From Sulfurospirillum sp. (GTDB lineage: Bacteria; Campylobacterota; Campylobacteria; Campylobacterales; Sulfurospirillaceae): a DNA stretch of 64,000 bases. The notes below the pieces were generated by a model that saw only the letters and a list, made by a program, of their open reading frames with translations, was not told the DNA's origin and made no database searches. The DNA is taken from the NCBI GenBank assembly GCA_016744795.1, contig JADGDR010000003.1, positions 62,001 through 126,000 on the forward strand, read 5' to 3'. Made by a program: the position numbers and the translations under genes. Of the stretch, positions 1 through 64,000 are shown piece by piece. Each line of letters begins with the position of its first letter. Positions within the stretch are counted from its first letter, which is position 1.

Positions 1-261
1 ATAATATGTTTCATATTCTCCTGCAAATCTTAACCCATCGGTTGATAGGTCGATAATCATACTAATTACAAGTGCTAAAAAGAACATTAGTACTAAAAAT
101 AGAATCACACTTATAACATATTTTGTACTTTTATAAAAATAATACAAGAACTCTTTTTTATCACTCTTTACTTCTAAAAGCTTCTCAAGCTGATTGATTT
201 TAAAGCTTTGTAGGAATACAACAATAATAAGCAATAAATCTACAAATTGCCCTAACTTCAT
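1..261 (-). CDS. Partial small membrane protein, N-terminal 87 residues
   Basis: An open frame reads leftwards from an ATG at 259-261, which has an AGGAGT ribosome binding site just upstream, and runs off the window edge without a stop. The visible protein starts with a hydrophobic stretch (about residues 5-18), then a short charged Leu/Lys/Glu segment, then a long hydrophobic helix (about 47-70) ending before IDLSTDG. It therefore looks like a two-helix inner-membrane protein. It follows a 25-aa membrane peptide with a 12-base gap and probably shares its transcript, divergent from the WYL regulator. I do not recognise the family. Confidence 0.6.
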   Translation of the reverse strand, partial: MKLGQFVDLLLIIVVFLQSFKINQLEKLLEVKSDKKEFLYYFYKSTKYVISVILFLVLMFFLALVISMIIDLSTDGLRFAGEYETYY

Positions 262-273
262 TAGCACTCCTTT

Positions 274-351
274 TTAAATTAACATAAGTAAAAATAGTAG
301 AGAACTATAAACATAAAATCCCTTATCCAAACTGATACGAATAAATTTCAT
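274..351 (-). CDS. 25-aa hydrophobic peptide
   Basis: ATG at 349-351 is preceded by a very good ribosome binding site (AAAGGAG, spacing 7). The frame encodes 25 residues: a basic N-terminus (MKFIRIS) followed by a hydrophobic stretch rich in Leu, Phe and Tyr, as in a single-pass membrane peptide. It ends 12 bases before the start of the next membrane protein gene. The perfect ribosome site, the membrane character and the tight spacing support a real gene; its size prevents a family call. A divergent WYL-type regulator lies on the other side of a short intergenic region, so this operon is its natural candidate target. Confidence 0.45.
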   Translation of the reverse strand: MKFIRISLDKGFYVYSSLLFLLMLI

Positions 352-404
352 TTTAATCTCCTTTAAAAGATTGTTTATCTATATTTAAAATGATATTATT
401 ATAA

Positions 405-424
405 GTGGACAACTTGCTGTCCGA
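405..424. promoter_or_regulatory. Candidate operator, inverted repeat GGACA-N6-TGTCC
   Basis: GGACA (407-411) and TGTCC (418-422) form an inverted repeat separated by six bases, directly between an AT-rich TATTAT element and the ribosome site of the WYL regulator gene. WYL-domain repressors commonly bind inverted repeats in their own promoters. Its placement in the divergent intergenic region makes it a candidate autoregulatory operator controlling both directions. Protein binding is inferred. Confidence 0.45.
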
Positions 425-436
425 AAAAGGTTGCTT

Positions 437-1363
437 ATGAAAAAAAATGATTATGACAAGATTCTCTTTCGTCTTACAAATATATGGCAAAGACTTAGAG
501 AAAGTGAAATTCTATCCGTAAAGGAACTAGCAGAAGAGTTTAATGTATCCACAAAAACAATCCAAAGGGACTTTAACGAAAGGCTTATACACTTATTGCC
601 TATTGAAAAATCTGGGCATAACTGGAAAGTAACTGATGGGCATAGTATAGATAAAAATCTTTCACTTGAAGAAGATATTGTACTGGATGTTTTAAAAGAA
701 ATTGCAAAATCTATGGGAACTGATTTTGGATATAAAGCTTCAAGCATGTTCTCTAAACTTCAAAACAGCCATGATAATCCTATCTATTCTAAAATTGAGA
801 TAGAAGATATTTTAGATAAAACATATATTATAGAACAGCTTCAAAAAGCTATTTCAAATTCCACTCAAGTAAAGTTTCATTATAAAGATAAAACCAGACT
901 TGTAGAGCCTTATAAAATAACAGCCTTTGAAGGCTATTGGTACCTTTATGCAAATGATATTAAAGTTAATAAGCTAAAAACTTACTACATTAAAGATATT
1001 AATAAACTCATAATTACAGATAATAGCTTTAAAAAGAGTGATTTAGCCCAAAAAAAGCTAGAAGCAGCACTTAATGTTTGGTTTGAACCTAACGCAGAAT
1101 TTTTTGATGTGAGATTATTAGCAAAACCTGATATTGCTAAATATTTTAAAAGAAGACCTCTTAGTAAGTCTCAAATTATAACTAAAGAGTTTCAAGATGG
1201 CTCACTTGAGATTTTTTTACAAGCTACTAGCGAGAATGAAGTGATTTATGAATTAAAGAAATGGCAACCTAGTCTATTGGTGATAGAGCCTAAGTCAATT
1301 ACTAAAAAAATACTAAAAATGAGTCAAGAGTTTTTTACTATGCAAAGTGATTTAATATCATAA
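437..1363 (+). CDS. WYL-domain transcriptional regulator
   Basis: The protein has an N-terminal winged helix-turn-helix (about residues 15-55; LSVKELAEEFNVSTKTIQRD is a DeoR/HTH_11-type helix pair) and a WYL domain (about 125-185) with the hallmark GYWYLYA. A C-terminal WCX-like extension follows. At about 308 aa it has the usual length of the family. I chose ATG 437 over the TTG at 431 because the AAAAGG ribosome site (425-430) then has a six-base spacer. WYL regulators sense nucleic acid or nucleotide ligands and often control phage-defence or stress operons. Here it is divergent from a small membrane-protein operon that continues out of the window. The effector is unknown. Confidence 0.88.
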   Translation: MKKNDYDKILFRLTNIWQRLRESEILSVKELAEEFNVSTKTIQRDFNERLIHLLPIEKSGHNWKVTDGHSIDKNLSLEEDIVLDVLKEIAKSMGTDFGYKASSMFSKLQNSHDNPIYSKIEIEDILDKTYIIEQLQKAISNSTQVKFHYKDKTRLVEPYKITAFEGYWYLYANDIKVNKLKTYYIKDINKLIITDNSFKKSDLAQKKLEAALNVWFEPNAEFFDVRLLAKPDIAKYFKRRPLSKSQIITKEFQDGSLEIFLQATSENEVIYELKKWQPSLLVIEPKSITKKILKMSQEFFTMQSDLIS

Positions 1364-1447
1364 TTTGTACTGAACAATTTGCCAAATGAAATTCAAGGTA
1401 ATTTAAAGCAGTGGATTTGCCCTATGAAGGACAAATACACAATTAAT

Positions 1448-1594
1448 TTAATTCAACTCTAACAAAGCCTTTCCTTGAATATAGGAGAGCGAAAGAATAC
1501 TTCGTGACCACTCTCCATAAACTACTACAAGGCTAGAATTAATATTCCAAGTATCTACGATTTTATCAATATTCTCTTTTTCTTTTGAGTTCAT
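1448..1594 (-). CDS. Small protein of 48 aa, possible
   Basis: An ATG at 1592-1594 opens 49 codons, 23 bases after the stop of the upstream secreted repeat-protein gene. The peptide begins MNSKEKENIDKIVDTW and contains VVVYGEWSRSILSLSY, which looks like ordinary soluble protein rather than random translation. No clear ribosome site is visible, so translation would have to rely on read-through ribosomes from the gene before it. It is the only coding signal I see in the 254-base gap between the WYL gene and the repeat-protein gene. It could also be a remnant of a longer gene. Confidence 0.35.
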   Translation of the reverse strand: MNSKEKENIDKIVDTWNINSSLVVVYGEWSRSILSLSYIQGKALLELN

Positions 1595-1617
1595 GGTTAA
1601 ATGTAATAGCAGCATTG

Positions 1618-2673
1618 TTATTTTAGAAAAACCACCTCACCTTGTGGTACAACATATTTAGTTCCATCTGCTGATTTATAAGAAAATGATCCGCTACCTT
1701 TAATGACACCTATATTAGATTTTTTTTCCATCCAGTCACCTTTAAATTTTTCTGCATAAAAGTACTTATTATCCATACCACTAATTAATCCTTTTTGAGT
1801 AATTTTCCCAAATAGTGATTTTTCATCTAGCCTCTGAATCATTTTTCCAATAAATATATAACATTTATCATTATTTGTTACCATGTCCACTTCTGTAAAC
1901 AATTTTTTCTTTTCTATTTCATCACATTCATTTTCAATAAGTGCATAGGCTTTTTTAAAAGTATCGGCACTACTAAAATATAGGTTTTGGCTAAAAATGT
2001 TATTAATATAAGACATTGACTCGATTAGTTTATTGGGTTTTATCTTCCATTGTTGTAGTTTTATTGCATGTTCAAAATGCATTCCTTTATATGGTTCATA
2101 TTGCTTTGGATTAGCAAAACCACCATTTTTTAACATCAAAAGGTCTCTTAACTCTTTTATACCTAGAGTGTTCCATTGATTAATAGTGTTTATATCTAAC
2201 CCTGCGTTAATTGCATTTTGAGCATCATGAATACTCATACTTAAATCTCTCCACTTTTTAACCTCAATAGGTGTATTGATACCAAGTTGTTTCCATTGTG
2301 AAATATAAAGAGTAGAGACTCTTGCCTTTCGCCATTTTTTAGCTTCAATAACTGTAGTAACATTTTGTTTTTTTAACTCTTGAATTTCTCTTAGAGTGAA
2401 GTCTGCTTCCTTCCATAATTTGGCTTCACTTGGATTCAAAATCCCTAAATTTTTATATAGATAAATATAATTTAAACGGATACCTGCATTTTTCCAAATC
2501 TTATATTCTTCAGGTGTGAAAATATTAGCTCTTTTTAGGTATATAGAGTCATTTTCATAAGATACTCCTAAATCTTTCCACTTTTGTGTTTCTTCAACAG
2601 ATATTTTTTTTGCAAAAACAGCTACATTCCCAACTAATCCAATCATTATTAGAATAATTAATATTCTTTTCAC
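1618..2673 (-). CDS. Secreted protein with 27-residue tryptophan repeats
   Basis: I chose the GTG at 2671-2673 because AGGAG then lies six bases upstream; two TTG codons further up are too close to it. A signal peptide (basic MKR, about 17 hydrophobic residues, ending near AVFA) is followed by at least five tandem repeats of about 27 residues across residues 25-170. Each unit starts with a lysine-tryptophan pattern (QKWKDLG, KIWKNAG, KLWKEAD, KKWRKAR, KKWRDLS) and has a TP.E-like turn near its end. The C-terminal 150 residues are non-repetitive with two cysteines. This suggests a periplasmic or surface helical-repeat binding protein. I do not recognise a named family; the role is unknown. Confidence 0.75.
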   Translation of the reverse strand: MKRILIILIMIGLVGNVAVFAKKISVEETQKWKDLGVSYENDSIYLKRANIFTPEEYKIWKNAGIRLNYIYLYKNLGILNPSEAKLWKEADFTLREIQELKKQNVTTVIEAKKWRKARVSTLYISQWKQLGINTPIEVKKWRDLSMSIHDAQNAINAGLDINTINQWNTLGIKELRDLLMLKNGGFANPKQYEPYKGMHFEHAIKLQQWKIKPNKLIESMSYINNIFSQNLYFSSADTFKKAYALIENECDEIEKKKLFTEVDMVTNNDKCYIFIGKMIQRLDEKSLFGKITQKGLISGMDNKYFYAEKFKGDWMEKKSNIGVIKGSGSFSYKSADGTKYVVPQGEVVFLK

Positions 2674-2844
2674 CAACAACTCCTTTGTTTTAATATAATC
2701 ACTTATACTTAAAAGGCTTTTATGTATGCATATTGAAATAAAGCCTTAGTCTACTATTATACATTGCATGTATAGTGATTGATAGGAAATTCTACAATAG
2801 ATAAACTTACAGAAATATTATCACTTATAGCAGGTTGTACAATA

Positions 2845-3078
2845 ATGCAAGAAATAACAACAGAACAGCTTTATCAAGTAGTTGGTAAAAATGTAGCCAA
2901 GTATAGAAATAAAAAGAATATGTCTCAACTTAATCTGTCTATGACTATGGGTTATAAGTCTGTATCTGTAATATCTAGTGGTGAGATTTGTTATAAGGGT
3001 AAGCATTTTAATCTTGAGCAATTACATAAAATATCTAAAATATTAGAAATTGATATTACTAAGTTTTTTAAGGAATAG
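2845..3078 (+). CDS. Xre-family helix-turn-helix protein
   Basis: The 77-residue protein is essentially one Cro/C1-type domain: VGKNVAKYRNKKNMSQLNLSMTMGYKSVSVISSGE gives helices 1-4, and the tail (LEQLHKISKILEIDITKFF) is the usual end of the fold. A longer frame begins at TTG 2779, but those 22 residues do not belong to the fold, so the ATG at 2845 is preferred. It stands alone between two minus-strand genes. Such small regulators typically control mobile-element genes; its target cannot be read from the sequence. Confidence 0.7.
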   Translation: MQEITTEQLYQVVGKNVAKYRNKKNMSQLNLSMTMGYKSVSVISSGEICYKGKHFNLEQLHKISKILEIDITKFFKE

Positions 3079-3172
3079 TAATATTCTTATCCAAATTGAA
3101 CATCAAGCTCATAAATACTTTAGCCATGAATTTTATTCCACCTTTTAAATATTTTCTATAAAATGACCTATT

Positions 3173-3832
3173 TTAACCCTTTATAACTCTCACAAACAGA
3201 GCACTTTTATTATTCCCATGTTTCATTTCAAAATGACTATCATGCTCTTTGATAATATCACTCCACTTTGATGCTCCATAGTTTTGTGCATTACAAGAAG
3301 CATCTTTGTTTTTTAAGTATCGTGTTACATCAGACAAATTGGCATAGCCATTCTCTTTTTGTGTATTTTGAATCGCATCTTTTAAAATATTAATAGCTTT
3401 TTTCTTCTTTTTAGGTAATTCATAAAAACTTGAAAAGGCTTTTCTTAAGCATGCTGGTGTCTTATCTTCTCCAAAGCCAATGACCTCAATACCTTTTGAT
3501 TTAATATCCGTTGCTAATACTGTAAAGTCACTATCGCTTGAAGCTAATACAATAATATCAACATGATTGGTATGTGTAAGATTAGTTACATCAACAGTTA
3601 ATTTTATATCAACTGAATTTTTCCCTGATATATTGGAAAAGACTTGAATGGGTTCTATTGCAAACTCTTGAAGTTTTGTACTCCATGATTGAGACCGAGG
3701 ACAACTCCAGTTATGGTAAGCCTTTCTTATTATTACTTTACCAACCTTTGCTAATTCATCAAATATCTCATCAACAAACTTTGCACTTATGTTTTCTGCA
3801 TCAAAGAACAGACCTATCTTGTTTTCCATCAT
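3173..3832 (-). CDS. NYN (LabA-like PIN) domain protein with C-terminal LOTUS domain
   Basis: Residues 1-140 form a NYN/LabA-like PIN nuclease fold: the first strand carries FFDAENIS with the metal-binding Asp, the middle has VDIKLTVD, and IIVLASSDSDF supplies the SDSDF acidic motif. Residues 145-219 look like an OST-HTH/LOTUS RNA-binding domain (helices, then YLKNKD and FEMKHG). This bacterial NYN-LOTUS architecture is thought to bind or cut RNA. All three expected acidic positions are present, so it is probably active. ATG 3832 has AAGGA six bases upstream. No obvious operon partner. Confidence 0.85.
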   Translation of the reverse strand: MMENKIGLFFDAENISAKFVDEIFDELAKVGKVIIRKAYHNWSCPRSQSWSTKLQEFAIEPIQVFSNISGKNSVDIKLTVDVTNLTHTNHVDIIVLASSDSDFTVLATDIKSKGIEVIGFGEDKTPACLRKAFSSFYELPKKKKKAINILKDAIQNTQKENGYANLSDVTRYLKNKDASCNAQNYGASKWSDIIKEHDSHFEMKHGNNKSALFVRVIKG

Positions 3833-3837
3833 AATTT

Positions 3838-3851
3838 ATCCTTGTAAGGAT
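3838..3851. repeat. Perfect inverted repeat over the ribosome site of the NYN-LOTUS gene
   Basis: ATCCTT-GT-AAGGAT is a perfect 6-bp inverted repeat with a two-base centre. On the minus strand its right arm AAGGAT is the ribosome binding site of the NYN-LOTUS gene. With only a two-base centre it is poor as an RNA hairpin but good as a protein-binding DNA palindrome; either would block expression. Confidence 0.4.
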
Positions 3852-4072
3852 AATTTTAGAAGAACAGTAAATCATAAGTAAAGGGTAAGATACAAAGTAT
3901 AGTACAGTAGTAGTTATCATTGTGTGCCTCTAAAATATATCCATAGCTTTTTACAGCATATTAAATTTTAGTAGATGGAACAAGATAAGTTTTATTATAA
4001 AGCGAAGCCTTATAAGAACTATCCATGTAGCACACATATACTTGCAATGATTCTAACCAATAACAAATTTAA

Positions 4073-4690
4073 CTAAGCTGAATTATTTTTATTTATCTTG
4101 CCCTCACCAGCTCTAGGTCTCCCAATATTCCCTTTGCTTTTAGGAATTGTACCCCTTACAAATGTTCTATCTTTTTTATTGCTTTTTACTAGCTCTACAT
4201 TTTGTTCATCTTTACAGAGATATGACGTAACATGTTTATCTAAAATCTTTCTTTTTTTAGTATCAGTATGTTCAAGCATACCTACACCTTTAAATTTATA
4301 CTTGTTACGGTTGCAATTATGGTAGCTTCCTTTCTCTTCTGTTAATTCCTCCCAATACTTTCCAATTTTATCCCCTATATGAGCATCTTTTTGTACTTTG
4401 TTGCCATCGTATAAAAAAACAGTATGAAAATGTACACCTCTTGATGGTGTGTACTCTTTCTTGCATATATAGCCTACTTGATTTTTAAATACTGATGGCT
4501 TACTTCTTCTGTTATTTAACATTCTATTGAAATTCTCATTAGCATCATCTAGTACGATACTATCACTATAAGGTTTTTTATATTCAAGGTCTACTCTTAT
4601 AACACATAGCTTAGAGTATTGCTCTTGTAAAGCATCTATGTACTCTTTTGTACTCTTCAGCTGTTTATCTATATACTTTTTATTTGACAT
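4073..4690 (-). CDS. Inovirus Gp2 / YagK-YfjJ family replication-type protein
   Basis: The central part has the pattern of the YagK/YfjJ C-terminal family, known from inovirus Gp2 and cryptic prophages: a strand with IRVDLEYKK, a GYICKKEYTPSRG segment, then the HUH-like HFH motif (residues 87-89) in GVHFHTVFLYDG, and a later tract with HTDTKKRK and VTSYLCK. HUH proteins nick DNA and start rolling-circle replication; the family assignment and this role are inferred from motifs. At 205 aa it is a normal length. The C-terminus is very basic (GRPRAGEGKINKN). It is divergent from the next gene across a 500-base region that holds a strong nested hairpin. Confidence 0.7.
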   Translation of the reverse strand: MSNKKYIDKQLKSTKEYIDALQEQYSKLCVIRVDLEYKKPYSDSIVLDDANENFNRMLNNRRSKPSVFKNQVGYICKKEYTPSRGVHFHTVFLYDGNKVQKDAHIGDKIGKYWEELTEEKGSYHNCNRNKYKFKGVGMLEHTDTKKRKILDKHVTSYLCKDEQNVELVKSNKKDRTFVRGTIPKSKGNIGRPRAGEGKINKNNSA

Positions 4691-5191
4691 TGTTTATCCT
4701 TTTTTATTTATTTCATATAAAGGCATGTATACAAAAGTTTATCTACATAGTATTAATTGATAAGTTGTTATTCAGATAGTTATATGGTTCTTTAAAGAGA
4801 TAGCTAGATGACTATATGGGGTATGTGTAGAGTATATATTTATAGATAATTCTATAATACAATAATACTAATATCCTAAAATAGGGAATTTATAAATCCA
4901 TTGTATACCTAGTTATACCAAACTTAGACTTATTGGGCTAGTAGGACTTTTGTGAATTGTTAGCATATACAAAGTTAGGAAAATAAGATATGAAGATTTA
5001 GTATCTTTATCTTATTTTAAACACTTATGTATTATAATTTTCTTTATAGCATTTATGCAGGCTATTTCCACTATATAAGTTCGTAAGAACAGCATAAAGT
5101 TTTGAGTATTAAAAATATCTTAAAGTTGGCGTTATTGTCTTTTTTGTTTGTATGAGTGGAAGCATATAGAAAAACAATAAAAGGAACATAT
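4691..5191. other. Gene-free region with nested hairpin, candidate replication origin
   Basis: About 500 bases without a gene, very AT-rich, between the Gp2-like replication gene and the gene at 5192. A nested hairpin spans 4980-5018: outer arms AAAATAAGATA and TATCTTATTTT pair perfectly over 11 bp, inner arms AAGAT and ATCTT add 5 bp with loop TTAGT. A second small hairpin, GTTC-GTAA-GAAC, lies at 5079-5090. HUH replication proteins nick at such cruciforms close to their own gene, so this could be a double-strand origin. The hairpin could equally be a terminator or a small RNA. Confidence 0.35.
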
Positions 5192-6142
5192 ATGTCTACA
5201 CATTCTACCCATACCCCCACACTTGAAATAGAAAGTGAAACTTATGAATCTATTGATGATTTATTCAGTAAATACATCAAAGAAGTTTCTATTTTTAAAA
5301 CGTTTTCAGGTTCTTCATCGGATAGTTTAAAACAAGAAGCTAAGAAGCTTAAAAAAAGTTCGTCTTTAACACATAAAGAAGCTTTAAATCAGATAGCTTT
5401 AAATAGAGGGTTTAAATCTTATAAAGATTTTTCAAATCAATTGAAACATTGGGAAAGTCTTCCTTCAATTTACATACATGTTTCAAAAAATACAACACTT
5501 TCTTATCGAAAAGATGTTTTTTCAAGACTACCTCAAGATGACAAATCAAAATCTATGAAAGAGCTAATGGATAGTTCTAATGTAAATAGAATAAAAGTTT
5601 ATGAATCATTTTCAGAAGATGGTAAAACTATTTCTGAGAATGTAAATGAAACTAGCTCTGTAGTTATCAATGCAAATGAATCCATTTCAGAACATGGCAA
5701 ACCTATTTCTGAATTAGGTAATCACAAACTAGGTATTAAACTTCTAAATCAAAAAGGAAAAGAAGACTTTTTTAATAAATACAGAGATTTAAAGCCTATA
5801 GGTGTCAGAATTAATAAAGAAACAGATTTCATATTCAAATTTATTCATTATAAAATTGATCCTATTAAAGAAAAAAAAATAAGAATAAATTTAGAAAAAT
5901 CTAGCAAAAAGCATGGTTATAAATTTTCTGAATGGGATGTTACAAATAAAATCACTGAATTAATAGATCAACAGTTATATGCACTTTTAAATACTGAAAA
6001 ATACACAGAAGACAGTTATGTTGATGAAAGTTATAGTATAAATCCAGATGGGTATATTACAAATCATACTTATTATAACGCAGTTGATTTACATGATGAC
6101 TCTTTTAATGAATTTGGACCATTTTTAGATTCAGATTATTAA
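5192..6142 (+). CDS. Uncharacterised island protein, 316 aa
   Basis: ATG 5192 has AAGGA six bases upstream and is preferred to the GTG at 5156. Residues about 40-85 hold the helical pattern LKQEAKKLKK...SLTHKEALNQIALNRGFKSYKDF, a motif I associate with many plasmid and island proteins of unknown function. A central low-complexity part repeats SEDGKTISEN / SEHGKPISEL with NANES-like spacers. The C-terminal half is mixed alpha/beta, ending in a Tyr- and Asp-rich acidic tail. It is followed after 13 bases by the HicA-like gene, so the two are probably co-transcribed. The function is unknown. Confidence 0.65.
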   Translation: MSTHSTHTPTLEIESETYESIDDLFSKYIKEVSIFKTFSGSSSDSLKQEAKKLKKSSSLTHKEALNQIALNRGFKSYKDFSNQLKHWESLPSIYIHVSKNTTLSYRKDVFSRLPQDDKSKSMKELMDSSNVNRIKVYESFSEDGKTISENVNETSSVVINANESISEHGKPISELGNHKLGIKLLNQKGKEDFFNKYRDLKPIGVRINKETDFIFKFIHYKIDPIKEKKIRINLEKSSKKHGYKFSEWDVTNKITELIDQQLYALLNTEKYTEDSYVDESYSINPDGYITNHTYYNAVDLHDDSFNEFGPFLDSDY

Positions 6143-6155
6143 GAAAGTCATTTGC

Positions 6156-6389
6156 ATGAAAATAAAAGCAAATACTAGATTAATAATGAAGTATGCTAAC
6201 TTTATAGGCTTTATTAAAGTTAGGCAAAGAGGCAGTCATATGATTTTAAAAAACAATGACAATTATACTGTGACTTTAAAACGTTGTGCTGGAAATAAAA
6301 CTTACAGTCAATACCATCTAAAAGATGTACTTCAGGATTTTGGTTCAAATCTTAATGAGTATATACAGTACTTAGGTATAAAAATATAA
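6156..6389 (+). CDS. hicA: HicA-like mRNA interferase toxin
   Basis: The 77-residue protein has the HicA double-stranded-RNA-binding fold signature: GFIKVRQRGSHMIL includes the GSH with the catalytic histidine, followed by strands NYTVTLKRC and the closing helix YHLKDVLQDFG. HicA proteins cut mRNA independently of translation and are normally paired with a HicB antitoxin of 70-150 aa. No HicB fold is visible on either side: upstream is a 316-aa protein of unknown family, downstream a 48-aa acidic peptide. Either one of those is a non-homologous antitoxin or this is an orphan. Confidence 0.75.
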   Translation: MKIKANTRLIMKYANFIGFIKVRQRGSHMILKNNDNYTVTLKRCAGNKTYSQYHLKDVLQDFGSNLNEYIQYLGIKI

Positions 6390-6400
6390 GAGGAAAGAAA

Positions 6401-6547
6401 ATGTCAAGAGATTATGATGATTTATGGAGTGATATAAACAATCCAAATAATGATGCCGATATAGATGATTGGGCAGATGCTCACAATTCAAATAATGATG
6501 ATTATAATGACTATTGTAATGATGACGATGACGACTATGATGATTAA
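6401..6547 (+). CDS. Highly acidic 48-aa protein
   Basis: AGAGGAAAG gives a good ribosome site for the ATG at 6401, 11 bases after the HicA stop. The peptide is almost all Asp, Asn and Tyr after residue 10 (ending CNDDDDDYDD), with tryptophans at about 9 and 24. Net charge is strongly negative, as in DNA-mimic or RNA-mimic inhibitors. Its place directly behind a HicA-type toxin makes it a candidate antitoxin or masking protein. That is inference from position and charge only. Confidence 0.6.
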   Translation: MSRDYDDLWSDINNPNNDADIDDWADAHNSNNDDYNDYCNDDDDDYDD

Positions 6548-6564
6548 ACTATAAGAAAAAAATA

Positions 6565-6596
6565 AAGAAGTAGAGGAGAAAGCCTCTCTACTTCTT
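6565..6596. terminator. Bidirectional terminator between converging genes
   Basis: AAGAAGTAGAG (6565-6575) and CTCTACTTCTT (6586-6596) form a perfect 11-bp stem with a 10-base loop. On the minus strand the stem is followed by TTTATTTTTTTC, a good uridine tract. It lies between the plus-strand acidic protein gene and the end of the minus-strand DUF932-to-DUF2958 operon. Confidence 0.75.
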
Positions 6597-6903
6597 ATGC
6601 ATTAGACCGAATTTTTGACAATATTGTTGGTTTGAAGTATAAATCTCTCTCTATTTTTAGCCCAAGTGGACCATGTGTGGCTTCTAACTCTTCTAGTGAA
6701 AAGTATCCAAGCTCATTTTCTAGCCCCTCTACATATCCAAAGCAAATATCTTTATCCTCCCCTATTTCTATTATGTACCAAGTCCAATTACTATCAGAAA
6801 TGAACAATTTTACATGACATACTTTTGCATCATCTTTTAGCTCTTCTGTTGCATACAATGGGGGTATTTTACTAATCAATTGTTCGGGTATTAGCTTACT
6901 CAT
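6595..6903 (-). CDS. DUF2958 domain protein
   Basis: The protein matches the DUF2958 pattern over its whole length (102 aa): IPPLYATEELKD near the start, VKLFISDSNWTWYIIE, CFGYVEGLENELGYFSLEEL, and GPLGLKIERDLYFKP at the end. DUF2958 proteins are typical cargo of conjugative elements and plasmids; their biochemical role is not established. It has an AAAGGAG ribosome site and is the last gene of the six-gene minus-strand operon. Confidence 0.85.
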   Translation of the reverse strand: MSKLIPEQLISKIPPLYATEELKDDAKVCHVKLFISDSNWTWYIIEIGEDKDICFGYVEGLENELGYFSLEELEATHGPLGLKIERDLYFKPTILSKIRSNA

Positions 6904-6914
6904 ATTGCTCTCCT

Positions 6915-7133
6915 TTAAAGCTCTAAATGGTGTATGAAATCACCAATGTATTCCAAACCTATAACATTTTTAAACGCAAACTGATTTAAGTAAGACTGGT
7001 GATACTTAAAAGTTTTGAGGGCTTCTTGAATGTTACCTCCTGTAGCAGAACCCAATACTTGCATGTTTTGGATAGCTTTATTGTTTGGGTCATAGGTAAA
7101 TCCTTCCATAGTTAAAAATATGAAGTTTCTCAT
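6915..7133 (-). CDS. Hypothetical protein, 72 aa
   Basis: A 72-residue frame begins one base after the Rad52-family gene stop and ends 11 bases before the DUF2958 start, so it is translationally tied to both. No domain is recognised. The sequence (FIFLTMEGFTYDP at the start, LEYIGDFIHHLEL at the end) looks like a compact alpha/beta protein. The spacing is the main evidence that it is real. Confidence 0.65.
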   Translation of the reverse strand: MRNFIFLTMEGFTYDPNNKAIQNMQVLGSATGGNIQEALKTFKYHQSYLNQFAFKNVIGLEYIGDFIHHLEL

Positions 7134-7134
7134 C

Positions 7135-7809
7135 TTAGGCTGCTTGTTGTTCTATTGGCTTATACCAAAGCTTAGAAGCTCCATCCCAACGAAATCCACA
7201 AGCTTTAATACTGTCTTTCTTTGAAAAGATGTCATCTCCTACCACAACTAGATTCTGACCTTGTTCTAAAATTGTCAAACCTATGTTGTAGAGAGACGAG
7301 TAATCTTGTTGATTATGAGACTGTTTTGACTGTTCTTGCATTGGTTGAGAGTATTGCTGTGATTGTTGTTGATTGTTCTGATTTATATTTGGTTTCTTTG
7401 AATACAAATCATTGCCAAACTGCCTACCACACGACCGTAGAGACCTTTTAAGAGAGTCACTTACTGCTGATTTACTAGCATTATCTATTGCATCACCAAT
7501 AGTACGAGCTGTTCCAACTCCTACCCCAGTATCTTCTCTCTCAATGAAGTTTCTTTGAGTATCATAGATTTTTACTTTTACAATAGCACTATATGTAATT
7601 ACGTGGTTACCGTTTTGGTTAGTTTCTCTTGCAACTTCTTCAAGTCTTGTGATTGTATAATCCCACATGTAGTTGAAGATAGTGTTAGCTACATTTATAA
7701 TATCGTAGGTTTCAAGGTATTTGAAGCTCATACCTGCCTTTTCTATTGTCTTTACTCTACTATCGTCTAAACCATAAGATAGAGCCTTTAACTGATTCTC
7801 TGTAAACAT
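7135..7809 (-). CDS. Rad52/Rad22-family single-strand annealing protein
   Basis: Residues 1-135 have the Rad52 core: the closing part TGVGVGTARTIGDAIDNASKSAVSDSLKRSLRSCGRQFGNDLY is the diagnostic region with the A.K.AV.D..KR motif and the FG..LY end. Residues 138-175 are a Gln/Ser-rich linker. Residues 185-220 (VVVGDDIFSKKDSIKACGFRWD...LWYKP) match the DUF5710-like module found in plasmid primases. Such proteins anneal complementary single strands in element recombination or repair. The core plus extra DNA-interaction module is unusual. AAGGAG lies in place before ATG 7809. Confidence 0.85.
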   Translation of the reverse strand: MFTENQLKALSYGLDDSRVKTIEKAGMSFKYLETYDIINVANTIFNYMWDYTITRLEEVARETNQNGNHVITYSAIVKVKIYDTQRNFIEREDTGVGVGTARTIGDAIDNASKSAVSDSLKRSLRSCGRQFGNDLYSKKPNINQNNQQQSQQYSQPMQEQSKQSHNQQDYSSLYNIGLTILEQGQNLVVVGDDIFSKKDSIKACGFRWDGASKLWYKPIEQQAA

Positions 7810-7818
7810 ATTGTCTCC

Positions 7819-8397
7819 TTATGCTGCTTCTACTAAATTAAGTAATTCTGTTGCTTGATTGTTTGAATTACCTCTTTTAGCATTTACTTTAATACGAGCT
7901 GGCACCTCTTCAGTACTTACACCAACTTTTACATACTTATCAACCTCATTCATTCCTTCTATTGTTGACATTGCGTCTTTAACGCTTTGCTCATCAACAC
8001 TTACGGTGAAATAGCCTAGACTAATCAATTCTTTTTTATTTATGATTTTAAAGGTCTCTTTTGATTTGGTTTTTGAAGGTGTAATTGTGATTGATGATAT
8101 GGAAGTTCCATCTAACCTATCAATTCCATACTCCTCCAAAACTGAGGCTGTTGCTTCAAGGGCTTTTGCTTTTGCAGTGGTTAGAGTCTTTTTAATTGCA
8201 CTCATCTCAGTTATATCACTAGAGAGATAATCTATTTTATTTTTGATCTCCTGTATGCTTAAGCCTATGTAGTCGGCTTTTGCGTAGTATGGCTTATCTG
8301 ATTCTAGTACTTGACGTACAAAATCCTTAAACCAATTTTGATTATTGGGGTTAATGTTCTCCATCTCATTTTGTAGGCGATAATTTGTCATTTTCAT
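7819..8397 (-). CDS. Possible siphovirus Gp157-like protein
   Basis: A 192-aa protein with a coiled, Ala/Glu-rich first half (about 45-100), then a beta segment (SISSITITPSKTKSKETFKI), then a helix (VDEQSVKDAMS) and VDKYVKVGVSTEE. This order resembles the Gp157 family of phage and plasmid proteins that usually sit beside recombination or annealing genes, as here. The match is by pattern only and weak at the end. It has AAAGGAA upstream and sits nine bases before the Rad52-like gene. Confidence 0.6.
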   Translation of the reverse strand: MKMTNYRLQNEMENINPNNQNWFKDFVRQVLESDKPYYAKADYIGLSIQEIKNKIDYLSSDITEMSAIKKTLTTAKAKALEATASVLEEYGIDRLDGTSISSITITPSKTKSKETFKIINKKELISLGYFTVSVDEQSVKDAMSTIEGMNEVDKYVKVGVSTEEVPARIKVNAKRGNSNNQATELLNLVEAA

Positions 8398-8409
8398 AGC
8401 TTGTTTCCT

Positions 8410-8622
8410 TTATGCAATTTTTAAATTTGGTGTTTTAAAATCATCAATGTAGGTTATCAGATGATTAAGACTAGTAAGTGCATGATTTATATGCAACTCT
8501 ACCTCTGTTGGAGTCTTTCTAAGTGTAAGCTTATTTGAACTTTTTTTTGCTAGGTAGAGCTGTAGTTGTATCAATCTTATCTCTAAGGAGATGTTCTCAA
8601 AGGTATTTAGTGTTTTAGGCAT
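8410..8622 (-). CDS. Hypothetical helical protein, 70 aa
   Basis: A 70-residue protein, mostly helical and Leu-rich (ISLEIRLIQLQLYLAKKSSNK, then EVELHINHALTSLNHLITYI). It starts four bases after the DUF932 gene and ends 12 bases before the Gp157-like gene, so it is an operon member. It may be a small coiled-coil accessory protein. No family is recognised. Confidence 0.6.
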   Translation of the reverse strand: MPKTLNTFENISLEIRLIQLQLYLAKKSSNKLTLRKTPTEVELHINHALTSLNHLITYIDDFKTPNLKIA

Positions 8623-8626
8623 TTGG

Positions 8627-9433
8627 TTACGCCGCTAATGCTAGTGATGGCTCTTTTATGGAATAGATACGTTCTGCTATATCCCAAAGACCTTGATTTA
8701 CGGATACGTCTTTAGAGATAGACGTTATCTTTTTACTTGAAAAACGTCTGCCTGTCTTTTTGTTAGTTCCAGATATATTTCCACGAAGTAAATTCTCTTG
8801 GAGTACATTCAAAATCGTATATAAATCATCCTTACAGTCCTCTTGACGATGTGGTACTAACAAGTCATTGTGGTCAATTTCAAGATGCTCATCAAATCTT
8901 AGAGGTATAGAACTTTTTGCAAAAGACTCTTTTTCTACTTGAGATAGGTTAATGCACTCTAGAGTAGCTATTTTATCTATCAGGATTGATTTAATAGCTG
9001 TTATATTAGCTACTGCTGTAGCAACATCATTTTCTCTGTTTCCTAGGTGTTTTATCTTATAAGATTCAAAGATTTCATCACTAATGACAAGTCCGTTAGC
9101 ACATGTAAATCGGTATATCCCAGCACCTATAGAGAAAGCTTTGCTTCTGTCATGACTATTGAACAAAAGTAATTCTACTACGTTTTCAGTTGGATTTAGT
9201 AGGTCTTCAAAATGACGGAATCTTACACAATGTTGTTGATAGCCTTCTTTTTCTATATCTCTAACACTTGCTTCCGAAACTTTGACTGGATACCAGTTAT
9301 GAGCCTTAATTTTTTCAATTACGTCAATTGTCGGGATAAAGTGGTATTTATCACTTACTTCAAAATGTGGTTGCTCTGTAAAAAGTGCTGGTGCTAGCTC
9401 TTTTAATTCTTGGATTGATAGTGGTTTTGACAT
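8627..9433 (-). CDS. DUF932 domain protein
   Basis: The protein has the DUF932 pattern: an N-terminal strand-rich part (FIPTIDVIEKIKAHNWYPVKV), RHFEDL, LLLFNSHDRSKAFSIGAGIYRFTCANGLVI with the conserved asparagine-histidine and CANGL motifs, then helical repeats. At 268 aa it is of typical length. The family occurs on plasmids and integrative elements of many phyla and its role is unknown. It is the first gene of the operon DUF932, 70-aa protein, Gp157-like, Rad52-like, 72-aa protein, DUF2958, with AAAGGAA before ATG 9433. Confidence 0.85.
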   Translation of the reverse strand: MSKPLSIQELKELAPALFTEQPHFEVSDKYHFIPTIDVIEKIKAHNWYPVKVSEASVRDIEKEGYQQHCVRFRHFEDLLNPTENVVELLLFNSHDRSKAFSIGAGIYRFTCANGLVISDEIFESYKIKHLGNRENDVATAVANITAIKSILIDKIATLECINLSQVEKESFAKSSIPLRFDEHLEIDHNDLLVPHRQEDCKDDLYTILNVLQENLLRGNISGTNKKTGRRFSSKKITSISKDVSVNQGLWDIAERIYSIKEPSLALAA

Positions 9434-9481
9434 GTTCTTTTCCTTTATTTCATTTTTTGTTTAAAAGTCAACAGACTAAAA

Positions 9482-9565
9482 CTAATCTTCACAATTTTGT
9501 ATTTCATCTTTAAGTATGGTTGCTACTGTAATGATGACTGTGAGTAATATTGTGTACTTAATCAA
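9482..9565 (-). CDS. 27-aa hydrophobic peptide, possible
   Basis: A TTG start at 9563-9565 has AAGGAGT about six bases upstream. It opens 27 codons for a peptide with a basic start (IKYTILLTVIITVATIL) and a charged end (KDEIQNCED), like a single-pass membrane peptide. It lies just before the DUF932 operon and could be its first cistron or a leader. The evidence is a strong ribosome site and a sensible membrane pattern only. Confidence 0.4.
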   Translation of the reverse strand: MIKYTILLTVIITVATILKDEIQNCED

Positions 9566-9631
9566 TTGCTACTCCTTGTAGGTAACTAGTTTTATGATAT
9601 AGCACTGAAAAAAATCAAAATAAAAAATTAT

Positions 9632-9660
9632 TTGACATCACCTTATTTGAGAAATATAAA
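9632..9660 (+). promoter_or_regulatory. Consensus sigma-70 promoter of the excisionase-like gene
   Basis: TTGACA at 9632-9637 and TATAAA at 9655-9660 are separated by exactly 17 bases. The ATG of the downstream gene is at 9674, so the predicted transcript has a very short leader holding only the AAGGA ribosome site (9663-9667). Confidence 0.75.
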
Positions 9661-9673
9661 ATAAGGAAAAAAG

Positions 9674-9889
9674 ATGAAAACTATAAACTACAATGAAATA
9701 ATCCCTGAAGGAGTTCTTTTTAATTTGAAAGAAGTTGAAAAGATGAAAATTATAAAAGTTGATATGGCGAAGAAGCTTATTTTAAATAGAGAATTAGAAG
9801 TGGTAAAAATAGGAAGCAAACTACATTTAAGTAGGCAGGTTTTAATAGATTACCTTATAAAAAATACAATATCAGTAACTGAGTATTAG
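9674..9889 (+). CDS. Excisionase-like small DNA-binding protein
   Basis: The 71-residue protein has a winged-helix/excisionase pattern: VDMAKKLILNRELEVVKIGSKLHLSRQVLIDYLI resembles the AlpA/MerR-type helix-turn-helix followed by the KIG-K wing seen in recombination directionality factors. It has its own strong promoter and an AAGGA ribosome site. With an integrase at 12.1-13.4 kb it could be the excision factor, or a local regulator. The excisionase role is an inference from fold and neighbourhood. Confidence 0.6.
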   Translation: MKTINYNEIIPEGVLFNLKEVEKMKIIKVDMAKKLILNRELEVVKIGSKLHLSRQVLIDYLIKNTISVTEY

Positions 9890-9901
9890 ATAGAGATTTA
9901 T

Positions 9902-9932
9902 AGTAAAGTACAGCAAATCGCTGTACTTTACT
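9902..9932. terminator. Bidirectional terminator between converging genes
   Basis: AGTAAAGTACAGC (9902-9914) pairs perfectly with GCTGTACTTTACT (9920-9932) around the loop AAATC, a 13-bp stem. It separates the plus-strand excisionase-like gene from the minus-strand gene whose stop codon lies inside the right arm. The plus-strand side is followed by TATTTAGTAATTTTTT. Confidence 0.8.
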
Positions 9933-10896
9933 TATTTAGTAATTTTTTAACTTCTTTCAGAGGTAGTTCGGTTGCTTTTGCTATATTTTCAGCGTCTAAT
10001 TGCTTTATTTTCAAAGAGATCAGCTTTTTAGCTATCTCTTGTCTAATCAAATTTTCTTTTTCATCTACAGTTAAATCATAGGCTTTAAAAGTTCCTTTTT
10101 TGATAAGATCCTTACTCATCGTGATATTTAAGTTATTTTTATTAAAAGCTTTACTTTTTGAGCCTATTTCCTTATGAAAATATCTTCCAATAGTTGTTGT
10201 AGAAGCTTTTATATCTTTAAATAGACGATAAATAACTACACCTAACCTAGATGTAAGAACCTTATTTTTTTCTAGTATTTGCAAATCATTATAGATATTA
10301 TCAAAGTCATGTGTACTTATGATATTGGTTTTTTCTAATAGATACAAGTATTTATTTGCTCTAAATAATGATGATAAACCATGATCAATTTGAAACTTCA
10401 TTAAATTTTTTAGTTCTTGTGCATTGTATTTTTTAATTATGTTTAAAGGTTGGCTATCTCCTATGTAATAAAAATATTCATTAATCTCTGTAGTGTCTAC
10501 ATCAGGAATGTTTTCTTCTATTTCAGTATAAAAATCAAGATCACTTTTTTTATAAAAATTACTTTCTTCATGTACAAATAGTATTTTATTATTAGCAGTT
10601 ATTCTATATATATGCTCTAAATAATCTAAGCTGGCCTCTTTATCCAAGTCTTTTTTTGATATATTCAAGATAATATTTTCATTTTGTAATAACGGATTCA
10701 CATATCCACAAAGAGGGTCATAGTGAATCTTTAAACGCAAATTCTTAGATTCTACTAGTTTTTTGATCTCTCTTAGAGTTTTGTGACTTGCATCAAATAA
10801 CAATAAAATATTTTCGTTGATTTTTCCACTAAACACTGTATCAAACCATTTTTGAATAAGTGCATCTCTATTAGTTTCTATAGTTTCTAAATCCAT
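9928..10896 (-). CDS. Uncharacterised island protein, 322 aa
   Basis: A soluble, Lys/Asn/Leu-rich protein without a recognised catalytic domain. The final 35 residues (KKLISLKIKQLDAENIAKATELPLKEVKKLL) form the helix-turn-helix-like tail often found at the end of Rpn/PD-(D/E)XK transposase-family proteins, but I do not see the nuclease core before it. I chose ATG 10896 over TTG 10902 because of the AAAGG spacing. Its promoter carries two tandem palindromes over the -35 region, so it is probably repressed by a dedicated regulator or by itself. Confidence 0.6.
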   Translation of the reverse strand: MDLETIETNRDALIQKWFDTVFSGKINENILLLFDASHKTLREIKKLVESKNLRLKIHYDPLCGYVNPLLQNENIILNISKKDLDKEASLDYLEHIYRITANNKILFVHEESNFYKKSDLDFYTEIEENIPDVDTTEINEYFYYIGDSQPLNIIKKYNAQELKNLMKFQIDHGLSSLFRANKYLYLLEKTNIISTHDFDNIYNDLQILEKNKVLTSRLGVVIYRLFKDIKASTTTIGRYFHKEIGSKSKAFNKNNLNITMSKDLIKKGTFKAYDLTVDEKENLIRQEIAKKLISLKIKQLDAENIAKATELPLKEVKKLLNK

Positions 10897-10923
10897 ACTC
10901 AAGCCTTTCTTTGGAAGTAAGTA

Positions 10924-10955
10924 ATTATAGCATATAACTAGTTATAACTAGTTAT
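10924..10955 (-). promoter_or_regulatory. Promoter with two tandem palindromic operators
   Basis: On the minus strand TATGCTATAAT gives an extended -10 box (TATAAT at 10924-10929). Directly upstream, over the -35 position, the 12-bp palindrome ATAACTAGTTAT occurs twice at 10934-10945 and 10944-10955, spaced by 10 bases, one helical turn. That geometry is typical of a dimeric repressor binding two adjacent sites on one face of DNA. Confidence 0.6.
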
Positions 10956-11056
10956 AAATCTACAGACAAAATAAAATATACTCATTACACTTCCATATTT
11001 GAAATTATATGTCTATATTTTAAGCTATTATTTATTATTATATTTTAATAATTTTA

Positions 11057-11950
11057 ATGAAATGGATGCCAATGAAATGCTACACATATTTGAAAGAAAA
11101 AAAAGATGAGTTAACTATTAGAAATTATGTAGAAGAACATAACATAAAAGTTGATGAGGAGAAAAAGTACTACTTAGGTTTTGAAGAGGAAAGTGAAAAA
11201 AAAAGAGAAGCTGATATAGAAAAGGATGTCTTCCCTGTATTGATCAAAGGAGATGTTCTAATAGTTCCAGAGCTTAATACTCTAGGAAATAGCACATTAG
11301 TTATTTTAAATCGATTAGAGATGCTTAAAACAAAAGAAATTACTTTGCATTTAATTAAAGAAGCTTTGGTCTTGGAAGCAGAAAATGAATCTCTTTACTC
11401 ATTGATAAGTGCATTACTAGATTGCGATAAAAAATTTAAGAAAAAACGTATTTTGGAAGCTAAAGCAACTCGTGAAAAGAATGGGAATAAAGTTGGACGA
11501 CCAAGCGGAAAGAAAACTAAGTCAATGTTTGATACGCATAAAAGAAAGATTATGAGTTTACATAAAAGAGATGTCCCAAAAACAAAAATACTTTTAGAGA
11601 TAAAAAAAGATGATTTAGGTCTTGAAAAAGCAACTTCTCAAGCTTTAGGGAAGTACATAAAGAGATTAGAACCAGAGCAGTTATTAAAAATAATAAACAG
11701 AAAAGCAAATAAACTACTAGGGAATACCAATAATTCAAAAGCAAAAAATAAAAAAATTACTCAAAAAGAAAATCAAACTGATATTTCTAGTGAAGCTGTA
11801 ACCAAAAGCAAAGAATTAATACAGGAAGATCAACATAAGAAAGATTCAAAAGTTGTTAATGAAATTACAGATAAAAAAGTTAAACCAACAATTAGAAAGA
11901 GAAGAAAATTTGTAGTTGCAAAAAAGAAAAGATTTCAATCTAAATCATAA
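11057..11950 (+). CDS. Serine-recombinase-like protein lacking catalytic residues
   Basis: Residues 55-165 follow the resolvase/invertase layout: KGDVLIVPELNTLGNS stands where active enzymes have GD.LVV..LDRL.RS, then a long helix region and NGNKVGRPSGKKT, the conserved hinge before the DNA-binding domain. The first strand, where active enzymes read Y.R.S with the nucleophile serine, reads CYTYLKEKK with no serine, and the DRL.R arginines are replaced by N-T-L-G-N. So it keeps the fold but should not cut DNA. The C-terminal 100 residues are very basic. No clear ribosome site; ATGs at 11066 and 11072 are also possible starts. Confidence 0.65.
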   Translation: MKWMPMKCYTYLKEKKDELTIRNYVEEHNIKVDEEKKYYLGFEEESEKKREADIEKDVFPVLIKGDVLIVPELNTLGNSTLVILNRLEMLKTKEITLHLIKEALVLEAENESLYSLISALLDCDKKFKKKRILEAKATREKNGNKVGRPSGKKTKSMFDTHKRKIMSLHKRDVPKTKILLEIKKDDLGLEKATSQALGKYIKRLEPEQLLKIINRKANKLLGNTNNSKAKNKKITQKENQTDISSEAVTKSKELIQEDQHKKDSKVVNEITDKKVKPTIRKRRKFVVAKKKRFQSKS

Positions 11951-11979
11951 ATAAAAAATAGTATATTTCTTGAAAAAAA

Positions 11980-12000
11980 TGTACCCCAAAGTGTACCCCA
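11980..12000. repeat. Pair of TGTACCCCA repeats, probable integrase arm sites
   Basis: TGTACCCCA occurs at 11980-11988 and again at 11992-12000. On the minus strand this reads TGGGGTACA twice, the kind of short direct repeat seen just beyond the 3' end of tRNA genes carrying integrated islands, where it acts as an arm-type binding site for tyrosine integrases. It lies about 50 bases from the tRNA fragment on the side away from the integrase. Confidence 0.55.
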
Positions 12001-12047
12001 GTTATTTTGTAGTGAAATAAAAAAGAGAGAGAATGTACTTTAAAGTA

Positions 12048-12116
12048 CGGCGAGAAGATGTAGGAATCGAACCTACCTTCAGACAGTCAACCAACAAACA
12101 CTACGTTTGAAATACT
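12048..12116 (-). pseudogene. 3' half of tRNA-Sec (selC), att core of an integrative element
   Basis: Reading the minus strand: an anticodon loop TTTCAAA (anticodon TCA), a long variable part, T arm GTAGG-TTCGATT-CCTAC, an eight-base acceptor strand ATCTTCTC, G as discriminator and CC. An eight-base acceptor with G73, a TCA anticodon and a long variable region are features of bacterial tRNA-Sec, and Escherichia coli selC ends similarly. No matching 5' half (D arm or 5' acceptor) follows, so it is a fragment starting at the anticodon loop. It sits 23 bases from the integrase gene end. selC is a classical island integration site. Confidence 0.65.
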
Positions 12117-12138
12117 TATGCGTTATTATATATAGGGC

Positions 12139-13449
12139 TTATTTCATCATTTTCATTATTTTATATATTTTTTCTTCAGAAGCATTTGGATAAATCTTTT
12201 TGAGTTGAGAGAATTCATCTTCTATAACTTCAACATCAATAATCTCATGTGAAATTGCTTTGTTAAATGTGCTTAATGCATTAGCAGATTGTATTGAATT
12301 TCCTTGTATATATCTTGTTTCTGTTGTTTTAGTATTTGAGTGTGACAGCATAGTCGCAACGTCAAATAACGTAGCACCATTGTTTAATGCAGTTTGAGCG
12401 ACCAAACTTCGTATATCATGCAAAACCATATCATGTACTCCTATACTTTCCATCATAGCTTTAAAATGTACTAAAATAGTTTTACTGTGTATTGTAAATA
12501 TTTTTCCTTTTGTTTTTATTGATGATACTTTTTTTATTGCTTCTAACACATCATATGGCAAAACAAATTCATATTCTCTTTTAGTCTTGGTCGCCGTTTT
12601 AGGAAGTTTTATCATCATCCTTTTTAAATCTAAATATTCATACCTCAATTCTGTACACTCAGATATTCTTCTACCTGTAAGTAGTAGTTTGAAAATTGCA
12701 TTTATCTCATATTTTCTAGTACTTCCTGCTGGTAAATAATTATATATCAAATCTACAATTTTAATAGTATCTTCAATATCTCTATCATATTTTCTGATGT
12801 TATCTGGAGTAGGAAATATAATTTTATTCCAATTGATGATAACATCATATTCATCAAGAATTTGTTTCATTATGACTTTTAATGGTTTTATTGTCGCTGG
12901 TTTTAGTTTTTTCTTAAGCATGCTATTTCTGAGATTTTCAATATCATTTACTGTAATACTATCAACTTCTCTATCTTCAAATAGAGTAAGATGTTTTTTA
13001 TAAAATGCAGTATAGTTTCTTATTGTATTGTCACTTGCAGGTTTACCATATTTCCTAGTAGCTATTTTTCTATTTTGTATAAATTTATCAAAACAAGTTT
13101 TAAAAGTTCTATCATTGTTATCAATGTTTTCTAAAATCAGATTTTCAACTTTTAATGTACCTTTTTCTTTTAAAATGGATTTCAGTTCTTCTTTTTTACT
13201 TTGCAAAGAATTTACAGCTTTAATTATTGAAGTACCTTTTGGTATTGTAAAGTTCTTTTTTCCTCTAGCTCTTACATTATTGTACATCTGTTCTACAGCA
13301 ACTTGTATTTGATATGCTCTATTTGGTGGTTTAGTTTCATTATCTTTTGTATAGTTAATTTCTCTTGATGAAAGTAGTATATACATACCTCCAGCTTTAT
13401 TATTGTTTGTTTTAATTTTTATAGGTTTTACTGCTGAAGATACCATCAT
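12139..13449 (-). CDS. int: Tyrosine recombinase / integrase
   Basis: A 436-residue phage-type integrase with an arm-binding N-terminal part, a SAM-like core-binding domain (about 120-210) and a catalytic domain. The catalytic set is complete: Arg in TGRRISECTELR (about 258), HxxR in LHDIR (about 343-346), His in LSHSNTKTTETRY (about 367) and the tyrosine of TRYIQ (about 378). I chose ATG 13449, which has AAAGG five bases upstream; a longer TTG frame starts at 13467. It ends next to the tRNA-Sec fragment, so it is the integrase for that site. Its promoter (TATGCTATAAT on the minus strand, -10 at 13661-13666) follows the HEPN-like gene. Confidence 0.92.
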   Translation of the reverse strand: MMVSSAVKPIKIKTNNNKAGGMYILLSSREINYTKDNETKPPNRAYQIQVAVEQMYNNVRARGKKNFTIPKGTSIIKAVNSLQSKKEELKSILKEKGTLKVENLILENIDNNDRTFKTCFDKFIQNRKIATRKYGKPASDNTIRNYTAFYKKHLTLFEDREVDSITVNDIENLRNSMLKKKLKPATIKPLKVIMKQILDEYDVIINWNKIIFPTPDNIRKYDRDIEDTIKIVDLIYNYLPAGSTRKYEINAIFKLLLTGRRISECTELRYEYLDLKRMMIKLPKTATKTKREYEFVLPYDVLEAIKKVSSIKTKGKIFTIHSKTILVHFKAMMESIGVHDMVLHDIRSLVAQTALNNGATLFDVATMLSHSNTKTTETRYIQGNSIQSANALSTFNKAISHEIIDVEVIEDEFSQLKKIYPNASEEKIYKIMKMMK

Positions 13450-13465
13450 TACTGCCTTTACTAGC

Positions 13466-13507
13466 AATCCCTACTTTTAACACAAATAGCACTAAAAAGT
13501 AGGGATT
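13466..13507. repeat. Long inverted repeat in the integrase leader
   Basis: AATCCCTACTTTT (13466-13478) pairs perfectly with AAAAGTAGGGATT (13495-13507) across a 16-base spacer. It lies in the transcribed leader of the integrase gene, about 17 bases before its start codon, so the RNA hairpin could limit integrase translation or act as an attenuator. The region up to 13620 also carries several AGTTAT-type half sites. Confidence 0.5.
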
Positions 13508-13679
13508 TCTATATTTATTTGTAGTTTATTATATCAATTTATAGTTAGCATACATCTTAAGTTATCGTTGTAGTAGTGGTCTTTGTAGATATTTATAGTT
13601 AGTTATAGTTATGTACTAAAGATAATTGTAAGTTGTATCATAAGTTTCTTTTTTAGTGGAATTATAGCATATAACTATT

Positions 13680-14510
13680 TCAAATAATTTCTCTACTAAA
13701 TTCATAAGCGACTAAAGCTCCAATATGTTGTGTTAAACTAAATGCTTTCCATAAAATTCGTTTATCATCAATCTGTGGCTTATATCGTTCTTTAATAAAA
13801 TTAGGAAATATATTTAATTGATTTTCTAAATCTTTAAAAGATTGAAAATTGGATTTTTTTATTACCTTTTTTAAGCCTTTTTTTAAGTCGTGTCCTATTT
13901 CTATCGCATTTTTTTCAATAAAATTTTTATCAATTGCTAAATATGATTTTAAAAAGATTTCAACAGCTAATCTAGAATTAAACAACGCTCTTGGATTAGT
14001 TCTTTTTTCATTTAATAATATTGAAGCTGATGTAATTTCTTCATATGCTGCTTTGAATAATTGCAATCCATATTCATTTATATTTTCAGATACTTTAACT
14101 GCATTATAATTTAAAGCAAAATCAAGACAATTTTTCCAATGCTTTTTATATTCATCAACCTTTACAAAATCTGCGAGCAATCTGTTTTTTATTAATATAG
14201 GCATATCTTTTAAAGATTCAAGGGGATTTAATTGAACTTTTCCATAAAAATTAGGAATCTCGACTTCCCAAAATTCACCATCATAGAAATATGTGGAACT
14301 ATACAAAGAGCCTATATTGTATATATTTTTTTTTGCATTTTCTTTAAACCAATTAAAAACTTTTTGTGCTACATCAGAATTTAATTTAATAATCATATTA
14401 TTATTTTCTATTGAAAATTTGCTTAACGCCATAAATGGTCTTTGTTTATAAGCTATGTCCTTTTTACAAAACTCATTATTAATATTTTTAAGCCACTCTT
14501 CTGTCATCAT
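13680..14510 (-). CDS. HEPN-like domain protein
   Basis: A 276-residue protein. The C-terminal 130 residues look like a HEPN helical bundle: ...NPRALFNSRLAVEIFLKSYLAID..., then IGHDLKKGLKKV, then a final helix with KAFSLTQHIGALVAYE. The N-terminal part is unrecognised beta-rich sequence (WEVEIPNFYGKVQLNP). HEPN proteins are often RNases of toxin and defence systems, but I cannot place the R-X4-6-H catalytic motif with certainty. It is 39 bases downstream of the broken gene after Fic and in the same orientation, so it may be the third gene of that operon. Confidence 0.55.
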   Translation of the reverse strand: MMTEEWLKNINNEFCKKDIAYKQRPFMALSKFSIENNNMIIKLNSDVAQKVFNWFKENAKKNIYNIGSLYSSTYFYDGEFWEVEIPNFYGKVQLNPLESLKDMPILIKNRLLADFVKVDEYKKHWKNCLDFALNYNAVKVSENINEYGLQLFKAAYEEITSASILLNEKRTNPRALFNSRLAVEIFLKSYLAIDKNFIEKNAIEIGHDLKKGLKKVIKKSNFQSFKDLENQLNIFPNFIKERYKPQIDDKRILWKAFSLTQHIGALVAYEFSREII

Positions 14511-14549
14511 TATTAGCCTTCGTTTATTTAAAATTAAAGATTATATTAT

Positions 14550-14801
14550 TTAGAATATATCATTTAAAAACTCTTTTTCATAAGAAGCAATAATGCTATT
14601 TAAACTATCATCTTCTAAACCTTGCATCTCTAGTGCTGATGTGCCTTGAACGATAGAAGCTAAGAACAAAGCTTTCTCATGAGCTCTTTGTTTTTTAGTA
14701 CACTTAAAGGTACTTGTTAATTTTCTAAAAATATTTGTAGGATTGTTATGGTATTTTCACAAATGTGACTCATCAAATACTGGATTGACATGAGTAATCA
14801 T
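14550..14801 (-). pseudogene. Broken 83-codon gene with in-frame TGA, coupled to Fic
   Basis: ATG at 14799-14801 overlaps the Fic stop codon (ATGA), the arrangement of translationally coupled genes. The frame reads 14 residues (MITHVNPVFDESHL), meets a TGA at 14757-14759, then continues open for 68 residues with sensible protein sequence (KKQRAHEKALFLASIVQGTSALEMQG...YEKEFLNDIF) to a TAA. TGG to TGA would be the simplest cause. Read as one gene it would be a small Fic partner, perhaps an antitoxin or regulator; no family is recognised. I see no SECIS-like stem-loop after the TGA, so selenocysteine is unlikely. Confidence 0.6.
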
Positions 14802-15925
14802 AACATTAGCTCGTATCTAATATTTCTACCTTGCGTCCCTTCTATTTGCTTAATGCAACCTAGTTCTAAAAGTTCACTTATATCTCTAGAAGCTGTACTT
14901 GATGTTGTATTTGCGATTATCATATATTTCTTTTTACTAAGATCACCTTGGAAATTTTTAATTCCAACATCTAATATTTTATTTAAAACTTTTGTTTGTC
15001 TAGAATTTAGGTTACTATCTTTATGCTTATCCCAAAACTTTGTTTTATCTGTAATATATCCTAGCTTATTCTTAGTATCAATAAGTGCACAATAGAGTGT
15101 TTTAAGAAACCATTCACACCAAACAGTAACATCTAGGTGATTATCACTTTTTCTTACGTATCCAGTTGTGCTTTCCAATGCTTTATAATATCCCTTTCTA
15201 TCACTATTGATTGCACTAGACATAGAGTATAGTTTTGAAATCTTGGAGTTTTCTATTTGTGAGAGTACAAGATCAGTTATGGCTCTCGTTATTCTACCGT
15301 TTCCATCATCAAATGGATGAATAATTACAAACCATAAGTGTGCGATAGCTGCTTTTAGTAGACTTGTTTCAGTTTTATTGAACCATGTTAAGAAACTATC
15401 CATTTCATTTTCTAATATATCTCGTGGAGGGGCTTCGTAGTATGTTTTTTCACAACCAGGTCTTCCTGAAACAACTTCCATTGTCTCCTCACCTCTAAAA
15501 GTAGCTACATTGATCTTTGTAAATCCACTATAGCCTCTTGAAAAAAGAGCATTATGCCAACCAAATAGACGCTCAAGTGTTAAGTCCTTATCATAATTTG
15601 TATTAGCATCAATAAGTACTTCAATAAGATAATCTGTAGATTCATCTATTTTTTTAAAATCAACATTATCAAAGCCAAGCTTTCTTTTTATAGAAGCTTT
15701 AACGCTATCACGATTTAATATCTCACCTTCTATTGCTGAAGTACTTATTGCTTCATTTTCTAATGCTTCTAATTGACTTTGAGAAATGCTATCTTCACTC
15801 ATAAGCTTTCCCATAGCAATTAAATACCCTTGTTCTAGAGATATTCTTTGTATCAAGCTTTCTAATTTTTTTAAATCATAAGTAAAATCTGGGTAATTTT
15901 CTTGCTCCCATATCCATCTTTTCAT
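14798..15925 (-). CDS. Fic-family AMP-transferase with DUF4172 domain
   Basis: Residues 1-85 match the DUF4172 N-terminal domain (WIWEQENYPDFTY at the start). The inhibitory helix is present near residues 58-64 (TSAIEGE, fitting [S/T]xxxE[G/N]), making this a class II Fic protein with built-in self-inhibition. The active site is intact: HPFDDGNGRITR near residue 202. The last 70 residues are a winged helix (TASRDISELLELGCI). Fic enzymes attach AMP to hydroxyl groups of target proteins. The stop overlaps the start of a broken small gene, and a HEPN-like gene follows. Target unknown. Confidence 0.92.
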   Translation of the reverse strand: MKRWIWEQENYPDFTYDLKKLESLIQRISLEQGYLIAMGKLMSEDSISQSQLEALENEAISTSAIEGEILNRDSVKASIKRKLGFDNVDFKKIDESTDYLIEVLIDANTNYDKDLTLERLFGWHNALFSRGYSGFTKINVATFRGEETMEVVSGRPGCEKTYYEAPPRDILENEMDSFLTWFNKTETSLLKAAIAHLWFVIIHPFDDGNGRITRAITDLVLSQIENSKISKLYSMSSAINSDRKGYYKALESTTGYVRKSDNHLDVTVWCEWFLKTLYCALIDTKNKLGYITDKTKFWDKHKDSNLNSRQTKVLNKILDVGIKNFQGDLSKKKYMIIANTTSSTASRDISELLELGCIKQIEGTQGRNIRYELML

Positions 15926-16125
15926 GCTCTACCTTTTGTTATTTCTGTCCTATGAGCCGATTAATTCAATTAACCATTCCATATATGGCATGATTATATC
16001 ATATATTCGCTTCTTTTTTGAACTTACAAAAAGACTATCCAAACTTCAGAATTTTTATCTGTAAATATTTTATTAATTCTATATTACATAGTTTTGATAT
16101 TAAAAAGTCTTTACATGTAAAGGGA

Positions 16126-16147
16126 AAAGCCCCTAAAAAAGGGCTTT
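16126..16147. terminator. Terminator of the superoxide reductase-like gene
   Basis: AAAGCCC (16126-16132) and GGGCTTT (16141-16147) form a 7-bp GC-rich stem with an eight-base loop, ending four bases before the minus-strand stop codon at 16152. The base run after the stem on the minus strand is only moderately U-rich. An immediately adjacent TTTACATGTAAA palindrome lies at 16110-16121. Confidence 0.6.
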
Positions 16148-16151
16148 GAAA

Positions 16152-16577
16152 CTATACATTTATTGATGCAGTATAGTTACCGTGTAGATTACAGCGAGAA
16201 ACTGCTGATAATGTTTTTACATTTGTTAGGTTTACTCTTGTTGCAAGATAACCTCTTGAAATTTCTGGTTCTAGTGAAACAGTTGAAACTTTTTTGCCAT
16301 CTGCAAACAGTTCTATTTCATATATCCAATGATTTGCCGTACTAGGATGAATGATACCTGCTTGTCCTATGTTAACTTCAACTACAGTATAACCTTTAGC
16401 ATCTTTTGAGCCAAGTTTTATTTCTGGAGAGTGTTTTTGCTCACCTTTTGTAGGGTTTGCAGGATCTTTTAGTTTTATGTCCATAGTGTTTACAACTAAC
16501 TTTTTGTCATAAGCACTTGCCATGGTAGTACTTAACGCTGCAACAGCAGCAACTTTTAATGCAGTTCTTCTATTCAT
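16152..16577 (-). CDS. Tat-exported class II superoxide reductase-like protein
   Basis: MNRRTALKVAAVAAL is a twin-arginine-type signal peptide, so the protein should be folded with its metal before export to the periplasm. The mature part has the complete SOR iron site: His49 (KHSPEI), His77 and His83 (HPSTANHW) and the Cys129/His132 pair (CNLHG), four histidines and one cysteine. The rubredoxin-like domain of desulfoferrodoxin is absent, so it is the neelaredoxin-like class. It would reduce superoxide to peroxide with an external electron donor. It stands alone with its own terminator, 140 bases from divergent mutS. Confidence 0.85.
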   Translation of the reverse strand: MNRRTALKVAAVAALSTTMASAYDKKLVVNTMDIKLKDPANPTKGEQKHSPEIKLGSKDAKGYTVVEVNIGQAGIIHPSTANHWIYEIELFADGKKVSTVSLEPEISRGYLATRVNLTNVKTLSAVSRCNLHGNYTASINV

Positions 16578-16686
16578 AATATTCTCCTTTATTTTAGAAC
16601 TTAATTATATATTAAAATGTTTAATATTTATTTATAAAAAAGAGTTAATTATTACTATGTAAAACAAAGTTTTATACTTCTTTTAG

Positions 16687-16710
16687 TATAATATATCTTT
16701 ACATGTAAAG
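16687..16710 (+). promoter_or_regulatory. mutS promoter -10 box and TTTACATGTAAA palindrome
   Basis: TATAAT at 16687-16692 fits a -10 box. Four bases later a perfect 14-bp palindrome, CTTTACATGTAAAG (16697-16710), lies about where transcription would start, and overlaps the AAAGAGG ribosome site of mutS (ATG 16718). The palindrome is one of many copies in the window, so its effect here may be incidental. Confidence 0.45.
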
Positions 16711-16717
16711 AGGCTAA

Positions 16718-19651
16718 ATGAGCATTGAAGTAACAAAGATACTAAACTCCAAAAATAAACTTTTAACTGAGATATATTTTGACTTACAACTATTCTTTGA
16801 AAAAAAATATGGTTCAAATACAGTTGTACTTATGGAGATTGGAAGTTTTTTTGAAACTTATGAAGTCAACAACGAAGAGTTACAAATAGGAAAAGCAAAA
16901 GAGATATCGGAGCTTCTAAATATCCAACTTACTCGTAAAAACAAATCAATTATAGAAAATTCTACATCAAATCCACTCTTAGCAGGAGTTCCTTCTGTTT
17001 CGTTAGAGAGGTACTTAAACCGCATAATTCAAACTAAGAAATATACCATAGTCATAGTTCGTCAAAAGGGTGAGCCTCCCTATGTAAAACGTTATATTGC
17101 TAACATAATTAGCCCAGGTACAAATTTTGACTATCTTATTGAGTCTAGTGAAAACTATCTTGTTTCACTTCTCATAGATTGTAATCACCAGATATATTCT
17201 ATTGGTTACTCTGCAATTGATGTTACTACAGGTAAAACCATGGTAAATGAAATACATGGAACGAGAGAAGATAAAACCTACGCTCTTGATGAAGTTTTTA
17301 ATCTTTTACAAACTTATAAAACTAGTGAAGTAGTACTTACTTTTAACTCTGAATCCATAGACAAAGAGTGGGTTAAAAACTACCTTGAGATTAATGCTTC
17401 CATTCACTATAGTATCAACAAAAAAAGAGCAAAAATAACTTACCAAAATACTCTTTTTGAAAAAATATATTCTATCCGTTCTTTACTTACTCCTATAGAA
17501 TATCTTGACATAGAACGTCATCCCTATGCTAGTGAATCTTTGGCAATACTTTGTGATTTTATTATTGAACATGATGAGAACATCATAGAAAAGATGAGTC
17601 GCCCTACCATGCTTGGAAATAAGCGTTACATGTACATAGGAAACAATGCGTTAGAACAACTTGGAATCATATCTAAGAATCCCCATGAAATGACTCTTTT
17701 AGCTCTTATAGACCAAACTTCTACAGCTATTGGTAAACGTCTTTTAAAAGAGAGACTTTTAAATCCTATTTGCGATATCAAAACACTAAATGAACGCTTT
17801 GATTTGAGTGAACAGCTTTTGAATGATTATAAAAAATTTGAGGTTGCTTTAAAACAGGTTTATGATTTAGAGAGAATTTTAAGACGAATACAGCTTAAAA
17901 AACTTCACCCTTTAGAGCTTGATTATCTTAATACTTCACTTGAATCTATACTTAATATTTTCAAAGAAGCAAAATTAAAAAAAATAGATACTCCTAAAAA
18001 CCTATACGATGAATGTGAAGAATTACTGAAAATACTAAACTCTACTTTTGTATTAGATTCTTGTGCTAAGTTTAGAAAAGAACAGATAAACGAAAATCTT
18101 TTTTTAGAAGGCATACATCCTCAGATAGATAAAATTTTATATAAAAAAACGAAAAGTGTACAAAGTATAGAAGCTATATCTTTACATGTAAACTCACTTT
18201 TTGATGAGAATGCTAAAAATGCAGTTAGTATTGGATGGCTTGATAGTGAGGGCTACTACATAACTCTAACTAAAAACAGATATGCCATGATAAAAGATAG
18301 ACTGCATGAAAGTTTTGTAACCATAGATGGTAAACATCATTTTTTCAAAGATTTTAGTTTTAAGGTACTTAAAAACTCTGTTAAGATAACTTCTGAACTT
18401 ACGGAGGAAATTTCAAAAGAGATAACAACAGCCAATGTAAAAATGATAGCTTTAGTCAAACTTAGATTTGATGAAAGTTTAGAAAAAATAGAAACTATGT
18501 TCTCTCACACTTTAGAGCATCTCATTAGTTTCATAGGTACTCTAGATGTTGCTCTTTCAAATGCGAAATGTGCAAACCTCTATAACTACTCTCGTCCAAT
18601 CGTTTTAGATATGGACAATAAAAATAGATTTATTGAAGCAATTGGACTTCGTCATCCACTAATAGAATCACGTGAAGAAAACGGTATTTATGTGCCTAAC
18701 GATGTTTTTCTTGGAGATATAGAAAAAGAAAATGAACATGATCACATTATGCTTGAAGCAGGAATAGAAGATGAAATACGAGGTATGCTTTTATATGGTA
18801 TAAACTCTAGTGGTAAATCATCATTAATGAAATCATTAGGCATTAGTGTTATTATGGCTCAGGCCGGTTTTTTTGTACCAAGTGTAAGTCTAAGATTTGT
18901 TGTTTTTGATAAAATATTTACTCGCATAGTTAGCCATGACAATCTATATAAAGGTCTTTCAACTTTTACTGTTGAAATGTTGGAACTAAAAAATATATTC
19001 AATAGAGCAACAGAGCATTCACTTGTTTTGGGTGATGAGATAAGCCATGGGACTGAAACACAATCTGCTCTTGCAATTGTAGCAAGTGCTATGGAAAAAC
19101 TCTACAATATAAAATCTTTATATATCTTTGCAACTCATCTACATCAACTCTCACAAATAAAAAGAATCAAAAAATTAAAAAAACTTATCTATCTTCATCT
19201 TGGTGTTAGCTATGATGAAAAACAAGACAAGCTTATATACAATAGAAAATTAGAATTAGGAAGTGGAAGTAGTCTTTACGGTTTAGAGTTTGCTAAATCA
19301 CTTCATATGGATAAAGAATTCTTAGAAAATGCCTATACAATACGAAAAGAGATAGCTGGAGAATATAGCGAGCTTGAACTTCTTAAAAAAAGAAAACGAA
19401 GTAAGTACAATAAAGAAATATACCTAAGTAAATGTGCTTTATGTGATGAAAATGTTGATGATATTCACCATATAAATGAACAGAAAAATTCAGATGAGCA
19501 TGGAAACATAGACCATTTTCATAAGAACCATAAATACAATCTAATTCCACTTTGTAAAAAACACCACAAATTAGTCCATGAAGGAAAAATTGTAATACAA
19601 GGTTTTGTTATGGGTGAAGATGGATTAAAACTTCATTATCAAGAGGTCTAG
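16718..19651 (+). CDS. mutS: MutS7-type mismatch recognition protein with HNH domain
   Basis: At 977 aa this is longer than ordinary MutS. Domain I starts with [12 protein letters not shown] (residues 39-50), keeping the Phe-x-Glu mismatch-reading motif. Core and clamp domains follow. The ATPase has Walker [10 protein letters not shown] (about 694-702) and Walker [11 protein letters not shown] (about 769). The last 75 residues are an HNH nuclease (KCALC...DIHHINE...[16 protein letters not shown]). This fusion defines the MutS7 subfamily described from Epsilonproteobacteria, giant viruses and octocoral mitochondria; it may recognise and cut without MutL. No mutL is in the window. All key motifs are intact. 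Confidence 0.9.
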
Positions 19652-19692
19652 TTATTTATGCTTGAGATTTACCATAGCAATAAAGATATATT

Positions 19693-22600
19693 TCATCTAT
19701 TTTCTTCTAAAAACACTAAAAAATCTTCTTCAGGCACTGCTTTACTATACAAATAACCTTGCCCTTCATAACAGCCCTCTTTTTTTAGAAAATCATGCTG
19801 TTCTTTTGTCTCAATACCTTCTGCTATTACACTCAAACCCAAGCTTTTTGACATAGCTATGATAGTACTTGTTATTGACATATCTCCTTTATCATTTGGT
19901 ATATCAGTGATAAAAGAGCGATCTATTTTTAGCTTGTCTACAGGAAGTTTTTTTAGATAACTCAAAGAAGAGTATCCTGTTCCAAAATCATCTATTGAAA
20001 GTGTAATTCCATGATCTTTAAATTTTTTAAATAAGGTAATTGCCTCTTGCGGATTTTCCATCATATAACTTTCAGTCAACTCCAATTCCAAAGAACTCCC
20101 ACTTAAACCAGTTTTTTCTAAAATAGAAATTACCAACTCATAAAAATTATTTTGCTTAATCTGGATAGCTGAAACATTAACTGCTATCCTGCCTGAAAAA
20201 CTGTTATTATCAATCCACTTTTTTGCATCCCTACATGCCATCTCTAGAACAATTTTACCCAACTCTGCTATTTGTTTTGTTCCTTCTGCAATTTTAATAA
20301 ACTTATCAGGATACATAATTCCATTAACGGGATGATTCCATCTTATAAGAGCTTCTACTCCTAAAACTTTACCATTTTGTATAGATACCTGAGGCTGATA
20401 ATGTAAAACAAATTCATCATTTTTCAGTGCTTTTCCTATCTCTTTTTTCATTAGCATTTTTGCAAAAAGTTGTTCTGTCATTTCTTGGGCATAAAATTTA
20501 TATGTATTTCTTCCAGAATCTTTTGCTTGATACATAGCTGCATCAGCGTTTTTTATTAAATCCTCTATACTCAACCCATCATCTGGATAAATAGCAACTC
20601 CTATACTTGCCGTTAGTTTAAAAGAGTGTTGAAATACGTTTATATCATCTTTAAAAACATCTAAAAGTTTAGATAGAACTTTCTGTATATCAGATACATC
20701 TTCTATCTCTTCAAGAAGTATAATAAACTCATCCCCACCAATTCTTGAGATGGTGTCTTTCTCTCGCATAGCTATTTTAAATCTAGTAGTAACTGTTGTT
20801 AGTATTTCATCACCATATGAGTGTCCAAAAGTATCATTTATCTCTTTGAACCTATCTAAATCTAAAAACAAAACTGCTATTTTAGATTTTTCTCTTCTTG
20901 CCATTTTTATAGCTTGTGAGAGTCTAGAAGTAAGAAGTAATCTATTTGGTAATTTTGTTAGAGGATCATGGTGAGCTAAAAACTCTAATTCTGCTTCAGA
21001 CTGTTTAATAGTTGAAATATCAGAAAAAACACCTATATAGTTTGTTATACAACCACTTTTGTCTTTTATTGTATTTATGTTAAGCCATTGAGGAAATCGC
21101 TCTCCATTTTTTCTTATGCTCCACATTTCACCTTTCCAATAACCCTCTTTTTTTATAGATTTCCACATCTTTTTATAAAAAAGTCCATCATGCTGCATTG
21201 ATTTTAAAAACGTTGTGCTATGTGAAATAGCTTCTTTTTTTGTATAACCAGATATATCACAAAAAGCACCATTTACTGCTTGAATTTTTAAACTTTTATC
21301 TGTTATAATGATGCCTTCATTGGTATTATCAAAAACCTCTGAAGCTAATATTAATCTTTTTTCATCCTCTTTTCTTTTTCTTATATCTTTTATAAAACCA
21401 ATTACATATTGAGCTTTCCCATCTTTACCTTTAGATACTGACATAGTTAGATGAACCCATACAGGATATCCATCTTTATGCATATATCTTTTCTCTACAT
21501 TCAATTTTACTGGTTCCATTAGATTAATGTTTTTATTTTTATTGATGATAGTTTTTACTCTATCATCTTCATAAGTTATATCTAATATATTTTTCCCTAT
21601 AAACTCATCACTGGTATATCCTAAAAGATCAAGAATATATTCATTAGCAAATAGTATCTCACCATCCATAGACAAATAACCTATCCCAATAGAGTGCTGA
21701 TTTAAAATCTCATTTTGCATAGATTCATGCTCATTCATAGAATCACTCATGATATTTACTTGTTCATGAAGTTCTCTGTTTGTTAAGTACAATTCAGTAA
21801 AATCACTAAGCAGAATTTTTATAACCCTTGTTCCAAACATATTAACACTACTAGAACTAACACGATAGAGTCTTCCTTTTATCTCAACTCTTTCTTTGTA
21901 ATATCTGTTTTTTTGACCTAACTCTTCTAAAAGCTCGTCTATTATATATGCAGGTATCGCTTTTTTTATAGAGTCATCAATGTGTATATGTAATTTATCT
22001 TTTGCTGATTTATTTGCCCAACTAACAACTTGTAATTCACCAAAATCATATGCTTCTATAACCAAATCTTCTAAATGTTCAAATGTAGATCGTTGAAACT
22101 TTAGTTTTGTTTCTAAAAACTTAGCATAGTTACCTTGAAGATTGTTTAAAATATCTTTAGAGGTAATAATATAGTCCATTTTATTGCCATCTTCATTTAT
22201 CTCTTCAACTATAATTCTTCTTATTTTTTTCACTCGCATAAGAGTTATACACTCTTTCATAGAAGACTTAATGGAGAGTTTAAAAATAGGAGAGCTCATA
22301 AAATATTCTACGTTTTTTTGTTTATCTATATTATCTTTAGCAAGTTCTAAAATATCAGTTTCTGTTAGTATTCCTATGGATTCGCCCATATGAGTAACTA
22401 AAATAGAACCAAAATTTTTCTCTTTCATGATTTGAAGTGTTTTTTGTAGGCTTGTTTCTTTATCGACTCCAAAGGCTTTAGATTCATTAAGAAGCATCTC
22501 AAATATTTTGAAATTAGATTTTATATTTTTTGCTTCAAACTCAAAGATAATCTCTTCTTGTTCCACCACGCCTAAAAATTTATCTCTTGAGTTGGTAACT

Positions 22601-22902
22601 ATAACTCGTCTTATATTATGATCAACCATAAAATTAAGAGCATACTCGAGTTTTCTATTAGAGTGTGCTTTAACTAATCCTTTAGTTGAAACTGCATAAG
22701 CATTTGTTGAGTTAAAATTTATATTTTCATTATATAAAAAGAGTATATCACGCTCAGTTAATATACCAATTGGTACTTCTTTTTCATCTAATATAACCAT
22801 ATATCGCAATGATTGTTTATGCATCTTCTCAACAACTTCTTGCAAAGTTGTTTTCAAATTTACAATATCATCTCTTTTTTTATAAAAATCTTTTAATAAC
22901 AC
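19693..22902 (-). CDS. CBS-PAS-GGDEF-EAL cyclic di-GMP protein
   Basis: The start is GTG 22902 with AAGGG five bases upstream. Residues 1-265 hold CBS-type repeats (IGILTERDIL, IGILTETDIL and the like), a ligand-sensing unit that probably binds adenine nucleotides. PAS segments follow (about 400-510 and 525-640, with PAC-type endings). The GGDEF site is intact (RIGGDEFI, about 720), as is EAL (VEALIRWNHP, about 848), with later ELTESYMME and IDDFGTGYSSL. Both synthesis and breakdown of c-di-GMP are therefore possible. No membrane segment is seen, so it is a cytoplasmic sensor. It is transcribed towards mutS, convergent with it. Confidence 0.92.
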   Translation of the reverse strand: MLLKDFYKKRDDIVNLKTTLQEVVEKMHKQSLRYMVILDEKEVPIGILTERDILFLYNENINFNSTNAYAVSTKGLVKAHSNRKLEYALNFMVDHNIRRVIVTNSRDKFLGVVEQEEIIFEFEAKNIKSNFKIFEMLLNESKAFGVDKETSLQKTLQIMKEKNFGSILVTHMGESIGILTETDILELAKDNIDKQKNVEYFMSSPIFKLSIKSSMKECITLMRVKKIRRIIVEEINEDGNKMDYIITSKDILNNLQGNYAKFLETKLKFQRSTFEHLEDLVIEAYDFGELQVVSWANKSAKDKLHIHIDDSIKKAIPAYIIDELLEELGQKNRYYKERVEIKGRLYRVSSSSVNMFGTRVIKILLSDFTELYLTNRELHEQVNIMSDSMNEHESMQNEILNQHSIGIGYLSMDGEILFANEYILDLLGYTSDEFIGKNILDITYEDDRVKTIINKNKNINLMEPVKLNVEKRYMHKDGYPVWVHLTMSVSKGKDGKAQYVIGFIKDIRKRKEDEKRLILASEVFDNTNEGIIITDKSLKIQAVNGAFCDISGYTKKEAISHSTTFLKSMQHDGLFYKKMWKSIKKEGYWKGEMWSIRKNGERFPQWLNINTIKDKSGCITNYIGVFSDISTIKQSEAELEFLAHHDPLTKLPNRLLLTSRLSQAIKMARREKSKIAVLFLDLDRFKEINDTFGHSYGDEILTTVTTRFKIAMREKDTISRIGGDEFIILLEEIEDVSDIQKVLSKLLDVFKDDINVFQHSFKLTASIGVAIYPDDGLSIEDLIKNADAAMYQAKDSGRNTYKFYAQEMTEQLFAKMLMKKEIGKALKNDEFVLHYQPQVSIQNGKVLGVEALIRWNHPVNGIMYPDKFIKIAEGTKQIAELGKIVLEMACRDAKKWIDNNSFSGRIAVNVSAIQIKQNNFYELVISILEKTGLSGSSLELELTESYMMENPQEAITLFKKFKDHGITLSIDDFGTGYSSLSYLKKLPVDKLKIDRSFITDIPNDKGDMSITSTIIAMSKSLGLSVIAEGIETKEQHDFLKKEGCYEGQGYLYSKAVPEEDFLVFLEENR

Positions 22903-22927
22903 AAATGCCCTTACATGTAGAGTATAT

Positions 22928-23491
22928 TTACTTGACTTTTTCTAAGTACTCACCTTTAGCAGTATCAACTCTTATAACTGCACCTTCAAGTATATGAAAA
23001 GGAACTTGAACTACTGCTCCACTCTCTAGTGTTGCTGGTTTTTTACCACCTTGAGAGTCACCTTTAAAGTTTGGAGGAGTTTCAATGATTTTAAGTTCAA
23101 CTACTGCTGGAGCATCAACTCCTATTGGTTTTCCATTGTGAAAAAGCATATCAACAGTCATTCCATCTATAATCCACTTTGCTACATCGCCCACTTGATC
23201 ATGCGTTAGACCAATTTGATCATAAGTAACTGTATCCATAAATTGGAGCATATCACCATCATCGTAAAGATACTGCATCATCTTATCTTCTAAATCTGGT
23301 TTTTCACACTTATCTCCTGCATGGAAAGTTTTTTCTATTACTTTTCCATTTGCATAAGATTTTATCTTACATCTTACAAATGCTGCCCCTTTTCCAGGTT
23401 TTACATGTTGATATTCAACTATTTTGTAAGGTACCCCATTTAGTTCTATCTTCAATCCCTTTTTAAGGTCGCTCATTCCTACTGTAGCCAT
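22928..23491 (-). CDS. efp: Elongation factor P
   Basis: The 187-residue protein has all three beta-barrel domains of EF-P. The tip loop is [10 protein letters not shown] with Lys34, the residue modified in many bacteria, so ribosome rescue at polyproline stretches is expected. The C-terminal domain ends with [10 protein letters not shown]. The start ATG 23491 has GGAGC nearby. The gene lies just upstream of the c-di-GMP protein gene with 25 bases between, so they may share a transcript. Confidence 0.97.
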
Positions 23492-23594
23492 AAAATGCTC
23501 CTAAATTTTTTATAAATTATATCTAAAATAACATTACAAGAGTATTTATACGATTTACCGTGTATTATACCTATTAAATATCTTGTATTTAAAT

Positions 23595-23621
23595 TTAAAT
23601 AGTATAAATTATACTATTTAA
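23595..23621. promoter_or_regulatory. 27-bp near-perfect palindrome, candidate operator
   Basis: TTAAATAGTATAA and TTATACTATTTAA are exact reverse complements separated by one base. It lies between divergent efp (minus) and the 53-aa gene (plus), in an otherwise featureless AT-rich stretch of about 230 bases. A palindrome this long is unlikely by chance and would suit a dimeric regulator. It contains no recognisable consensus. Confidence 0.45.
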
Positions 23622-23724
23622 TGTATTTAATAAGTAATTATTCTTTATTTACATACGCTTTAATTTATATTTAATAGCAATTTATGTATAATTATATCTT
23701 CAAAGAAATATATAAGGGCAATAT

Positions 23725-23886
23725 ATGACAAATTTGAGTATCGAAGAGAAAAAAGCATTAGAAGAAGTTTTTATAGTTTTAGATGACCGAAAAAATAAAA
23801 AAACTGCATCTATTAAAAAGTATCTTATGTTTTATAAGTGTATGAAAATGTTCTCAGGAAAAAAGCTATTGGCAATTAAAGAATAG
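23725..23886 (+). CDS. Small basic protein, 53 aa
   Basis: ATG 23725 has AAGGG six bases upstream, and TATAAT (from about 23690) lies at a plausible -10 distance. The peptide starts MTNLSIEEKKALEEVF and continues with a Lys-rich amphipathic helical part (KNKKTASIKKYLMFYKCMKMF). It ends 29 bases before the converging RND permease gene. No family is recognised. Good initiation signals support it. Confidence 0.6.
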   Translation: MTNLSIEEKKALEEVFIVLDDRKNKKTASIKKYLMFYKCMKMFSGKKLLAIKE

Positions 23887-23915
23887 AGGGCAACTAATCT
23901 CCTATGCTTAATTAG

Positions 23916-25589
23916 CTATTTATGACTCTCTTTTATCGCCTTTGTATTATCCATTAAAACTGGAATAAATACAAGCGAGACTATAACTGCTGCAACTGTA
24001 CCAAATATCAATGCAACTCCTAGTCCACCGAATATTGGATCAACCACAAGCATAGCAGAAGCCAGTAAAATTGTAACTGCTGTTAAGAAAATTGGCTTAG
24101 CTCTAGTTGCCGTAGAAATAGCAATAGCACGTTTTTTCTCCATACCTTTTTCGTCTATCAATGAGATAGCAAAATCAATAAGCAAAAGTGAATTTCGTGA
24201 ACTAATTCCCATTAAAGCTATAAATCCTATTAAAGATGTAGCAGTCAAGAAAAATGTCTCATGGGTAAATATATTCATAATCCAATGTCCAGCAATAACG
24301 CCAATAATAGAGAGAAAACTTCCTAAAAGAACAATTCCACTCAAAGCAAAACTTTTATAATAAACCACCATCAATAAAAAAATTATCACAAGAGCTGCTA
24401 TAAAAGCAGCCCCAAGGTCTCTAAAAGTATCCATAGAGACTTTCATCTCACCATCCCAAACTAAACGATACTCTTCATCTGTTTTTTTATCTTTAAGATT
24501 TAGGTTAAACAAAGAAGCATTTGTAATTTCAAAATCATTTGAGAGTTTCTCTTGTATCATGCTTCTAGCTTCAAGAAGTGGATAAACTTGCGATACCATA
24601 TCTGTTTCAGCCACTACGGTAACTACTCTTTGAAGATTTTTTGACATTAGTGTTGGTTTTGATTTACTCATCTTAACTGAAATAAGTTCATTTAAAGGTA
24701 TCATAAAACCTTGTTTGTTCATTAGTTTTAAAGACGCTAATTTTCTTTCCAAAGATATTTTACTAAAAGTATTGAGGCTTTTACTACCCTCTTCCAAAAC
24801 CAAAAACAGAGGTATCTGATCTGGTGATTTTGCACTATTTTTAACAGTAATTTCCACACCTTCAAAGGCAAGATACAAAATTTCATTAACCTGTTTTATA
24901 CTTAGATGCGAGCGTATAATCTTCTCTTTGTTTATAGTAAGTTCAAACTTCTCATATATATCATCTTCAAGAGTATCAACATCAACTAAACCAGCAGTAT
25001 TTTTTAATATATCTTTTACTCTTTTTCCAAGCTGACTCAAATCAGCTCCATCTTTACCATATAATTCAACAACAACAGCTGCAAGTGTAGGAGGACCTGC
25101 TGGCTCTTCAACCATCTTTATATTAGTCCCTACTTTTATGAGTTCACACTTTTGTTGTAGAACTGGACGCAAACGATGTACCATAGAAAAGCTCTTCTCA
25201 TCTCTTGAATCTATGTCAGTTAGATTCACTACTATTTCAGCTACATTTTCACCTCTTTTAAAAGCAGACCCTTTAACTAAACCAGCATAATCCAGTGGTG
25301 CACCCATGCCAGAAAATATCTCAATATCTTTTACTTCACTTTGTGTTTGTAAAATTTTAACTATACATGTAGTCACTTTTGAAGTTTCACTATATGAACT
25401 ACCGTTTGGCAAATCTACATATACACTATAAGTATTGGCACTTTTACCTGGTAACATTTTTGCTAAAACCAACTTAGTAGGGAACATCATTAAAGAGGCA
25501 ATAAATGCTAATAAAGTTATAAAAAGAACTAAAAATTTCTTAAATTTGGAGCTCAATATTGCATATATAATAGTTTCAAACTTATGCAT
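23916..25589 (-). CDS. RND efflux permease, C-terminal half
   Basis: It starts with MHKFETIIYAILSSKFKKF, matching the segment before TM7 of AcrB-type pumps, then a TM helix, the second periplasmic porter part, and the last five TM helices (LVVYYKSFALSG..., GISSRNSLLLIDFA, ATRAKPIFLTAVT). At 557 aa it is the second half of a normal ~1030-aa permease. ATG 25589 overlaps the end of the N-half gene by eight bases and has a full AAGGAGGT ribosome site, so it is a separate, coupled cistron. The two halves must assemble into one trimeric pump. Substrate unknown. Confidence 0.88.
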   Translation of the reverse strand: MHKFETIIYAILSSKFKKFLVLFITLLAFIASLMMFPTKLVLAKMLPGKSANTYSVYVDLPNGSSYSETSKVTTCIVKILQTQSEVKDIEIFSGMGAPLDYAGLVKGSAFKRGENVAEIVVNLTDIDSRDEKSFSMVHRLRPVLQQKCELIKVGTNIKMVEEPAGPPTLAAVVVELYGKDGADLSQLGKRVKDILKNTAGLVDVDTLEDDIYEKFELTINKEKIIRSHLSIKQVNEILYLAFEGVEITVKNSAKSPDQIPLFLVLEEGSKSLNTFSKISLERKLASLKLMNKQGFMIPLNELISVKMSKSKPTLMSKNLQRVVTVVAETDMVSQVYPLLEARSMIQEKLSNDFEITNASLFNLNLKDKKTDEEYRLVWDGEMKVSMDTFRDLGAAFIAALVIIFLLMVVYYKSFALSGIVLLGSFLSIIGVIAGHWIMNIFTHETFFLTATSLIGFIALMGISSRNSLLLIDFAISLIDEKGMEKKRAIAISTATRAKPIFLTAVTILLASAMLVVDPIFGGLGVALIFGTVAAVIVSLVFIPVLMDNTKAIKESHK

Positions 25590-27177
25590 TTTTAACCTCC
25601 TTTTCTTTTTTATACTTTGGTTTTTTAAGTAGTCTTTTTGCCATATAAGGAGCAAAGATATAGGCTAAAATCAAAGAAGCAAAAATAGTAACAGGCACAT
25701 TTTGAGGAATTGGTTTCATAAACTGTCCCATCATCTGACCTACAAAACCCATAGGCACCATTGTAAGTATAATGGCAATGGTTGCTATGTTTGTTGGAGC
25801 TCCAATCTCATCAGTAGCTTCTACTACTATATCATCCATACTTTTGTCAATATTATCATGCATATGCATATGCCTGTGTATATTTTCTATCACTATTATG
25901 GCGGCATCAACTAAGAGTCCTAAACTAAGTATGAGAGCAAAAAGTGTAATTCTATTTATGGTTTGATCTCCTAAGTATGCTATAAAAAGAGTAACTGAAA
26001 GTATTGCAGGAACTAAAAAAGTAACTATTAAAGACTCTCTAAAACCAAGAGTAAAAACAAGTAAAATAAAAATAATGACTATTGAGACAATTAAATTCAT
26101 AACAAGGTCATTTACCGCTTTATCAGCTCTAATTCCATAGTTTCTTGTAACTATAAAACCTATACCTTCTTTACTTAGTTCTTCTTTTAAGCCATCCATG
26201 ATTTCTAAAATATCTTCTGCTATAACAACTGCATTTGTTCCTCTTAACTTTGAAAGTGTTAATGTAACTTGATTCATAGTTTTAGTAAACTCGCCATCAA
26301 CTCTAAACGTAATCTGAGCACGTTTATGATTTTGGATATCTCTACCTCTACTTACTTTAGCTATATCTTTAAGATAAATCGGAGAACCACCATACTGAGC
26401 TATTATCAAGTTTTTTAAATCTTTTTCATCTTCAAGAGCATTCTTGATACCAAAAACTACCAGTTTTCCACTTTTTGTTCTGTTTTTTATATTTGGAACA
26501 TTTACCATAAGTGATTCAAGTGACTTAGCAACTTGTCCAAGTGAAATATTAAAACCTGAAAGTCTATTCAAATCAACTTCTATATTATACTGCTCTTTAG
26601 CCTCACCTTTTATCTCACTTTTTGCTATGTTTTCAACTAAAGAGAGTCTATTTCTTATTTCATCAACTCTTTTATAAAGACCAACCTCATCAATCTTTAC
26701 ACTTTTTTTAAGGTAAAATGCCATTGAAAGAATAGGAATATCTATATCTATATCAAAAGGCATTACAAGCGGTTGCATAGCACCTTTTGGCATACTAACC
26801 ATGTTTTGCATTACCTTGTCATATAGCTTTAGATTTGAAGCATCTTTTTCTTCACCTATATAATACATCACATTTACTATACCAACATCTTCAGTAGCTA
26901 TGCCATAAATATGTTCAACTCCTTGTATCTCTTTTATCTTCCTTTGAAGTGGTTGTACTATGACTCTTTGAATCTCTTTAGGTGTTGATCCTGGAAGTGC
27001 AACAATGATAGTTCCTCCGCTTATTGCTATTTGTGGGTCTTCCTCTCTTGGAGTGATTTCTAAAGATATATAACCAATTAGAAGTATAAAAACACCTAAA
27101 AGTGGTGTTAGAGGATTATTCAAAAAAGCTTTTGCAAGACGCCCTGCAATGTCTTTTACCTCATATGCTTTTTTCAC
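25582..27177 (-). CDS. RND efflux permease, N-terminal half
   Basis: The protein (531 aa) has TM1 (LTPLLGVFILLIGYISLEI), the first porter domain (ITPREEDPQIAISGG...LPGSTPKEIQ) and TM2-6, including the proton-relay helix SLGLLVDAAIIVIEN with its aspartate. It ends in the cytoplasmic linker (YMAKRLLKKPKYKKEKE) exactly where fused pumps continue into TM7. It belongs to the heavy-metal or hydrophobe RND branch; the single-Asp helix alone does not decide the substrate. Its start overlaps the adaptor gene stop by four bases (ATGA). It needs the C-half gene for function. Confidence 0.88.
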   Translation of the reverse strand: MKKAYEVKDIAGRLAKAFLNNPLTPLLGVFILLIGYISLEITPREEDPQIAISGGTIIVALPGSTPKEIQRVIVQPLQRKIKEIQGVEHIYGIATEDVGIVNVMYYIGEEKDASNLKLYDKVMQNMVSMPKGAMQPLVMPFDIDIDIPILSMAFYLKKSVKIDEVGLYKRVDEIRNRLSLVENIAKSEIKGEAKEQYNIEVDLNRLSGFNISLGQVAKSLESLMVNVPNIKNRTKSGKLVVFGIKNALEDEKDLKNLIIAQYGGSPIYLKDIAKVSRGRDIQNHKRAQITFRVDGEFTKTMNQVTLTLSKLRGTNAVVIAEDILEIMDGLKEELSKEGIGFIVTRNYGIRADKAVNDLVMNLIVSIVIIFILLVFTLGFRESLIVTFLVPAILSVTLFIAYLGDQTINRITLFALILSLGLLVDAAIIVIENIHRHMHMHDNIDKSMDDIVVEATDEIGAPTNIATIAIILTMVPMGFVGQMMGQFMKPIPQNVPVTIFASLILAYIFAPYMAKRLLKKPKYKKEKEVKNA

Positions 27178-27974
27178 TTTATTTTTACCGTGGCATACAT
27201 ACCTGGATAAACTGTATATCCTTGGGAATCAAATCCAACTTTGAGTCTAAAAGTATGGGTTAATGGATTTGAACTTGGTATGATAGAGTCTATTTTACCT
27301 ATACCTTTTAAATTCAAAGATGGTATTTCAAATTCTACCTTATCTCCAACTTTTATTGATATTAAATTACTTTCTGAAATTTCAGTAGCAATTTTGAGAT
27401 TACTTAAATCTGAAAGGACAATTGCAGGCATTCCAGGCATTGCCATCTCTCCTACCTTAATATTCTTTTGTATAACAACTCCATCGTTAGGTGAAACTAT
27501 ACTAAGGTATTTATATTGATTTAGAACCTCTTGTAAGCTAGCTTTTGCCTGTTGTATCTGCTGTTTTGATATAAGAACCATAGCTTCAAGATTTTTACTC
27601 GCTAACTCTAAATTCTCAACATCAAACTTAGATACCATATCTTTTTTATATAGTCTTTTATGACGTTCTAAATTTAACTGTACATTTTGATACTGATTTT
27701 GATACATCTGCAAAGATAATTTTGCTTGAGAAATCCCAAGTTCAACTTGAATTTTTGCACTATCTATCTCTTTTGAGTCAATTTCATAAAGAAGTTGCCC
27801 TTTTTTTACCTCTCCACCTTCGCTTACATGTACGCCTTTTACAAAACCCATATATCTACTTGTTATCATCTTTTGATTATCAGAAATCACACTTCCAGTT
27901 AAACTCAATTCTGCTGCATTTATACTCATTGCTAAAAGCATTAAAAAACTTATACATGTAAAGAATATTTTCAT
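27174..27974 (-). CDS. RND periplasmic adaptor protein (HlyD/MFP family)
   Basis: A signal peptide (MKIFFTCISFLMLLAMSINA) is followed by a barrel-sandwich half motif (KGVHVSEGGEVKKGQLLYEID), a helical hairpin of about 90 residues (residues 75-150), the second lipoyl half (VSPNDGVVIQKNIKVGEMAMPGMP) and a beta-barrel domain ending TVYPGMYATVKI. At 266 aa it is short for the family. No lipobox is seen, so it is soluble periplasmic. It joins the inner-membrane permease to the outer-membrane channel. ATGA overlaps couple it to the genes on both sides. Confidence 0.9.
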   Translation of the reverse strand: MKIFFTCISFLMLLAMSINAAELSLTGSVISDNQKMITSRYMGFVKGVHVSEGGEVKKGQLLYEIDSKEIDSAKIQVELGISQAKLSLQMYQNQYQNVQLNLERHKRLYKKDMVSKFDVENLELASKNLEAMVLISKQQIQQAKASLQEVLNQYKYLSIVSPNDGVVIQKNIKVGEMAMPGMPAIVLSDLSNLKIATEISESNLISIKVGDKVEFEIPSLNLKGIGKIDSIIPSSNPLTHTFRLKVGFDSQGYTVYPGMYATVKIK

Positions 27975-29317
27975 TTTCTGTCTCCATTTGCAATTTTGTC
28001 TAACTCTAGTATCTTACTTGTTCTACTATTTTGCACTTCATTTAGTTTTAAAACTTTTTCTATCTCTAAAGACTGTTTTATAATAACATCATTTATAGAC
28101 ACTAGTTTTTCTTGATATCTTCCTAAATAATTTTTATAAATACTTCTTGTTAACTCAATCTCTTTTTTCAAACTTTCAATATCAAAGTTATAGCTCTTTA
28201 TTTCAGTATTTATTTTCTCCACTTGTAATACTATGCCCTTTTGAGCTAGATTTACCTGTTTTTGTACTTTTAGATTTTCAACCCTTGCTTTTTCTATAGA
28301 GTTACGACTAAATCCTCCATTAAAAAGATTCCATTTAAATTGTATACCAAAAGTATAGGCATCATTATCTGAAAAATCTCCCAAGAATGTATTGTCACTA
28401 CTACCATACTCTGCGAATCCACCAATCTCAGGAAGATTTGACGCCTTATTTAAATCTATGACCATTTTTGTTACATCTAAACCTTGTTTAGCTTTTTTGA
28501 TATCAAGATTGTTAAGTAAAATGGACTCTATCTTATACTCATGCAATGTTATTTCCTGAATATCTCCAGATACTGATTTTACTTTTGCATTTAATAAAAA
28601 TGAGATAAAATGATATACTAATTCTTTATTTGCTACTGCCTTGTTTATCATCCTAACAACATTTGCTTTTTTTGATTGGACTTCTAAAAGATCAACTTTC
28701 TTGGCATAACCCTCATCAATCATACTTTGTGCCATATTTTCAAGTCTATCCATATTAGTGCTAATTATATTTAGGTTATATATATAAGTATCTAATAGAT
28801 ATATATCATAGTAACTCTTTTTTAGCTGATAGAGTTTTTCACTAAGTATTTTTTGAGTATCAAGAACACTTAGTTTTTGTAAGGCTTTAGTTATTTTTCC
28901 ATACTGCTGTAATTTTCCACCAGTGTATATGGGTAATTGATACTGTATTTTAGTTTGAAAGTGTGTTCTTGCACTTGGATAGTTTAACTCTTTTGCCTGT
29001 GTATCAATGCCACTTCCCATCTCAGCAAAACCAAAATCTCTAAAACTAGCCTCCCTACTTTGAAGTTTAAAGCCAAACACATTTCCCGCATCATTTGAAC
29101 GCATTGCAGTTTGCACTAAATCTAACTTTCCATAATTATTAGCTTTTGCTAAGTTATGCTTATACTCTTTTATCTGTTCATCAAACCTAGCAATATTTAC
29201 CTCAAGGTTCTCATTTTTTAATATTTCAATAGCTTTATTTAAGCTTAACTCCGCATAAGTGTTAGAAGAGGCAAAAATAGGCAAAGTCATTAAGCAAAAC
29301 CATAATAATACTCTCAT
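27971..29317 (-). CDS. TolC-family outer-membrane efflux channel
   Basis: I chose ATG 29317, which has GGAG six bases upstream; an in-frame TTG at 29344 would give nine extra residues before the signal peptide. Signal peptide MRVLLWFCLMTLPIFA is followed by two repeats of the TolC coiled-coil/strand pattern (AELSLNKAIEILKNENLEVNIARFD..., and KFNLFNGGFSRNSIEKARVE). The tip of strand two, FGIQFKWNLFNGG, is typical of the family. At 448 aa it fits. It is the first gene of the four-gene efflux operon; TATAAT-like sequence lies immediately upstream. Confidence 0.9.
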   Translation of the reverse strand: MRVLLWFCLMTLPIFASSNTYAELSLNKAIEILKNENLEVNIARFDEQIKEYKHNLAKANNYGKLDLVQTAMRSNDAGNVFGFKLQSREASFRDFGFAEMGSGIDTQAKELNYPSARTHFQTKIQYQLPIYTGGKLQQYGKITKALQKLSVLDTQKILSEKLYQLKKSYYDIYLLDTYIYNLNIISTNMDRLENMAQSMIDEGYAKKVDLLEVQSKKANVVRMINKAVANKELVYHFISFLLNAKVKSVSGDIQEITLHEYKIESILLNNLDIKKAKQGLDVTKMVIDLNKASNLPEIGGFAEYGSSDNTFLGDFSDNDAYTFGIQFKWNLFNGGFSRNSIEKARVENLKVQKQVNLAQKGIVLQVEKINTEIKSYNFDIESLKKEIELTRSIYKNYLGRYQEKLVSINDVIIKQSLEIEKVLKLNEVQNSRTSKILELDKIANGDRK

Positions 29318-29439
29318 TATCTTCTCCAATATTATAGTAGTCAAATATTATATCAAATTACTATAATTTTGATTATGCCTACCCTTATAACTATTATTTT
29401 TAAATATATGGAATATAAAAAGTGTAAAATTGTATCACT

Positions 29440-30618
29440 TTACTTTATTAATAATAGTTTTTTTAAAAGTCTAAAGAAAATTTGTATTGTTTTTATCTGA
29501 ATAAAAACAAAAGGGGAAAGAACAATAAAGTATGAAATTGAGAATATCTCAAAAACATTATTTTTTAGAAGCCCAAAGAATATAAAAAACATACCAAATA
29601 CAAAAAAAGCAACACCAGGACAAATAATTCCAAATGCTCCACTACTTTGTGTATCTGAATAAATAAACTTTTTAAAATAGCCAACTTTTTTCATTATTTT
29701 ATATCCAAAAAGTCCAATAATAAGTTGCAATGAAAGTATTGAAGAAGTTAACATAAAAAGCATTGTAGATGAGGCTTCTTGATCAAAATTATGAACAAGT
29801 CCAAAACTTATTCTAACTAAGGCAATACCAAGTAAAGTTGCTATTGGTATCATTATCCATAAACTTCCCGCTGCTTCATCACCAATACCATACCTAAGCA
29901 TAGATTTAAATCCTAATATTGAAATAATCACTAGCAAAAATAAAGAAATTATCATAAAAAATATAGAAAAAAACAATGCAAAAGCAGAAACTCCTACATA
30001 ATGACTCATAGCCCCTGGCGCAGCAAGTCCTACTGAAACCATTGAAAATGCAAACACAACTAACATTTGAGAAAAATTTGAATTTTTATCAAATTCAAAT
30101 GAAGCATTGGTAAATAATCTACCAATGTACTCTCCATATATCTTTAGTCCATAAAATCCTGTAAGTAAAAATGCTATGATTGCTGGAGGAAACATATACT
30201 CTACAACACTCCAAAGACCAGGAACAAATGCAGCACCTAATACAAAACATACATTTATACTCATAGCAAGAGTTAAAGGAATTGCCATTAATTGGACTTC
30301 ATGATTATTGTTTTTTAATTCACTATAATTTTTAGTTTTTTTAAAAAGTGAAAATTCTTTAATATTCCAAATCAAAAGTTTGAAATGAATAAATGAAAAA
30401 AACAATATAACTAACATACTAATAACTACTAGAATTGAATTAAAAGAACCTTCTTGCAAAATAGGGTATATATATTCAAATGTAGCCAAAGGTGTCTTTG
30501 GATGTTTTATCATAAACATTAAGTACATATACCCAGAAATACTAAGTCCACCTGCCCCCAATGAAGCCAGAAAATATAGAGGGGAATACCCCTCTTTTAA
30601 ATTACGTTTTAAGTTCAC
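29440..30618 (-). CDS. Multi-spanning membrane protein, about 10 helices
   Basis: The GTG at 30616-30618 has GGAG five bases upstream and is preferred to two upstream alternatives. The 392-residue protein has about ten hydrophobic segments (LYFLASLGAGGLSISGYMYLMFM at the start, LILLIGLFGYKI and FFVFGMFFIFFGLL late) with short loops. The size and count resemble the TDT/SLAC1-type exporters, but I see no motif that proves it. It sits 28 bases downstream of serA and may be expressed with it. The gap between it and the efflux operon is short and AT-rich. Confidence 0.6.
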   Translation of the reverse strand: MNLKRNLKEGYSPLYFLASLGAGGLSISGYMYLMFMIKHPKTPLATFEYIYPILQEGSFNSILVVISMLVILFFSFIHFKLLIWNIKEFSLFKKTKNYSELKNNNHEVQLMAIPLTLAMSINVCFVLGAAFVPGLWSVVEYMFPPAIIAFLLTGFYGLKIYGEYIGRLFTNASFEFDKNSNFSQMLVVFAFSMVSVGLAAPGAMSHYVGVSAFALFFSIFFMIISLFLLVIISILGFKSMLRYGIGDEAAGSLWIMIPIATLLGIALVRISFGLVHNFDQEASSTMLFMLTSSILSLQLIIGLFGYKIMKKVGYFKKFIYSDTQSSGAFGIICPGVAFFVFGMFFIFFGLLKNNVFEIFSISYFIVLSPFVFIQIKTIQIFFRLLKKLLLIK

Positions 30619-30646
30619 ACACACTCCTTATAACATATAATTTTAA

Positions 30647-32227
30647 TTAAATAACGGCATACTCCGCCCAGATACAAGTATCTAGTTTATTCAGTTTAGA
30701 CATTAATTTTTTATCTATGTTTTCATCAACCAATATTACTGCCATAGCTAAACCATGATCATCACGACCTAGTCTAAAATCAGCTATATTAACTCCTTCA
30801 CTTGAAAACATTGAAGATATATCAGCAATAACACCAGGAACATCAGAGTTTTTGAAAATTATCATTTTGCCTTTTGGTTTAAAATCAAATTTAAAACCAT
30901 CTATGCCAACAATCCTCTGTTCATCTTCTCCAAAGACAGTACCACTAACACTTGTAACACCTTTTTCAGTTGTTAATTTTACTGTTATTTTATTTTTGTA
31001 ACCACCTGCATTGCTTAATGCTTCATACTTTATCTCTATCGCCTTCTCCTGCGCTACAAATTCAGCATTAACATAATTTATCTTATCACCCATTGATTCT
31101 TTTAATGATCCAACAAGGGCAAATGTTAAAAGTGATTTCACATATTCACCGACTTCTCCTTCGGCTTCAATTTTCACTGATTTTATTGCTGCTTTATTGA
31201 TTTGTGCAGATAAAAATCCCATTTTTTGAACTAATTCTAAGTAAGGTTCTACAAATGGTGGTAAATCTTCTGCTTTTATAGGTAGATTTAGAGCATTTGG
31301 ATAACTTACTCCACGAGCTGCACTTATAGCATTCTCCGCTGATTGAATTGCAATTTTTTCTTGAGACTCTATAGTATTTGCTCCAAGATGAGGAGTAACA
31401 CAGATATTTTCAAGCTCAAGTAAAAAATGATCAGTTGCAGGTTCATATGAAAAAACATCGATTCCAGCATAAGCAATTTTACCACTTTTTATACCATCAT
31501 AAAGTGCTTTTTCATTATAAAGTCCACCACGAGCACAATTAACTAATCGTACGCCATCATTCATCTTTTTTATTTCATCTGTTGAAATTATATCTGTTGT
31601 CTCTTTATTTTTTGGAGTATGAATAGTTATAAAGTCACAAGCTAAAATGTCTTCAAAATTTTCAGTATATGTCATACCAAAATCAGTAGCTTTAGAAGAT
31701 GGGATATAAGGGTCATATGCAACAATATCCATATCGAAACTTTTAGCACGAGTTGCAACTCTACTACCAATATTTCCAAAACCAATAACACCAAGCTTTT
31801 TACCACTTAATTCAACACCATACCACTTTTCTCTTTTCCAAACTCTATCAATCTTTAGATGATTATTAGCCCCAGGAAAACTTCTAGCTGTCCCTAGTAA
31901 ATGTGCCATAGTAAGTTCAACTGCTGCAATTGTATTTGCAGTAGGAATATTCATAGCTATAATACCCCTTCTACTACAACCATCAGTATCAACATTATCA
32001 ACTCCAACACCAGCTCTTACAATTGCTTTTAAATTTTTCGCACTATTTAAAAATTTTTCATCTATATCAGTTGAACTTCTTGTGATTGCGACATCTGCCT
32101 CGCCTATAATTTTTAAAAGTTCATCTTTTGGAACTTTAACAGCATCTATTACTTCTATATCTTCTTCTGCATTTAAAAGATCGAAGCCTTTTTGATGTAT
32201 TGCATCACAAACAATAATTTTCTTCAT
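30647..32227 (-). CDS. serA: D-3-phosphoglycerate dehydrogenase
   Basis: A 526-aa enzyme of the long SerA type: catalytic domain with VRAGVGVDNVD (about 75), NAD-binding GFGNIGSRVA (about 150), GIDVFSYEPA and PHLGANTIESQ with the active-site His; then the intervening domain and a C-terminal ACT domain (PGVIADISSMFSSEGVNI) that usually binds serine as feedback inhibitor. It converts 3-phosphoglycerate to 3-phosphohydroxypyruvate, the first step of serine synthesis. AAAGGAA precedes ATG 32227. It ends the minus-strand run starting at pheS. Confidence 0.97.
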   Translation of the reverse strand: MKKIIVCDAIHQKGFDLLNAEEDIEVIDAVKVPKDELLKIIGEADVAITRSSTDIDEKFLNSAKNLKAIVRAGVGVDNVDTDGCSRRGIIAMNIPTANTIAAVELTMAHLLGTARSFPGANNHLKIDRVWKREKWYGVELSGKKLGVIGFGNIGSRVATRAKSFDMDIVAYDPYIPSSKATDFGMTYTENFEDILACDFITIHTPKNKETTDIISTDEIKKMNDGVRLVNCARGGLYNEKALYDGIKSGKIAYAGIDVFSYEPATDHFLLELENICVTPHLGANTIESQEKIAIQSAENAISAARGVSYPNALNLPIKAEDLPPFVEPYLELVQKMGFLSAQINKAAIKSVKIEAEGEVGEYVKSLLTFALVGSLKESMGDKINYVNAEFVAQEKAIEIKYEALSNAGGYKNKITVKLTTEKGVTSVSGTVFGEDEQRIVGIDGFKFDFKPKGKMIIFKNSDVPGVIADISSMFSSEGVNIADFRLGRDDHGLAMAVILVDENIDKKLMSKLNKLDTCIWAEYAVI

Positions 32228-32239
32228 TCAAATTTCCTT

Positions 32240-32719
32240 TTATAACCATACTTCTACTATTTTAGATTCTATATCATAGTCTTTTAGTCTACTTACTACA
32301 CTTTTCAATGAATTTTTTGTTTTGCTGCCTACAAATATAATAGGAGTTTTATCCTTTTTCTCAACAACATAAGGCAAATTCATCTGTGATAGTGTTTGCA
32401 CTATACAAAAAAGAGAGTAACGATCGGCACGATCTACAATTAACCTATAAGATTTAACCTTTGGAGGAATATACTTTTTTAAATCTATCTGCATGTAAAG
32501 TTCATTTACGGGGAATGAGAACTTAGTCTCTTTTGCTCCAGCAAGAGATTGAGACCAAGTTCTTTCTTTTTTTACTTCTTCACTTTTTTTTTGAGAAGGA
32601 GAAAGGTACTGAGCATCTATTTGAACACTGCTTACTTCTTCATTAAGTAGGTTTAACAAAACCATGCTTAAAGCAACAATAAGTAGTGCAAATAGCGCTA
32701 TAGTTACCTTTTTTTGCAT
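32240..32719 (-). CDS. Membrane-anchored hypothetical protein
   Basis: A basic start and one hydrophobic helix (KKVTIALFALLIVALSMVLLNLL) anchor the protein; the remaining 130 residues are periplasmic by this topology. The last 80 residues (YRLIVDRADRYSLFCIVQTL..., IIFVGSKTKNSLKSVVSRLKDYDI) look like a small alpha/beta SPOR-like unit, but I cannot confirm a family. It lies three bases after rpsA and 12 before serA, so it is part of that transcript. Confidence 0.65.
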   Translation of the reverse strand: MQKKVTIALFALLIVALSMVLLNLLNEEVSSVQIDAQYLSPSQKKSEEVKKERTWSQSLAGAKETKFSFPVNELYMQIDLKKYIPPKVKSYRLIVDRADRYSLFCIVQTLSQMNLPYVVEKKDKTPIIFVGSKTKNSLKSVVSRLKDYDIESKIVEVWL

Positions 32720-32722
32720 ATA

Positions 32723-34402
32723 TTACTTCAATTGATCTTTAAGGATGTCTCCAAGAGTCATCTTATCTTCTTTATTGATCTCTTTTAGTGCTTCTCTCTC
32801 TTTTTGTTTAGAAAGTCTTCTAACAGACAATCTAATACGATTTTTTCTATCATCAATAAAAGAGATTGCAGCTTCTATCTCGTCACCAATTTTTAGCTCT
32901 TCCTCTGGATTTGGAAGTAAATCTTCAGTACGGATTAAAGCATCGACATTGTCTTCAAGCTCAACAAACACACCAAAGTCTTTTATGTCTCTGATTTTAC
33001 CAGTTACAATATCACCATTTGAATGAGATTTAGCATAACTTGCAATTGGGCTATCTTCTAACTCTTTTTTGCTCAAAGATACTTTTTCATTAATATCATC
33101 AATCTTAATGATTTTAACTTCTATCTCATCACCTGCTGTTAAAAGTTCTCTACACTTGTCACTTCTATTCCAAGAAGCATCTTCATTATGTAAAAGACCT
33201 TCAATGCCACCAATTTTAACAAAGGCACCAAAGTTTGTAATGGTTGTAACTATACCTTTAACAACATCTCCAGTATTATAGTTTTTCAAGAAATCTTCAA
33301 ATGGTTTTGGAAGAACATTTTTCAAAGATACTCTTAATCTTCTCTCTTCACAATTAATTTCGATAACTTCAACATCAATATCTTGGTTCTCACTAATATA
33401 ATCTTTTGGATGTTTTATGTTCTTATCCCAAGAAATTTCAGAGATATGTAAGAAACCTTCAATATCATTTCCAAGATCAACAAATGCACCATAAGGCTCA
33501 ATATTGCTAACTTCAACTTGAATTGAATCTCCAACTTCTAATTGATCTTTAATCTCTTCCCAAGGATCTGGCATAGCAGCTTTAATTGATAGTGAAAGAT
33601 GACGTTTTTCTTTGTCATATTTAATAGCTTTAACAGGAACAACTTCACCTTCAGAATAGATAGTACTAGGATTAACAGGTCCTTTGTAACTAATCTCACT
33701 ATAATGAACAAGTCCATCAACACCACCAATATCTACAAACATACCATAAGTTGTAATTTTCTTGATAGTTCCATCAACAACTTCGTCAGCATCGATTAAT
33801 TCTTGAACAATCTCTTTTCTCTTTTTTCTATCATCATCTAAACATTTTTTGCGAGATACTACGATTGACTCATTGTCTTTGTCTATTTTTATAATTTTAA
33901 CTTTAACCATTTTACCCATAAGAGCATTCATGTCTCTTACAGCTGCTTGTGAACGTGGAAGGAAAAATTCAACAGTTTCTTCGTTTTCAACGATAAATCC
34001 ACCTTTGTTCTTACCCACAACTTTCAAGTCATATATTTTATCTTCATCTTCTTTATAATCAGCAATAAATGATTTTACACGTTCTTTACGAATCGCTTTT
34101 TTATGAGAAACACTTGGACGCTCGTTTCTGAAACCAGTGATTACAACTTTGATTGTATCGCCTACTTTATATGTAATATTACCTTCACTATCTGTTATTT
34201 CTGAAGTGTATAGACGTCCTTCTGACTTCTTACCCACATCAACTAAAGCAACATCATCTTTAATTTCAACAATAACACCATCAATTAGTGCATCTCTTCC
34301 AGAATCTTTTTTGAAAGATTCCTCTAGCATTGCCGCAAAATCCATCTCCTCTAATTCATCTACAGCTTCAGATTGAACTGTCTCGTTCGCCTCATTTACC
34401 AT
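32723..34402 (-). CDS. rpsA: 30S ribosomal protein S1
   Basis: 559 residues with six S1 RNA-binding repeats. Later repeats show the usual patterns (YGMFVDIGGVDGLVHYSEIS, YGAFVDLGNDIEGFLHISEIS, FGAFVKIGGIEGLLHNEDAS, FGVFVELEDNVDALI). It helps mRNA binding at the 30S subunit. The acidic first 35 residues and the lysine-rich end are normal. The start ATG 34402 has AAGGG upstream. It lies within the conserved row from pheS to serA. Confidence 0.97.
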   Translation of the reverse strand: MVNEANETVQSEAVDELEEMDFAAMLEESFKKDSGRDALIDGVIVEIKDDVALVDVGKKSEGRLYTSEITDSEGNITYKVGDTIKVVITGFRNERPSVSHKKAIRKERVKSFIADYKEDEDKIYDLKVVGKNKGGFIVENEETVEFFLPRSQAAVRDMNALMGKMVKVKIIKIDKDNESIVVSRKKCLDDDRKKRKEIVQELIDADEVVDGTIKKITTYGMFVDIGGVDGLVHYSEISYKGPVNPSTIYSEGEVVPVKAIKYDKEKRHLSLSIKAAMPDPWEEIKDQLEVGDSIQVEVSNIEPYGAFVDLGNDIEGFLHISEISWDKNIKHPKDYISENQDIDVEVIEINCEERRLRVSLKNVLPKPFEDFLKNYNTGDVVKGIVTTITNFGAFVKIGGIEGLLHNEDASWNRSDKCRELLTAGDEIEVKIIKIDDINEKVSLSKKELEDSPIASYAKSHSNGDIVTGKIRDIKDFGVFVELEDNVDALIRTEDLLPNPEEELKIGDEIEAAISFIDDRKNRIRLSVRRLSKQKEREALKEINKEDKMTLGDILKDQLK

Positions 34403-34481
34403 TTTATTCCCTTGTTTTAATTTTTGTTTTTTATGTAAGTAGCGCCAAGCTGGTATACTTAGCTCACATAAAATTGCACTA

Positions 34482-35312
34482 TTATACTTTAATTTTGCTT
34501 ATTTTTCCAATAACTTTTTCAATAATCCAATCAGGAGTCGATGCACCAGCGGTTATACCGCATAAATTCTTATTTTCAAACCACTCTTTTTTTAACTCTT
34601 TTTCATTTTCTATTAAAAAACTGTCATTACAGTACTCTTTTGATATACTAAAAAGTTGTTTTGTATTTGATGAATTTTTACCACCAATGACCACCATTAC
34701 ATCAGCTTCTTTCGCTAATTCTTTTGCAGCATCTTGATTTTCAAATGTTGCATTACATATTGTATTAAAAACTCTAACTTCTTTAAAATTTCTAACTAAA
34801 TAATCTGTGAGAAGTAAAAACTCTTCAATTTTTCTTGTTGTTTGAGATACTATTGCTATTTTTTTACCTAATTTTAATGCTTTTAGGTCAGGAACTGTCA
34901 AAACTACTTTTGCTCCATTTTTCGCATAACTTTGAACGCTCTTTACTTCAGGATGATTTTTATCACCAAAGATTACAACATCATATCCCTCTTCACTCAT
35001 ATTTTCACATATCATTTGTGGTTTTGTTACAAACGGGCAAGTTGCATTTATAATTTTAGTATCACTATTTTGCAGTGTTAAAAGACCATTTTTAGTTATA
35101 CCATGAGTTCTAATAATAGCTCTTTTAACACCTTCTATATCATTCTCATCTTTTAAAGTATTTACATTAAAATTAGTCTGAAGTCTATTTATCTCTTCGT
35201 TATTGTGTATTAAAGGACCAACAGTTGAGGCATCTTTTGTATTTTCAGCAATATTTATCGCTCTTTTTACTCCAAAACAAAAACCATAACTCTTCGCAAG
35301 CTTAATCTCCAT
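34482..35312 (-). CDS. ispH: 4-hydroxy-3-methylbut-2-enyl diphosphate reductase
   Basis: The protein has the IspH pattern: [11 protein letters not shown] with the first iron-sulfur cysteine, later NATCPFVTK and [10 protein letters not shown] with the other two cysteines, and HGI/HPE motifs holding the conserved histidines. It makes IPP and DMAPP in the last step of the MEP isoprenoid pathway, using a [4Fe-4S] cluster. ATG 35312 (MEIKL) gives the usual start; a nine-base longer ATG at 35321 lacks room for a ribosome site. The start lies inside the end of aroA. Confidence 0.96.
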
Positions 35313-36588
35313 TTGAAACATTACCTAAGCTTGAAAGAAGTTCCTTAAAATTTGGAAAAGATGTCTGTATACACTGTGTATCTCTTATAGTCATTGGAGC
35401 TTTTAGTCCTGCAATTGCAAAACTCATTGCAACTCTATGGTCACCATAACTTTTCACAGTTGCTTGCTTAAACTCTCCACCAGTTACTTCATATCCATCT
35501 TCAAACTCTTTTACATGTAAACCACATTTTTTAAGATTTTCCACTACACAAGAGATTCTGTCACACTCTTTTACTCTGAGCTCTTTTGCATTTTTAACTA
35601 AACTTTTTCCTTTAGCACACCCAAAAGCAATACTAAGAGCTGGAAGTTCATCTATAAGCCAAGCAATATTATCTTCAACTACTACACCTTTTAAAGGTGC
35701 ATATTCTATGACTATATCTCCAACACTATCGTAGCTATTCTCTTTTTCAATAAACTCTATTTTTGTACCCATTCTTTGAAGAACTTTATAAGCTTCTACT
35801 CTTGTAGGATTTAAAAGCATATTTTTTAAGGTCACTTTTGAGTTTGGTGTAATTGCCCCAGCTACTGCAAAGAAAAAACCACTTGATGGGTCATTTGGTA
35901 CTGTTATATCTAAAGGCTTTAAAGGTTTTGTCATAGGGTGTAAAGTTACATTACAACCCTCGCTTCTTATATCAACACCCATTGCTCTTAACATCTTTTC
36001 TGTATGATCACGACTCAAAGTTGGTTCACTCAGAGTTGAGATTCCTTCAGCCCTAAGCCCTGCAAGTATAAGAGCACTTTTTACCTGAGCAGAAGCTATA
36101 GGACTATCGTAATTAAATGGTGCTAATTTAGCTCCTCTAATACTAATAGGAGCTAACTCTCCATCTTCACGTCCATCAATAATTGCACCAATCTCTCTAA
36201 GAGGATTTGCTACTCTTTTCATAGGGCGACTTGCTAAATATTTATCACCATGAAGCACATAAAAACCATCCAATGAAGATAAAAATCCCATTAAAAGGCG
36301 TATTGCCGTTCCAGAATTTCCACAATCAAGTATAGAAATTGGCTCTTTTAATTCAATTGGAGGAGTTATGACTAAAGTATTACCTTCTTTATTTATTGTA
36401 GCACCAAGACTTTGAGAGATGCTAAGAGTACAAAGTGTATCTTCTGCATTCAAAAAATTTCTCACAACTGAAGGTTTATCACTTAAGAGTGAAAAAATCG
36501 CACATCTATGTGAAATAGATTTATCACTAGCTATTTTACTTGTTTCAAAAATGAACTCACCCTTTGGTGATACATGTAAAGAGATCAT
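35302..36588 (-). CDS. aroA: 3-phosphoshikimate 1-carboxyvinyltransferase (EPSP synthase)
   Basis: 428 aa with the two-domain EPSP synthase fold. Visible motifs are [32 protein letters not shown] (the hinge glycine segment), [24 protein letters not shown] and RVKECDRI. It transfers the enolpyruvyl group from PEP to shikimate 3-phosphate. It overlaps pheT by four bases at its start and ispH at its end, so translation is coupled along the row. Confidence 0.97.
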
Positions 36589-38921
36589 CTTACTGTAACA
36601 CCAAACTTTTCTTGAATAGATTTTAGCATCTCATCTATCATATTTGATACATCTTCATCTTCAAAAGTTTTCTCACTTGATTGGAAGTGAAACTTCAAAG
36701 TCAAACTAATTTTATTTCCAAAAGACTCGTCTTCATAAATATCTATAGGATATAGTTTAATCATCTCTTTTGGCGCTATTGAGTTTATATAAGTTTTTAG
36801 TTCATTAAATTGCATCTCTTTTGAAACCATTAGGCTCAAATCTCTTATACTCTCAGGAAATTTTGAATACTCTTTTGCTTCTTTTCTCTCATACTCTAAA
36901 GCATTCATGTCAAGTTCGCATATATAGGTGCGACTCAAATTAAGCTCTTTTTCAATATTTAAGTGAACTCTTGAAATATAACCTATGTCATTATCATTAA
37001 GTATAACTCTTGCGTATTCGTATGGGCTACTTAGTTTATCTTTACATTTAGCTGTTTTAAGTTCAAAAGTTCCAACAATTTTGCTTATATTATCAGCAAA
37101 TTTAAAAAAATCAACGATTGCAGGTTTTCCATGATTCGAAACCTTGTTAGATTCTACTTCACCACTAAAAACAAAAGCTATATTCATTGTTTCTTCTCTA
37201 CTTTTATCAAAAGTAGTTCCAACTTCAAACAGTTTTATACTTTTTTTACCAAATTTTACATTTCTACTAACTGATTCTAATAAATTTGGTATTAAAGATG
37301 AACGAAGAGTATCTAGCTCATTTGTTATAGGATTTGTTATTTCTCTCTTTTTATATATAGTTTTAAGACCATATTTTTCAATCCTTTCACGATGATCAAA
37401 TACAAAGTGAAGTGTCTCAAAAAAACCAACTCCAACAGCACGATGTCTATACATCTTGCGCTTTTGAAAATTATGATATGAATCATTCATTTTATCTTTT
37501 TCAGCAAAAATTAATGGTTTCGAAGTAATATTATCAATGCCTACAATACGAACTATCTCTTCACAAACATCTTGAATATTTACAATGTCATGACGGTGAG
37601 GTGGAACTATTACATTCATGATACTCTGTTCAGTTTTGAATATAACTCCAAATCCAAGACGTTTGAGTATCTGAATAACTTTCTCTTTCGGAATCTCTTC
37701 GCCTATAATATCACTCAATTTACATAAATTTATAGGAATTCTTACTTCATCATTATCTTGAATAACTTGTTGGCTTCCAGCATATAACATTACATCTGAA
37801 TGCTTTTTTAAAAGTTCAATCAAATAATCCATACCAAAATCTAAATCAGGTTCACTTCCTCTACTAGATCGATAAAGATGTCTATCAGAATCTAATTTTT
37901 TATTTGCACTATTTATAGATATAATTTCTGGATTAGTATAATTTGCTTCTAAAATAACTCTTGGATCTTCTTTTTTTGCTTTTGATTCTTCATTTTGAGA
38001 TATCCCTACAAAAGAAGTTATTTGAGCATTTTTATTATAAACTGCATCTAAACCATTGGCATGTTTTTTGATTTTAACTGTTGCTTTATCATTTTGGTCT
38101 GTAAAACAAGAGTGAGAGTATGTTCTTAAAAGTACACCTGTTGTGTATGTTGCATATTCTAAAACTCTTTCTAGGGCAGTGGGCTTATAAATATCCGCTA
38201 TAGCTAAACGAAGGTCAATTAAAAATGAACTTCTTATCTCTTTTTTATCATAAACTCTATAGAGTAAAGAAGAATCAACTTTATCATTTGCACTAATATT
38301 TAAAACTCTTCCAATTCCAAGTTGATTGTCATCATCTTCACTACTAAACTCTTGCAAATCCAAGTCATATGGAACACTTAAATCTCTTGCTACACCATGA
38401 ATACTCAAACAATCTCCACGATTTGCCGTTAATTCAATTTCAATAATATCATCATTAACAAGTGCATATTCACTAAACTCACGACCTAAGATTAGTTCAC
38501 CAATACTATCATCTAAAACCATAATACCATCACCCATAGCTGGGAGACCAAGTTCTTCAGATGAACATATCATACCAAATGAATCAAGTCCTCTTAGTTT
38601 CGCTTCTTTAATTTCCATACCATTGGGAAGTACTGCTCCAACCTTTGAAACAACTACATGTAAACCTTGCTTTACATTTTTTGCACCACATACTATCTGT
38701 TTTATTTCGCTTCCCAAATCCACTTCACAAACGTTTAGTTTATCAGCATCAGGGTGTTTTTTACATGTAAGTACTTTTCCAACCACAATGTTTTTTGGAA
38801 CTCTTATTTGGTCTAAACTATCAACTTCAAGACCTATAGCATTTAGTGTGCTACAAATATTTTTTGAAGTTATCCCTTTTAGGTTTATCCATTCATTTAA
38901 CCACATTCTTGTTAATATCAT
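36585..38921 (-). CDS. pheT: Phenylalanine--tRNA ligase beta subunit
   Basis: 778 aa. The order is normal for bacterial PheT: tRNA-binding EMAP-like domain (about 40-150: [33 protein letters not shown]), B3/B4 editing domain, B5 domain, catalytic-like core with PPHRHDI and the FDX-ACB C-terminal domain ([15 protein letters not shown]). It pairs with pheS in the heterotetramer that charges tRNA-Phe. The start overlaps the pheS stop (ATGA). Confidence 0.97.
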
Positions 38922-39910
38922 CTAAATTGCTCCAACAGTCTTAAATCGCCCTCAAACAAAGAACGTAAATCAGGTATCTTGTGTAAAAGCATTGCAAATC
39001 TCTCTACACCAAGTCCAAAGGCATATCCACTAACATCTTCATAATCAACAGCTTTGAAAACATTTTCATCAACATAACCACTTCCAAGTACTTCTAACCA
39101 GCCAGTATGAGAACATACTCTACAGCCACTACCCTTACAAAAAATACAACTTATATCTACTTCTGTACTTGGCTCCGTAAACGGAAAAAAACTTGGACGA
39201 AAGCGAACTTCAACTTTTCCAAACATATACTTTAAAAAATCTTCCAAAATATACTTTAAATTTGCAAATGACACTTCTCCACTCTTTCCAACTACAAGTC
39301 CTTCAACTTGATGAAACATAGGAGTATGGGTCAAATCATAATCTCTTCTAAAAACAGCCCCTGGGCAAATCATGCGAATAGGAGGTTTTTCTTTAAGCAT
39401 TGTTCTTATTTGAACAGGACTTGTATGTGTACGAAGCAACATACTATCTTCAAAATAAAATGTATCTTGCATATCACGAGCAGGATGATATTTTGGAAGG
39501 TTTAATGCTTCAAAATTGTGGAAATCATCTTCAACTAGAGGTCCCTCTTCTATCGAGAAATTCATACCAACAAAATATTCTATTATCTTATCCATTGTAT
39601 CCATAACAGGATGCAAAGCTCCAGCTTCACTTGTTGGGCTAAACAGAGTTACATCAACTCCATCTTTTTTCATCTCATATGCTATAGCTTGCGATTCTAA
39701 TTTCATTTTTTTATCGCTTAAAAGATTTAAAAAATGTTCTTTATCTGTATTTAGTTTTTGTGCAAAATCTTTTTTCTCTTCATTTGGTACAGATTTCATT
39801 TTTACAAATTGCCCTGCAAAATAACCTTTTTTACCAAATATTGAGACTCTTAATTTTTCTAATTCTTTCAAATCATTGCACGAATTAACTGCTTTTTCCA
39901 TCTCTTTCAA
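38918..39910 (-). CDS. pheS: Phenylalanine--tRNA ligase alpha subunit
   Basis: The class II catalytic motifs are present: motif 2-like HTHTSPVQ... as [27 protein letters not shown] and motif 3 [17 protein letters not shown] chose a TTG at 39910 because GAAGG then lies about eight bases upstream; another in-frame TTG at 39925 and an ATG at 39901 are possible. At about 330 aa the length is normal. It leads the core row pheS-pheT-aroA-ispH-rpsA-serA. A cysteine set ([12 protein letters not shown]) near residue 255 is of unknown role and may bind zinc. Confidence 0.95.
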
Positions 39911-40051
39911 TTGTAGTGCCTTCAATAATTTTTAACTATTCTAGTTAAATATTGATTAAAACATAGTTAAAAATAAATCAGTAATATTAAACTTAATTTA
40001 AACTTATTGAGTTATGATAACGTCATTGCTTAACTATTAAAAGGATTTTTC

Positions 40052-41281
40052 GTGAAACAAATAATTTTGATATTTATTTTGTGTTTAACACAAGTGTCTG
40101 CTACTAAAATAAAACAACAATATGCTCAAAGTAAATACTGTATTGGTTGCCATAAAGAGCAAGGAAAAGATTGGATAACTTCATTACATTCTAAATCACA
40201 TTTAACAAAGAACACTCTATACTTAAAAATACTTCAATATATAGAAGAAGAAAAATTTATATATAAAGAAGTTGAAGCTTTAAGATGTGGTAAATGCCAC
40301 AACCCAAGAATGGATACAAAAGACATTGATCTTTCATATTCCCTTTCAAAAGCATATGGAATTGAAGATGAAAATAGTAAAAAAATTGATGCTATTTTAA
40401 ATAATGAAACCAATAAAGAAGGAATTTCCTGCATAGTATGTCACAATGTAGATAAAATAAATTACAAATCTGATGATTTAAGTAAAACTGATAAACATAA
40501 AAAATACACATTAGCTAGAGGATATGAAGCTTTAACATTTGGTCCAAGTGAGATTATGGTAGGTCCATATAAAGAGAGTTTTAGAACAACACACCATAAG
40601 ATGAAACAAGGAACTCATTTTAGAGAAAATGTAAATACTCTATGTTTTGCATGTCATTATGACTCAAAAAATAAAAGAGATGTTCTTACATATAATACGG
40701 GAGCAGAATACGAGCAATCTAAAAGTTCAGAAAAATGTGTTGATTGTCATATGGGTAAATATGAAAAAAATATTATTTCGCCAAGAGTAATAAGCAAAGT
40801 AAAAGCAGTCAATAGAAATACAAGAAGACACCTATTTTCAGGAGCAAGAAATAGCAATATTATACAAGATGCAATAAATATATCTGTTAAAAATAAAAAC
40901 AACTCTTTACTAATATCACTTGAAAATAAAACTCCACATAAAGTTCCTACAGGATTTGCAGGAAGAGAGTTGGAAATAGAAATTATTTATTTAAAAAACA
41001 ATAAACCTATCAAAAAAATCATCAAAAGGCTAAATACTTTATATCTTAATAGAAGAGGTAATGAAACCATTTCTTACATTGCTACTGAATTAAAATATGA
41101 TAGCAGACTGAAAACAAAAGAGATAAGAAAATACAAAATACAAAACATTACTGGTGCTACAAGTGTGCAAATCAATATATGGTATAGGCTTATTAAAGAA
41201 TCTCTTGTTCCTCTTTTAAACATAGAAGACCAAATATTTTTAAAAAAATATCTAATATACAAGAAAAGATTAAAATTATAA
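40052..41281 (+). CDS. Pentahaem c-type cytochrome, periplasmic
   Basis: GTG 40052 has AAGGA upstream. A signal peptide (MKQIILIFILCLTQVSA) is followed by five CxxCH haem sites: CIGCH (30-34), CGKCH (79-83), CIVCH, CFACH and CVDCH (last at about 232). Extra histidines (HSKSH, THHKMKQGTHF) could be axial ligands. The arrangement resembles cytochrome c554 and other multihaem electron carriers. The last 160 residues have no haem and look like a beta-rich domain (NKTPHKVPTGFAGRELEIE). It probably carries electrons in the periplasm; the partner is unknown. Confidence 0.85.
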   Translation: MKQIILIFILCLTQVSATKIKQQYAQSKYCIGCHKEQGKDWITSLHSKSHLTKNTLYLKILQYIEEEKFIYKEVEALRCGKCHNPRMDTKDIDLSYSLSKAYGIEDENSKKIDAILNNETNKEGISCIVCHNVDKINYKSDDLSKTDKHKKYTLARGYEALTFGPSEIMVGPYKESFRTTHHKMKQGTHFRENVNTLCFACHYDSKNKRDVLTYNTGAEYEQSKSSEKCVDCHMGKYEKNIISPRVISKVKAVNRNTRRHLFSGARNSNIIQDAINISVKNKNNSLLISLENKTPHKVPTGFAGRELEIEIIYLKNNKPIKKIIKRLNTLYLNRRGNETISYIATELKYDSRLKTKEIRKYKIQNITGATSVQINIWYRLIKESLVPLLNIEDQIFLKKYLIYKKRLKL

Positions 41282-41315
41282 TATAATAGACCATAAAAAC
41301 TATAAGGAGAAATAA

Positions 41316-41672
41316 ATGACAATCTTTACAAAAATAATAAATGGTGAAATTCCATGCAATAAAGTACTTGAAAACGATGATTTTTTGGCATTCCATGATA
41401 TCAACCCTAAGGCACCTATACATATACTAATAATACCAAAAATTGAAGTTGAAAACTTTCAACAAGTAACTCCTGAAACTATGGCAGGCTTAACTGCTTT
41501 TACTCAAGAAGTTGCAACTTTATTAGGTTTAGATAAAAATGGTTATAGATTGATAACAAACAATGGAAGTGATGGAGGACAAGAGGTTATGCACTTGCAT
41601 TTTCACCTTTTGGGTGGAGCTAAATTAAACTGGAGCCACTTAAGTGATAGTGACTCCAAAAAATTTATCTAG
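41316..41672 (+). CDS. HIT-family nucleotide-binding hydrolase
   Basis: 118 aa of the HINT branch: start [18 protein letters not shown], then [16 protein letters not shown], and the His triad HLHFHLLGG (His93, 95, 97). It would hydrolyse adenosine phosphoramidates or similar purine nucleotides; the physiological substrate is not known. AGGAG precedes ATG 41316. Its last eight bases overlap the end of the convergent argH gene. It may be read through from the cytochrome gene 34 bases upstream. Confidence 0.93.
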
Positions 41673-43047
41673 ATTTGATCCAATTTTCAAAATACTCAAG
41701 CTGAATCAAGGTAGAACATGTTGATGTTCCTCCTTGAGAGTTTCTTGCATTCATTGAAGATTCTAGTTGAAGAGTATTTATAATATCTTCTTTTATATTT
41801 GATTCAAACTTCTGAAGTTCTTTTAGATTTAACTCACTTATATCTTTTTTACTCTCTTGCGCAAAAGCTACAACTTCACCTGTTAGTTTATAAGCATCTC
41901 TAAAAGTATATTCGCAATTTGCTGTTAAATAATCAGCTAAATCAGTAGCACTAAGATGTCCTTTTTTTGTAGCTTTTAACATATTTTGTTTATCTATGCG
42001 CATACTTTTTAGTGCTTCACTTAGGATTTTAACTGAAATTTTTGCAGTTTTTACACTATCAAAAACTCCCTCTTTATCTTCTTGCATATCTTTATTATAT
42101 GCCAGAGGCAAACCTTTTAAAACAGTAAGTAAAGAGATAAGATTTCCATTCACTCTTCCTGTTTTCCCACGTAAAAGCTCAGGAACATCTGGATTTTTCT
42201 TTTGAGGCATGATTGAGCTACTTGTACTATACTCATCACTAAGCTCTACAAATCCAAACTCACTGCTACTCCAAAGAATTATCTCTTCAGAAAAACGCGA
42301 AACGTGCATCATCATAGTTGATATGTTAAAAAGTATTTCTAATGCAAAGTCTCTATCACTTACCGTGTCTAAACAGTTAATACTTACACTATCAAAACCC
42401 AAAAGCTTTGCTTCGTACTCTCTATCAGTTGGGTATGGACTTCCTGCAAGGGCTGCACAACCTATTGGAGAAATATTATTTCTTTTGTATGAGCTTTCAA
42501 ATCTTTCTATATCTCTTTTAAACATAGATACATAAGCTAACATATGATAGGCAAAGTTTATTGGTTGAGCATGTTGTAGATGCGTCATACCAGGAAGAAG
42601 TGTTTTTGTATGTTCCTTAGCAACATTAAGCAAAACTCTCTGTAAATCAAAAAGAAGTTCTACTAGTTCATTATTACTTTTTAAAACATACATTCTGAAA
42701 TCTAAAGCTACTTGATCATTTCTACTTCTTGCAGTATGCATTCTTTTCGCATCATCACCAATAAGAACACTTAAACGACTCTCTATAGACATATGTATAT
42801 CTTCATCAGCTATATCAAAGTTATACTCTTCCTCTTCTATCTCATTTTGGATTACATGTAACCCTTTTATGATTTTATCTTTGGCTTCTAAAGAGATGAT
42901 TTTTTGTTTTTCTAACATCTTTACATGAGCAATTGAGCCTTCAATATCTTGAAGATATAATTCTTTATCAAACATAATAGATGCGTTAAATTCATCCAAT
43001 AATTTTGCCTTTGGGGCGGTTGATTTGCCTGAAGCAATTTTTGACAA
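41665..43047 (-). CDS. argH: Argininosuccinate lyase
   Basis: 460 aa with the family signature [12 protein letters not shown]. Other fumarase-superfamily motifs are [13 protein letters not shown] and [11 protein letters not shown]. It splits argininosuccinate into arginine and fumarate. The start is a TTG at 43047 with AAGGA six bases upstream, which matches the expected family start. It is convergent with the HIT gene and preceded by a tandem repeat region. Confidence 0.97.
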
Positions 43048-43067
43048 TATGTATCCTTTTTATTTTA

Positions 43068-43215
43068 ATGTCATCTTTATAAGGAACAAAGTCCCTTATA
43101 AATTCACACTCTACTGAAGCTTATGCTTTGCATAGAATTAAATTTATGTCATCTTTGTGAGGGACTTTGTCCCTCACAATTTACACTCTACTGAAGCTTA
43201 GCATAGAATTAAGTT
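43068..43215. repeat. Tandem duplication of a hairpin unit between argH and pckA
   Basis: Two copies of a roughly 70-base unit: 43068-43145 and 43146-43215. Both begin ATGTCATCTTT, carry a hairpin, then CACTCTACTGAAGCTT and end GCATAGAATTAA. Copy 2 has a perfect 11-bp stem (TTGTGAGGGAC at 43155-43165 with GTCCCTCACAA at 43169-43179, loop TTT); copy 1 has a diverged stem (TTTATAAGG with CCTTATAAA at 43076-43102). The paired changes keep both hairpins foldable. They probably terminate pckA transcription. A third, worn copy seems to lie at 46201-46237. Confidence 0.75.
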
Positions 43216-44791
43216 AAAGTTTTGGTCCAGCTAGAGAAAAATCTGAATCTTCTGTTATATATTTTTTGAAGTTTTTAATAAACATAGCGGCTAACTCTTT
43301 ATGTGATGCATCAAAAAGACTCTTATTTAACCAAGTATTTCTTGGATTTAATATATTTGTTTCAACACCATCAAGTTTTTTAGGAATACTTAAATCAAAA
43401 TATTGAGTTTTTTCAAACTCTTCTTTTTCTATACTTCCATCTAAAATTGCATTTATGCAAGCCCTTGTTGCTTTAATACTCATTCTTGTTCCAACACCAT
43501 AACAACCACCTGTCCAACCAGTATTTACTAAATATACATCAACACCATGTTTATCTATCTTCTCTCCGAGAAGTTTTGCATAAACTGTTGGGTGTAGTGG
43601 TAAAAAGGCTTCGCCAAAACAAGAACTAAATGTAGCAACTGGTTCAGTTATGCCTCTCTCAGTTCCTGCTACTTTTGCAGTATATCCACTCATGAAATAG
43701 TACATCGCTTGCTCTTTTGTAAGACGAGAAACAGGAGGGAATACACCAAAAGCATCAGCTGTTAAGAAAATGATTTTTTTAGGGTGAGGAGCTTTTAATG
43801 ATCTCTTATGATTTAATATATGTTGTATTGGATACGAAACTCTAGTATTTTCTGTTTTACTACCATCATCATAGTCAACTTTACCATCTTCGTCCATAAC
43901 AACATTTTCTAAAAGGGCATTACGTTTGATAGCTCCATAGATTTCAGGTTCATTTTGTGGATCTAGTCCTATGCATTTGGCATAACAACCACCCTCAAAA
44001 TTAAATACTCCCTTATCATCCCAGCCATGTTCATCATCACCAATCAATCTTCTTTTTGCATCAGTTGATAATGTTGTTTTTCCTGTTCCTGAGAGTCCAA
44101 AGAACAAGGCAGTATCACCATCTTCTCCAACATTTGCAGAACAATGCATTGAGAGTTTACCTTCAAGTGGTAACCAATAGTTCATCATTGAGAAAACACC
44201 TTTTTTCATCTCACCACCATACCAGGTTCCGCCAATAATAGCTATATTTTTTTCTACATTAAATATAACAAATACATCAGAATGAAGGTCATGTTTATCA
44301 TAATCTTCATTACTAAGTTTACACGCATTATATATAGTAAATTCGGGAACAAAACTATCTAACTCTTCAAGTTCTGGTTGAATAAACATGTTTTTTATAA
44401 AATGAGCTTGCCATGCGAGTTCGGTAACAACACGTATACTTTTTCTACTCTCAGTAGCTGCTCCACAATAAGCATCTTGAACATATATATCTTTATTTGA
44501 AAGATGTTCTTTTACCTTTTCAAAAACGTCATCAAAAACCTCTTTTGAAGTAGACTTATTGACTTTACCCCAAGAGATATTTCTATTTGAAGGTTTACTC
44601 ATAACAAAATATTTATCTTTAGGACTTCTTCCAGTAAATATTCCTGTATCTACTGAAAATGTACCATTAAATGTTGTTCTTCCTTCACCATTTTTAATCT
44701 CATGCTCATATAGCTCATCGTAACTTAGATTGTAATAGACCTCTTGAATTTCACTTAAACCTAGACTATCGAGTCCATTAACCTTAGACAT
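43214..44791 (-). CDS. pckA: Phosphoenolpyruvate carboxykinase (ATP)
   Basis: 525 aa with all active-site motifs of the ATP-dependent enzyme: RSPKDKY near residue 55, [17 protein letters not shown], the kinase loop [11 protein letters not shown] (about 232) and the metal site [17 protein letters not shown]. It interconverts oxaloacetate plus ATP with PEP, CO2 and ADP. It ends an operon-like row oadG, oadA, oadB, pckA, so the three pump genes and this enzyme share oxaloacetate as substrate. Only 18 bases separate it from oadB. Confidence 0.97.
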
Positions 44792-44809
44792 GATTAAATT
44801 CCCTTAATT

Positions 44810-46138
44810 TTAATTAAATATCGACAATAATACACCAGCTGCAACGGCAGAACCAATTACACCTGAGACATTTGGACCCATAGCATGCATAAGAAGCATG
44901 TTTGTTGGATCGTCCTTCATACCCACTTTATTTACAACCCTTGCTGACATTGGCACTGCACTTACACCAGCAGCTCCAATAAGTGGATTGATTTTTACCT
45001 TTATAAACTTATTCATAAGTTTTGCCATAAGAACTCCTGTTGCAGTTCCTATTGAGAATGCTACCAAACCTAAGATTAAAATTCCCAAAGTTTCTGCAAC
45101 TAAAAATTTTTCCGCTGCAAGTTTTGAACCAACTGCAAGCCCTAAAAAAATAGTTATTATGTTTATAAGTGAATTTTGTAAAGTATCTGAAAGTCTTCCA
45201 ACAACACCTGATTCTTTTACTAAGTTACCAAAAGCAAGTGCCCCTATAAGTGGTGTGGCATCAGGAAGAATAAGTAAACAAAGGACAATAACTGTTATAG
45301 GAAAAACAATTTTTTCTAATTTTGATACAACTCTAAGTTGTTCCATTTTTATTTTACGCTCTTCTTTTGTTGTCAAAGCTGTCATAATAGGAGGTTGAAT
45401 AATTGGTACTAACGCCATATAAGAATAAGCAGCAACGGCTATGGCTCCTAATAAATCAGGGGCTAGTCGTGAAGCAATAAATATTGCAGTTGGACCATCA
45501 GCTCCACCTATAATTCCAATTGCAGCTGCATCTTGAAGGGAAAAGTCTAAAATACTTGTGTACTGAGACAAAGCCAATGCCCCTACTAAGGTAGTAAAGA
45601 TACCAAACTGTGCTGCACCTCCAAGAATTGCAGTTTTTGGATTTGCTAAAAGTGGACCAAAATCAGTCATTGCTCCAACTCCCATAAATACGATGAGTGG
45701 AAATAATCCATTGGCTATACCCGCATCATAAATTATTCCTAAAAATCCATTTGGTCCTGCTATATCTGCAATTGGTATATTGGCTAAAAGTCCACCAAAA
45801 CCTATTGGAATAAGAAGTAAGGGTTCAAATCCTTTTGCAATTGCAAGATAAAAGAGCAAAAATGATACAAGTATCATAATAAGACGACCACCAGACTGGC
45901 TGAAAGTAGATAACTCTTTTCCATGACTCATTTTACCCTCTACAGGATTTAAAAAAGCATGTACACCCGTAGATCTATAAAAACTTTCAAAAAGTTCCCC
46001 TATAGATTTTGACTCATAAACCTTTTTACTTGAAGACACATCTGAAGAGACACTTGAAACTGTATTATCTGAACTAGCATTTACTGGAGTTAAAGCAAGT
46101 ATAAAAACTGCAAAAATTCCTAACAAAATATGTTTCAT
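44810..46138 (-). CDS. oadB: Oxaloacetate decarboxylase beta subunit (sodium pump)
   Basis: 442 aa. After a signal-like N-terminus ([15 protein letters not shown]) and an unusual Ser/Val-rich, probably periplasmic insert of about 60 residues, it has the membrane domain of OadB with the sodium-site motif [16 protein letters not shown] and the glycine-rich re-entrant parts (GGLLANIP...). It uses decarboxylation energy to export sodium, with OadA and OadG. Many OadB proteins lack such a long N-terminal leader. The start overlaps the stop of a 35-aa frame. Confidence 0.92.
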
Positions 46139-46242
46139 TTAGCTTCTCCTTCTACTGCAAACAAGGCACAAGTTAAATTTTCCACACTATTGTACTTGTC
46201 ACTCTCTGTGAGAAAACTTATGTTTTGTATAGAATATTTCAT
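46135..46242 (-). CDS. 35-aa leader peptide coupled to oadB, possible
   Basis: ATG at 46240-46242 has AAGGA seven bases upstream. The 35 codons ([16 protein letters not shown]..., ending EGEAK) stop in the sequence AAATGA, so the TGA overlaps the oadB ATG. The second ribosome site, GGAG, for oadB lies inside this frame. This is the usual design of translational coupling between a leader peptide and the next gene. It fills what would otherwise be a bare gap between oadA and oadB. It may be a leader and not a functional protein. Confidence 0.4.
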
Positions 46243-46253
46243 ATGAATATCCT

Positions 46254-48032
46254 TTATATAGTGGCTAAAAGCTGGCCATTCTCTACTGTTTGACCTTCGC
46301 TTACATCTATTGAAGCTACTACTCCATCTTTTGGTGCTACTATCTCTATCTCCATTTTCATTGCTTCTAAAACTACAATAACATCACCTTCTTTTACACT
46401 ATCACCAACACTTGCTACAACTTTAAAAACAGATCCTGGAAGACTAGCTGTAATTTTTTCGCCAGATGCACTTGATGCTGCTGGAGCTGGTGAAGTTATT
46501 GATTTTACCTCTACAGAAGCATCTAATCCTTCACTAACTTGTACATTAAATTTCTCACCATTTACTACTACTGTATATTCTCCATTTGAATTTGCCACGC
46601 TTATACTCTCCTGTTTTGCATTTTTATCAGTTTTTCTTACATTCACTTTTGCTTCACCCTTTAAAAAAGTGATACCTTTTTCTTTACAACTTGCTACTAT
46701 GAAAATATTTTCATCATTTATTTCAATATCCTCTTTTTTAAGTATATCTTTAACATATTTAAGTGATTTTGTTTCATCAGCATCTGCAATATCAATTGCA
46801 TTTTTAGTTGTTGGTTCCATTTTTAACTGCTCACTAGCTAAACTAACTATATCACTATCTGGCGTTGTAGGAGTATGTCCAAAATAACCTAGAACCATCT
46901 TTCCGTAACCTTCAGCTATTTTATTCCACTTACCAAACATAACGTTGTTAAATGCTTGTTGAAAATAAAACTGTGAAACTGGTGTAACACTTGTTCCATA
47001 TCCACCTTTTTCTACAACTTCTCTCATAGCTTTGATTACTTCTGGAAATTTTTCAAGTATATTATTATCTCTCATCATTTGTGTATTTGCAGTCAATGCA
47101 CCACCTGGCATTGGAGAAAATGGTATTAAAGGTGAAACTTGAGTAGCCTCTGGAGGCATAAAATAATCTTTTAAGTTCTCTTGTAAAATTTCTTGGTAAG
47201 TTAATATTTTATCTAACTCTAATCCACCAAGATCAAAGTTTTTACCTTTTACGGCATGCAACATTGTCAAAATATCTGGTTGACTTGTTCCTCCACTTAC
47301 TGGACTTGCTGCTAAATCTATACCATCTATTCCTGCTTCAAGAGCCGCAAGATAACAAGCAACACTAACACCAGCAGTCTCATGTGTGTGAAGTCTAACA
47401 TGAGTATTTTCTGGCAATAATTTTTTTGCCATTTTTATTGTTTCATAAATTTTTTGGGGACTAGAAGTTCCACTAGCATCTTTAAAACAAATGCTATCAT
47501 AAGGAATTCCAGCATCAAGTATGTCTCTTAATGTCTTCTCATAAAAAGCAACATCATGAGCACCAGAACAACCAGGAGGTAAATCCATCATTGTAACAAC
47601 AGCTTCATGTTTTAAACCATGATGAGTTATACGTTCACCACTGTATTTTAAATTTTCTACATCATTTAGAGCATCAAAGTTTCTGATTGTTGTAGTTCCA
47701 TGTTTTTTAAACATCTTTGCATGTAAATCTATCAGTTCTCGACTTCCAGTATCTAGCATAACAGTATTAACACCACGTGCAAGAGTCTGCAAATTAGCTT
47801 CACTTCCTGCAACTTCTCTAAACTTATCCATCATATCAAAGGCATTTTCATTCAAATAAAAGAAAAGGCTTTGAAATCTAGCTCCTCCACCAAATTCAAA
47901 GTGAGTAATTCCCGCTTCACGCGCGGCAGCAACTGCTGGCATAAAATCATCCATAAGTACACGACCACCAAAAACTGACTGGAAACCATCTCTAAAAGTA
48001 GTATCCATTATATCAATATATTTTTTTGACAT
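46254..48032 (-). CDS. oadA: Oxaloacetate decarboxylase alpha subunit with biotin domain
   Basis: 592 aa: an N-terminal carboxyltransferase TIM barrel (MDTTFRDGFQSVFGGR at the start, metal ligands in HLHTHETAGVSVA-type RLHTHETAGVS), a PYC_OADA helical domain, an Ala/Ser/Pro-rich linker near 505-525, then a biotinyl domain with VLEAMKMEIE (Lys559) as biotinylation site. It takes CO2 from oxaloacetate onto biotin and hands it to OadB. GAGG precedes ATG 48032. Confidence 0.95.
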   Translation of the reverse strand: MSKKYIDIMDTTFRDGFQSVFGGRVLMDDFMPAVAAAREAGITHFEFGGGARFQSLFFYLNENAFDMMDKFREVAGSEANLQTLARGVNTVMLDTGSRELIDLHAKMFKKHGTTTIRNFDALNDVENLKYSGERITHHGLKHEAVVTMMDLPPGCSGAHDVAFYEKTLRDILDAGIPYDSICFKDASGTSSPQKIYETIKMAKKLLPENTHVRLHTHETAGVSVACYLAALEAGIDGIDLAASPVSGGTSQPDILTMLHAVKGKNFDLGGLELDKILTYQEILQENLKDYFMPPEATQVSPLIPFSPMPGGALTANTQMMRDNNILEKFPEVIKAMREVVEKGGYGTSVTPVSQFYFQQAFNNVMFGKWNKIAEGYGKMVLGYFGHTPTTPDSDIVSLASEQLKMEPTTKNAIDIADADETKSLKYVKDILKKEDIEINDENIFIVASCKEKGITFLKGEAKVNVRKTDKNAKQESISVANSNGEYTVVVNGEKFNVQVSEGLDASVEVKSITSPAPAASSASGEKITASLPGSVFKVVASVGDSVKEGDVIVVLEAMKMEIEIVAPKDGVVASIDVSEGQTVENGQLLATI

Positions 48033-48044
48033 CCATAATCCTCT

Positions 48045-48296
48045 TTAGTTTTTTGAATTTTTAAAAGTTGTAATAGCTGCGGTAATAGCTGCTATAATTG
48101 CCTTGTCATCTTTTTTAGGTGTCCCTGGTGGAGATGCTGTTCTACGCGAGGCAGACGTAGCTTTTTGTGGAAAAAACTTATTAATAAGTTTTGCTTGCAA
48201 ATGAAGAATAACTACCATAAGTATTAGAAATAAAAATACAGTAACCATACCCAAAACCATAAACTTCAAGCCCTCTGTAACCAAATTTAGTTCCAT
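48045..48296 (-). CDS. oadG: Oxaloacetate decarboxylase gamma subunit
   Basis: 83 aa: a single N-terminal membrane helix (FMVLGMVTVFLFLILMVVIL), then a Pro/Ser/Lys linker and the end IAAITAAITTFKNSKN, which matches the C-terminal part of OadG. The subunit anchors the alpha subunit at the membrane. It is the first gene of the oadG-oadA-oadB-pckA row. AAGG lies upstream of ATG 48296. Confidence 0.9.
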   Translation of the reverse strand: MELNLVTEGLKFMVLGMVTVFLFLILMVVILHLQAKLINKFFPQKATSASRRTASPPGTPKKDDKAIIAAITAAITTFKNSKN

Positions 48297-48614
48297 GAAA
48301 ATAGCCTTTTTTTTCTAAGTTAATTTACCTACGTATAGATAAATCAACCTATCTTATCATAGGTTGCATTAAAGAAACCATAGATTAATAGCAACTTAAA
48401 TAAAATAAAAACAATATTAATCAAGTAATAAATATTTTTTATATATTGAAGTTATTTTGGTCAACGATTCACTAGATAAAAAATAGACTTATAGTCTACA
48501 CCACTAAAAAGACTTTCGTGCATAAAGATAAGGTATCTTCGCAAATAATTTTGAAATTCTACTTAATTTTCTTATATTTACATTAGTCTATTTTAACAAT
48601 AACTCTCTGTATTT
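48297..48614. other. AT-rich intergenic region between oadG and dctM
   Basis: 318 bases between the oadG start and the dctM end, both genes on the minus strand. It must hold the oad promoter. I see an inverted repeat TAGAC-TTATA-GTCTA at about 48484-48498, which may end dctM transcription or bind a regulator, and no coding frame with a ribosome site. Confidence 0.5.
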
Positions 48615-49970
48615 TTAAAAGGTTTGGTTAATGCCAAAAAGTTCTGAATAAAAAGTAACTAAAAGAAGAACTGCCACTTGAATGGCAATAAAAGGCACTA
48701 CACCTTTATATATATGAGTTGTTTTTATATTTGGTGGTGAAACACCTTTGAGATAAAACAGACTAAATCCAAATGGTGGAGTTAAGAACGAGGTTTGTAA
48801 ATTCATAGCAATTAAAATTGCAAACCAAACTGGATTGATACCAATAGTTACAGCAATAGGAACTAAAATAGGAACAATAATATATGAAATTTCAATAAAA
48901 TCAATAAAAAAACCAAGTATCATAATGACTAACATAGAAAGTAATATAAAACCCCATTTATCACCAGGAAGACCAAGCATAAACTCTTCAACTATAATAT
49001 CTCCTCCTGTATAAGTAAAGATCATTGAAAAGGCAGTTGCACCAATTAAAATACCAAAAACCATAGCTGTTATTTTTACAGTTTCTAACGAAGCTTCATG
49101 AATCATATTAAAAGAAAACTCTCTATAAATCAGAGCCAAAAGTATAGCACCAATGCCTCCTACTGCTGCTGATTCTGTTGGAGTTGCTACTCCCATAAAA
49201 ATTGAACCTAAAACAAGAACAATTAATACTAAAGGAGGAATAATTGCTTGAAGTGCTTTAAAAACTTGTTTTACTTTTGAATCTTGATTATCATCAATTA
49301 CAATTACAATTGCAGGTGCAACATCTTTTTTGATGTACGAATAAATGAGAATATAAACGATATATGAAAGAACCAAAAATAGACCTGGCCAAATAGCCGC
49401 TTGAAACAAGTCTCCTACTGGAACTTGGAAAATATCTCCTAAGATAATAAGAACTATTGATGGGGGTATAATCTGTCCTAGAGTTCCAGAAGCACAGATA
49501 GTTCCTGTTGCTAACTCTTTTTGATATTTATATTTGAGCATAACAGGAAGTGAAATCACACCCATAGCAACAACACTTGCTCCAACAACTCCTGTTGAAG
49601 CTGCTAGTAATGAACCAACTAAAACAGTACTAATAGCAATACCACCACGAATCTCACCAAAAAGATACCCCATAGATTCTAATAGTTTTTCAGCTAATTT
49701 ACTCTTTTGAAGTATTATTCCCATAAAAATAAAAAGAGGCACTGCCATCAAGATTGTATTGTTCATAATAGCCCAAATACGATGAGGCATAAAAGCAAAC
49801 ATATCTACGCCATGCTGAAAACCTGCTAAAAGATTCTCTTGAGAAGCAACTGCTTCAAAAATACCAGCAACAAAACCAAATATAACAGAAACTGCACCAA
49901 ATGTAAAAGCAACAGGGAATCCAAATAATAACGCACAAAGCGCTACAAAGAACATAACTATACCAATCAT
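48615..49970 (-). CDS. dctM: TRAP transporter large permease subunit
   Basis: 451 aa with about twelve membrane segments in two similar halves. Typical DctM patterns are VPLFIFMGIILQKSKLAEKL, GVVGASVVAMGVISLPVML and GSIFMGVATPTESAAVGGIGAI. It carries the sodium-coupled solute path. It starts four bases before the dctQ end (ATGA-type overlap), so the two membrane subunits are coupled. The binding protein is not adjacent but at 55.8-56.9 kb. Confidence 0.93.
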   Translation of the reverse strand: MIGIVMFFVALCALLFGFPVAFTFGAVSVIFGFVAGIFEAVASQENLLAGFQHGVDMFAFMPHRIWAIMNNTILMAVPLFIFMGIILQKSKLAEKLLESMGYLFGEIRGGIAISTVLVGSLLAASTGVVGASVVAMGVISLPVMLKYKYQKELATGTICASGTLGQIIPPSIVLIILGDIFQVPVGDLFQAAIWPGLFLVLSYIVYILIYSYIKKDVAPAIVIVIDDNQDSKVKQVFKALQAIIPPLVLIVLVLGSIFMGVATPTESAAVGGIGAILLALIYREFSFNMIHEASLETVKITAMVFGILIGATAFSMIFTYTGGDIIVEEFMLGLPGDKWGFILLSMLVIMILGFFIDFIEISYIIVPILVPIAVTIGINPVWFAILIAMNLQTSFLTPPFGFSLFYLKGVSPPNIKTTHIYKGVVPFIAIQVAVLLLVTFYSELFGINQTF

Positions 49971-50503
49971 ACGGACAACTCTTGATGCTTATGATCTTGT
50001 CCATGAATACCTCTATAGACATTAATATTTTTTATAATAAATCCTACAGCTACAAAGTTTAATAATGCCATAGAACCTGGTACGAATGCTTTTATAATCC
50101 ATCTATGAGTAAGACCACCTGGATCTCCACTAATCTCAGCAGTTTTAAAAGCTTCATATACAAAGTCTAATGAACCAAAGCCAATAAGTGCTGCGAAAGG
50201 AATTAAAAACAAAAATGTACCTGCTATATTAATAACAGCTTTTTTCTTATGACTTAATCCATCATAAATAACATCAACTCTAACATGTCCATCTTCATTG
50301 AGTGAATAAGCGATACCTAACAAAAATACAACACTGAACAGATGCCACTCCATTTCTTGCATACCAATAGAACCTGTGTTAAAAAAATATCTCATTATTA
50401 CATCATAAAATACATTTATCATCATTAGAATCATAAGTATTCCAGTAATATTTCCTATAAAAGCAGCAAACTTATCAAAAAATTTCTCTAATTTGATTAA
50501 CAT
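49967..50503 (-). CDS. dctQ: TRAP transporter small permease subunit
   Basis: 178 aa with four membrane helices (GILMILMMINVFYDVIMRYF, EMEWHLFSVVFLLGIAYSL, VINIAGTFLFLIPFAALIGF and SMALLNFVAVGFIIKN). GSIGMQEMEWHLFSV and DGHVRVDVIYD are DctQ-family signs. It forms the membrane unit with DctM. The C-terminus is His- and Gln-rich (HGQDHKHQE). Confidence 0.92.
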   Translation of the reverse strand: MLIKLEKFFDKFAAFIGNITGILMILMMINVFYDVIMRYFFNTGSIGMQEMEWHLFSVVFLLGIAYSLNEDGHVRVDVIYDGLSHKKKAVINIAGTFLFLIPFAALIGFGSLDFVYEAFKTAEISGDPGGLTHRWIIKAFVPGSMALLNFVAVGFIIKNINVYRGIHGQDHKHQELSV

Positions 50504-50700
50504 TTGTATCCTTAAACTTTATGTAAATTCTTATCTACAAGCAAAAATTAACCTCATATATCTAAAATATATCAAATTAATTATTAAGAAGTCACAGCCA
50601 TATCAGAATAATTGGAAATTATACTACGAGTTATCTTTAAAAGGGTTATAACCATTATTCTAATAAGATAAAAACATAAGTAGTTTAAATTAAGTTACTA

Positions 50701-51357
50701 TTAGTTACACTCTTTCTCTTTTTTAAAAAAATATCCAACATCTACAGCAGTATTAATACAATCAATAGGAATTTTTTTTCTAACTCTTCGCACAAGAGAA
50801 CGTATAGAAGCTATACTTGCAAAATTACCCTCCCAGACGATAGCTTGGATAGTATCAAATGAAACTACTTTTCCTCTTTGAGCAAGTAATAAGTTAAGAA
50901 GTAATCTCTCTTTACGAGAAAGATGCTCTTGTTTACCATCAACTACTAAAAGACTGTCTTTAAAGTTAAAAATGTAACTTTTAGTTATTTCTATAAGATC
51001 ATGATCAATATAACAGAGCTTTTCTATCTTTATTTCTAGCTCATCTATAAAAAATGGTTTCTTTATGTAATCATTGCAACCATAGTTATATGACTGCTTA
51101 ATTACATCAAGCTCAACAGTAGAACTTATAATGATAACAGGTGTATCTATGTTAAACTCTCTTATGCGTTTAAGAAGTTCTGTACCATCTAGTGTGGGAA
51201 CATTAATATCCAATACAAAACATATATAACCATTATCAATAGCTTCATAAGCTTCTTGTCCATCTAAAAAACTATCAACTTCAAAACCTTTTGCTTCAAG
51301 TCTTTTTACTATTGTCTCATTTAACCTTTTATTGTCTTCTAATAACAAAATTTTCAT
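50701..51357 (-). CDS. OmpR-family response regulator
   Basis: 218 aa: a receiver domain with LLLEDNK and the phospho-acceptor Asp50 (FVLDINVP), Thr/Ser at VIIISS and Lys in DYIKKPF; then a winged-helix output domain (LSRKERLLLNLLLAQRG, then ASIRSLVRRVRKKI). It overlaps the kinase gene by four bases, so it is the cognate partner. Its place next to dctQ suggests control of the TRAP genes. Only one receiver type is seen. Confidence 0.92.
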   Translation of the reverse strand: MKILLLEDNKRLNETIVKRLEAKGFEVDSFLDGQEAYEAIDNGYICFVLDINVPTLDGTELLKRIREFNIDTPVIIISSTVELDVIKQSYNYGCNDYIKKPFFIDELEIKIEKLCYIDHDLIEITKSYIFNFKDSLLVVDGKQEHLSRKERLLLNLLLAQRGKVVSFDTIQAIVWEGNFASIASIRSLVRRVRKKIPIDCINTAVDVGYFFKKEKECN

Positions 51358-53579
51358 ATTAACTTCTCCTTGTTTGGTACTACTATATTAAATATGGCAT
51401 TATTGAAGTAATTATAAACATCAATCTTACCATCCATTTCATCCTCTATAATTATCTTTGCCATATACAACCCTAACCCTGTTCCATCATGACTAGTAGT
51501 AAAATATGGATCAAATATAAAATCAATAATATCTTTTGGAATCGCTCCAGCATCATCACTTATCTTTATCTGTGCACTCTTATTTTTTGCTTCTACATGT
51601 ATTGTTATATTTTTGCCTTTTTTGCCAGAAATTATCTTTGTTTTTGCATTATTTATTATATTTAAAAGAACCTGTTTAAACTCATTTTCATAACCAAAAA
51701 CCTGTACATAATTATCTTTACAAGTAACGGTTAATTTAATATGAGAATAAAAAATCTGACGTCCTATTATTTCTAAAACCTCATCAAGTGCTTTTTTTGC
51801 GCAAAATATAACTTTCTTTGTAGATGGCTTTAAAAAATTTCTAAAATCTTTATGCGTGTGTGACATATACTGAATCTGAACCATAGATTCATTTACAAAA
51901 TCACTCATCATATTTTTATTCATTTCACCCTGAGAATAACTAAACTCCATATCTTGCAAGATAGCTGAAAGTTCTACTAATGGTTCATTCCATTGATGAG
52001 CAATAGCTGCGACCATCTCTCCCATTTCTGCTAATTTAGACTGTTGAATTAAAAACTGTTTTTGTTGATTCCTCTCTGTTACATCATCCATAACTGTAAC
52101 TACGCCACCAATTTGTCCATCTATATTTGAGTATACAGTTTTATTATAAGTCATAACGCGTGATTTACCATTTGGTAAGTGAAGTGAAATTTCAAAATTA
52201 TCTATAGCTTCATTTTTTAGTAATTCTCTATCTTTTTGTTTTTCCTCTTTTGCCCACTCTTTTGGAAAAAAATCAAAAACACTTTTTCCTAATACATCTT
52301 CTTTCTTTTTTCCCAACAAATTTGCAAAAGCTTTATTGCAACCTATATATTGTCCATTTAAATTTTTGTAATTCATAGGATTTGGTATAGTGTCCATCAA
52401 TACTGCTAAAAATTTAAGTTGATTTGTCAAAGCCATTTCGCTCTTTTTCCTTCTTGCAACATTTGTGGCAAGTAGAGTCAAAATAGCACTAATAGACACT
52501 ATAATAGAAAAAGTCAACCAAACAAGATATTTATACTCTGTGTAAAAAGAGAATGGTCTATTTACTTCTTCATAAATATCTATGTCATCTGGTATTTTTA
52601 TATTGTATTTTTTTAACTCATTGTAATCAAACATGTATTTATTTGGACTCTTTTTTAAAATAGGAATTTTTCTTGGATTTGCCCCTTTTAAAATTTTTGA
52701 TACCATTTTTGTAGCTAAATGAGCTTGAGCTGTTGCACTTGTAAGAATGCCACCAACTATTCCTTCACCAAGATAAAAATCCCACAATCCATAAATAGGA
52801 ACTTTTGAAACTTCTCTCACTTGTTTTAAGCTTTCTTTATGTGTAAAAAACTTTCCTGTTTTATCTTTAAAAAGGAGAACCCAAAGTATTGCAGTTTTTG
52901 AAGGTAAGTTTTCAACTCTTTGTTTCAAATGTTTCATAGACATATTATCTATATATTCAAATTTTAATTTATCTTTGTATTGTGGTAAAACTTGAAATAT
53001 ATCACTTTTCATTGCATGCCCAGTAATGGAATGGTCATTAATGATAACTAGCTTTTCTAAAGTAGGATGAGTCTTTAAAATCAAATCAATATTCTTTTTA
53101 ATATCTACTTTTTCAACAACACCTGTCATAAATGAACGCATATTATTTTTATATATCATCTCTTCATGAAAATTATTTATACCTAAAAAGACAACTGGTA
53201 AGTTTTTAAAAAGATGCTCATGATATCTAGTAACAAATTCCAAAGCATTATTATCAGCAGCAATAATGAGATCAAATTTTCTTTCTTTAAACTGTTCATC
53301 ATAAAGATTAAATAATTTTTCAAAATATAGAGATGTTGCTACTTTTTTAGTATCCATATAAACTGTAGTTAAAGAAGCCTCTTGAGCATTTTCAAATCTG
53401 CTCTCTAATACTTTAGATATATCATCACTCCACTTATATCCTCGTTGATATGAATGAATCAGTAATATTTCCTTAGGTTCTATTGTTGATGCAAATAAGT
53501 TGACACTAAAAAGAATATTCAATAAGAACAATCCCTTGTAAAACAAGCCACACTCCTTTAACTTAAAAGAATCAATCAT
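51354..53579 (-). CDS. Histidine kinase with periplasmic ABC-type substrate-binding sensor domain
   Basis: I chose ATG 53579 over TTG 53600, though the ribosome site is weak. The N-terminal 330 residues after a signal-anchor are a periplasmic ABC_sub_bind-type domain (ILLIHSYQRGYKWSDDISKVL at the start), then one membrane helix (LVWLTFSIIVSISAILTLLA), a PAS domain (about 385-500), the H-box AHQWNEPL (about 525) and an ATPase with DDAGAIP and GTGLGLYMAKIII. It therefore senses a small molecule outside the membrane. Next to TRAP genes, a transported acid is the natural ligand. Confidence 0.88.
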   Translation of the reverse strand: MIDSFKLKECGLFYKGLFLLNILFSVNLFASTIEPKEILLIHSYQRGYKWSDDISKVLESRFENAQEASLTTVYMDTKKVATSLYFEKLFNLYDEQFKERKFDLIIAADNNALEFVTRYHEHLFKNLPVVFLGINNFHEEMIYKNNMRSFMTGVVEKVDIKKNIDLILKTHPTLEKLVIINDHSITGHAMKSDIFQVLPQYKDKLKFEYIDNMSMKHLKQRVENLPSKTAILWVLLFKDKTGKFFTHKESLKQVREVSKVPIYGLWDFYLGEGIVGGILTSATAQAHLATKMVSKILKGANPRKIPILKKSPNKYMFDYNELKKYNIKIPDDIDIYEEVNRPFSFYTEYKYLVWLTFSIIVSISAILTLLATNVARRKKSEMALTNQLKFLAVLMDTIPNPMNYKNLNGQYIGCNKAFANLLGKKKEDVLGKSVFDFFPKEWAKEEKQKDRELLKNEAIDNFEISLHLPNGKSRVMTYNKTVYSNIDGQIGGVVTVMDDVTERNQQKQFLIQQSKLAEMGEMVAAIAHQWNEPLVELSAILQDMEFSYSQGEMNKNMMSDFVNESMVQIQYMSHTHKDFRNFLKPSTKKVIFCAKKALDEVLEIIGRQIFYSHIKLTVTCKDNYVQVFGYENEFKQVLLNIINNAKTKIISGKKGKNITIHVEAKNKSAQIKISDDAGAIPKDIIDFIFDPYFTTSHDGTGLGLYMAKIIIEDEMDGKIDVYNYFNNAIFNIVVPNKEKLI

Positions 53580-53884
53580 AATAACAGTTTTAAGAAACAA
53601 TTATATTAAAAAATTAACTTTAAAATTTTATTATATACTCTTTTTAAAACTAATATTAGGAGAATCCTCTGTTAACTATATCAAAAATTTATCAATTTTT
53701 TATCATTTTTAAAATATTCTTTCCAATCATAACTTTTGAAGCACTCCTCCACAGTTTCTAGAGCCATAACATTCAAAATGGTATTTTAAATAATATTTTT
53801 ACCTATATTTTGTAAGGGGAACAAAGATGATATTATTAAACCAATACATTGTATATTTTAATTGTAAATTAATTACACCTTTAA

Positions 53885-54082
53885 TTTATTGATTTTAATC
53901 AATTGGCACTTTTGAAAAATAAAATTTTTGATGCTTACTTTACAACAAAAATAAAAAGTGGAATTGGCATAGGACTCTATATGTCAAGAGTAATAGTAGT
54001 AGATAACTTTAGTGGAAGTCTACATGTAAAGAATACTCTTGAAGGAGCACTCTTTACAATTGAAGTACCTATGATAGGATAA
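53885..54082 (+). pseudogene. Histidine kinase C-terminal fragment
   Basis: An open stretch on the plus strand reads IFDAYFTTKIKSGIGIGLYMSRVIVVDNFSGSL... and ends GALFTIEVPMIG, the G-box and final strands of a sensor-kinase ATPase domain. No H-box or earlier domain lies upstream; stop codons close the frame at about 53884. So it is a remnant of a kinase gene. Its end overlaps the stop of the minus-strand 87-aa gene. It resembles the neighbouring kinase (GLYMAKII) in the same motif but is clearly diverged. From 53601 to 53884 I see nothing else. Confidence 0.75.
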
Positions 54083-54332
54083 AAAAGTTCTTTGGGTTTT
54101 TTAAAATTGCACCATGTTCCGATATAGCTTCGTCTGCTAAGTTATAACGCTCATTAAATATTGTATTATGATACTGAACTTCATCATCAAGCACTTCAAA
54201 CACCATAGTTTCATAAACAATTTTTTTTGCATCTCCATCAAACCAAGAATGGCGAACATGCATACTAATGGTAGAAACTAAAAACTCTCTACCATTTACC
54301 CTAAATACATTCTTTAACTCTAAATCTCTCAT
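54069..54332 (-). CDS. Hypothetical protein, 87 aa
   Basis: A soluble 87-residue protein (NVFRVNGREFLVSTISMHVRHSWFDGDAKKIVYETMVFEV), predicted to be mostly beta strands with a short C-terminal helix. It lies 14 bases downstream of the NSS transporter gene in the same orientation. No family is recognised; its stop overlaps the kinase remnant on the other strand. Confidence 0.6.
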   Translation of the reverse strand: MRDLELKNVFRVNGREFLVSTISMHVRHSWFDGDAKKIVYETMVFEVLDDEVQYHNTIFNERYNLADEAISEHGAILKNPKNFFILS

Positions 54333-54346
54333 AGGTTACACCTTCT

Positions 54347-55684
54347 TTAAAAGAATATTTTATTTATCATAACAGCCGATACAGCTATTGGAATTATATA
54401 TTTTATCGTAAAATACCATAAGTTAAATACTCTATCATTTAAATAAGGAGACAACGTAGCATAAATACGCTCTTTTTGAATAAAATATCCAACAAAAATT
54501 GCTATCATTATACCAGCTAATGGCATAAGAATTGAAGAACTCAAGAAATCTAAAATATTAAAGAAGCCTTTTCCAGAAAATTTCAATACTTCTGAGAACT
54601 CTTTTGTATTTGATAAAAGTGCTAATGTACCCAATATATATATTGCCGTACCAAGTATACTTAATGCTTTTTTTCTAGACATTTTATGTCTATTTGTTAA
54701 ATAAAGAATTGATGGTTCTATCATAGACACAGCCGACGTAATACCTGCAAAAGCAAGTGCCACAAAGAATAAAAATCCAATTACATTTCCCATAATACCC
54801 ATTTGAGAAAATAAAGGAGGCAAAGAGATAAAAACTAATCCAGCTCCTTGAGTAGGTGCTGCATTAAAATGAAAAATAAATGTAAATATAATAAGCCCAG
54901 CAAATAAGGCTATTGCAGTATCCATAGCAGCAACAATTATAGAAGATTTTACTAAGTTAGTATCTTTTGGTAGAGAAACTGCATATGTAATAATAGTACC
55001 TACACCAAGAGAAAGCGTAAAAAAGGCTTGTCCTACGGCCGCTAAAATAGAATTAGAAGTAACTTTACTCCAATCTGGTACAAACAAAAATGAAACAGCT
55101 TGTCCAAAACCGTCAAGACTTATTGCATAGAAAAACAAAAGAACTAAAATAAATATTAGAGCAGGCATCAGTACTAAATTTACTTTTTCTATTCCTTTAA
55201 TAACTCCTTTTGAAACAATCCAAATTATTAGTGCAAAAGCAATTGTAAATGTAAATAATTGTATTCCTATTTCATTTCCAACCATACCATTAAAGGCATC
55301 TCCAGCTAACTTTATATCTGTAGGTAAGGAGAATATACTAATATATATATATTTAAAAATCCATCCCACTACAACCGTATAAAATGACAATACTAAAACA
55401 CCAGTAAAAACCATGTAACCAGCATATTTCCATATGTTATTTTTTATTGGAGATAGGGTTTCAAAGGCACTTACTGCATCTTTACGAGAAATTTGTCCTA
55501 TTAAAACTTCAGCTAAAAACAGTGATACACCTATAAAAGTAATTGTAAGAAGATAAATAAGAACAAAAGCTCCACCACCATTTTCTCCTGTCATATATGG
55601 AAATTTCCATATATTTCCAAGCCCCACTGCACTTCCTGCAGCAGCTAAGATAAAACCAACTTTGCTAAATCTAGCAACTTTCAT
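54347..55684 (-). CDS. NSS-family sodium-dependent transporter
   Basis: I chose ATG 55684 because AAGGA lies eight bases upstream; the first ATG at 55693 has no spacing. The protein starts with GFILAAAGSAVGLGNIWKFPYMTGENGG, the LeuT-type unwound TM1 with sodium-binding residues, followed by ten more helices. NSS proteins import amino acids or related amines with sodium. At 445 aa it is typical of bacterial members. It lies between the TRAP binding protein and a small unknown gene; the substrate is not evident. Confidence 0.92.
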   Translation of the reverse strand: MKVARFSKVGFILAAAGSAVGLGNIWKFPYMTGENGGGAFVLIYLLTITFIGVSLFLAEVLIGQISRKDAVSAFETLSPIKNNIWKYAGYMVFTGVLVLSFYTVVVGWIFKYIYISIFSLPTDIKLAGDAFNGMVGNEIGIQLFTFTIAFALIIWIVSKGVIKGIEKVNLVLMPALIFILVLLFFYAISLDGFGQAVSFLFVPDWSKVTSNSILAAVGQAFFTLSLGVGTIITYAVSLPKDTNLVKSSIIVAAMDTAIALFAGLIIFTFIFHFNAAPTQGAGLVFISLPPLFSQMGIMGNVIGFLFFVALAFAGITSAVSMIEPSILYLTNRHKMSRKKALSILGTAIYILGTLALLSNTKEFSEVLKFSGKGFFNILDFLSSSILMPLAGIMIAIFVGYFIQKERIYATLSPYLNDRVFNLWYFTIKYIIPIAVSAVMINKIFF

Positions 55685-55776
55685 ATAAAACATCCTTACA
55701 TTTCGAGCCTATGGCTCATAAATTAAAAGCGATTATTTTAGCATAATTTATGTAAAATAGAAAGTTTTGAAAGGAA

Positions 55777-55794
55777 GGTAGCCATAAGGCTACC
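55777..55794. terminator. Terminator of the TRAP binding-protein gene
   Basis: GGTAGCC (55777-55783) and GGCTACC (55788-55794) make a 7-bp GC-rich stem with loop ATAA. On the minus strand it follows the stop codon at 55801 by seven bases and is followed by TTCCTTTC. Confidence 0.7.
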
Positions 55795-55800
55795 CAATGA

Positions 55801-56919
55801 TTAATTTTCTAAAGCAATCATATTTTTTAAGTATGAATACTCAGATATTTTTGTCCATTCACGAGATTTTTTAAGAAAATTTCTTTGAGATTCTATAATT
55901 TCTTTTGTTAAAGGACCTCTTTTCGCCAACTTTACGATAAGTCTATCATTGACAGCTTTCATAGCTTTAAGAACTGGCATTGGAAACTCCTTTATCACAA
56001 TATTTGGATAATCTTTTTTCATCTGTACCCAAGCGTCTGCACTTGCACTATAATTTTCATAATACATATCAGCTGCTGCTGCTTTCATAGCAACCTTAAC
56101 AATAGCTTGTAAATCTTTTGGCAACTTATCAAGTGCTTTTTTATTGACCATAAACTGCATTTCACTTGCTGGTTCATGCCATCCTGTATAATAATATGGA
56201 GCAACTTTATGAAAACCCATCTTTATATCCATACCAGGTCCAACCCACTCAAGTGCATCAATTGTACCACGTTCTAACGCAGTATAAAGCTCACCTCCAG
56301 GAAGATTTGTTACAGTAACACCAAGTTCTGCCATAATCTCTCCAGCGAAACCAGGTATTCTCATTTTAAGACCTTTTAAATCCTTAACACTCTTAATCTC
56401 TTTTCTAAACCATCCACCCATCTGAACACCGGTATTTCCCCCAGGAAATGAGTACATTTTATGTTTAGCATATACTTTTTGCATAAGTTCTAAACCACCA
56501 CCATAATAGAACCATGCAGTCTGTTCAGCTTGAGTCATCCCAAAAGGCATAGATGTAAAGAAAAGAGTATTTATATCTTTACCTTTCCAATAGTATGACC
56601 CTGAATGAGCCATCTGATATTGTCCTAGTTTAGTCATATCAAAAACACCCAATGCTGCTTTATGTTTTTCAGGACCATCTACTTGAATAACTAAACGCCC
56701 ATTTGACATTTCGTTTACCATTTTGGCAAATTTTTGAGGAGGAGAAGATAAAGGAGTAAGATTCTTTGGCCATGACATAGCCAATTTCCAATTAATAACC
56801 TTATGTTTTTTCTCAACTTCTACAACTACCTTTTTTTCAACTACTTTTTGTTCACATCCTGTAAAAGCAAACAAAAGTAATCCAATGAATAAGATAGATA
56901 GACTTCTAAATATTTTCAC
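55801..56919 (-). CDS. dctP: TRAP transporter substrate-binding lipoprotein, keto-acid type
   Basis: The signal ends FTGC, so Cys22 is probably lipidated, which would tether the protein to the membrane. The mature part has the TRAP binding fold: WKLAMSWPKNLTPLSSPPQKFAKMVNEMSNGRL at the start, IRMICP-like MRIPGFAGEIMAELGV, and ALERGTIDALEWVGPGMD, then the W-containing pocket region YTGWHEPASEMQFMVN. These features fit the TakP-like branch that binds keto acids or related carboxylates. It is the probable partner of DctQM at 48.6-50.5 kb, although six other features lie between them. Confidence 0.85.
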   Translation of the reverse strand: MKIFRSLSILFIGLLLFAFTGCEQKVVEKKVVVEVEKKHKVINWKLAMSWPKNLTPLSSPPQKFAKMVNEMSNGRLVIQVDGPEKHKAALGVFDMTKLGQYQMAHSGSYYWKGKDINTLFFTSMPFGMTQAEQTAWFYYGGGLELMQKVYAKHKMYSFPGGNTGVQMGGWFRKEIKSVKDLKGLKMRIPGFAGEIMAELGVTVTNLPGGELYTALERGTIDALEWVGPGMDIKMGFHKVAPYYYTGWHEPASEMQFMVNKKALDKLPKDLQAIVKVAMKAAAADMYYENYSASADAWVQMKKDYPNIVIKEFPMPVLKAMKAVNDRLIVKLAKRGPLTKEIIESQRNFLKKSREWTKISEYSYLKNMIALEN

Positions 56920-57041
56920 AACAATACCCTTTTTTTAATTTTATGTTTAAGCATAGAAGATAATACAAAATATAAAATTAAAGTTTACTTGAATATATAA
57001 TTTTTTTATAATTTTTTTAAAAATGAGTAAATTGGAAGTAA

Positions 57042-57127
57042 TGGTGCGCCAGAGAAGATTTGAACTTCCACGCCCGTTAAGGCACTGCCCCCTCAAGGCA
57101 GCGTGTCTACCGTTCCACCACTGACGC
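57042..57127 (-). tRNA. tRNA-Leu (GAG)
   Basis: The minus strand folds as a class II tRNA: acceptor GCGTCAG pairs with CTGGCGC, discriminator A and encoded CCA follow. D arm has GTGGAACGGTAGACAC, the anticodon stem CTGCC/GGCAG encloses loop TTGAGGG with anticodon GAG, then a long variable arm (TGCCTTAACGGGCG) and T arm GGAAG-TTCAAAT-CTTCT. It is complete and stands alone between dctP and atpE. Confidence 0.95.
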
Positions 57128-57181
57128 ACAATAAATAATTAAAATGAAGATTAAGAGGCTACAAATTGTAGCCACGTTTTA

Positions 57182-57481
57182 TTACATAAATGGATTTGCA
57201 TAAAGTGCAATCAAAGATACAACAAGTGCATAAATAACTTGTGCTTCAATCATCGCTAGTGCAATAAACATTGTAGTCATTAGCTTTCCACCAAGACCTG
57301 GGTTTCTTGCAGTTCCTGCAATAGTTGCAGCAGCAGTATTACCCATACCTACAGCTCCACCAAGTGCAGCTAATCCAAGACCAACAGATGCAGCCAATAC
57401 TGAGTATGATTTAAGCATCTCACCGTCACCAGCAAGTGCAGCTGATGCAAGTGCTAACATTAAAAATATAACTTTTTTCAT
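57182..57481 (-). CDS. atpE: ATP synthase F0 subunit c
   Basis: 99 aa: an N-terminal signal-like helix (KKVIFLMLALASAALA), then the two membrane helices of the rotor subunit. The ion-binding carboxylate is Glu79 in MIEAQVIYALV. The residue after it is alanine, not serine or threonine as in typical sodium c-rings, so a proton-driven ring is more likely despite the sodium genes nearby. The polar loop is ARNPG. It lies alone, away from the other F0F1 genes. Confidence 0.93.
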   Translation of the reverse strand: MKKVIFLMLALASAALAGDGEMLKSYSVLAASVGLGLAALGGAVGMGNTAAATIAGTARNPGLGGKLMTTMFIALAMIEAQVIYALVVSLIALYANPFM

Positions 57482-57549
57482 AAAGTTCTCCTAAAAAAAT
57501 TTACAAAGTCCGTTCGGATAGTTTCCCTACTTACCACTTTGTTTCGAGT

Positions 57550-57580
57550 GGGATTTTAGCCAAAGTTTGGTTAAAATCCC
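57550..57580. terminator. Terminator between pnp and atpE
   Basis: GGGATTTTAGCCAAA (57550-57564) pairs with TTTGGTTAAAATCCC (57566-57580), one G-T wobble in 15 pairs. It lies ten bases after the pnp stop on the minus strand, and plus-strand TTTAAG follows. A one-base loop is impossible sterically, so the innermost pairs would open to a loop of seven. Confidence 0.75.
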
Positions 57581-57589
57581 TTTAAGTTA

Positions 57590-59827
57590 CTATTTCTCTA
57601 ATCCTAGTCCAATTTTTCTTCCATTTTGTTCTAAAACTTTTACTTTTACTTTTTGATCAATTTCAAGATAATCACTAACCTTTTCAACTCTATGATCTGC
57701 TATTTTTGAGATATGAAGAAGTCCATCAACTTCACCAGGAAGCTGAACAAATGCTCCAAAATCCACAATACGAACAACAGTTCCTTCTAGAATTTCTCCT
57801 TCAGCAAATTTAGGCATTGGTTTTTCTTCTCTTCGAGGTCTTCCACCTCCTCTATTATCTCTTCCACCACGTCCGCCAAATGATGGTTTATTTACAATAT
57901 CCATAATTTCACTTTTAGCAGCTTCAACTTTTGTTTTATTTCCACCTGCAATCTTTACTTCACCCTTATCTCTTTCAAGGTCAATTGATACTTCAAATTT
58001 TTCAATTAATTCACGTATAACTTTACCACCTTGTCCAATTATATCTACTATTTTTGAAGGATCAATACTAAAAAGTTCAAGCTTAGGAAGTATATCACTA
58101 TTGATTTGTATCTCTTTATCTGCTTCTTCCATAATACCAAGAATATGATCACGTCCATCTTTTGCTTGATATAATGCTTCTTTTAGAACATCACGTGATA
58201 CACCACCAAGTTTAATATCCATTTGAAGTGCTGTAATTCCATCTCTTGTTCCAGCTACTTTAAAATCCATATCTCCATCATGATCTTCAAGTCCCATAAT
58301 ATCGGTTAGAACTGCATGTTTATCACCTTCAAAAACAAGTCCCATAGCAATTCCAGCTACAAGCTTACTTGTTTCAAGCCCAGCAGCACGAAGAGCAAGT
58401 GAACCTGCACAAATAGTAGCTTGAGAAGATGAACCATTTGATTCAAGAATTTCTGAAACTAATCTAATAGTTTGGAGTCTATTTGGATCGAGTAATGGCT
58501 CTAATGCACGACGTGCTAGATTACCATGACCTAATTCTCTACGTCCAGGAGGTCTAAGTGGTCCTGCTTCCCCCACTGAAAAACCTGGAAAGTTATAATT
58601 CACCATAAAATCATCAGTTGCTACATTTTTCTCAGTAAGTTTATCAAACATCTGACCATCTTTATCACCACCTAAGGTAATGATAGCAAGTGCTTGAGTC
58701 TGTCCTCTTGTAAAAAGACAACTTCCATGTGCATTTGGAAGTAAGTTAGTTTCAATGCTAATAGGTCTAACTTCTGTTAAACTTCTTCCATCAGCTCTTA
58801 CTCTTTCATACACTATCATTTCACGAACTATTTTTTTCTTGTACTCATTTACAACAGCACTTACAAGCTCTTTTTCCCACTCTTCTTTAATCGCAACTTC
58901 GTCAGTCATAATTGTTTTAATAATAGCATCTAAATCTCTAGCTCTTTCACTTTTTGCCATTTTTTCAACTGCAAGTTTAACATCTTCTTTGTAAAACTCA
59001 TCTACATAGGTATAAATAGAGTCATTTTTCAAATTTTCTTTATATTCAAGCTTAGCATCATCTTTTTTAAGTGGCGTAAAAGTTGTTTCATATGCAGTTG
59101 TAGCTGTAGTTATTGCACTTTGTGCTTCGTCAATCGCTTTTAATATTGCATCTTCATCAAACTCATTTGCACTGTGAGATGCAACTAAACTTTCACATAA
59201 AGCAGGATCAAGCATAGGATCAATTGCTGCAATAGGCATAGGGATTGATTCACTTGTTGCAATTGAACGCATTTCAATCATGAGAAGCTCTTCTTTTGTT
59301 CCAGCAACAAATAAATCTAGTGAGCTCTGCTTTAATTCGCTGTTAGTAGGATTAACGACATAATCACCATCTATAAAACCAATTCTAACACCAGCAACAT
59401 TTTTATTAATTGGTATATCTGAAATATACATTGCTGCACTTGCTGCATTCAAGGCTGCTACTTGAAGATCTACTTCAGGATCACAACTAAGTACAAAAAG
59501 TGTAAGCTGAGTTGGATACGCATAACCATCAGGGAAAAGTGGTCTTAAACTTCTGTCAATTACTCGTGATGTTAGTGTTTCAAAATCACCTGGTTTTGTC
59601 TCTCTTTTTATATATCCACCAGGGATTCGTCCTGCAGCATAAGTTTTCTCTATGTATTGAACAGTTAACGGAACAAAATTTCCATCTACTGGATTTTCAT
59701 CTCTTGAAACTGCTGCTAATATAACTGTATCTTTTATCTTTAACATTACTGACCCAGCTGCTTGACGAGCAACTTTGCCTATATCGTATATCTCTTCTTG
59801 ATTATTTACGTCTATTTTATATTCCAT
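57590..59827 (-). CDS. pnp: Polyribonucleotide nucleotidyltransferase
   Basis: 745 aa with two RNase PH-like domains ([52 protein letters not shown]), a helical domain between them, then KH ([22 protein letters not shown]) and S1 ([30 protein letters not shown]). A Gly/Arg-rich stretch (about 660-680) separates the KH and S1 domains, and is not found in all homologues. It degrades RNA from the 3' end with phosphate. GAGGAG in the preceding gene's last codons is its ribosome site. Confidence 0.97.
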
Positions 59828-60523
59828 CTATTTTTCTCCTCTTTTTTGGAACGGTAAGTAATTATTGCTATTACTAATTATCTCTAACACCGCATCAGTG
59901 TCTAACTCTTTTAACATTTGATAATAAAACTCTACGTCTACAAAATTTGAAATTTTATGCACAAAAAATATCTCATCTGTTACAGGTTCCAAGGACTGAG
60001 CAACATCCGCTGAAAGTAATGGGGTAGCATATGCTACTGATTTAGCACCACCGTTTATAACAGTTTTTATTGATGACATAACTGTCAACCCTGTTTCACA
60101 TCCCTCATCTATCAACAAAACATTTTTGCCCTTCAAAGAACCAATTAAATCTCCTTTTCTGTATTTGTATACTTTTGGCAATATTTTTTCCTCATACTGC
60201 CTATGTGCTTCTCCATATATAAAGTCTAAATTTATTCCAAAAGAGTCAACTAATTCATTATGCAAAACTATCTCTTCTGTTTCGCTTACCATTCCTATTG
60301 TACAATCTTTATTATTTGGTGCACATATTGGTTCACAAAACAATAAATCATAATTTAGGTTTAGTTTTTCTGCTATTGAATTAATAATAGGTATTGCCTG
60401 TGTTGAAATGCATACAAGCAACCATTTATCCTCTTCCATTTTACTTTTTGGTAAAATGTCAAACAATTTTGTTGTTGCGTCTGCCCTATTATCGAATATC
60501 TGTTTGCTTATATCATTGAGCAC
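59828..60523 (-). CDS. Phosphoribosyltransferase-like protein
   Basis: 231 aa. The PRPP-binding loop is LLIDEGCETGLT (136-146), matching the PRTase consensus with two acidic residues followed by TG. The start is GTG 60523, ten bases inside lptD, and it ends directly before the pnp start. CIPSTQAIP-like CISTQAIP near residue 40 is probably the pyrophosphate loop. The family is related to small nucleobase PRTases; the exact base is not readable. It belongs to the purD-lptD-pnp cluster. Confidence 0.8.
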   Translation of the reverse strand: MLNDISKQIFDNRADATTKLFDILPKSKMEEDKWLLVCISTQAIPIINSIAEKLNLNYDLLFCEPICAPNNKDCTIGMVSETEEIVLHNELVDSFGINLDFIYGEAHRQYEEKILPKVYKYRKGDLIGSLKGKNVLLIDEGCETGLTVMSSIKTVINGGAKSVAYATPLLSADVAQSLEPVTDEIFFVHKISNFVDVEFYYQMLKELDTDAVLEIISNSNNYLPFQKRGEK

Positions 60524-62636
60524 TTTTACTCTCTTTTGTAAAATCGTAACTTATCCCACCTAAAGGATACAAATTAAATGTCAAATATACACCTCTTTTA
60601 TTTGTAGAACCTTTTGATGAACTATTTGGCTCTATCTCTTCTCTATACGATAAGCGATAATCCCAACATTTTTTCTTCATAGTCCACCCAATTTGCCAAG
60701 ACTTAAAATAATCATCTTCTATATCATAATTCATACTTGCAAATAGATTATAGTTTTTTATGTAGTTAGTGTCAATAGACAGAGTAAGATAGTTATCAAC
60801 CTCATCTTTACTATCTTTTTGATACGTATGAATAAAACTTGTTGTGTAATCTTCTATCTTCCAGTTCAAAGATGTTTGGAACTTTGAAAATCTAGAAAAT
60901 TCATGAGAGTAGTTTAACAAATTACCTAACGTCAAATCTTTACTAAAATACAGATAAATATTGTTACTTAAATCTTCATACTTGTATTCATTAGAAGCTA
61001 AATCACCCATAATGATTGATTGTCTCAATGAATGACTAAGTAATTTTCTTCCTTCTTTATTATAAAAAAACTCAATCAAATTAATCGAAATATTCTCTTG
61101 TGTATTTAAAAGCAAAGAGTTAAACTCATCTAAGGACGTATCATCTTCGATTACTTTAAATCCATCACTTTTTTTACTTTTGCCTGGTATAGTGTATTCA
61201 AGACCAAGGTACATAGTATGATAAAAACTTTCATATGGTTTTGCTAACTCAGTGAAAAGTGAAAATCTATGAAAATTTTGAATTACATTACCACCACCAG
61301 ATTTTGAACCATCTTCATAATTTACTTTAGCAACATAAAGATTTTCACTCACTTTAAAATGCAAAAAATCATTTAATAAAGAAAAGTATACTGTCATAGG
61401 AGCATCAATTTGGTGAGTTATTGCCTCAAACCCATCTTTACTCATAAAATTAGTAGCTTGATAATCTACAGAGTAAAAAACATTATCTAATAATATATTA
61501 TTAGAAAATCTATGATAATGAAAAGATGGGACTTCTTGAGTTGTCCCATCTTTTGTTTCTTCTATAGAATTATCATTTTTACCTTTTTTTGTAGCAATAT
61601 AATACTTAGCATACAAACCAAAGTAATCTAAATCTCTTTTCATATAATAATTAAAAGTTGATTGGACTAAAGAATCATAATTTTTTTCATCATTATCAAT
61701 TGTATTAAAATAATCTATATCATTAAGATAATTAAAGTCTATCCACAATCCATCTTCTGTATCTGTATCAAAATATTCACTAAAAAGTTTACTTCTATCA
61801 TATTTTATTGTATATCCATAGTGTTTATCATTTTTTTCTAAATAATCATTTTTTTCTAAATAATCTTTTTTTTCTTTAAACTGTCCTAGTGAAATCTCTC
61901 CGGTTGAGTACGGAGAATCTGCAAAACGCAAAGTTCCATGAAGCCCTATACCACGATTTGTTCTTATTTGTGGATTAAGTTGAAAATCCCAATTTGCCTG
62001 TGGTGCAAAATATATGGGTTGCATATAGTAAAAACCCTCATCACTACCAAATGAAATCTCAGGGCGTAAAAATCCCGTTCGTCTTGTTGTATCTGTTGGA
62101 AAAGAAAAATAAGGAAGATAAAATATAGGAACATCTGCTATATAAAATAGTGTATTATATGTATATAAAAATTGTTTTTTTCTATCATACTCACCAGTTG
62201 TAAATCCAATCTTCCAATCTGGATTTTGAACATCACAACTAGAAAGAATTGATTTTTTTGTAATGTAATATTTTGCATCGAACTCTGCATTATTGCACTT
62301 TAACCACATTTGTGACGCACCAGTATAAGCAAACATTGGTGTTAAATTACCACTATCATTATGCACATTTAATTTGGCATACCCACTTCTTGTAGAAAAT
62401 GAGGTTCCTTGCATTATAGTGATATTTCCTATTAACTCTAAATCACTTGTATTATAATCATAATAGGCTTCATCTGCAGTGATAATATATTTATCACTAT
62501 ATAAAACAACATCATCTTTAGCATGAACTATAGTAGATTCTTTATCTAAAGTTTTTGCCAAAATCTCTATTTTTTGTGTTTGTGCTTGTAATATTCCTAT
62601 GCTTATAGACAAAAATAGTATTAATCTAGAAAGCAT
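60513..62636 (-). CDS. lptD: LPS-assembly protein LptD
   Basis: Signal MLSRLILFLSISIGILQA, then a periplasmic OstA-type domain (about 22-130) with DDVVLYSDKYIITADEAYYDYNTSDLELIGN. The rest is a large outer-membrane beta barrel with alternating aromatic strands, starting IPIFYLPYFSFPTDTTRRTGFLRPE and ending YPLGGISYDFTKE. At 707 aa it is of normal size for this group. It inserts LPS or LOS in the outer leaflet with LptE. The stop overlaps the GTG of the phosphoribosyltransferase gene. Confidence 0.95.
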   Translation of the reverse strand: MLSRLILFLSISIGILQAQTQKIEILAKTLDKESTIVHAKDDVVLYSDKYIITADEAYYDYNTSDLELIGNITIMQGTSFSTRSGYAKLNVHNDSGNLTPMFAYTGASQMWLKCNNAEFDAKYYITKKSILSSCDVQNPDWKIGFTTGEYDRKKQFLYTYNTLFYIADVPIFYLPYFSFPTDTTRRTGFLRPEISFGSDEGFYYMQPIYFAPQANWDFQLNPQIRTNRGIGLHGTLRFADSPYSTGEISLGQFKEKKDYLEKNDYLEKNDKHYGYTIKYDRSKLFSEYFDTDTEDGLWIDFNYLNDIDYFNTIDNDEKNYDSLVQSTFNYYMKRDLDYFGLYAKYYIATKKGKNDNSIEETKDGTTQEVPSFHYHRFSNNILLDNVFYSVDYQATNFMSKDGFEAITHQIDAPMTVYFSLLNDFLHFKVSENLYVAKVNYEDGSKSGGGNVIQNFHRFSLFTELAKPYESFYHTMYLGLEYTIPGKSKKSDGFKVIEDDTSLDEFNSLLLNTQENISINLIEFFYNKEGRKLLSHSLRQSIIMGDLASNEYKYEDLSNNIYLYFSKDLTLGNLLNYSHEFSRFSKFQTSLNWKIEDYTTSFIHTYQKDSKDEVDNYLTLSIDTNYIKNYNLFASMNYDIEDDYFKSWQIGWTMKKKCWDYRLSYREEIEPNSSSKGSTNKRGVYLTFNLYPLGGISYDFTKESKSAQ

Positions 62637-63081
62637 CTACAACCAATGTACGTCCAGCTTTATCATGCCATGATTCTCTTTTTGGATTCATAAAGGCCCA
62701 TATAAAACCTAGATAAAAAATAGACTCGCTAATAATTCTTACTGTAGATCTGTTCAAAGCATAAATCAATAGTGGATTTTCCAAATCATTAATTGAAATT
62801 ACTTTTATCTTCATAAAAATTTTACCTAAAGTTGCACCATACATCCAAACAAAAAAAGTTTGATATATGACTTTTAAAATCATAATATAAAGTACCAAAC
62901 CATTTATCATATTTATCGTCTCTTCGACATTTTGACTCTCTTTTATAGAACCAATATAAATCATAACAAATAAAAATGATACTAGTACTTCATCTATGAT
63001 ATAAGCAAAAAATCTTTTTGGAAATGAAGCAAGAGTTATATTTTCTCTCTCAAATTTTTCTATTACCTCAGCTTCAGTCAT
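62626..63081 (-). CDS. RDD-family membrane protein
   Basis: 151 aa with the RDD pattern: FPKRFFAYIIDEVLVSFLFV at the start (Arg and two Asp in helix 1), then two or three further hydrophobic helices, GATLGKIFMKIKVI after TM2 and ESWHDKAGRTLVVDAF at the end, the usual HDK/T..V box. The role of RDD proteins is unclear. It shares one base with the purD stop (TAATG) and overlaps lptD. Confidence 0.9.
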   Translation of the reverse strand: MTEAEVIEKFERENITLASFPKRFFAYIIDEVLVSFLFVMIYIGSIKESQNVEETINMINGLVLYIMILKVIYQTFFVWMYGATLGKIFMKIKVISINDLENPLLIYALNRSTVRIISESIFYLGFIWAFMNPKRESWHDKAGRTLVVDAF

Positions 63082-64000
63082 TATTTTAGTGCCTGATATG
63101 CTATATCTGTTCTAAATTTTTTACCAACAAAATGTATGTCTCCACATCTGTCATAAGCTCGGTTACGTGCTTCTTCTATGCTATTTCCTAGTCCAACACA
63201 AAGAAGGACTCTTCCTCCTGTGGCATAAAGTTTATCATCTTCTAACGTAACACCAGCATAAGATATATGTGTATTATCTAATACCTCTTTGTCTACTGAA
63301 TCATTTACAATAATCTCAGCAGGTTTTGAGCTTTTATAAGGATAGTGCTCACTTGCCATAACTACGCATACGGCATACTCATTACTAAGTTCTATTTTTA
63401 AGTTTTTTAAATCTTTTGTTGCCGCTTTATAAAAAAGTTCACTTGGAGGTGATTTTAAAAGTGGCATAAGTATTTCACACTCTGGATCTCCAAAACGAAC
63501 ATTATATTCTAATACTATTGGTTCACCATTTACTACCATAATACCTATAAAAAGTACACCCTCAAAAGGATAACCTTCATCTCTCATTCCCTTTAAAGTT
63601 GGATCTACTACTCTCTCATTTATCTTTTTATAAAGCTCATCATTTATAAGCGGGGTTGGAGCATATGCACCCATACCTCCTGTATTTGGCCCTTTATCGC
63701 CATCAAGCAATCTTTTGTGATCTTGCGCGGCGGGAAGTATTTTATAATCTTCACCATCACATATTGCAAAAACAGAAAGTTCATAACCATCTAAAAATTC
63801 TTCAACTACTATAGAAGTTCCAGCATCTCCAAAACTCTCTCCACTTAACATATCTGATGCAGCTTTTTTTGCTTCTTCATGGCTAGTTGCAATTATAACC
63901 CCTTTACCAGCACACAAGCCATCTGCTTTTACTACAATTGGAGTTTGAAGTGAATCTATAAAATCATTTGCTATTTTTATATTTGTTGTTTCAATAAATG
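63081..64000 (-). CDS. purD: Phosphoribosylamine--glycine ligase, partial
   Basis: The frame is open to the window edge, so the N-terminus is missing; the first visible residues are [22 protein letters not shown]-grasp signs follow: [62 protein letters not shown]. It joins glycine to phosphoribosylamine in purine synthesis. It is the first gene visible of the minus-strand cluster purD-RDD-lptD-PRTase-pnp. Confidence 0.96.

Follow-up and report, generated by a model that had tools for sequence, protein, structure and literature searches.

The window, the whole 64,000-nucleotide stretch of Sulfurospirillum sp. DNA analyzed here, probably (about 0.6) shows part of a composite island, a defense island that targets an ABC-F ATPase gene and carries a selC-type remnant inside it. 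The remnant, a tRNA-Sec (selC) half-site, is most likely the unused P'-side att remnant of another element that was nested in or fused into the ABC-F-targeting island. The original prediction had read this half-site as attP-like and had offered two origins for it, two islands in tandem at selC or an element moved by another route. The core and the P' arms of the attP-like reading stood, but no arms were found on the other side, the island holds no second tyrosine integrase, and int1, the integrase beside the core, has a core of its own. The route other than selC was borne out, in that the island sits in the ABC-F gene. The features are listed below in window positions, except for one that lies outside the window on the same contig (C15).

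1 to 12000, no strand assigned: island cargo, with a WYL regulator, NYN, a YagK/YfjJ-like Rep, Rad52, a Gp157-like protein, DUF932, and a resolvase-like ORF (11057 to 11950)
11980 to 12000, minus strand: two putative arm-type repeats, TGGGGTACA-CTT-TGGGGTACA, with a 3-bp spacer, on the P' side, of a type associated with tRNA ends and integrases
12035 to 12048, minus strand: 14-bp palindrome GTACTTTAAAGTAC, directly 3' of the tRNA half, with selC-like homology running through it
12049 to 12111, minus strand: tRNA-Sec (selC) 3' half, from the anticodon loop to GCC, 79 to 83% identical to native selC genes
12139 to 13467, minus strand: int1, tyrosine recombinase of the ABC-F-targeting element, 442 amino acids, with the GRR, HDIR, LSHS, and Y motifs present
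13467 to 13506, no strand assigned: candidate arm pair of int1, inverted, ATCCCTACT (13467) and AGTAGGGAT (13498), with a 31-bp step
13626 to 13640, minus strand: right att core TGATACAACTTACAA of the int1 element, with two copies only in 101 kb
13639 to 13690, minus strand: displaced native ABC-F start region, with -10-like TATAAT, RBS-like AAGAAA, and ATG ATA CAA CTT, resembling the relative G010
C15:36904 to 36918 (window -25096, outside the window): left att core copy, in the ABC-F first codons

On the minus strand of this draft assembly, the predicted order of integrase, tRNA-Sec 3' half, and two TGGGGTACA copies was recovered at 11980 to 13467, with 27 bp between int1 and the tRNA half and the palindrome between the tRNA half and the repeats. 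The tRNA half begins at TTCAAAC of the anticodon loop. It is 79 to 83% identical to the native selC of its own genome, and its best match is the selC of the relative G006 (83% over 93 bp, genome-wide E of 3e-19). The latter match extends about 17 bp beyond the tRNA end with one mismatch; the palindrome region reads GTACTTTAAAGTACATT in the window versus GTACTTTATAGTACATT downstream of the G006 gene. The T arm of the fragment is intact, and the anticodon and variable arms are diverged. Its anticodon stem is CGTAG instead of CCCGA and would pair with no selC 5' half that we saw, which points either to a donor that has not been sampled or to decay of the fragment.

A covariance-model search had been proposed as a check on the tRNA-Sec assignment. 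The Rfam models did not score tRNA-Sec in the fragment, an outcome to be expected of a sequence that covers only half of the tRNA and in which the anticodon and variable arms have degenerated. Therefore, the homology of the selC half, which did hold, rests on the DNA match. The absence of a selC 5' half, first noted for the window, was found to extend over the 101 kb around the site (best match, 12 bp; E of 0.15). ARAGORN detected only a tRNA-Leu around the site, and no second copy of the selC core was found elsewhere in the island. From its sequence, the selC half is most likely the att core of a second element.

The int1 element has a different pair of ends. One copy of the 15-bp direct repeat TTGTAAGTTGTATCA lies at window positions 13626 to 13640, 159 bp from the int1 5' end, and the other, at a distance of 38.7 kb, falls within the first ABC-F codons; none of 300 shuffles reached 15 shared bases. 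The same ATCCCTACT/AGTAGGGAT pair, at the same 31-bp step, lies inside the left end (C15:36990/37021), and each of the two motifs occurs only at the two element ends within 101 kb. The outer element thus runs from C15:36.9k to window position 13640, spans 38.7 kb, and lies at the 5' end of the ABC-F gene. Each of its ends has the direct repeat, with the left copy inside the initial codons of the target, and a tyrosine integrase adjoins one end. The displaced start region beyond the right core resembles the sequence upstream of the intact ABC-F gene in G010. As the original prediction had suggested, we compared relatives lacking the island: ABC-F and MutS are adjacent in G010, G007, G024, and G014, each of which has the site empty, and in G010 only 0.8 kb separates the MutS and ABC-F matches.

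A related element occupies the same site on L052, a 6.5-kb contig that carries the one close int1 homologue in the genome collection (79% identical, in the same place). Starting at window position 13640 and going rightward, L052 and the window share 1.27 kb of identical sequence; past this flank come the integrase, a different cargo, and the ABC-F gene start, which maps to C15:36792-37151 at 85% identity. Its two ends carry the short repeat ATGATACAACTAACAA (versus TGATACAACTTACAA in the window element), which is again the ABC-F first codons. The left-end arm pair is identical, and the right end has ATCCACACT/AGTGTGGAT, with the step still 31 bp. Although its ends, integrase, and site match those of the window element, L052 contains no selC fragment. 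Because of the core, the arm-like pair at both ends, L052, and the empty sites in relatives, int1 is therefore assigned, on sequence grounds, to the ABC-F site.

Several further points emerged from this comparison. L052 (L052:1-6554, JADGEX010000008.1) is filed under a Pseudodesulfovibrio MAG and carries the close island relative together with chromosomal flanks; it apparently comes from a relative of the source genome and is probably misbinned. The change from ATCCCTACT/AGTAGGGAT (window 13467-13506) to ATCCACACT/AGTGTGGAT (L052:1404-1443) is symmetric, as if one protein binds both arms or a hairpin is involved. In window positions 13680 to 15925, a 276-amino-acid ORF and the beginning of the Fic region match L052 without any DNA difference where compared, whereas the ABC-F flank is 85% identical. 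This contrast across the flanks suggests either that transfer was recent or that an earlier insertion had occurred in the same place.

The TGGGGTACA pair behaves like a set of arm sites. It lies above chance, with shuffles averaging 0.02 matches even when up to 3 mismatches are allowed, and it is present in only 2 of the 399 genomes of the order, the source genome and G239. The G239 pair lies 60 bp 3' of a tRNA-Leu at one end of a 40.6-kb island, the end far from the integrase; at the other end, a 59-bp tRNA repeat starts at the anticodon loop and the integrase adjoins it. In viral contigs, arm association was judged by spacer class and distance to an integrase, with the reversed pattern as a control among the matches listed. 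Ten of the 23 viral TGGGGTACA pairs with 2- to 4-bp spacers fall within 500 bp of a tyrosine integrase, and in several contigs the pairs directly follow the int 3' end. The reversed pattern gave at least one pair, and 0/1 was near an integrase among the matches listed. Because pairs of this kind tend to lie close to tyrosine integrases and tRNA ends, the TGGGGTACA repeats are most likely integrase arm sites, as had been predicted. Papers retrieved for TGGGGTACA in the role of an arm site were all unrelated. The arms of the selC half-site differ from those at the int1 ends, and no TGGGGTACA-type arm was found on the int1 side of the selC core, which leaves arm-type sites on the P' side only instead of on both sides as in a complete attP.

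We propose that int1 inserted the outer 38.7-kb element into the 5' end of the ABC-F ATPase gene, an event that moved the ABC-F promoter and start codon to the right end while the left end supplied a new start. A second, selC-type element most likely inserted at a secondary site in the outer island by crossover at the anticodon loop and later lost its integrase end, leaving a P'-side half-site that consists of the core and one TGGGGTACA arm pair and that has no role in the present integration. Two links support the reading of the half-site as a remnant. Had the present integration used this att site, its halves would now lie at opposite ends of the element, and int1 is the sole tyrosine integrase in the island, with no TGGGGTACA arm on its side. 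The att set of the outer element is complete, and that of the inner element is a half-site only; the other end of the second element was not found. Nested insertion followed by loss is what we infer, with the secondary-site route as the most likely course and preferred over a fused circle.

In the latter alternative, which is possible but doubtful, the half-site arrived as the attP of a circular plasmid- or phage-like element that fused to the outer island through recombination, homologous or of another type, and whose int side was later deleted, with no secondary-site integration. The natural attP core in G239 does start at the anticodon loop, and the left cargo includes replication and recombination genes (YagK/YfjJ-like, Rad52, and Gp157-like). 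The present form of the half-site, foreign DNA followed by the anticodon loop, the tRNA 3' half, and the P' arms, fits secondary-site insertion, and a fused circle minus its int side would look similar. However, the P side with its arms and a second integrase are missing, and the cargo ORFs retrieved no close element from plasmid and viral collections that would show such a circle (DUF932 is too common to be informative).

Two readings would give the half-site a present function, and we consider each of them very unlikely. In one, int1 itself uses the selC core and the TGGGGTACA arms, like those phage integrases that have attP directly at their 3' end, and the ABC-F repeat arose by chance. The viral TGGGGTACA pairs that directly follow an int 3' end are in keeping with this, as is the distant relationship of int1 to the G239 integrase (25 to 27%), but a used att site would be split and not left internal. 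Moreover, L052 lacks selC but again shows the 15-bp core and the arm-like pair at each end, and the closest int1 homologue among the genomes, L052 aside (G186, 44%), faces its tRNA cluster with the int 5' end. As a candidate partner of the selC core, int1 was ruled out by its own core and arm-like pair. In the other reading, the island would have two addresses, traveling by int1 and the ABC-F site while a selC integrase could act in trans on its selC-type half-site. If so, it would gain a second insertion route or recombination with elements resident at selC.

A misjoin of int1 and the selC half during assembly is slightly less probable still. The genome is a draft of 30 contigs, with selC copies at the ends of contigs C10 and C1, but the fragment, which shares about 80% identity with the other copies, is too diverged for a misjoin; the contig is 302 kb long, and its part from int1 to the right flank recurs in L052. 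The least probable reading is the predicted tandem, in which two islands share selC and the window holds an internal att site: tandem islands with tRNA fragments are known (PMC4383910), but the intact selC lies on another contig beside a different element, the borders of the island are ABC-F at one end and the displaced ABC-F start at the opposite end, and the fragment and the local selC share only about 80% identity.

That intact selC, for which a search had been proposed, was found at C10:12010-12103. The element after it encodes a secretin, a Zot-like protein, a GPA-like Rep, and an integrase fragment, and is filamentous-prophage-like. For the island in the window, by contrast with an Islander-type selC island, an intact tRNA and a fragment at opposite ends, on the same replicon and in the same orientation, were not found, nor was a cognate integrase in the interval. 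The native-selC element (G000:C10:1-12103) is bounded by a repeat of about 117 bp made of the selC 3' half plus roughly 50 bp of downstream sequence, and in the relative G005 a second selC copy, 2.1 kb away, has the same element end.

Composite islands, insertion at a gene's 5' end, and anticodon-centered tRNA fragments are all known kinds. In Shewanella putrefaciens CN-32, the composite island CGI48/GI21 is one island captured in another, and the relatives of the inner island normally use another chromosomal site; the captured GI21 has short, 9-bp att repeats (PMC8978831). GI21 is complete and excisable, whereas here the inner element is a half-site whose integrase is gone. The dusA-associated islands integrate into a conserved gene at its 5' end, where they substitute a new start (PMC4482086). 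They resemble the outer element in that a tyrosine integrase acts at a conserved gene's 5' end, the island supplies a new 5' sequence, and the original 5' sequence is moved away, with short direct repeats of 21 bp versus 15 to 16 bp here (PMC4482086). They differ in that the target here is an ABC-F ATPase gene and int1 is not placed in the dusA integrase family. The half-site resembles Islander class A, the tRNA-targeting islands with anticodon-centered att sites (PMC4383910), in its tRNA 3' half from the anticodon loop to the end and its arm-like repeats near the 3' end; unlike them, it has no cognate intact tRNA at the opposite end, and the interval holds no cognate integrase.

A tRNA fragment beside an integrase thus need not mark that integrase's site, which matters for automatic island mapping. 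The 5' end of the ABC-F ATPase gene would be an integration hot spot, occupied by two islands of differing cargo. We did not meet this integration site in the literature searched, in searches not aimed at it.

Element-like DNA does lie on both sides of the selC core, as had been predicted, and the cargo extends left to C15:36.9k with restriction and defense genes. The resolvase-like ORF points toward the selC half-site; by eye, the catalytic serine motif that is usual at the N terminus is missing, and the protein has a long tail rich in lysine. Restriction and defense cargo of the island is dense at L093:12540-19797 and L094:822-16887, with a type III restriction enzyme, a Snf2-type helicase with a DUF4391 protein, an MksE-like protein, McrBC, and DUF2779.
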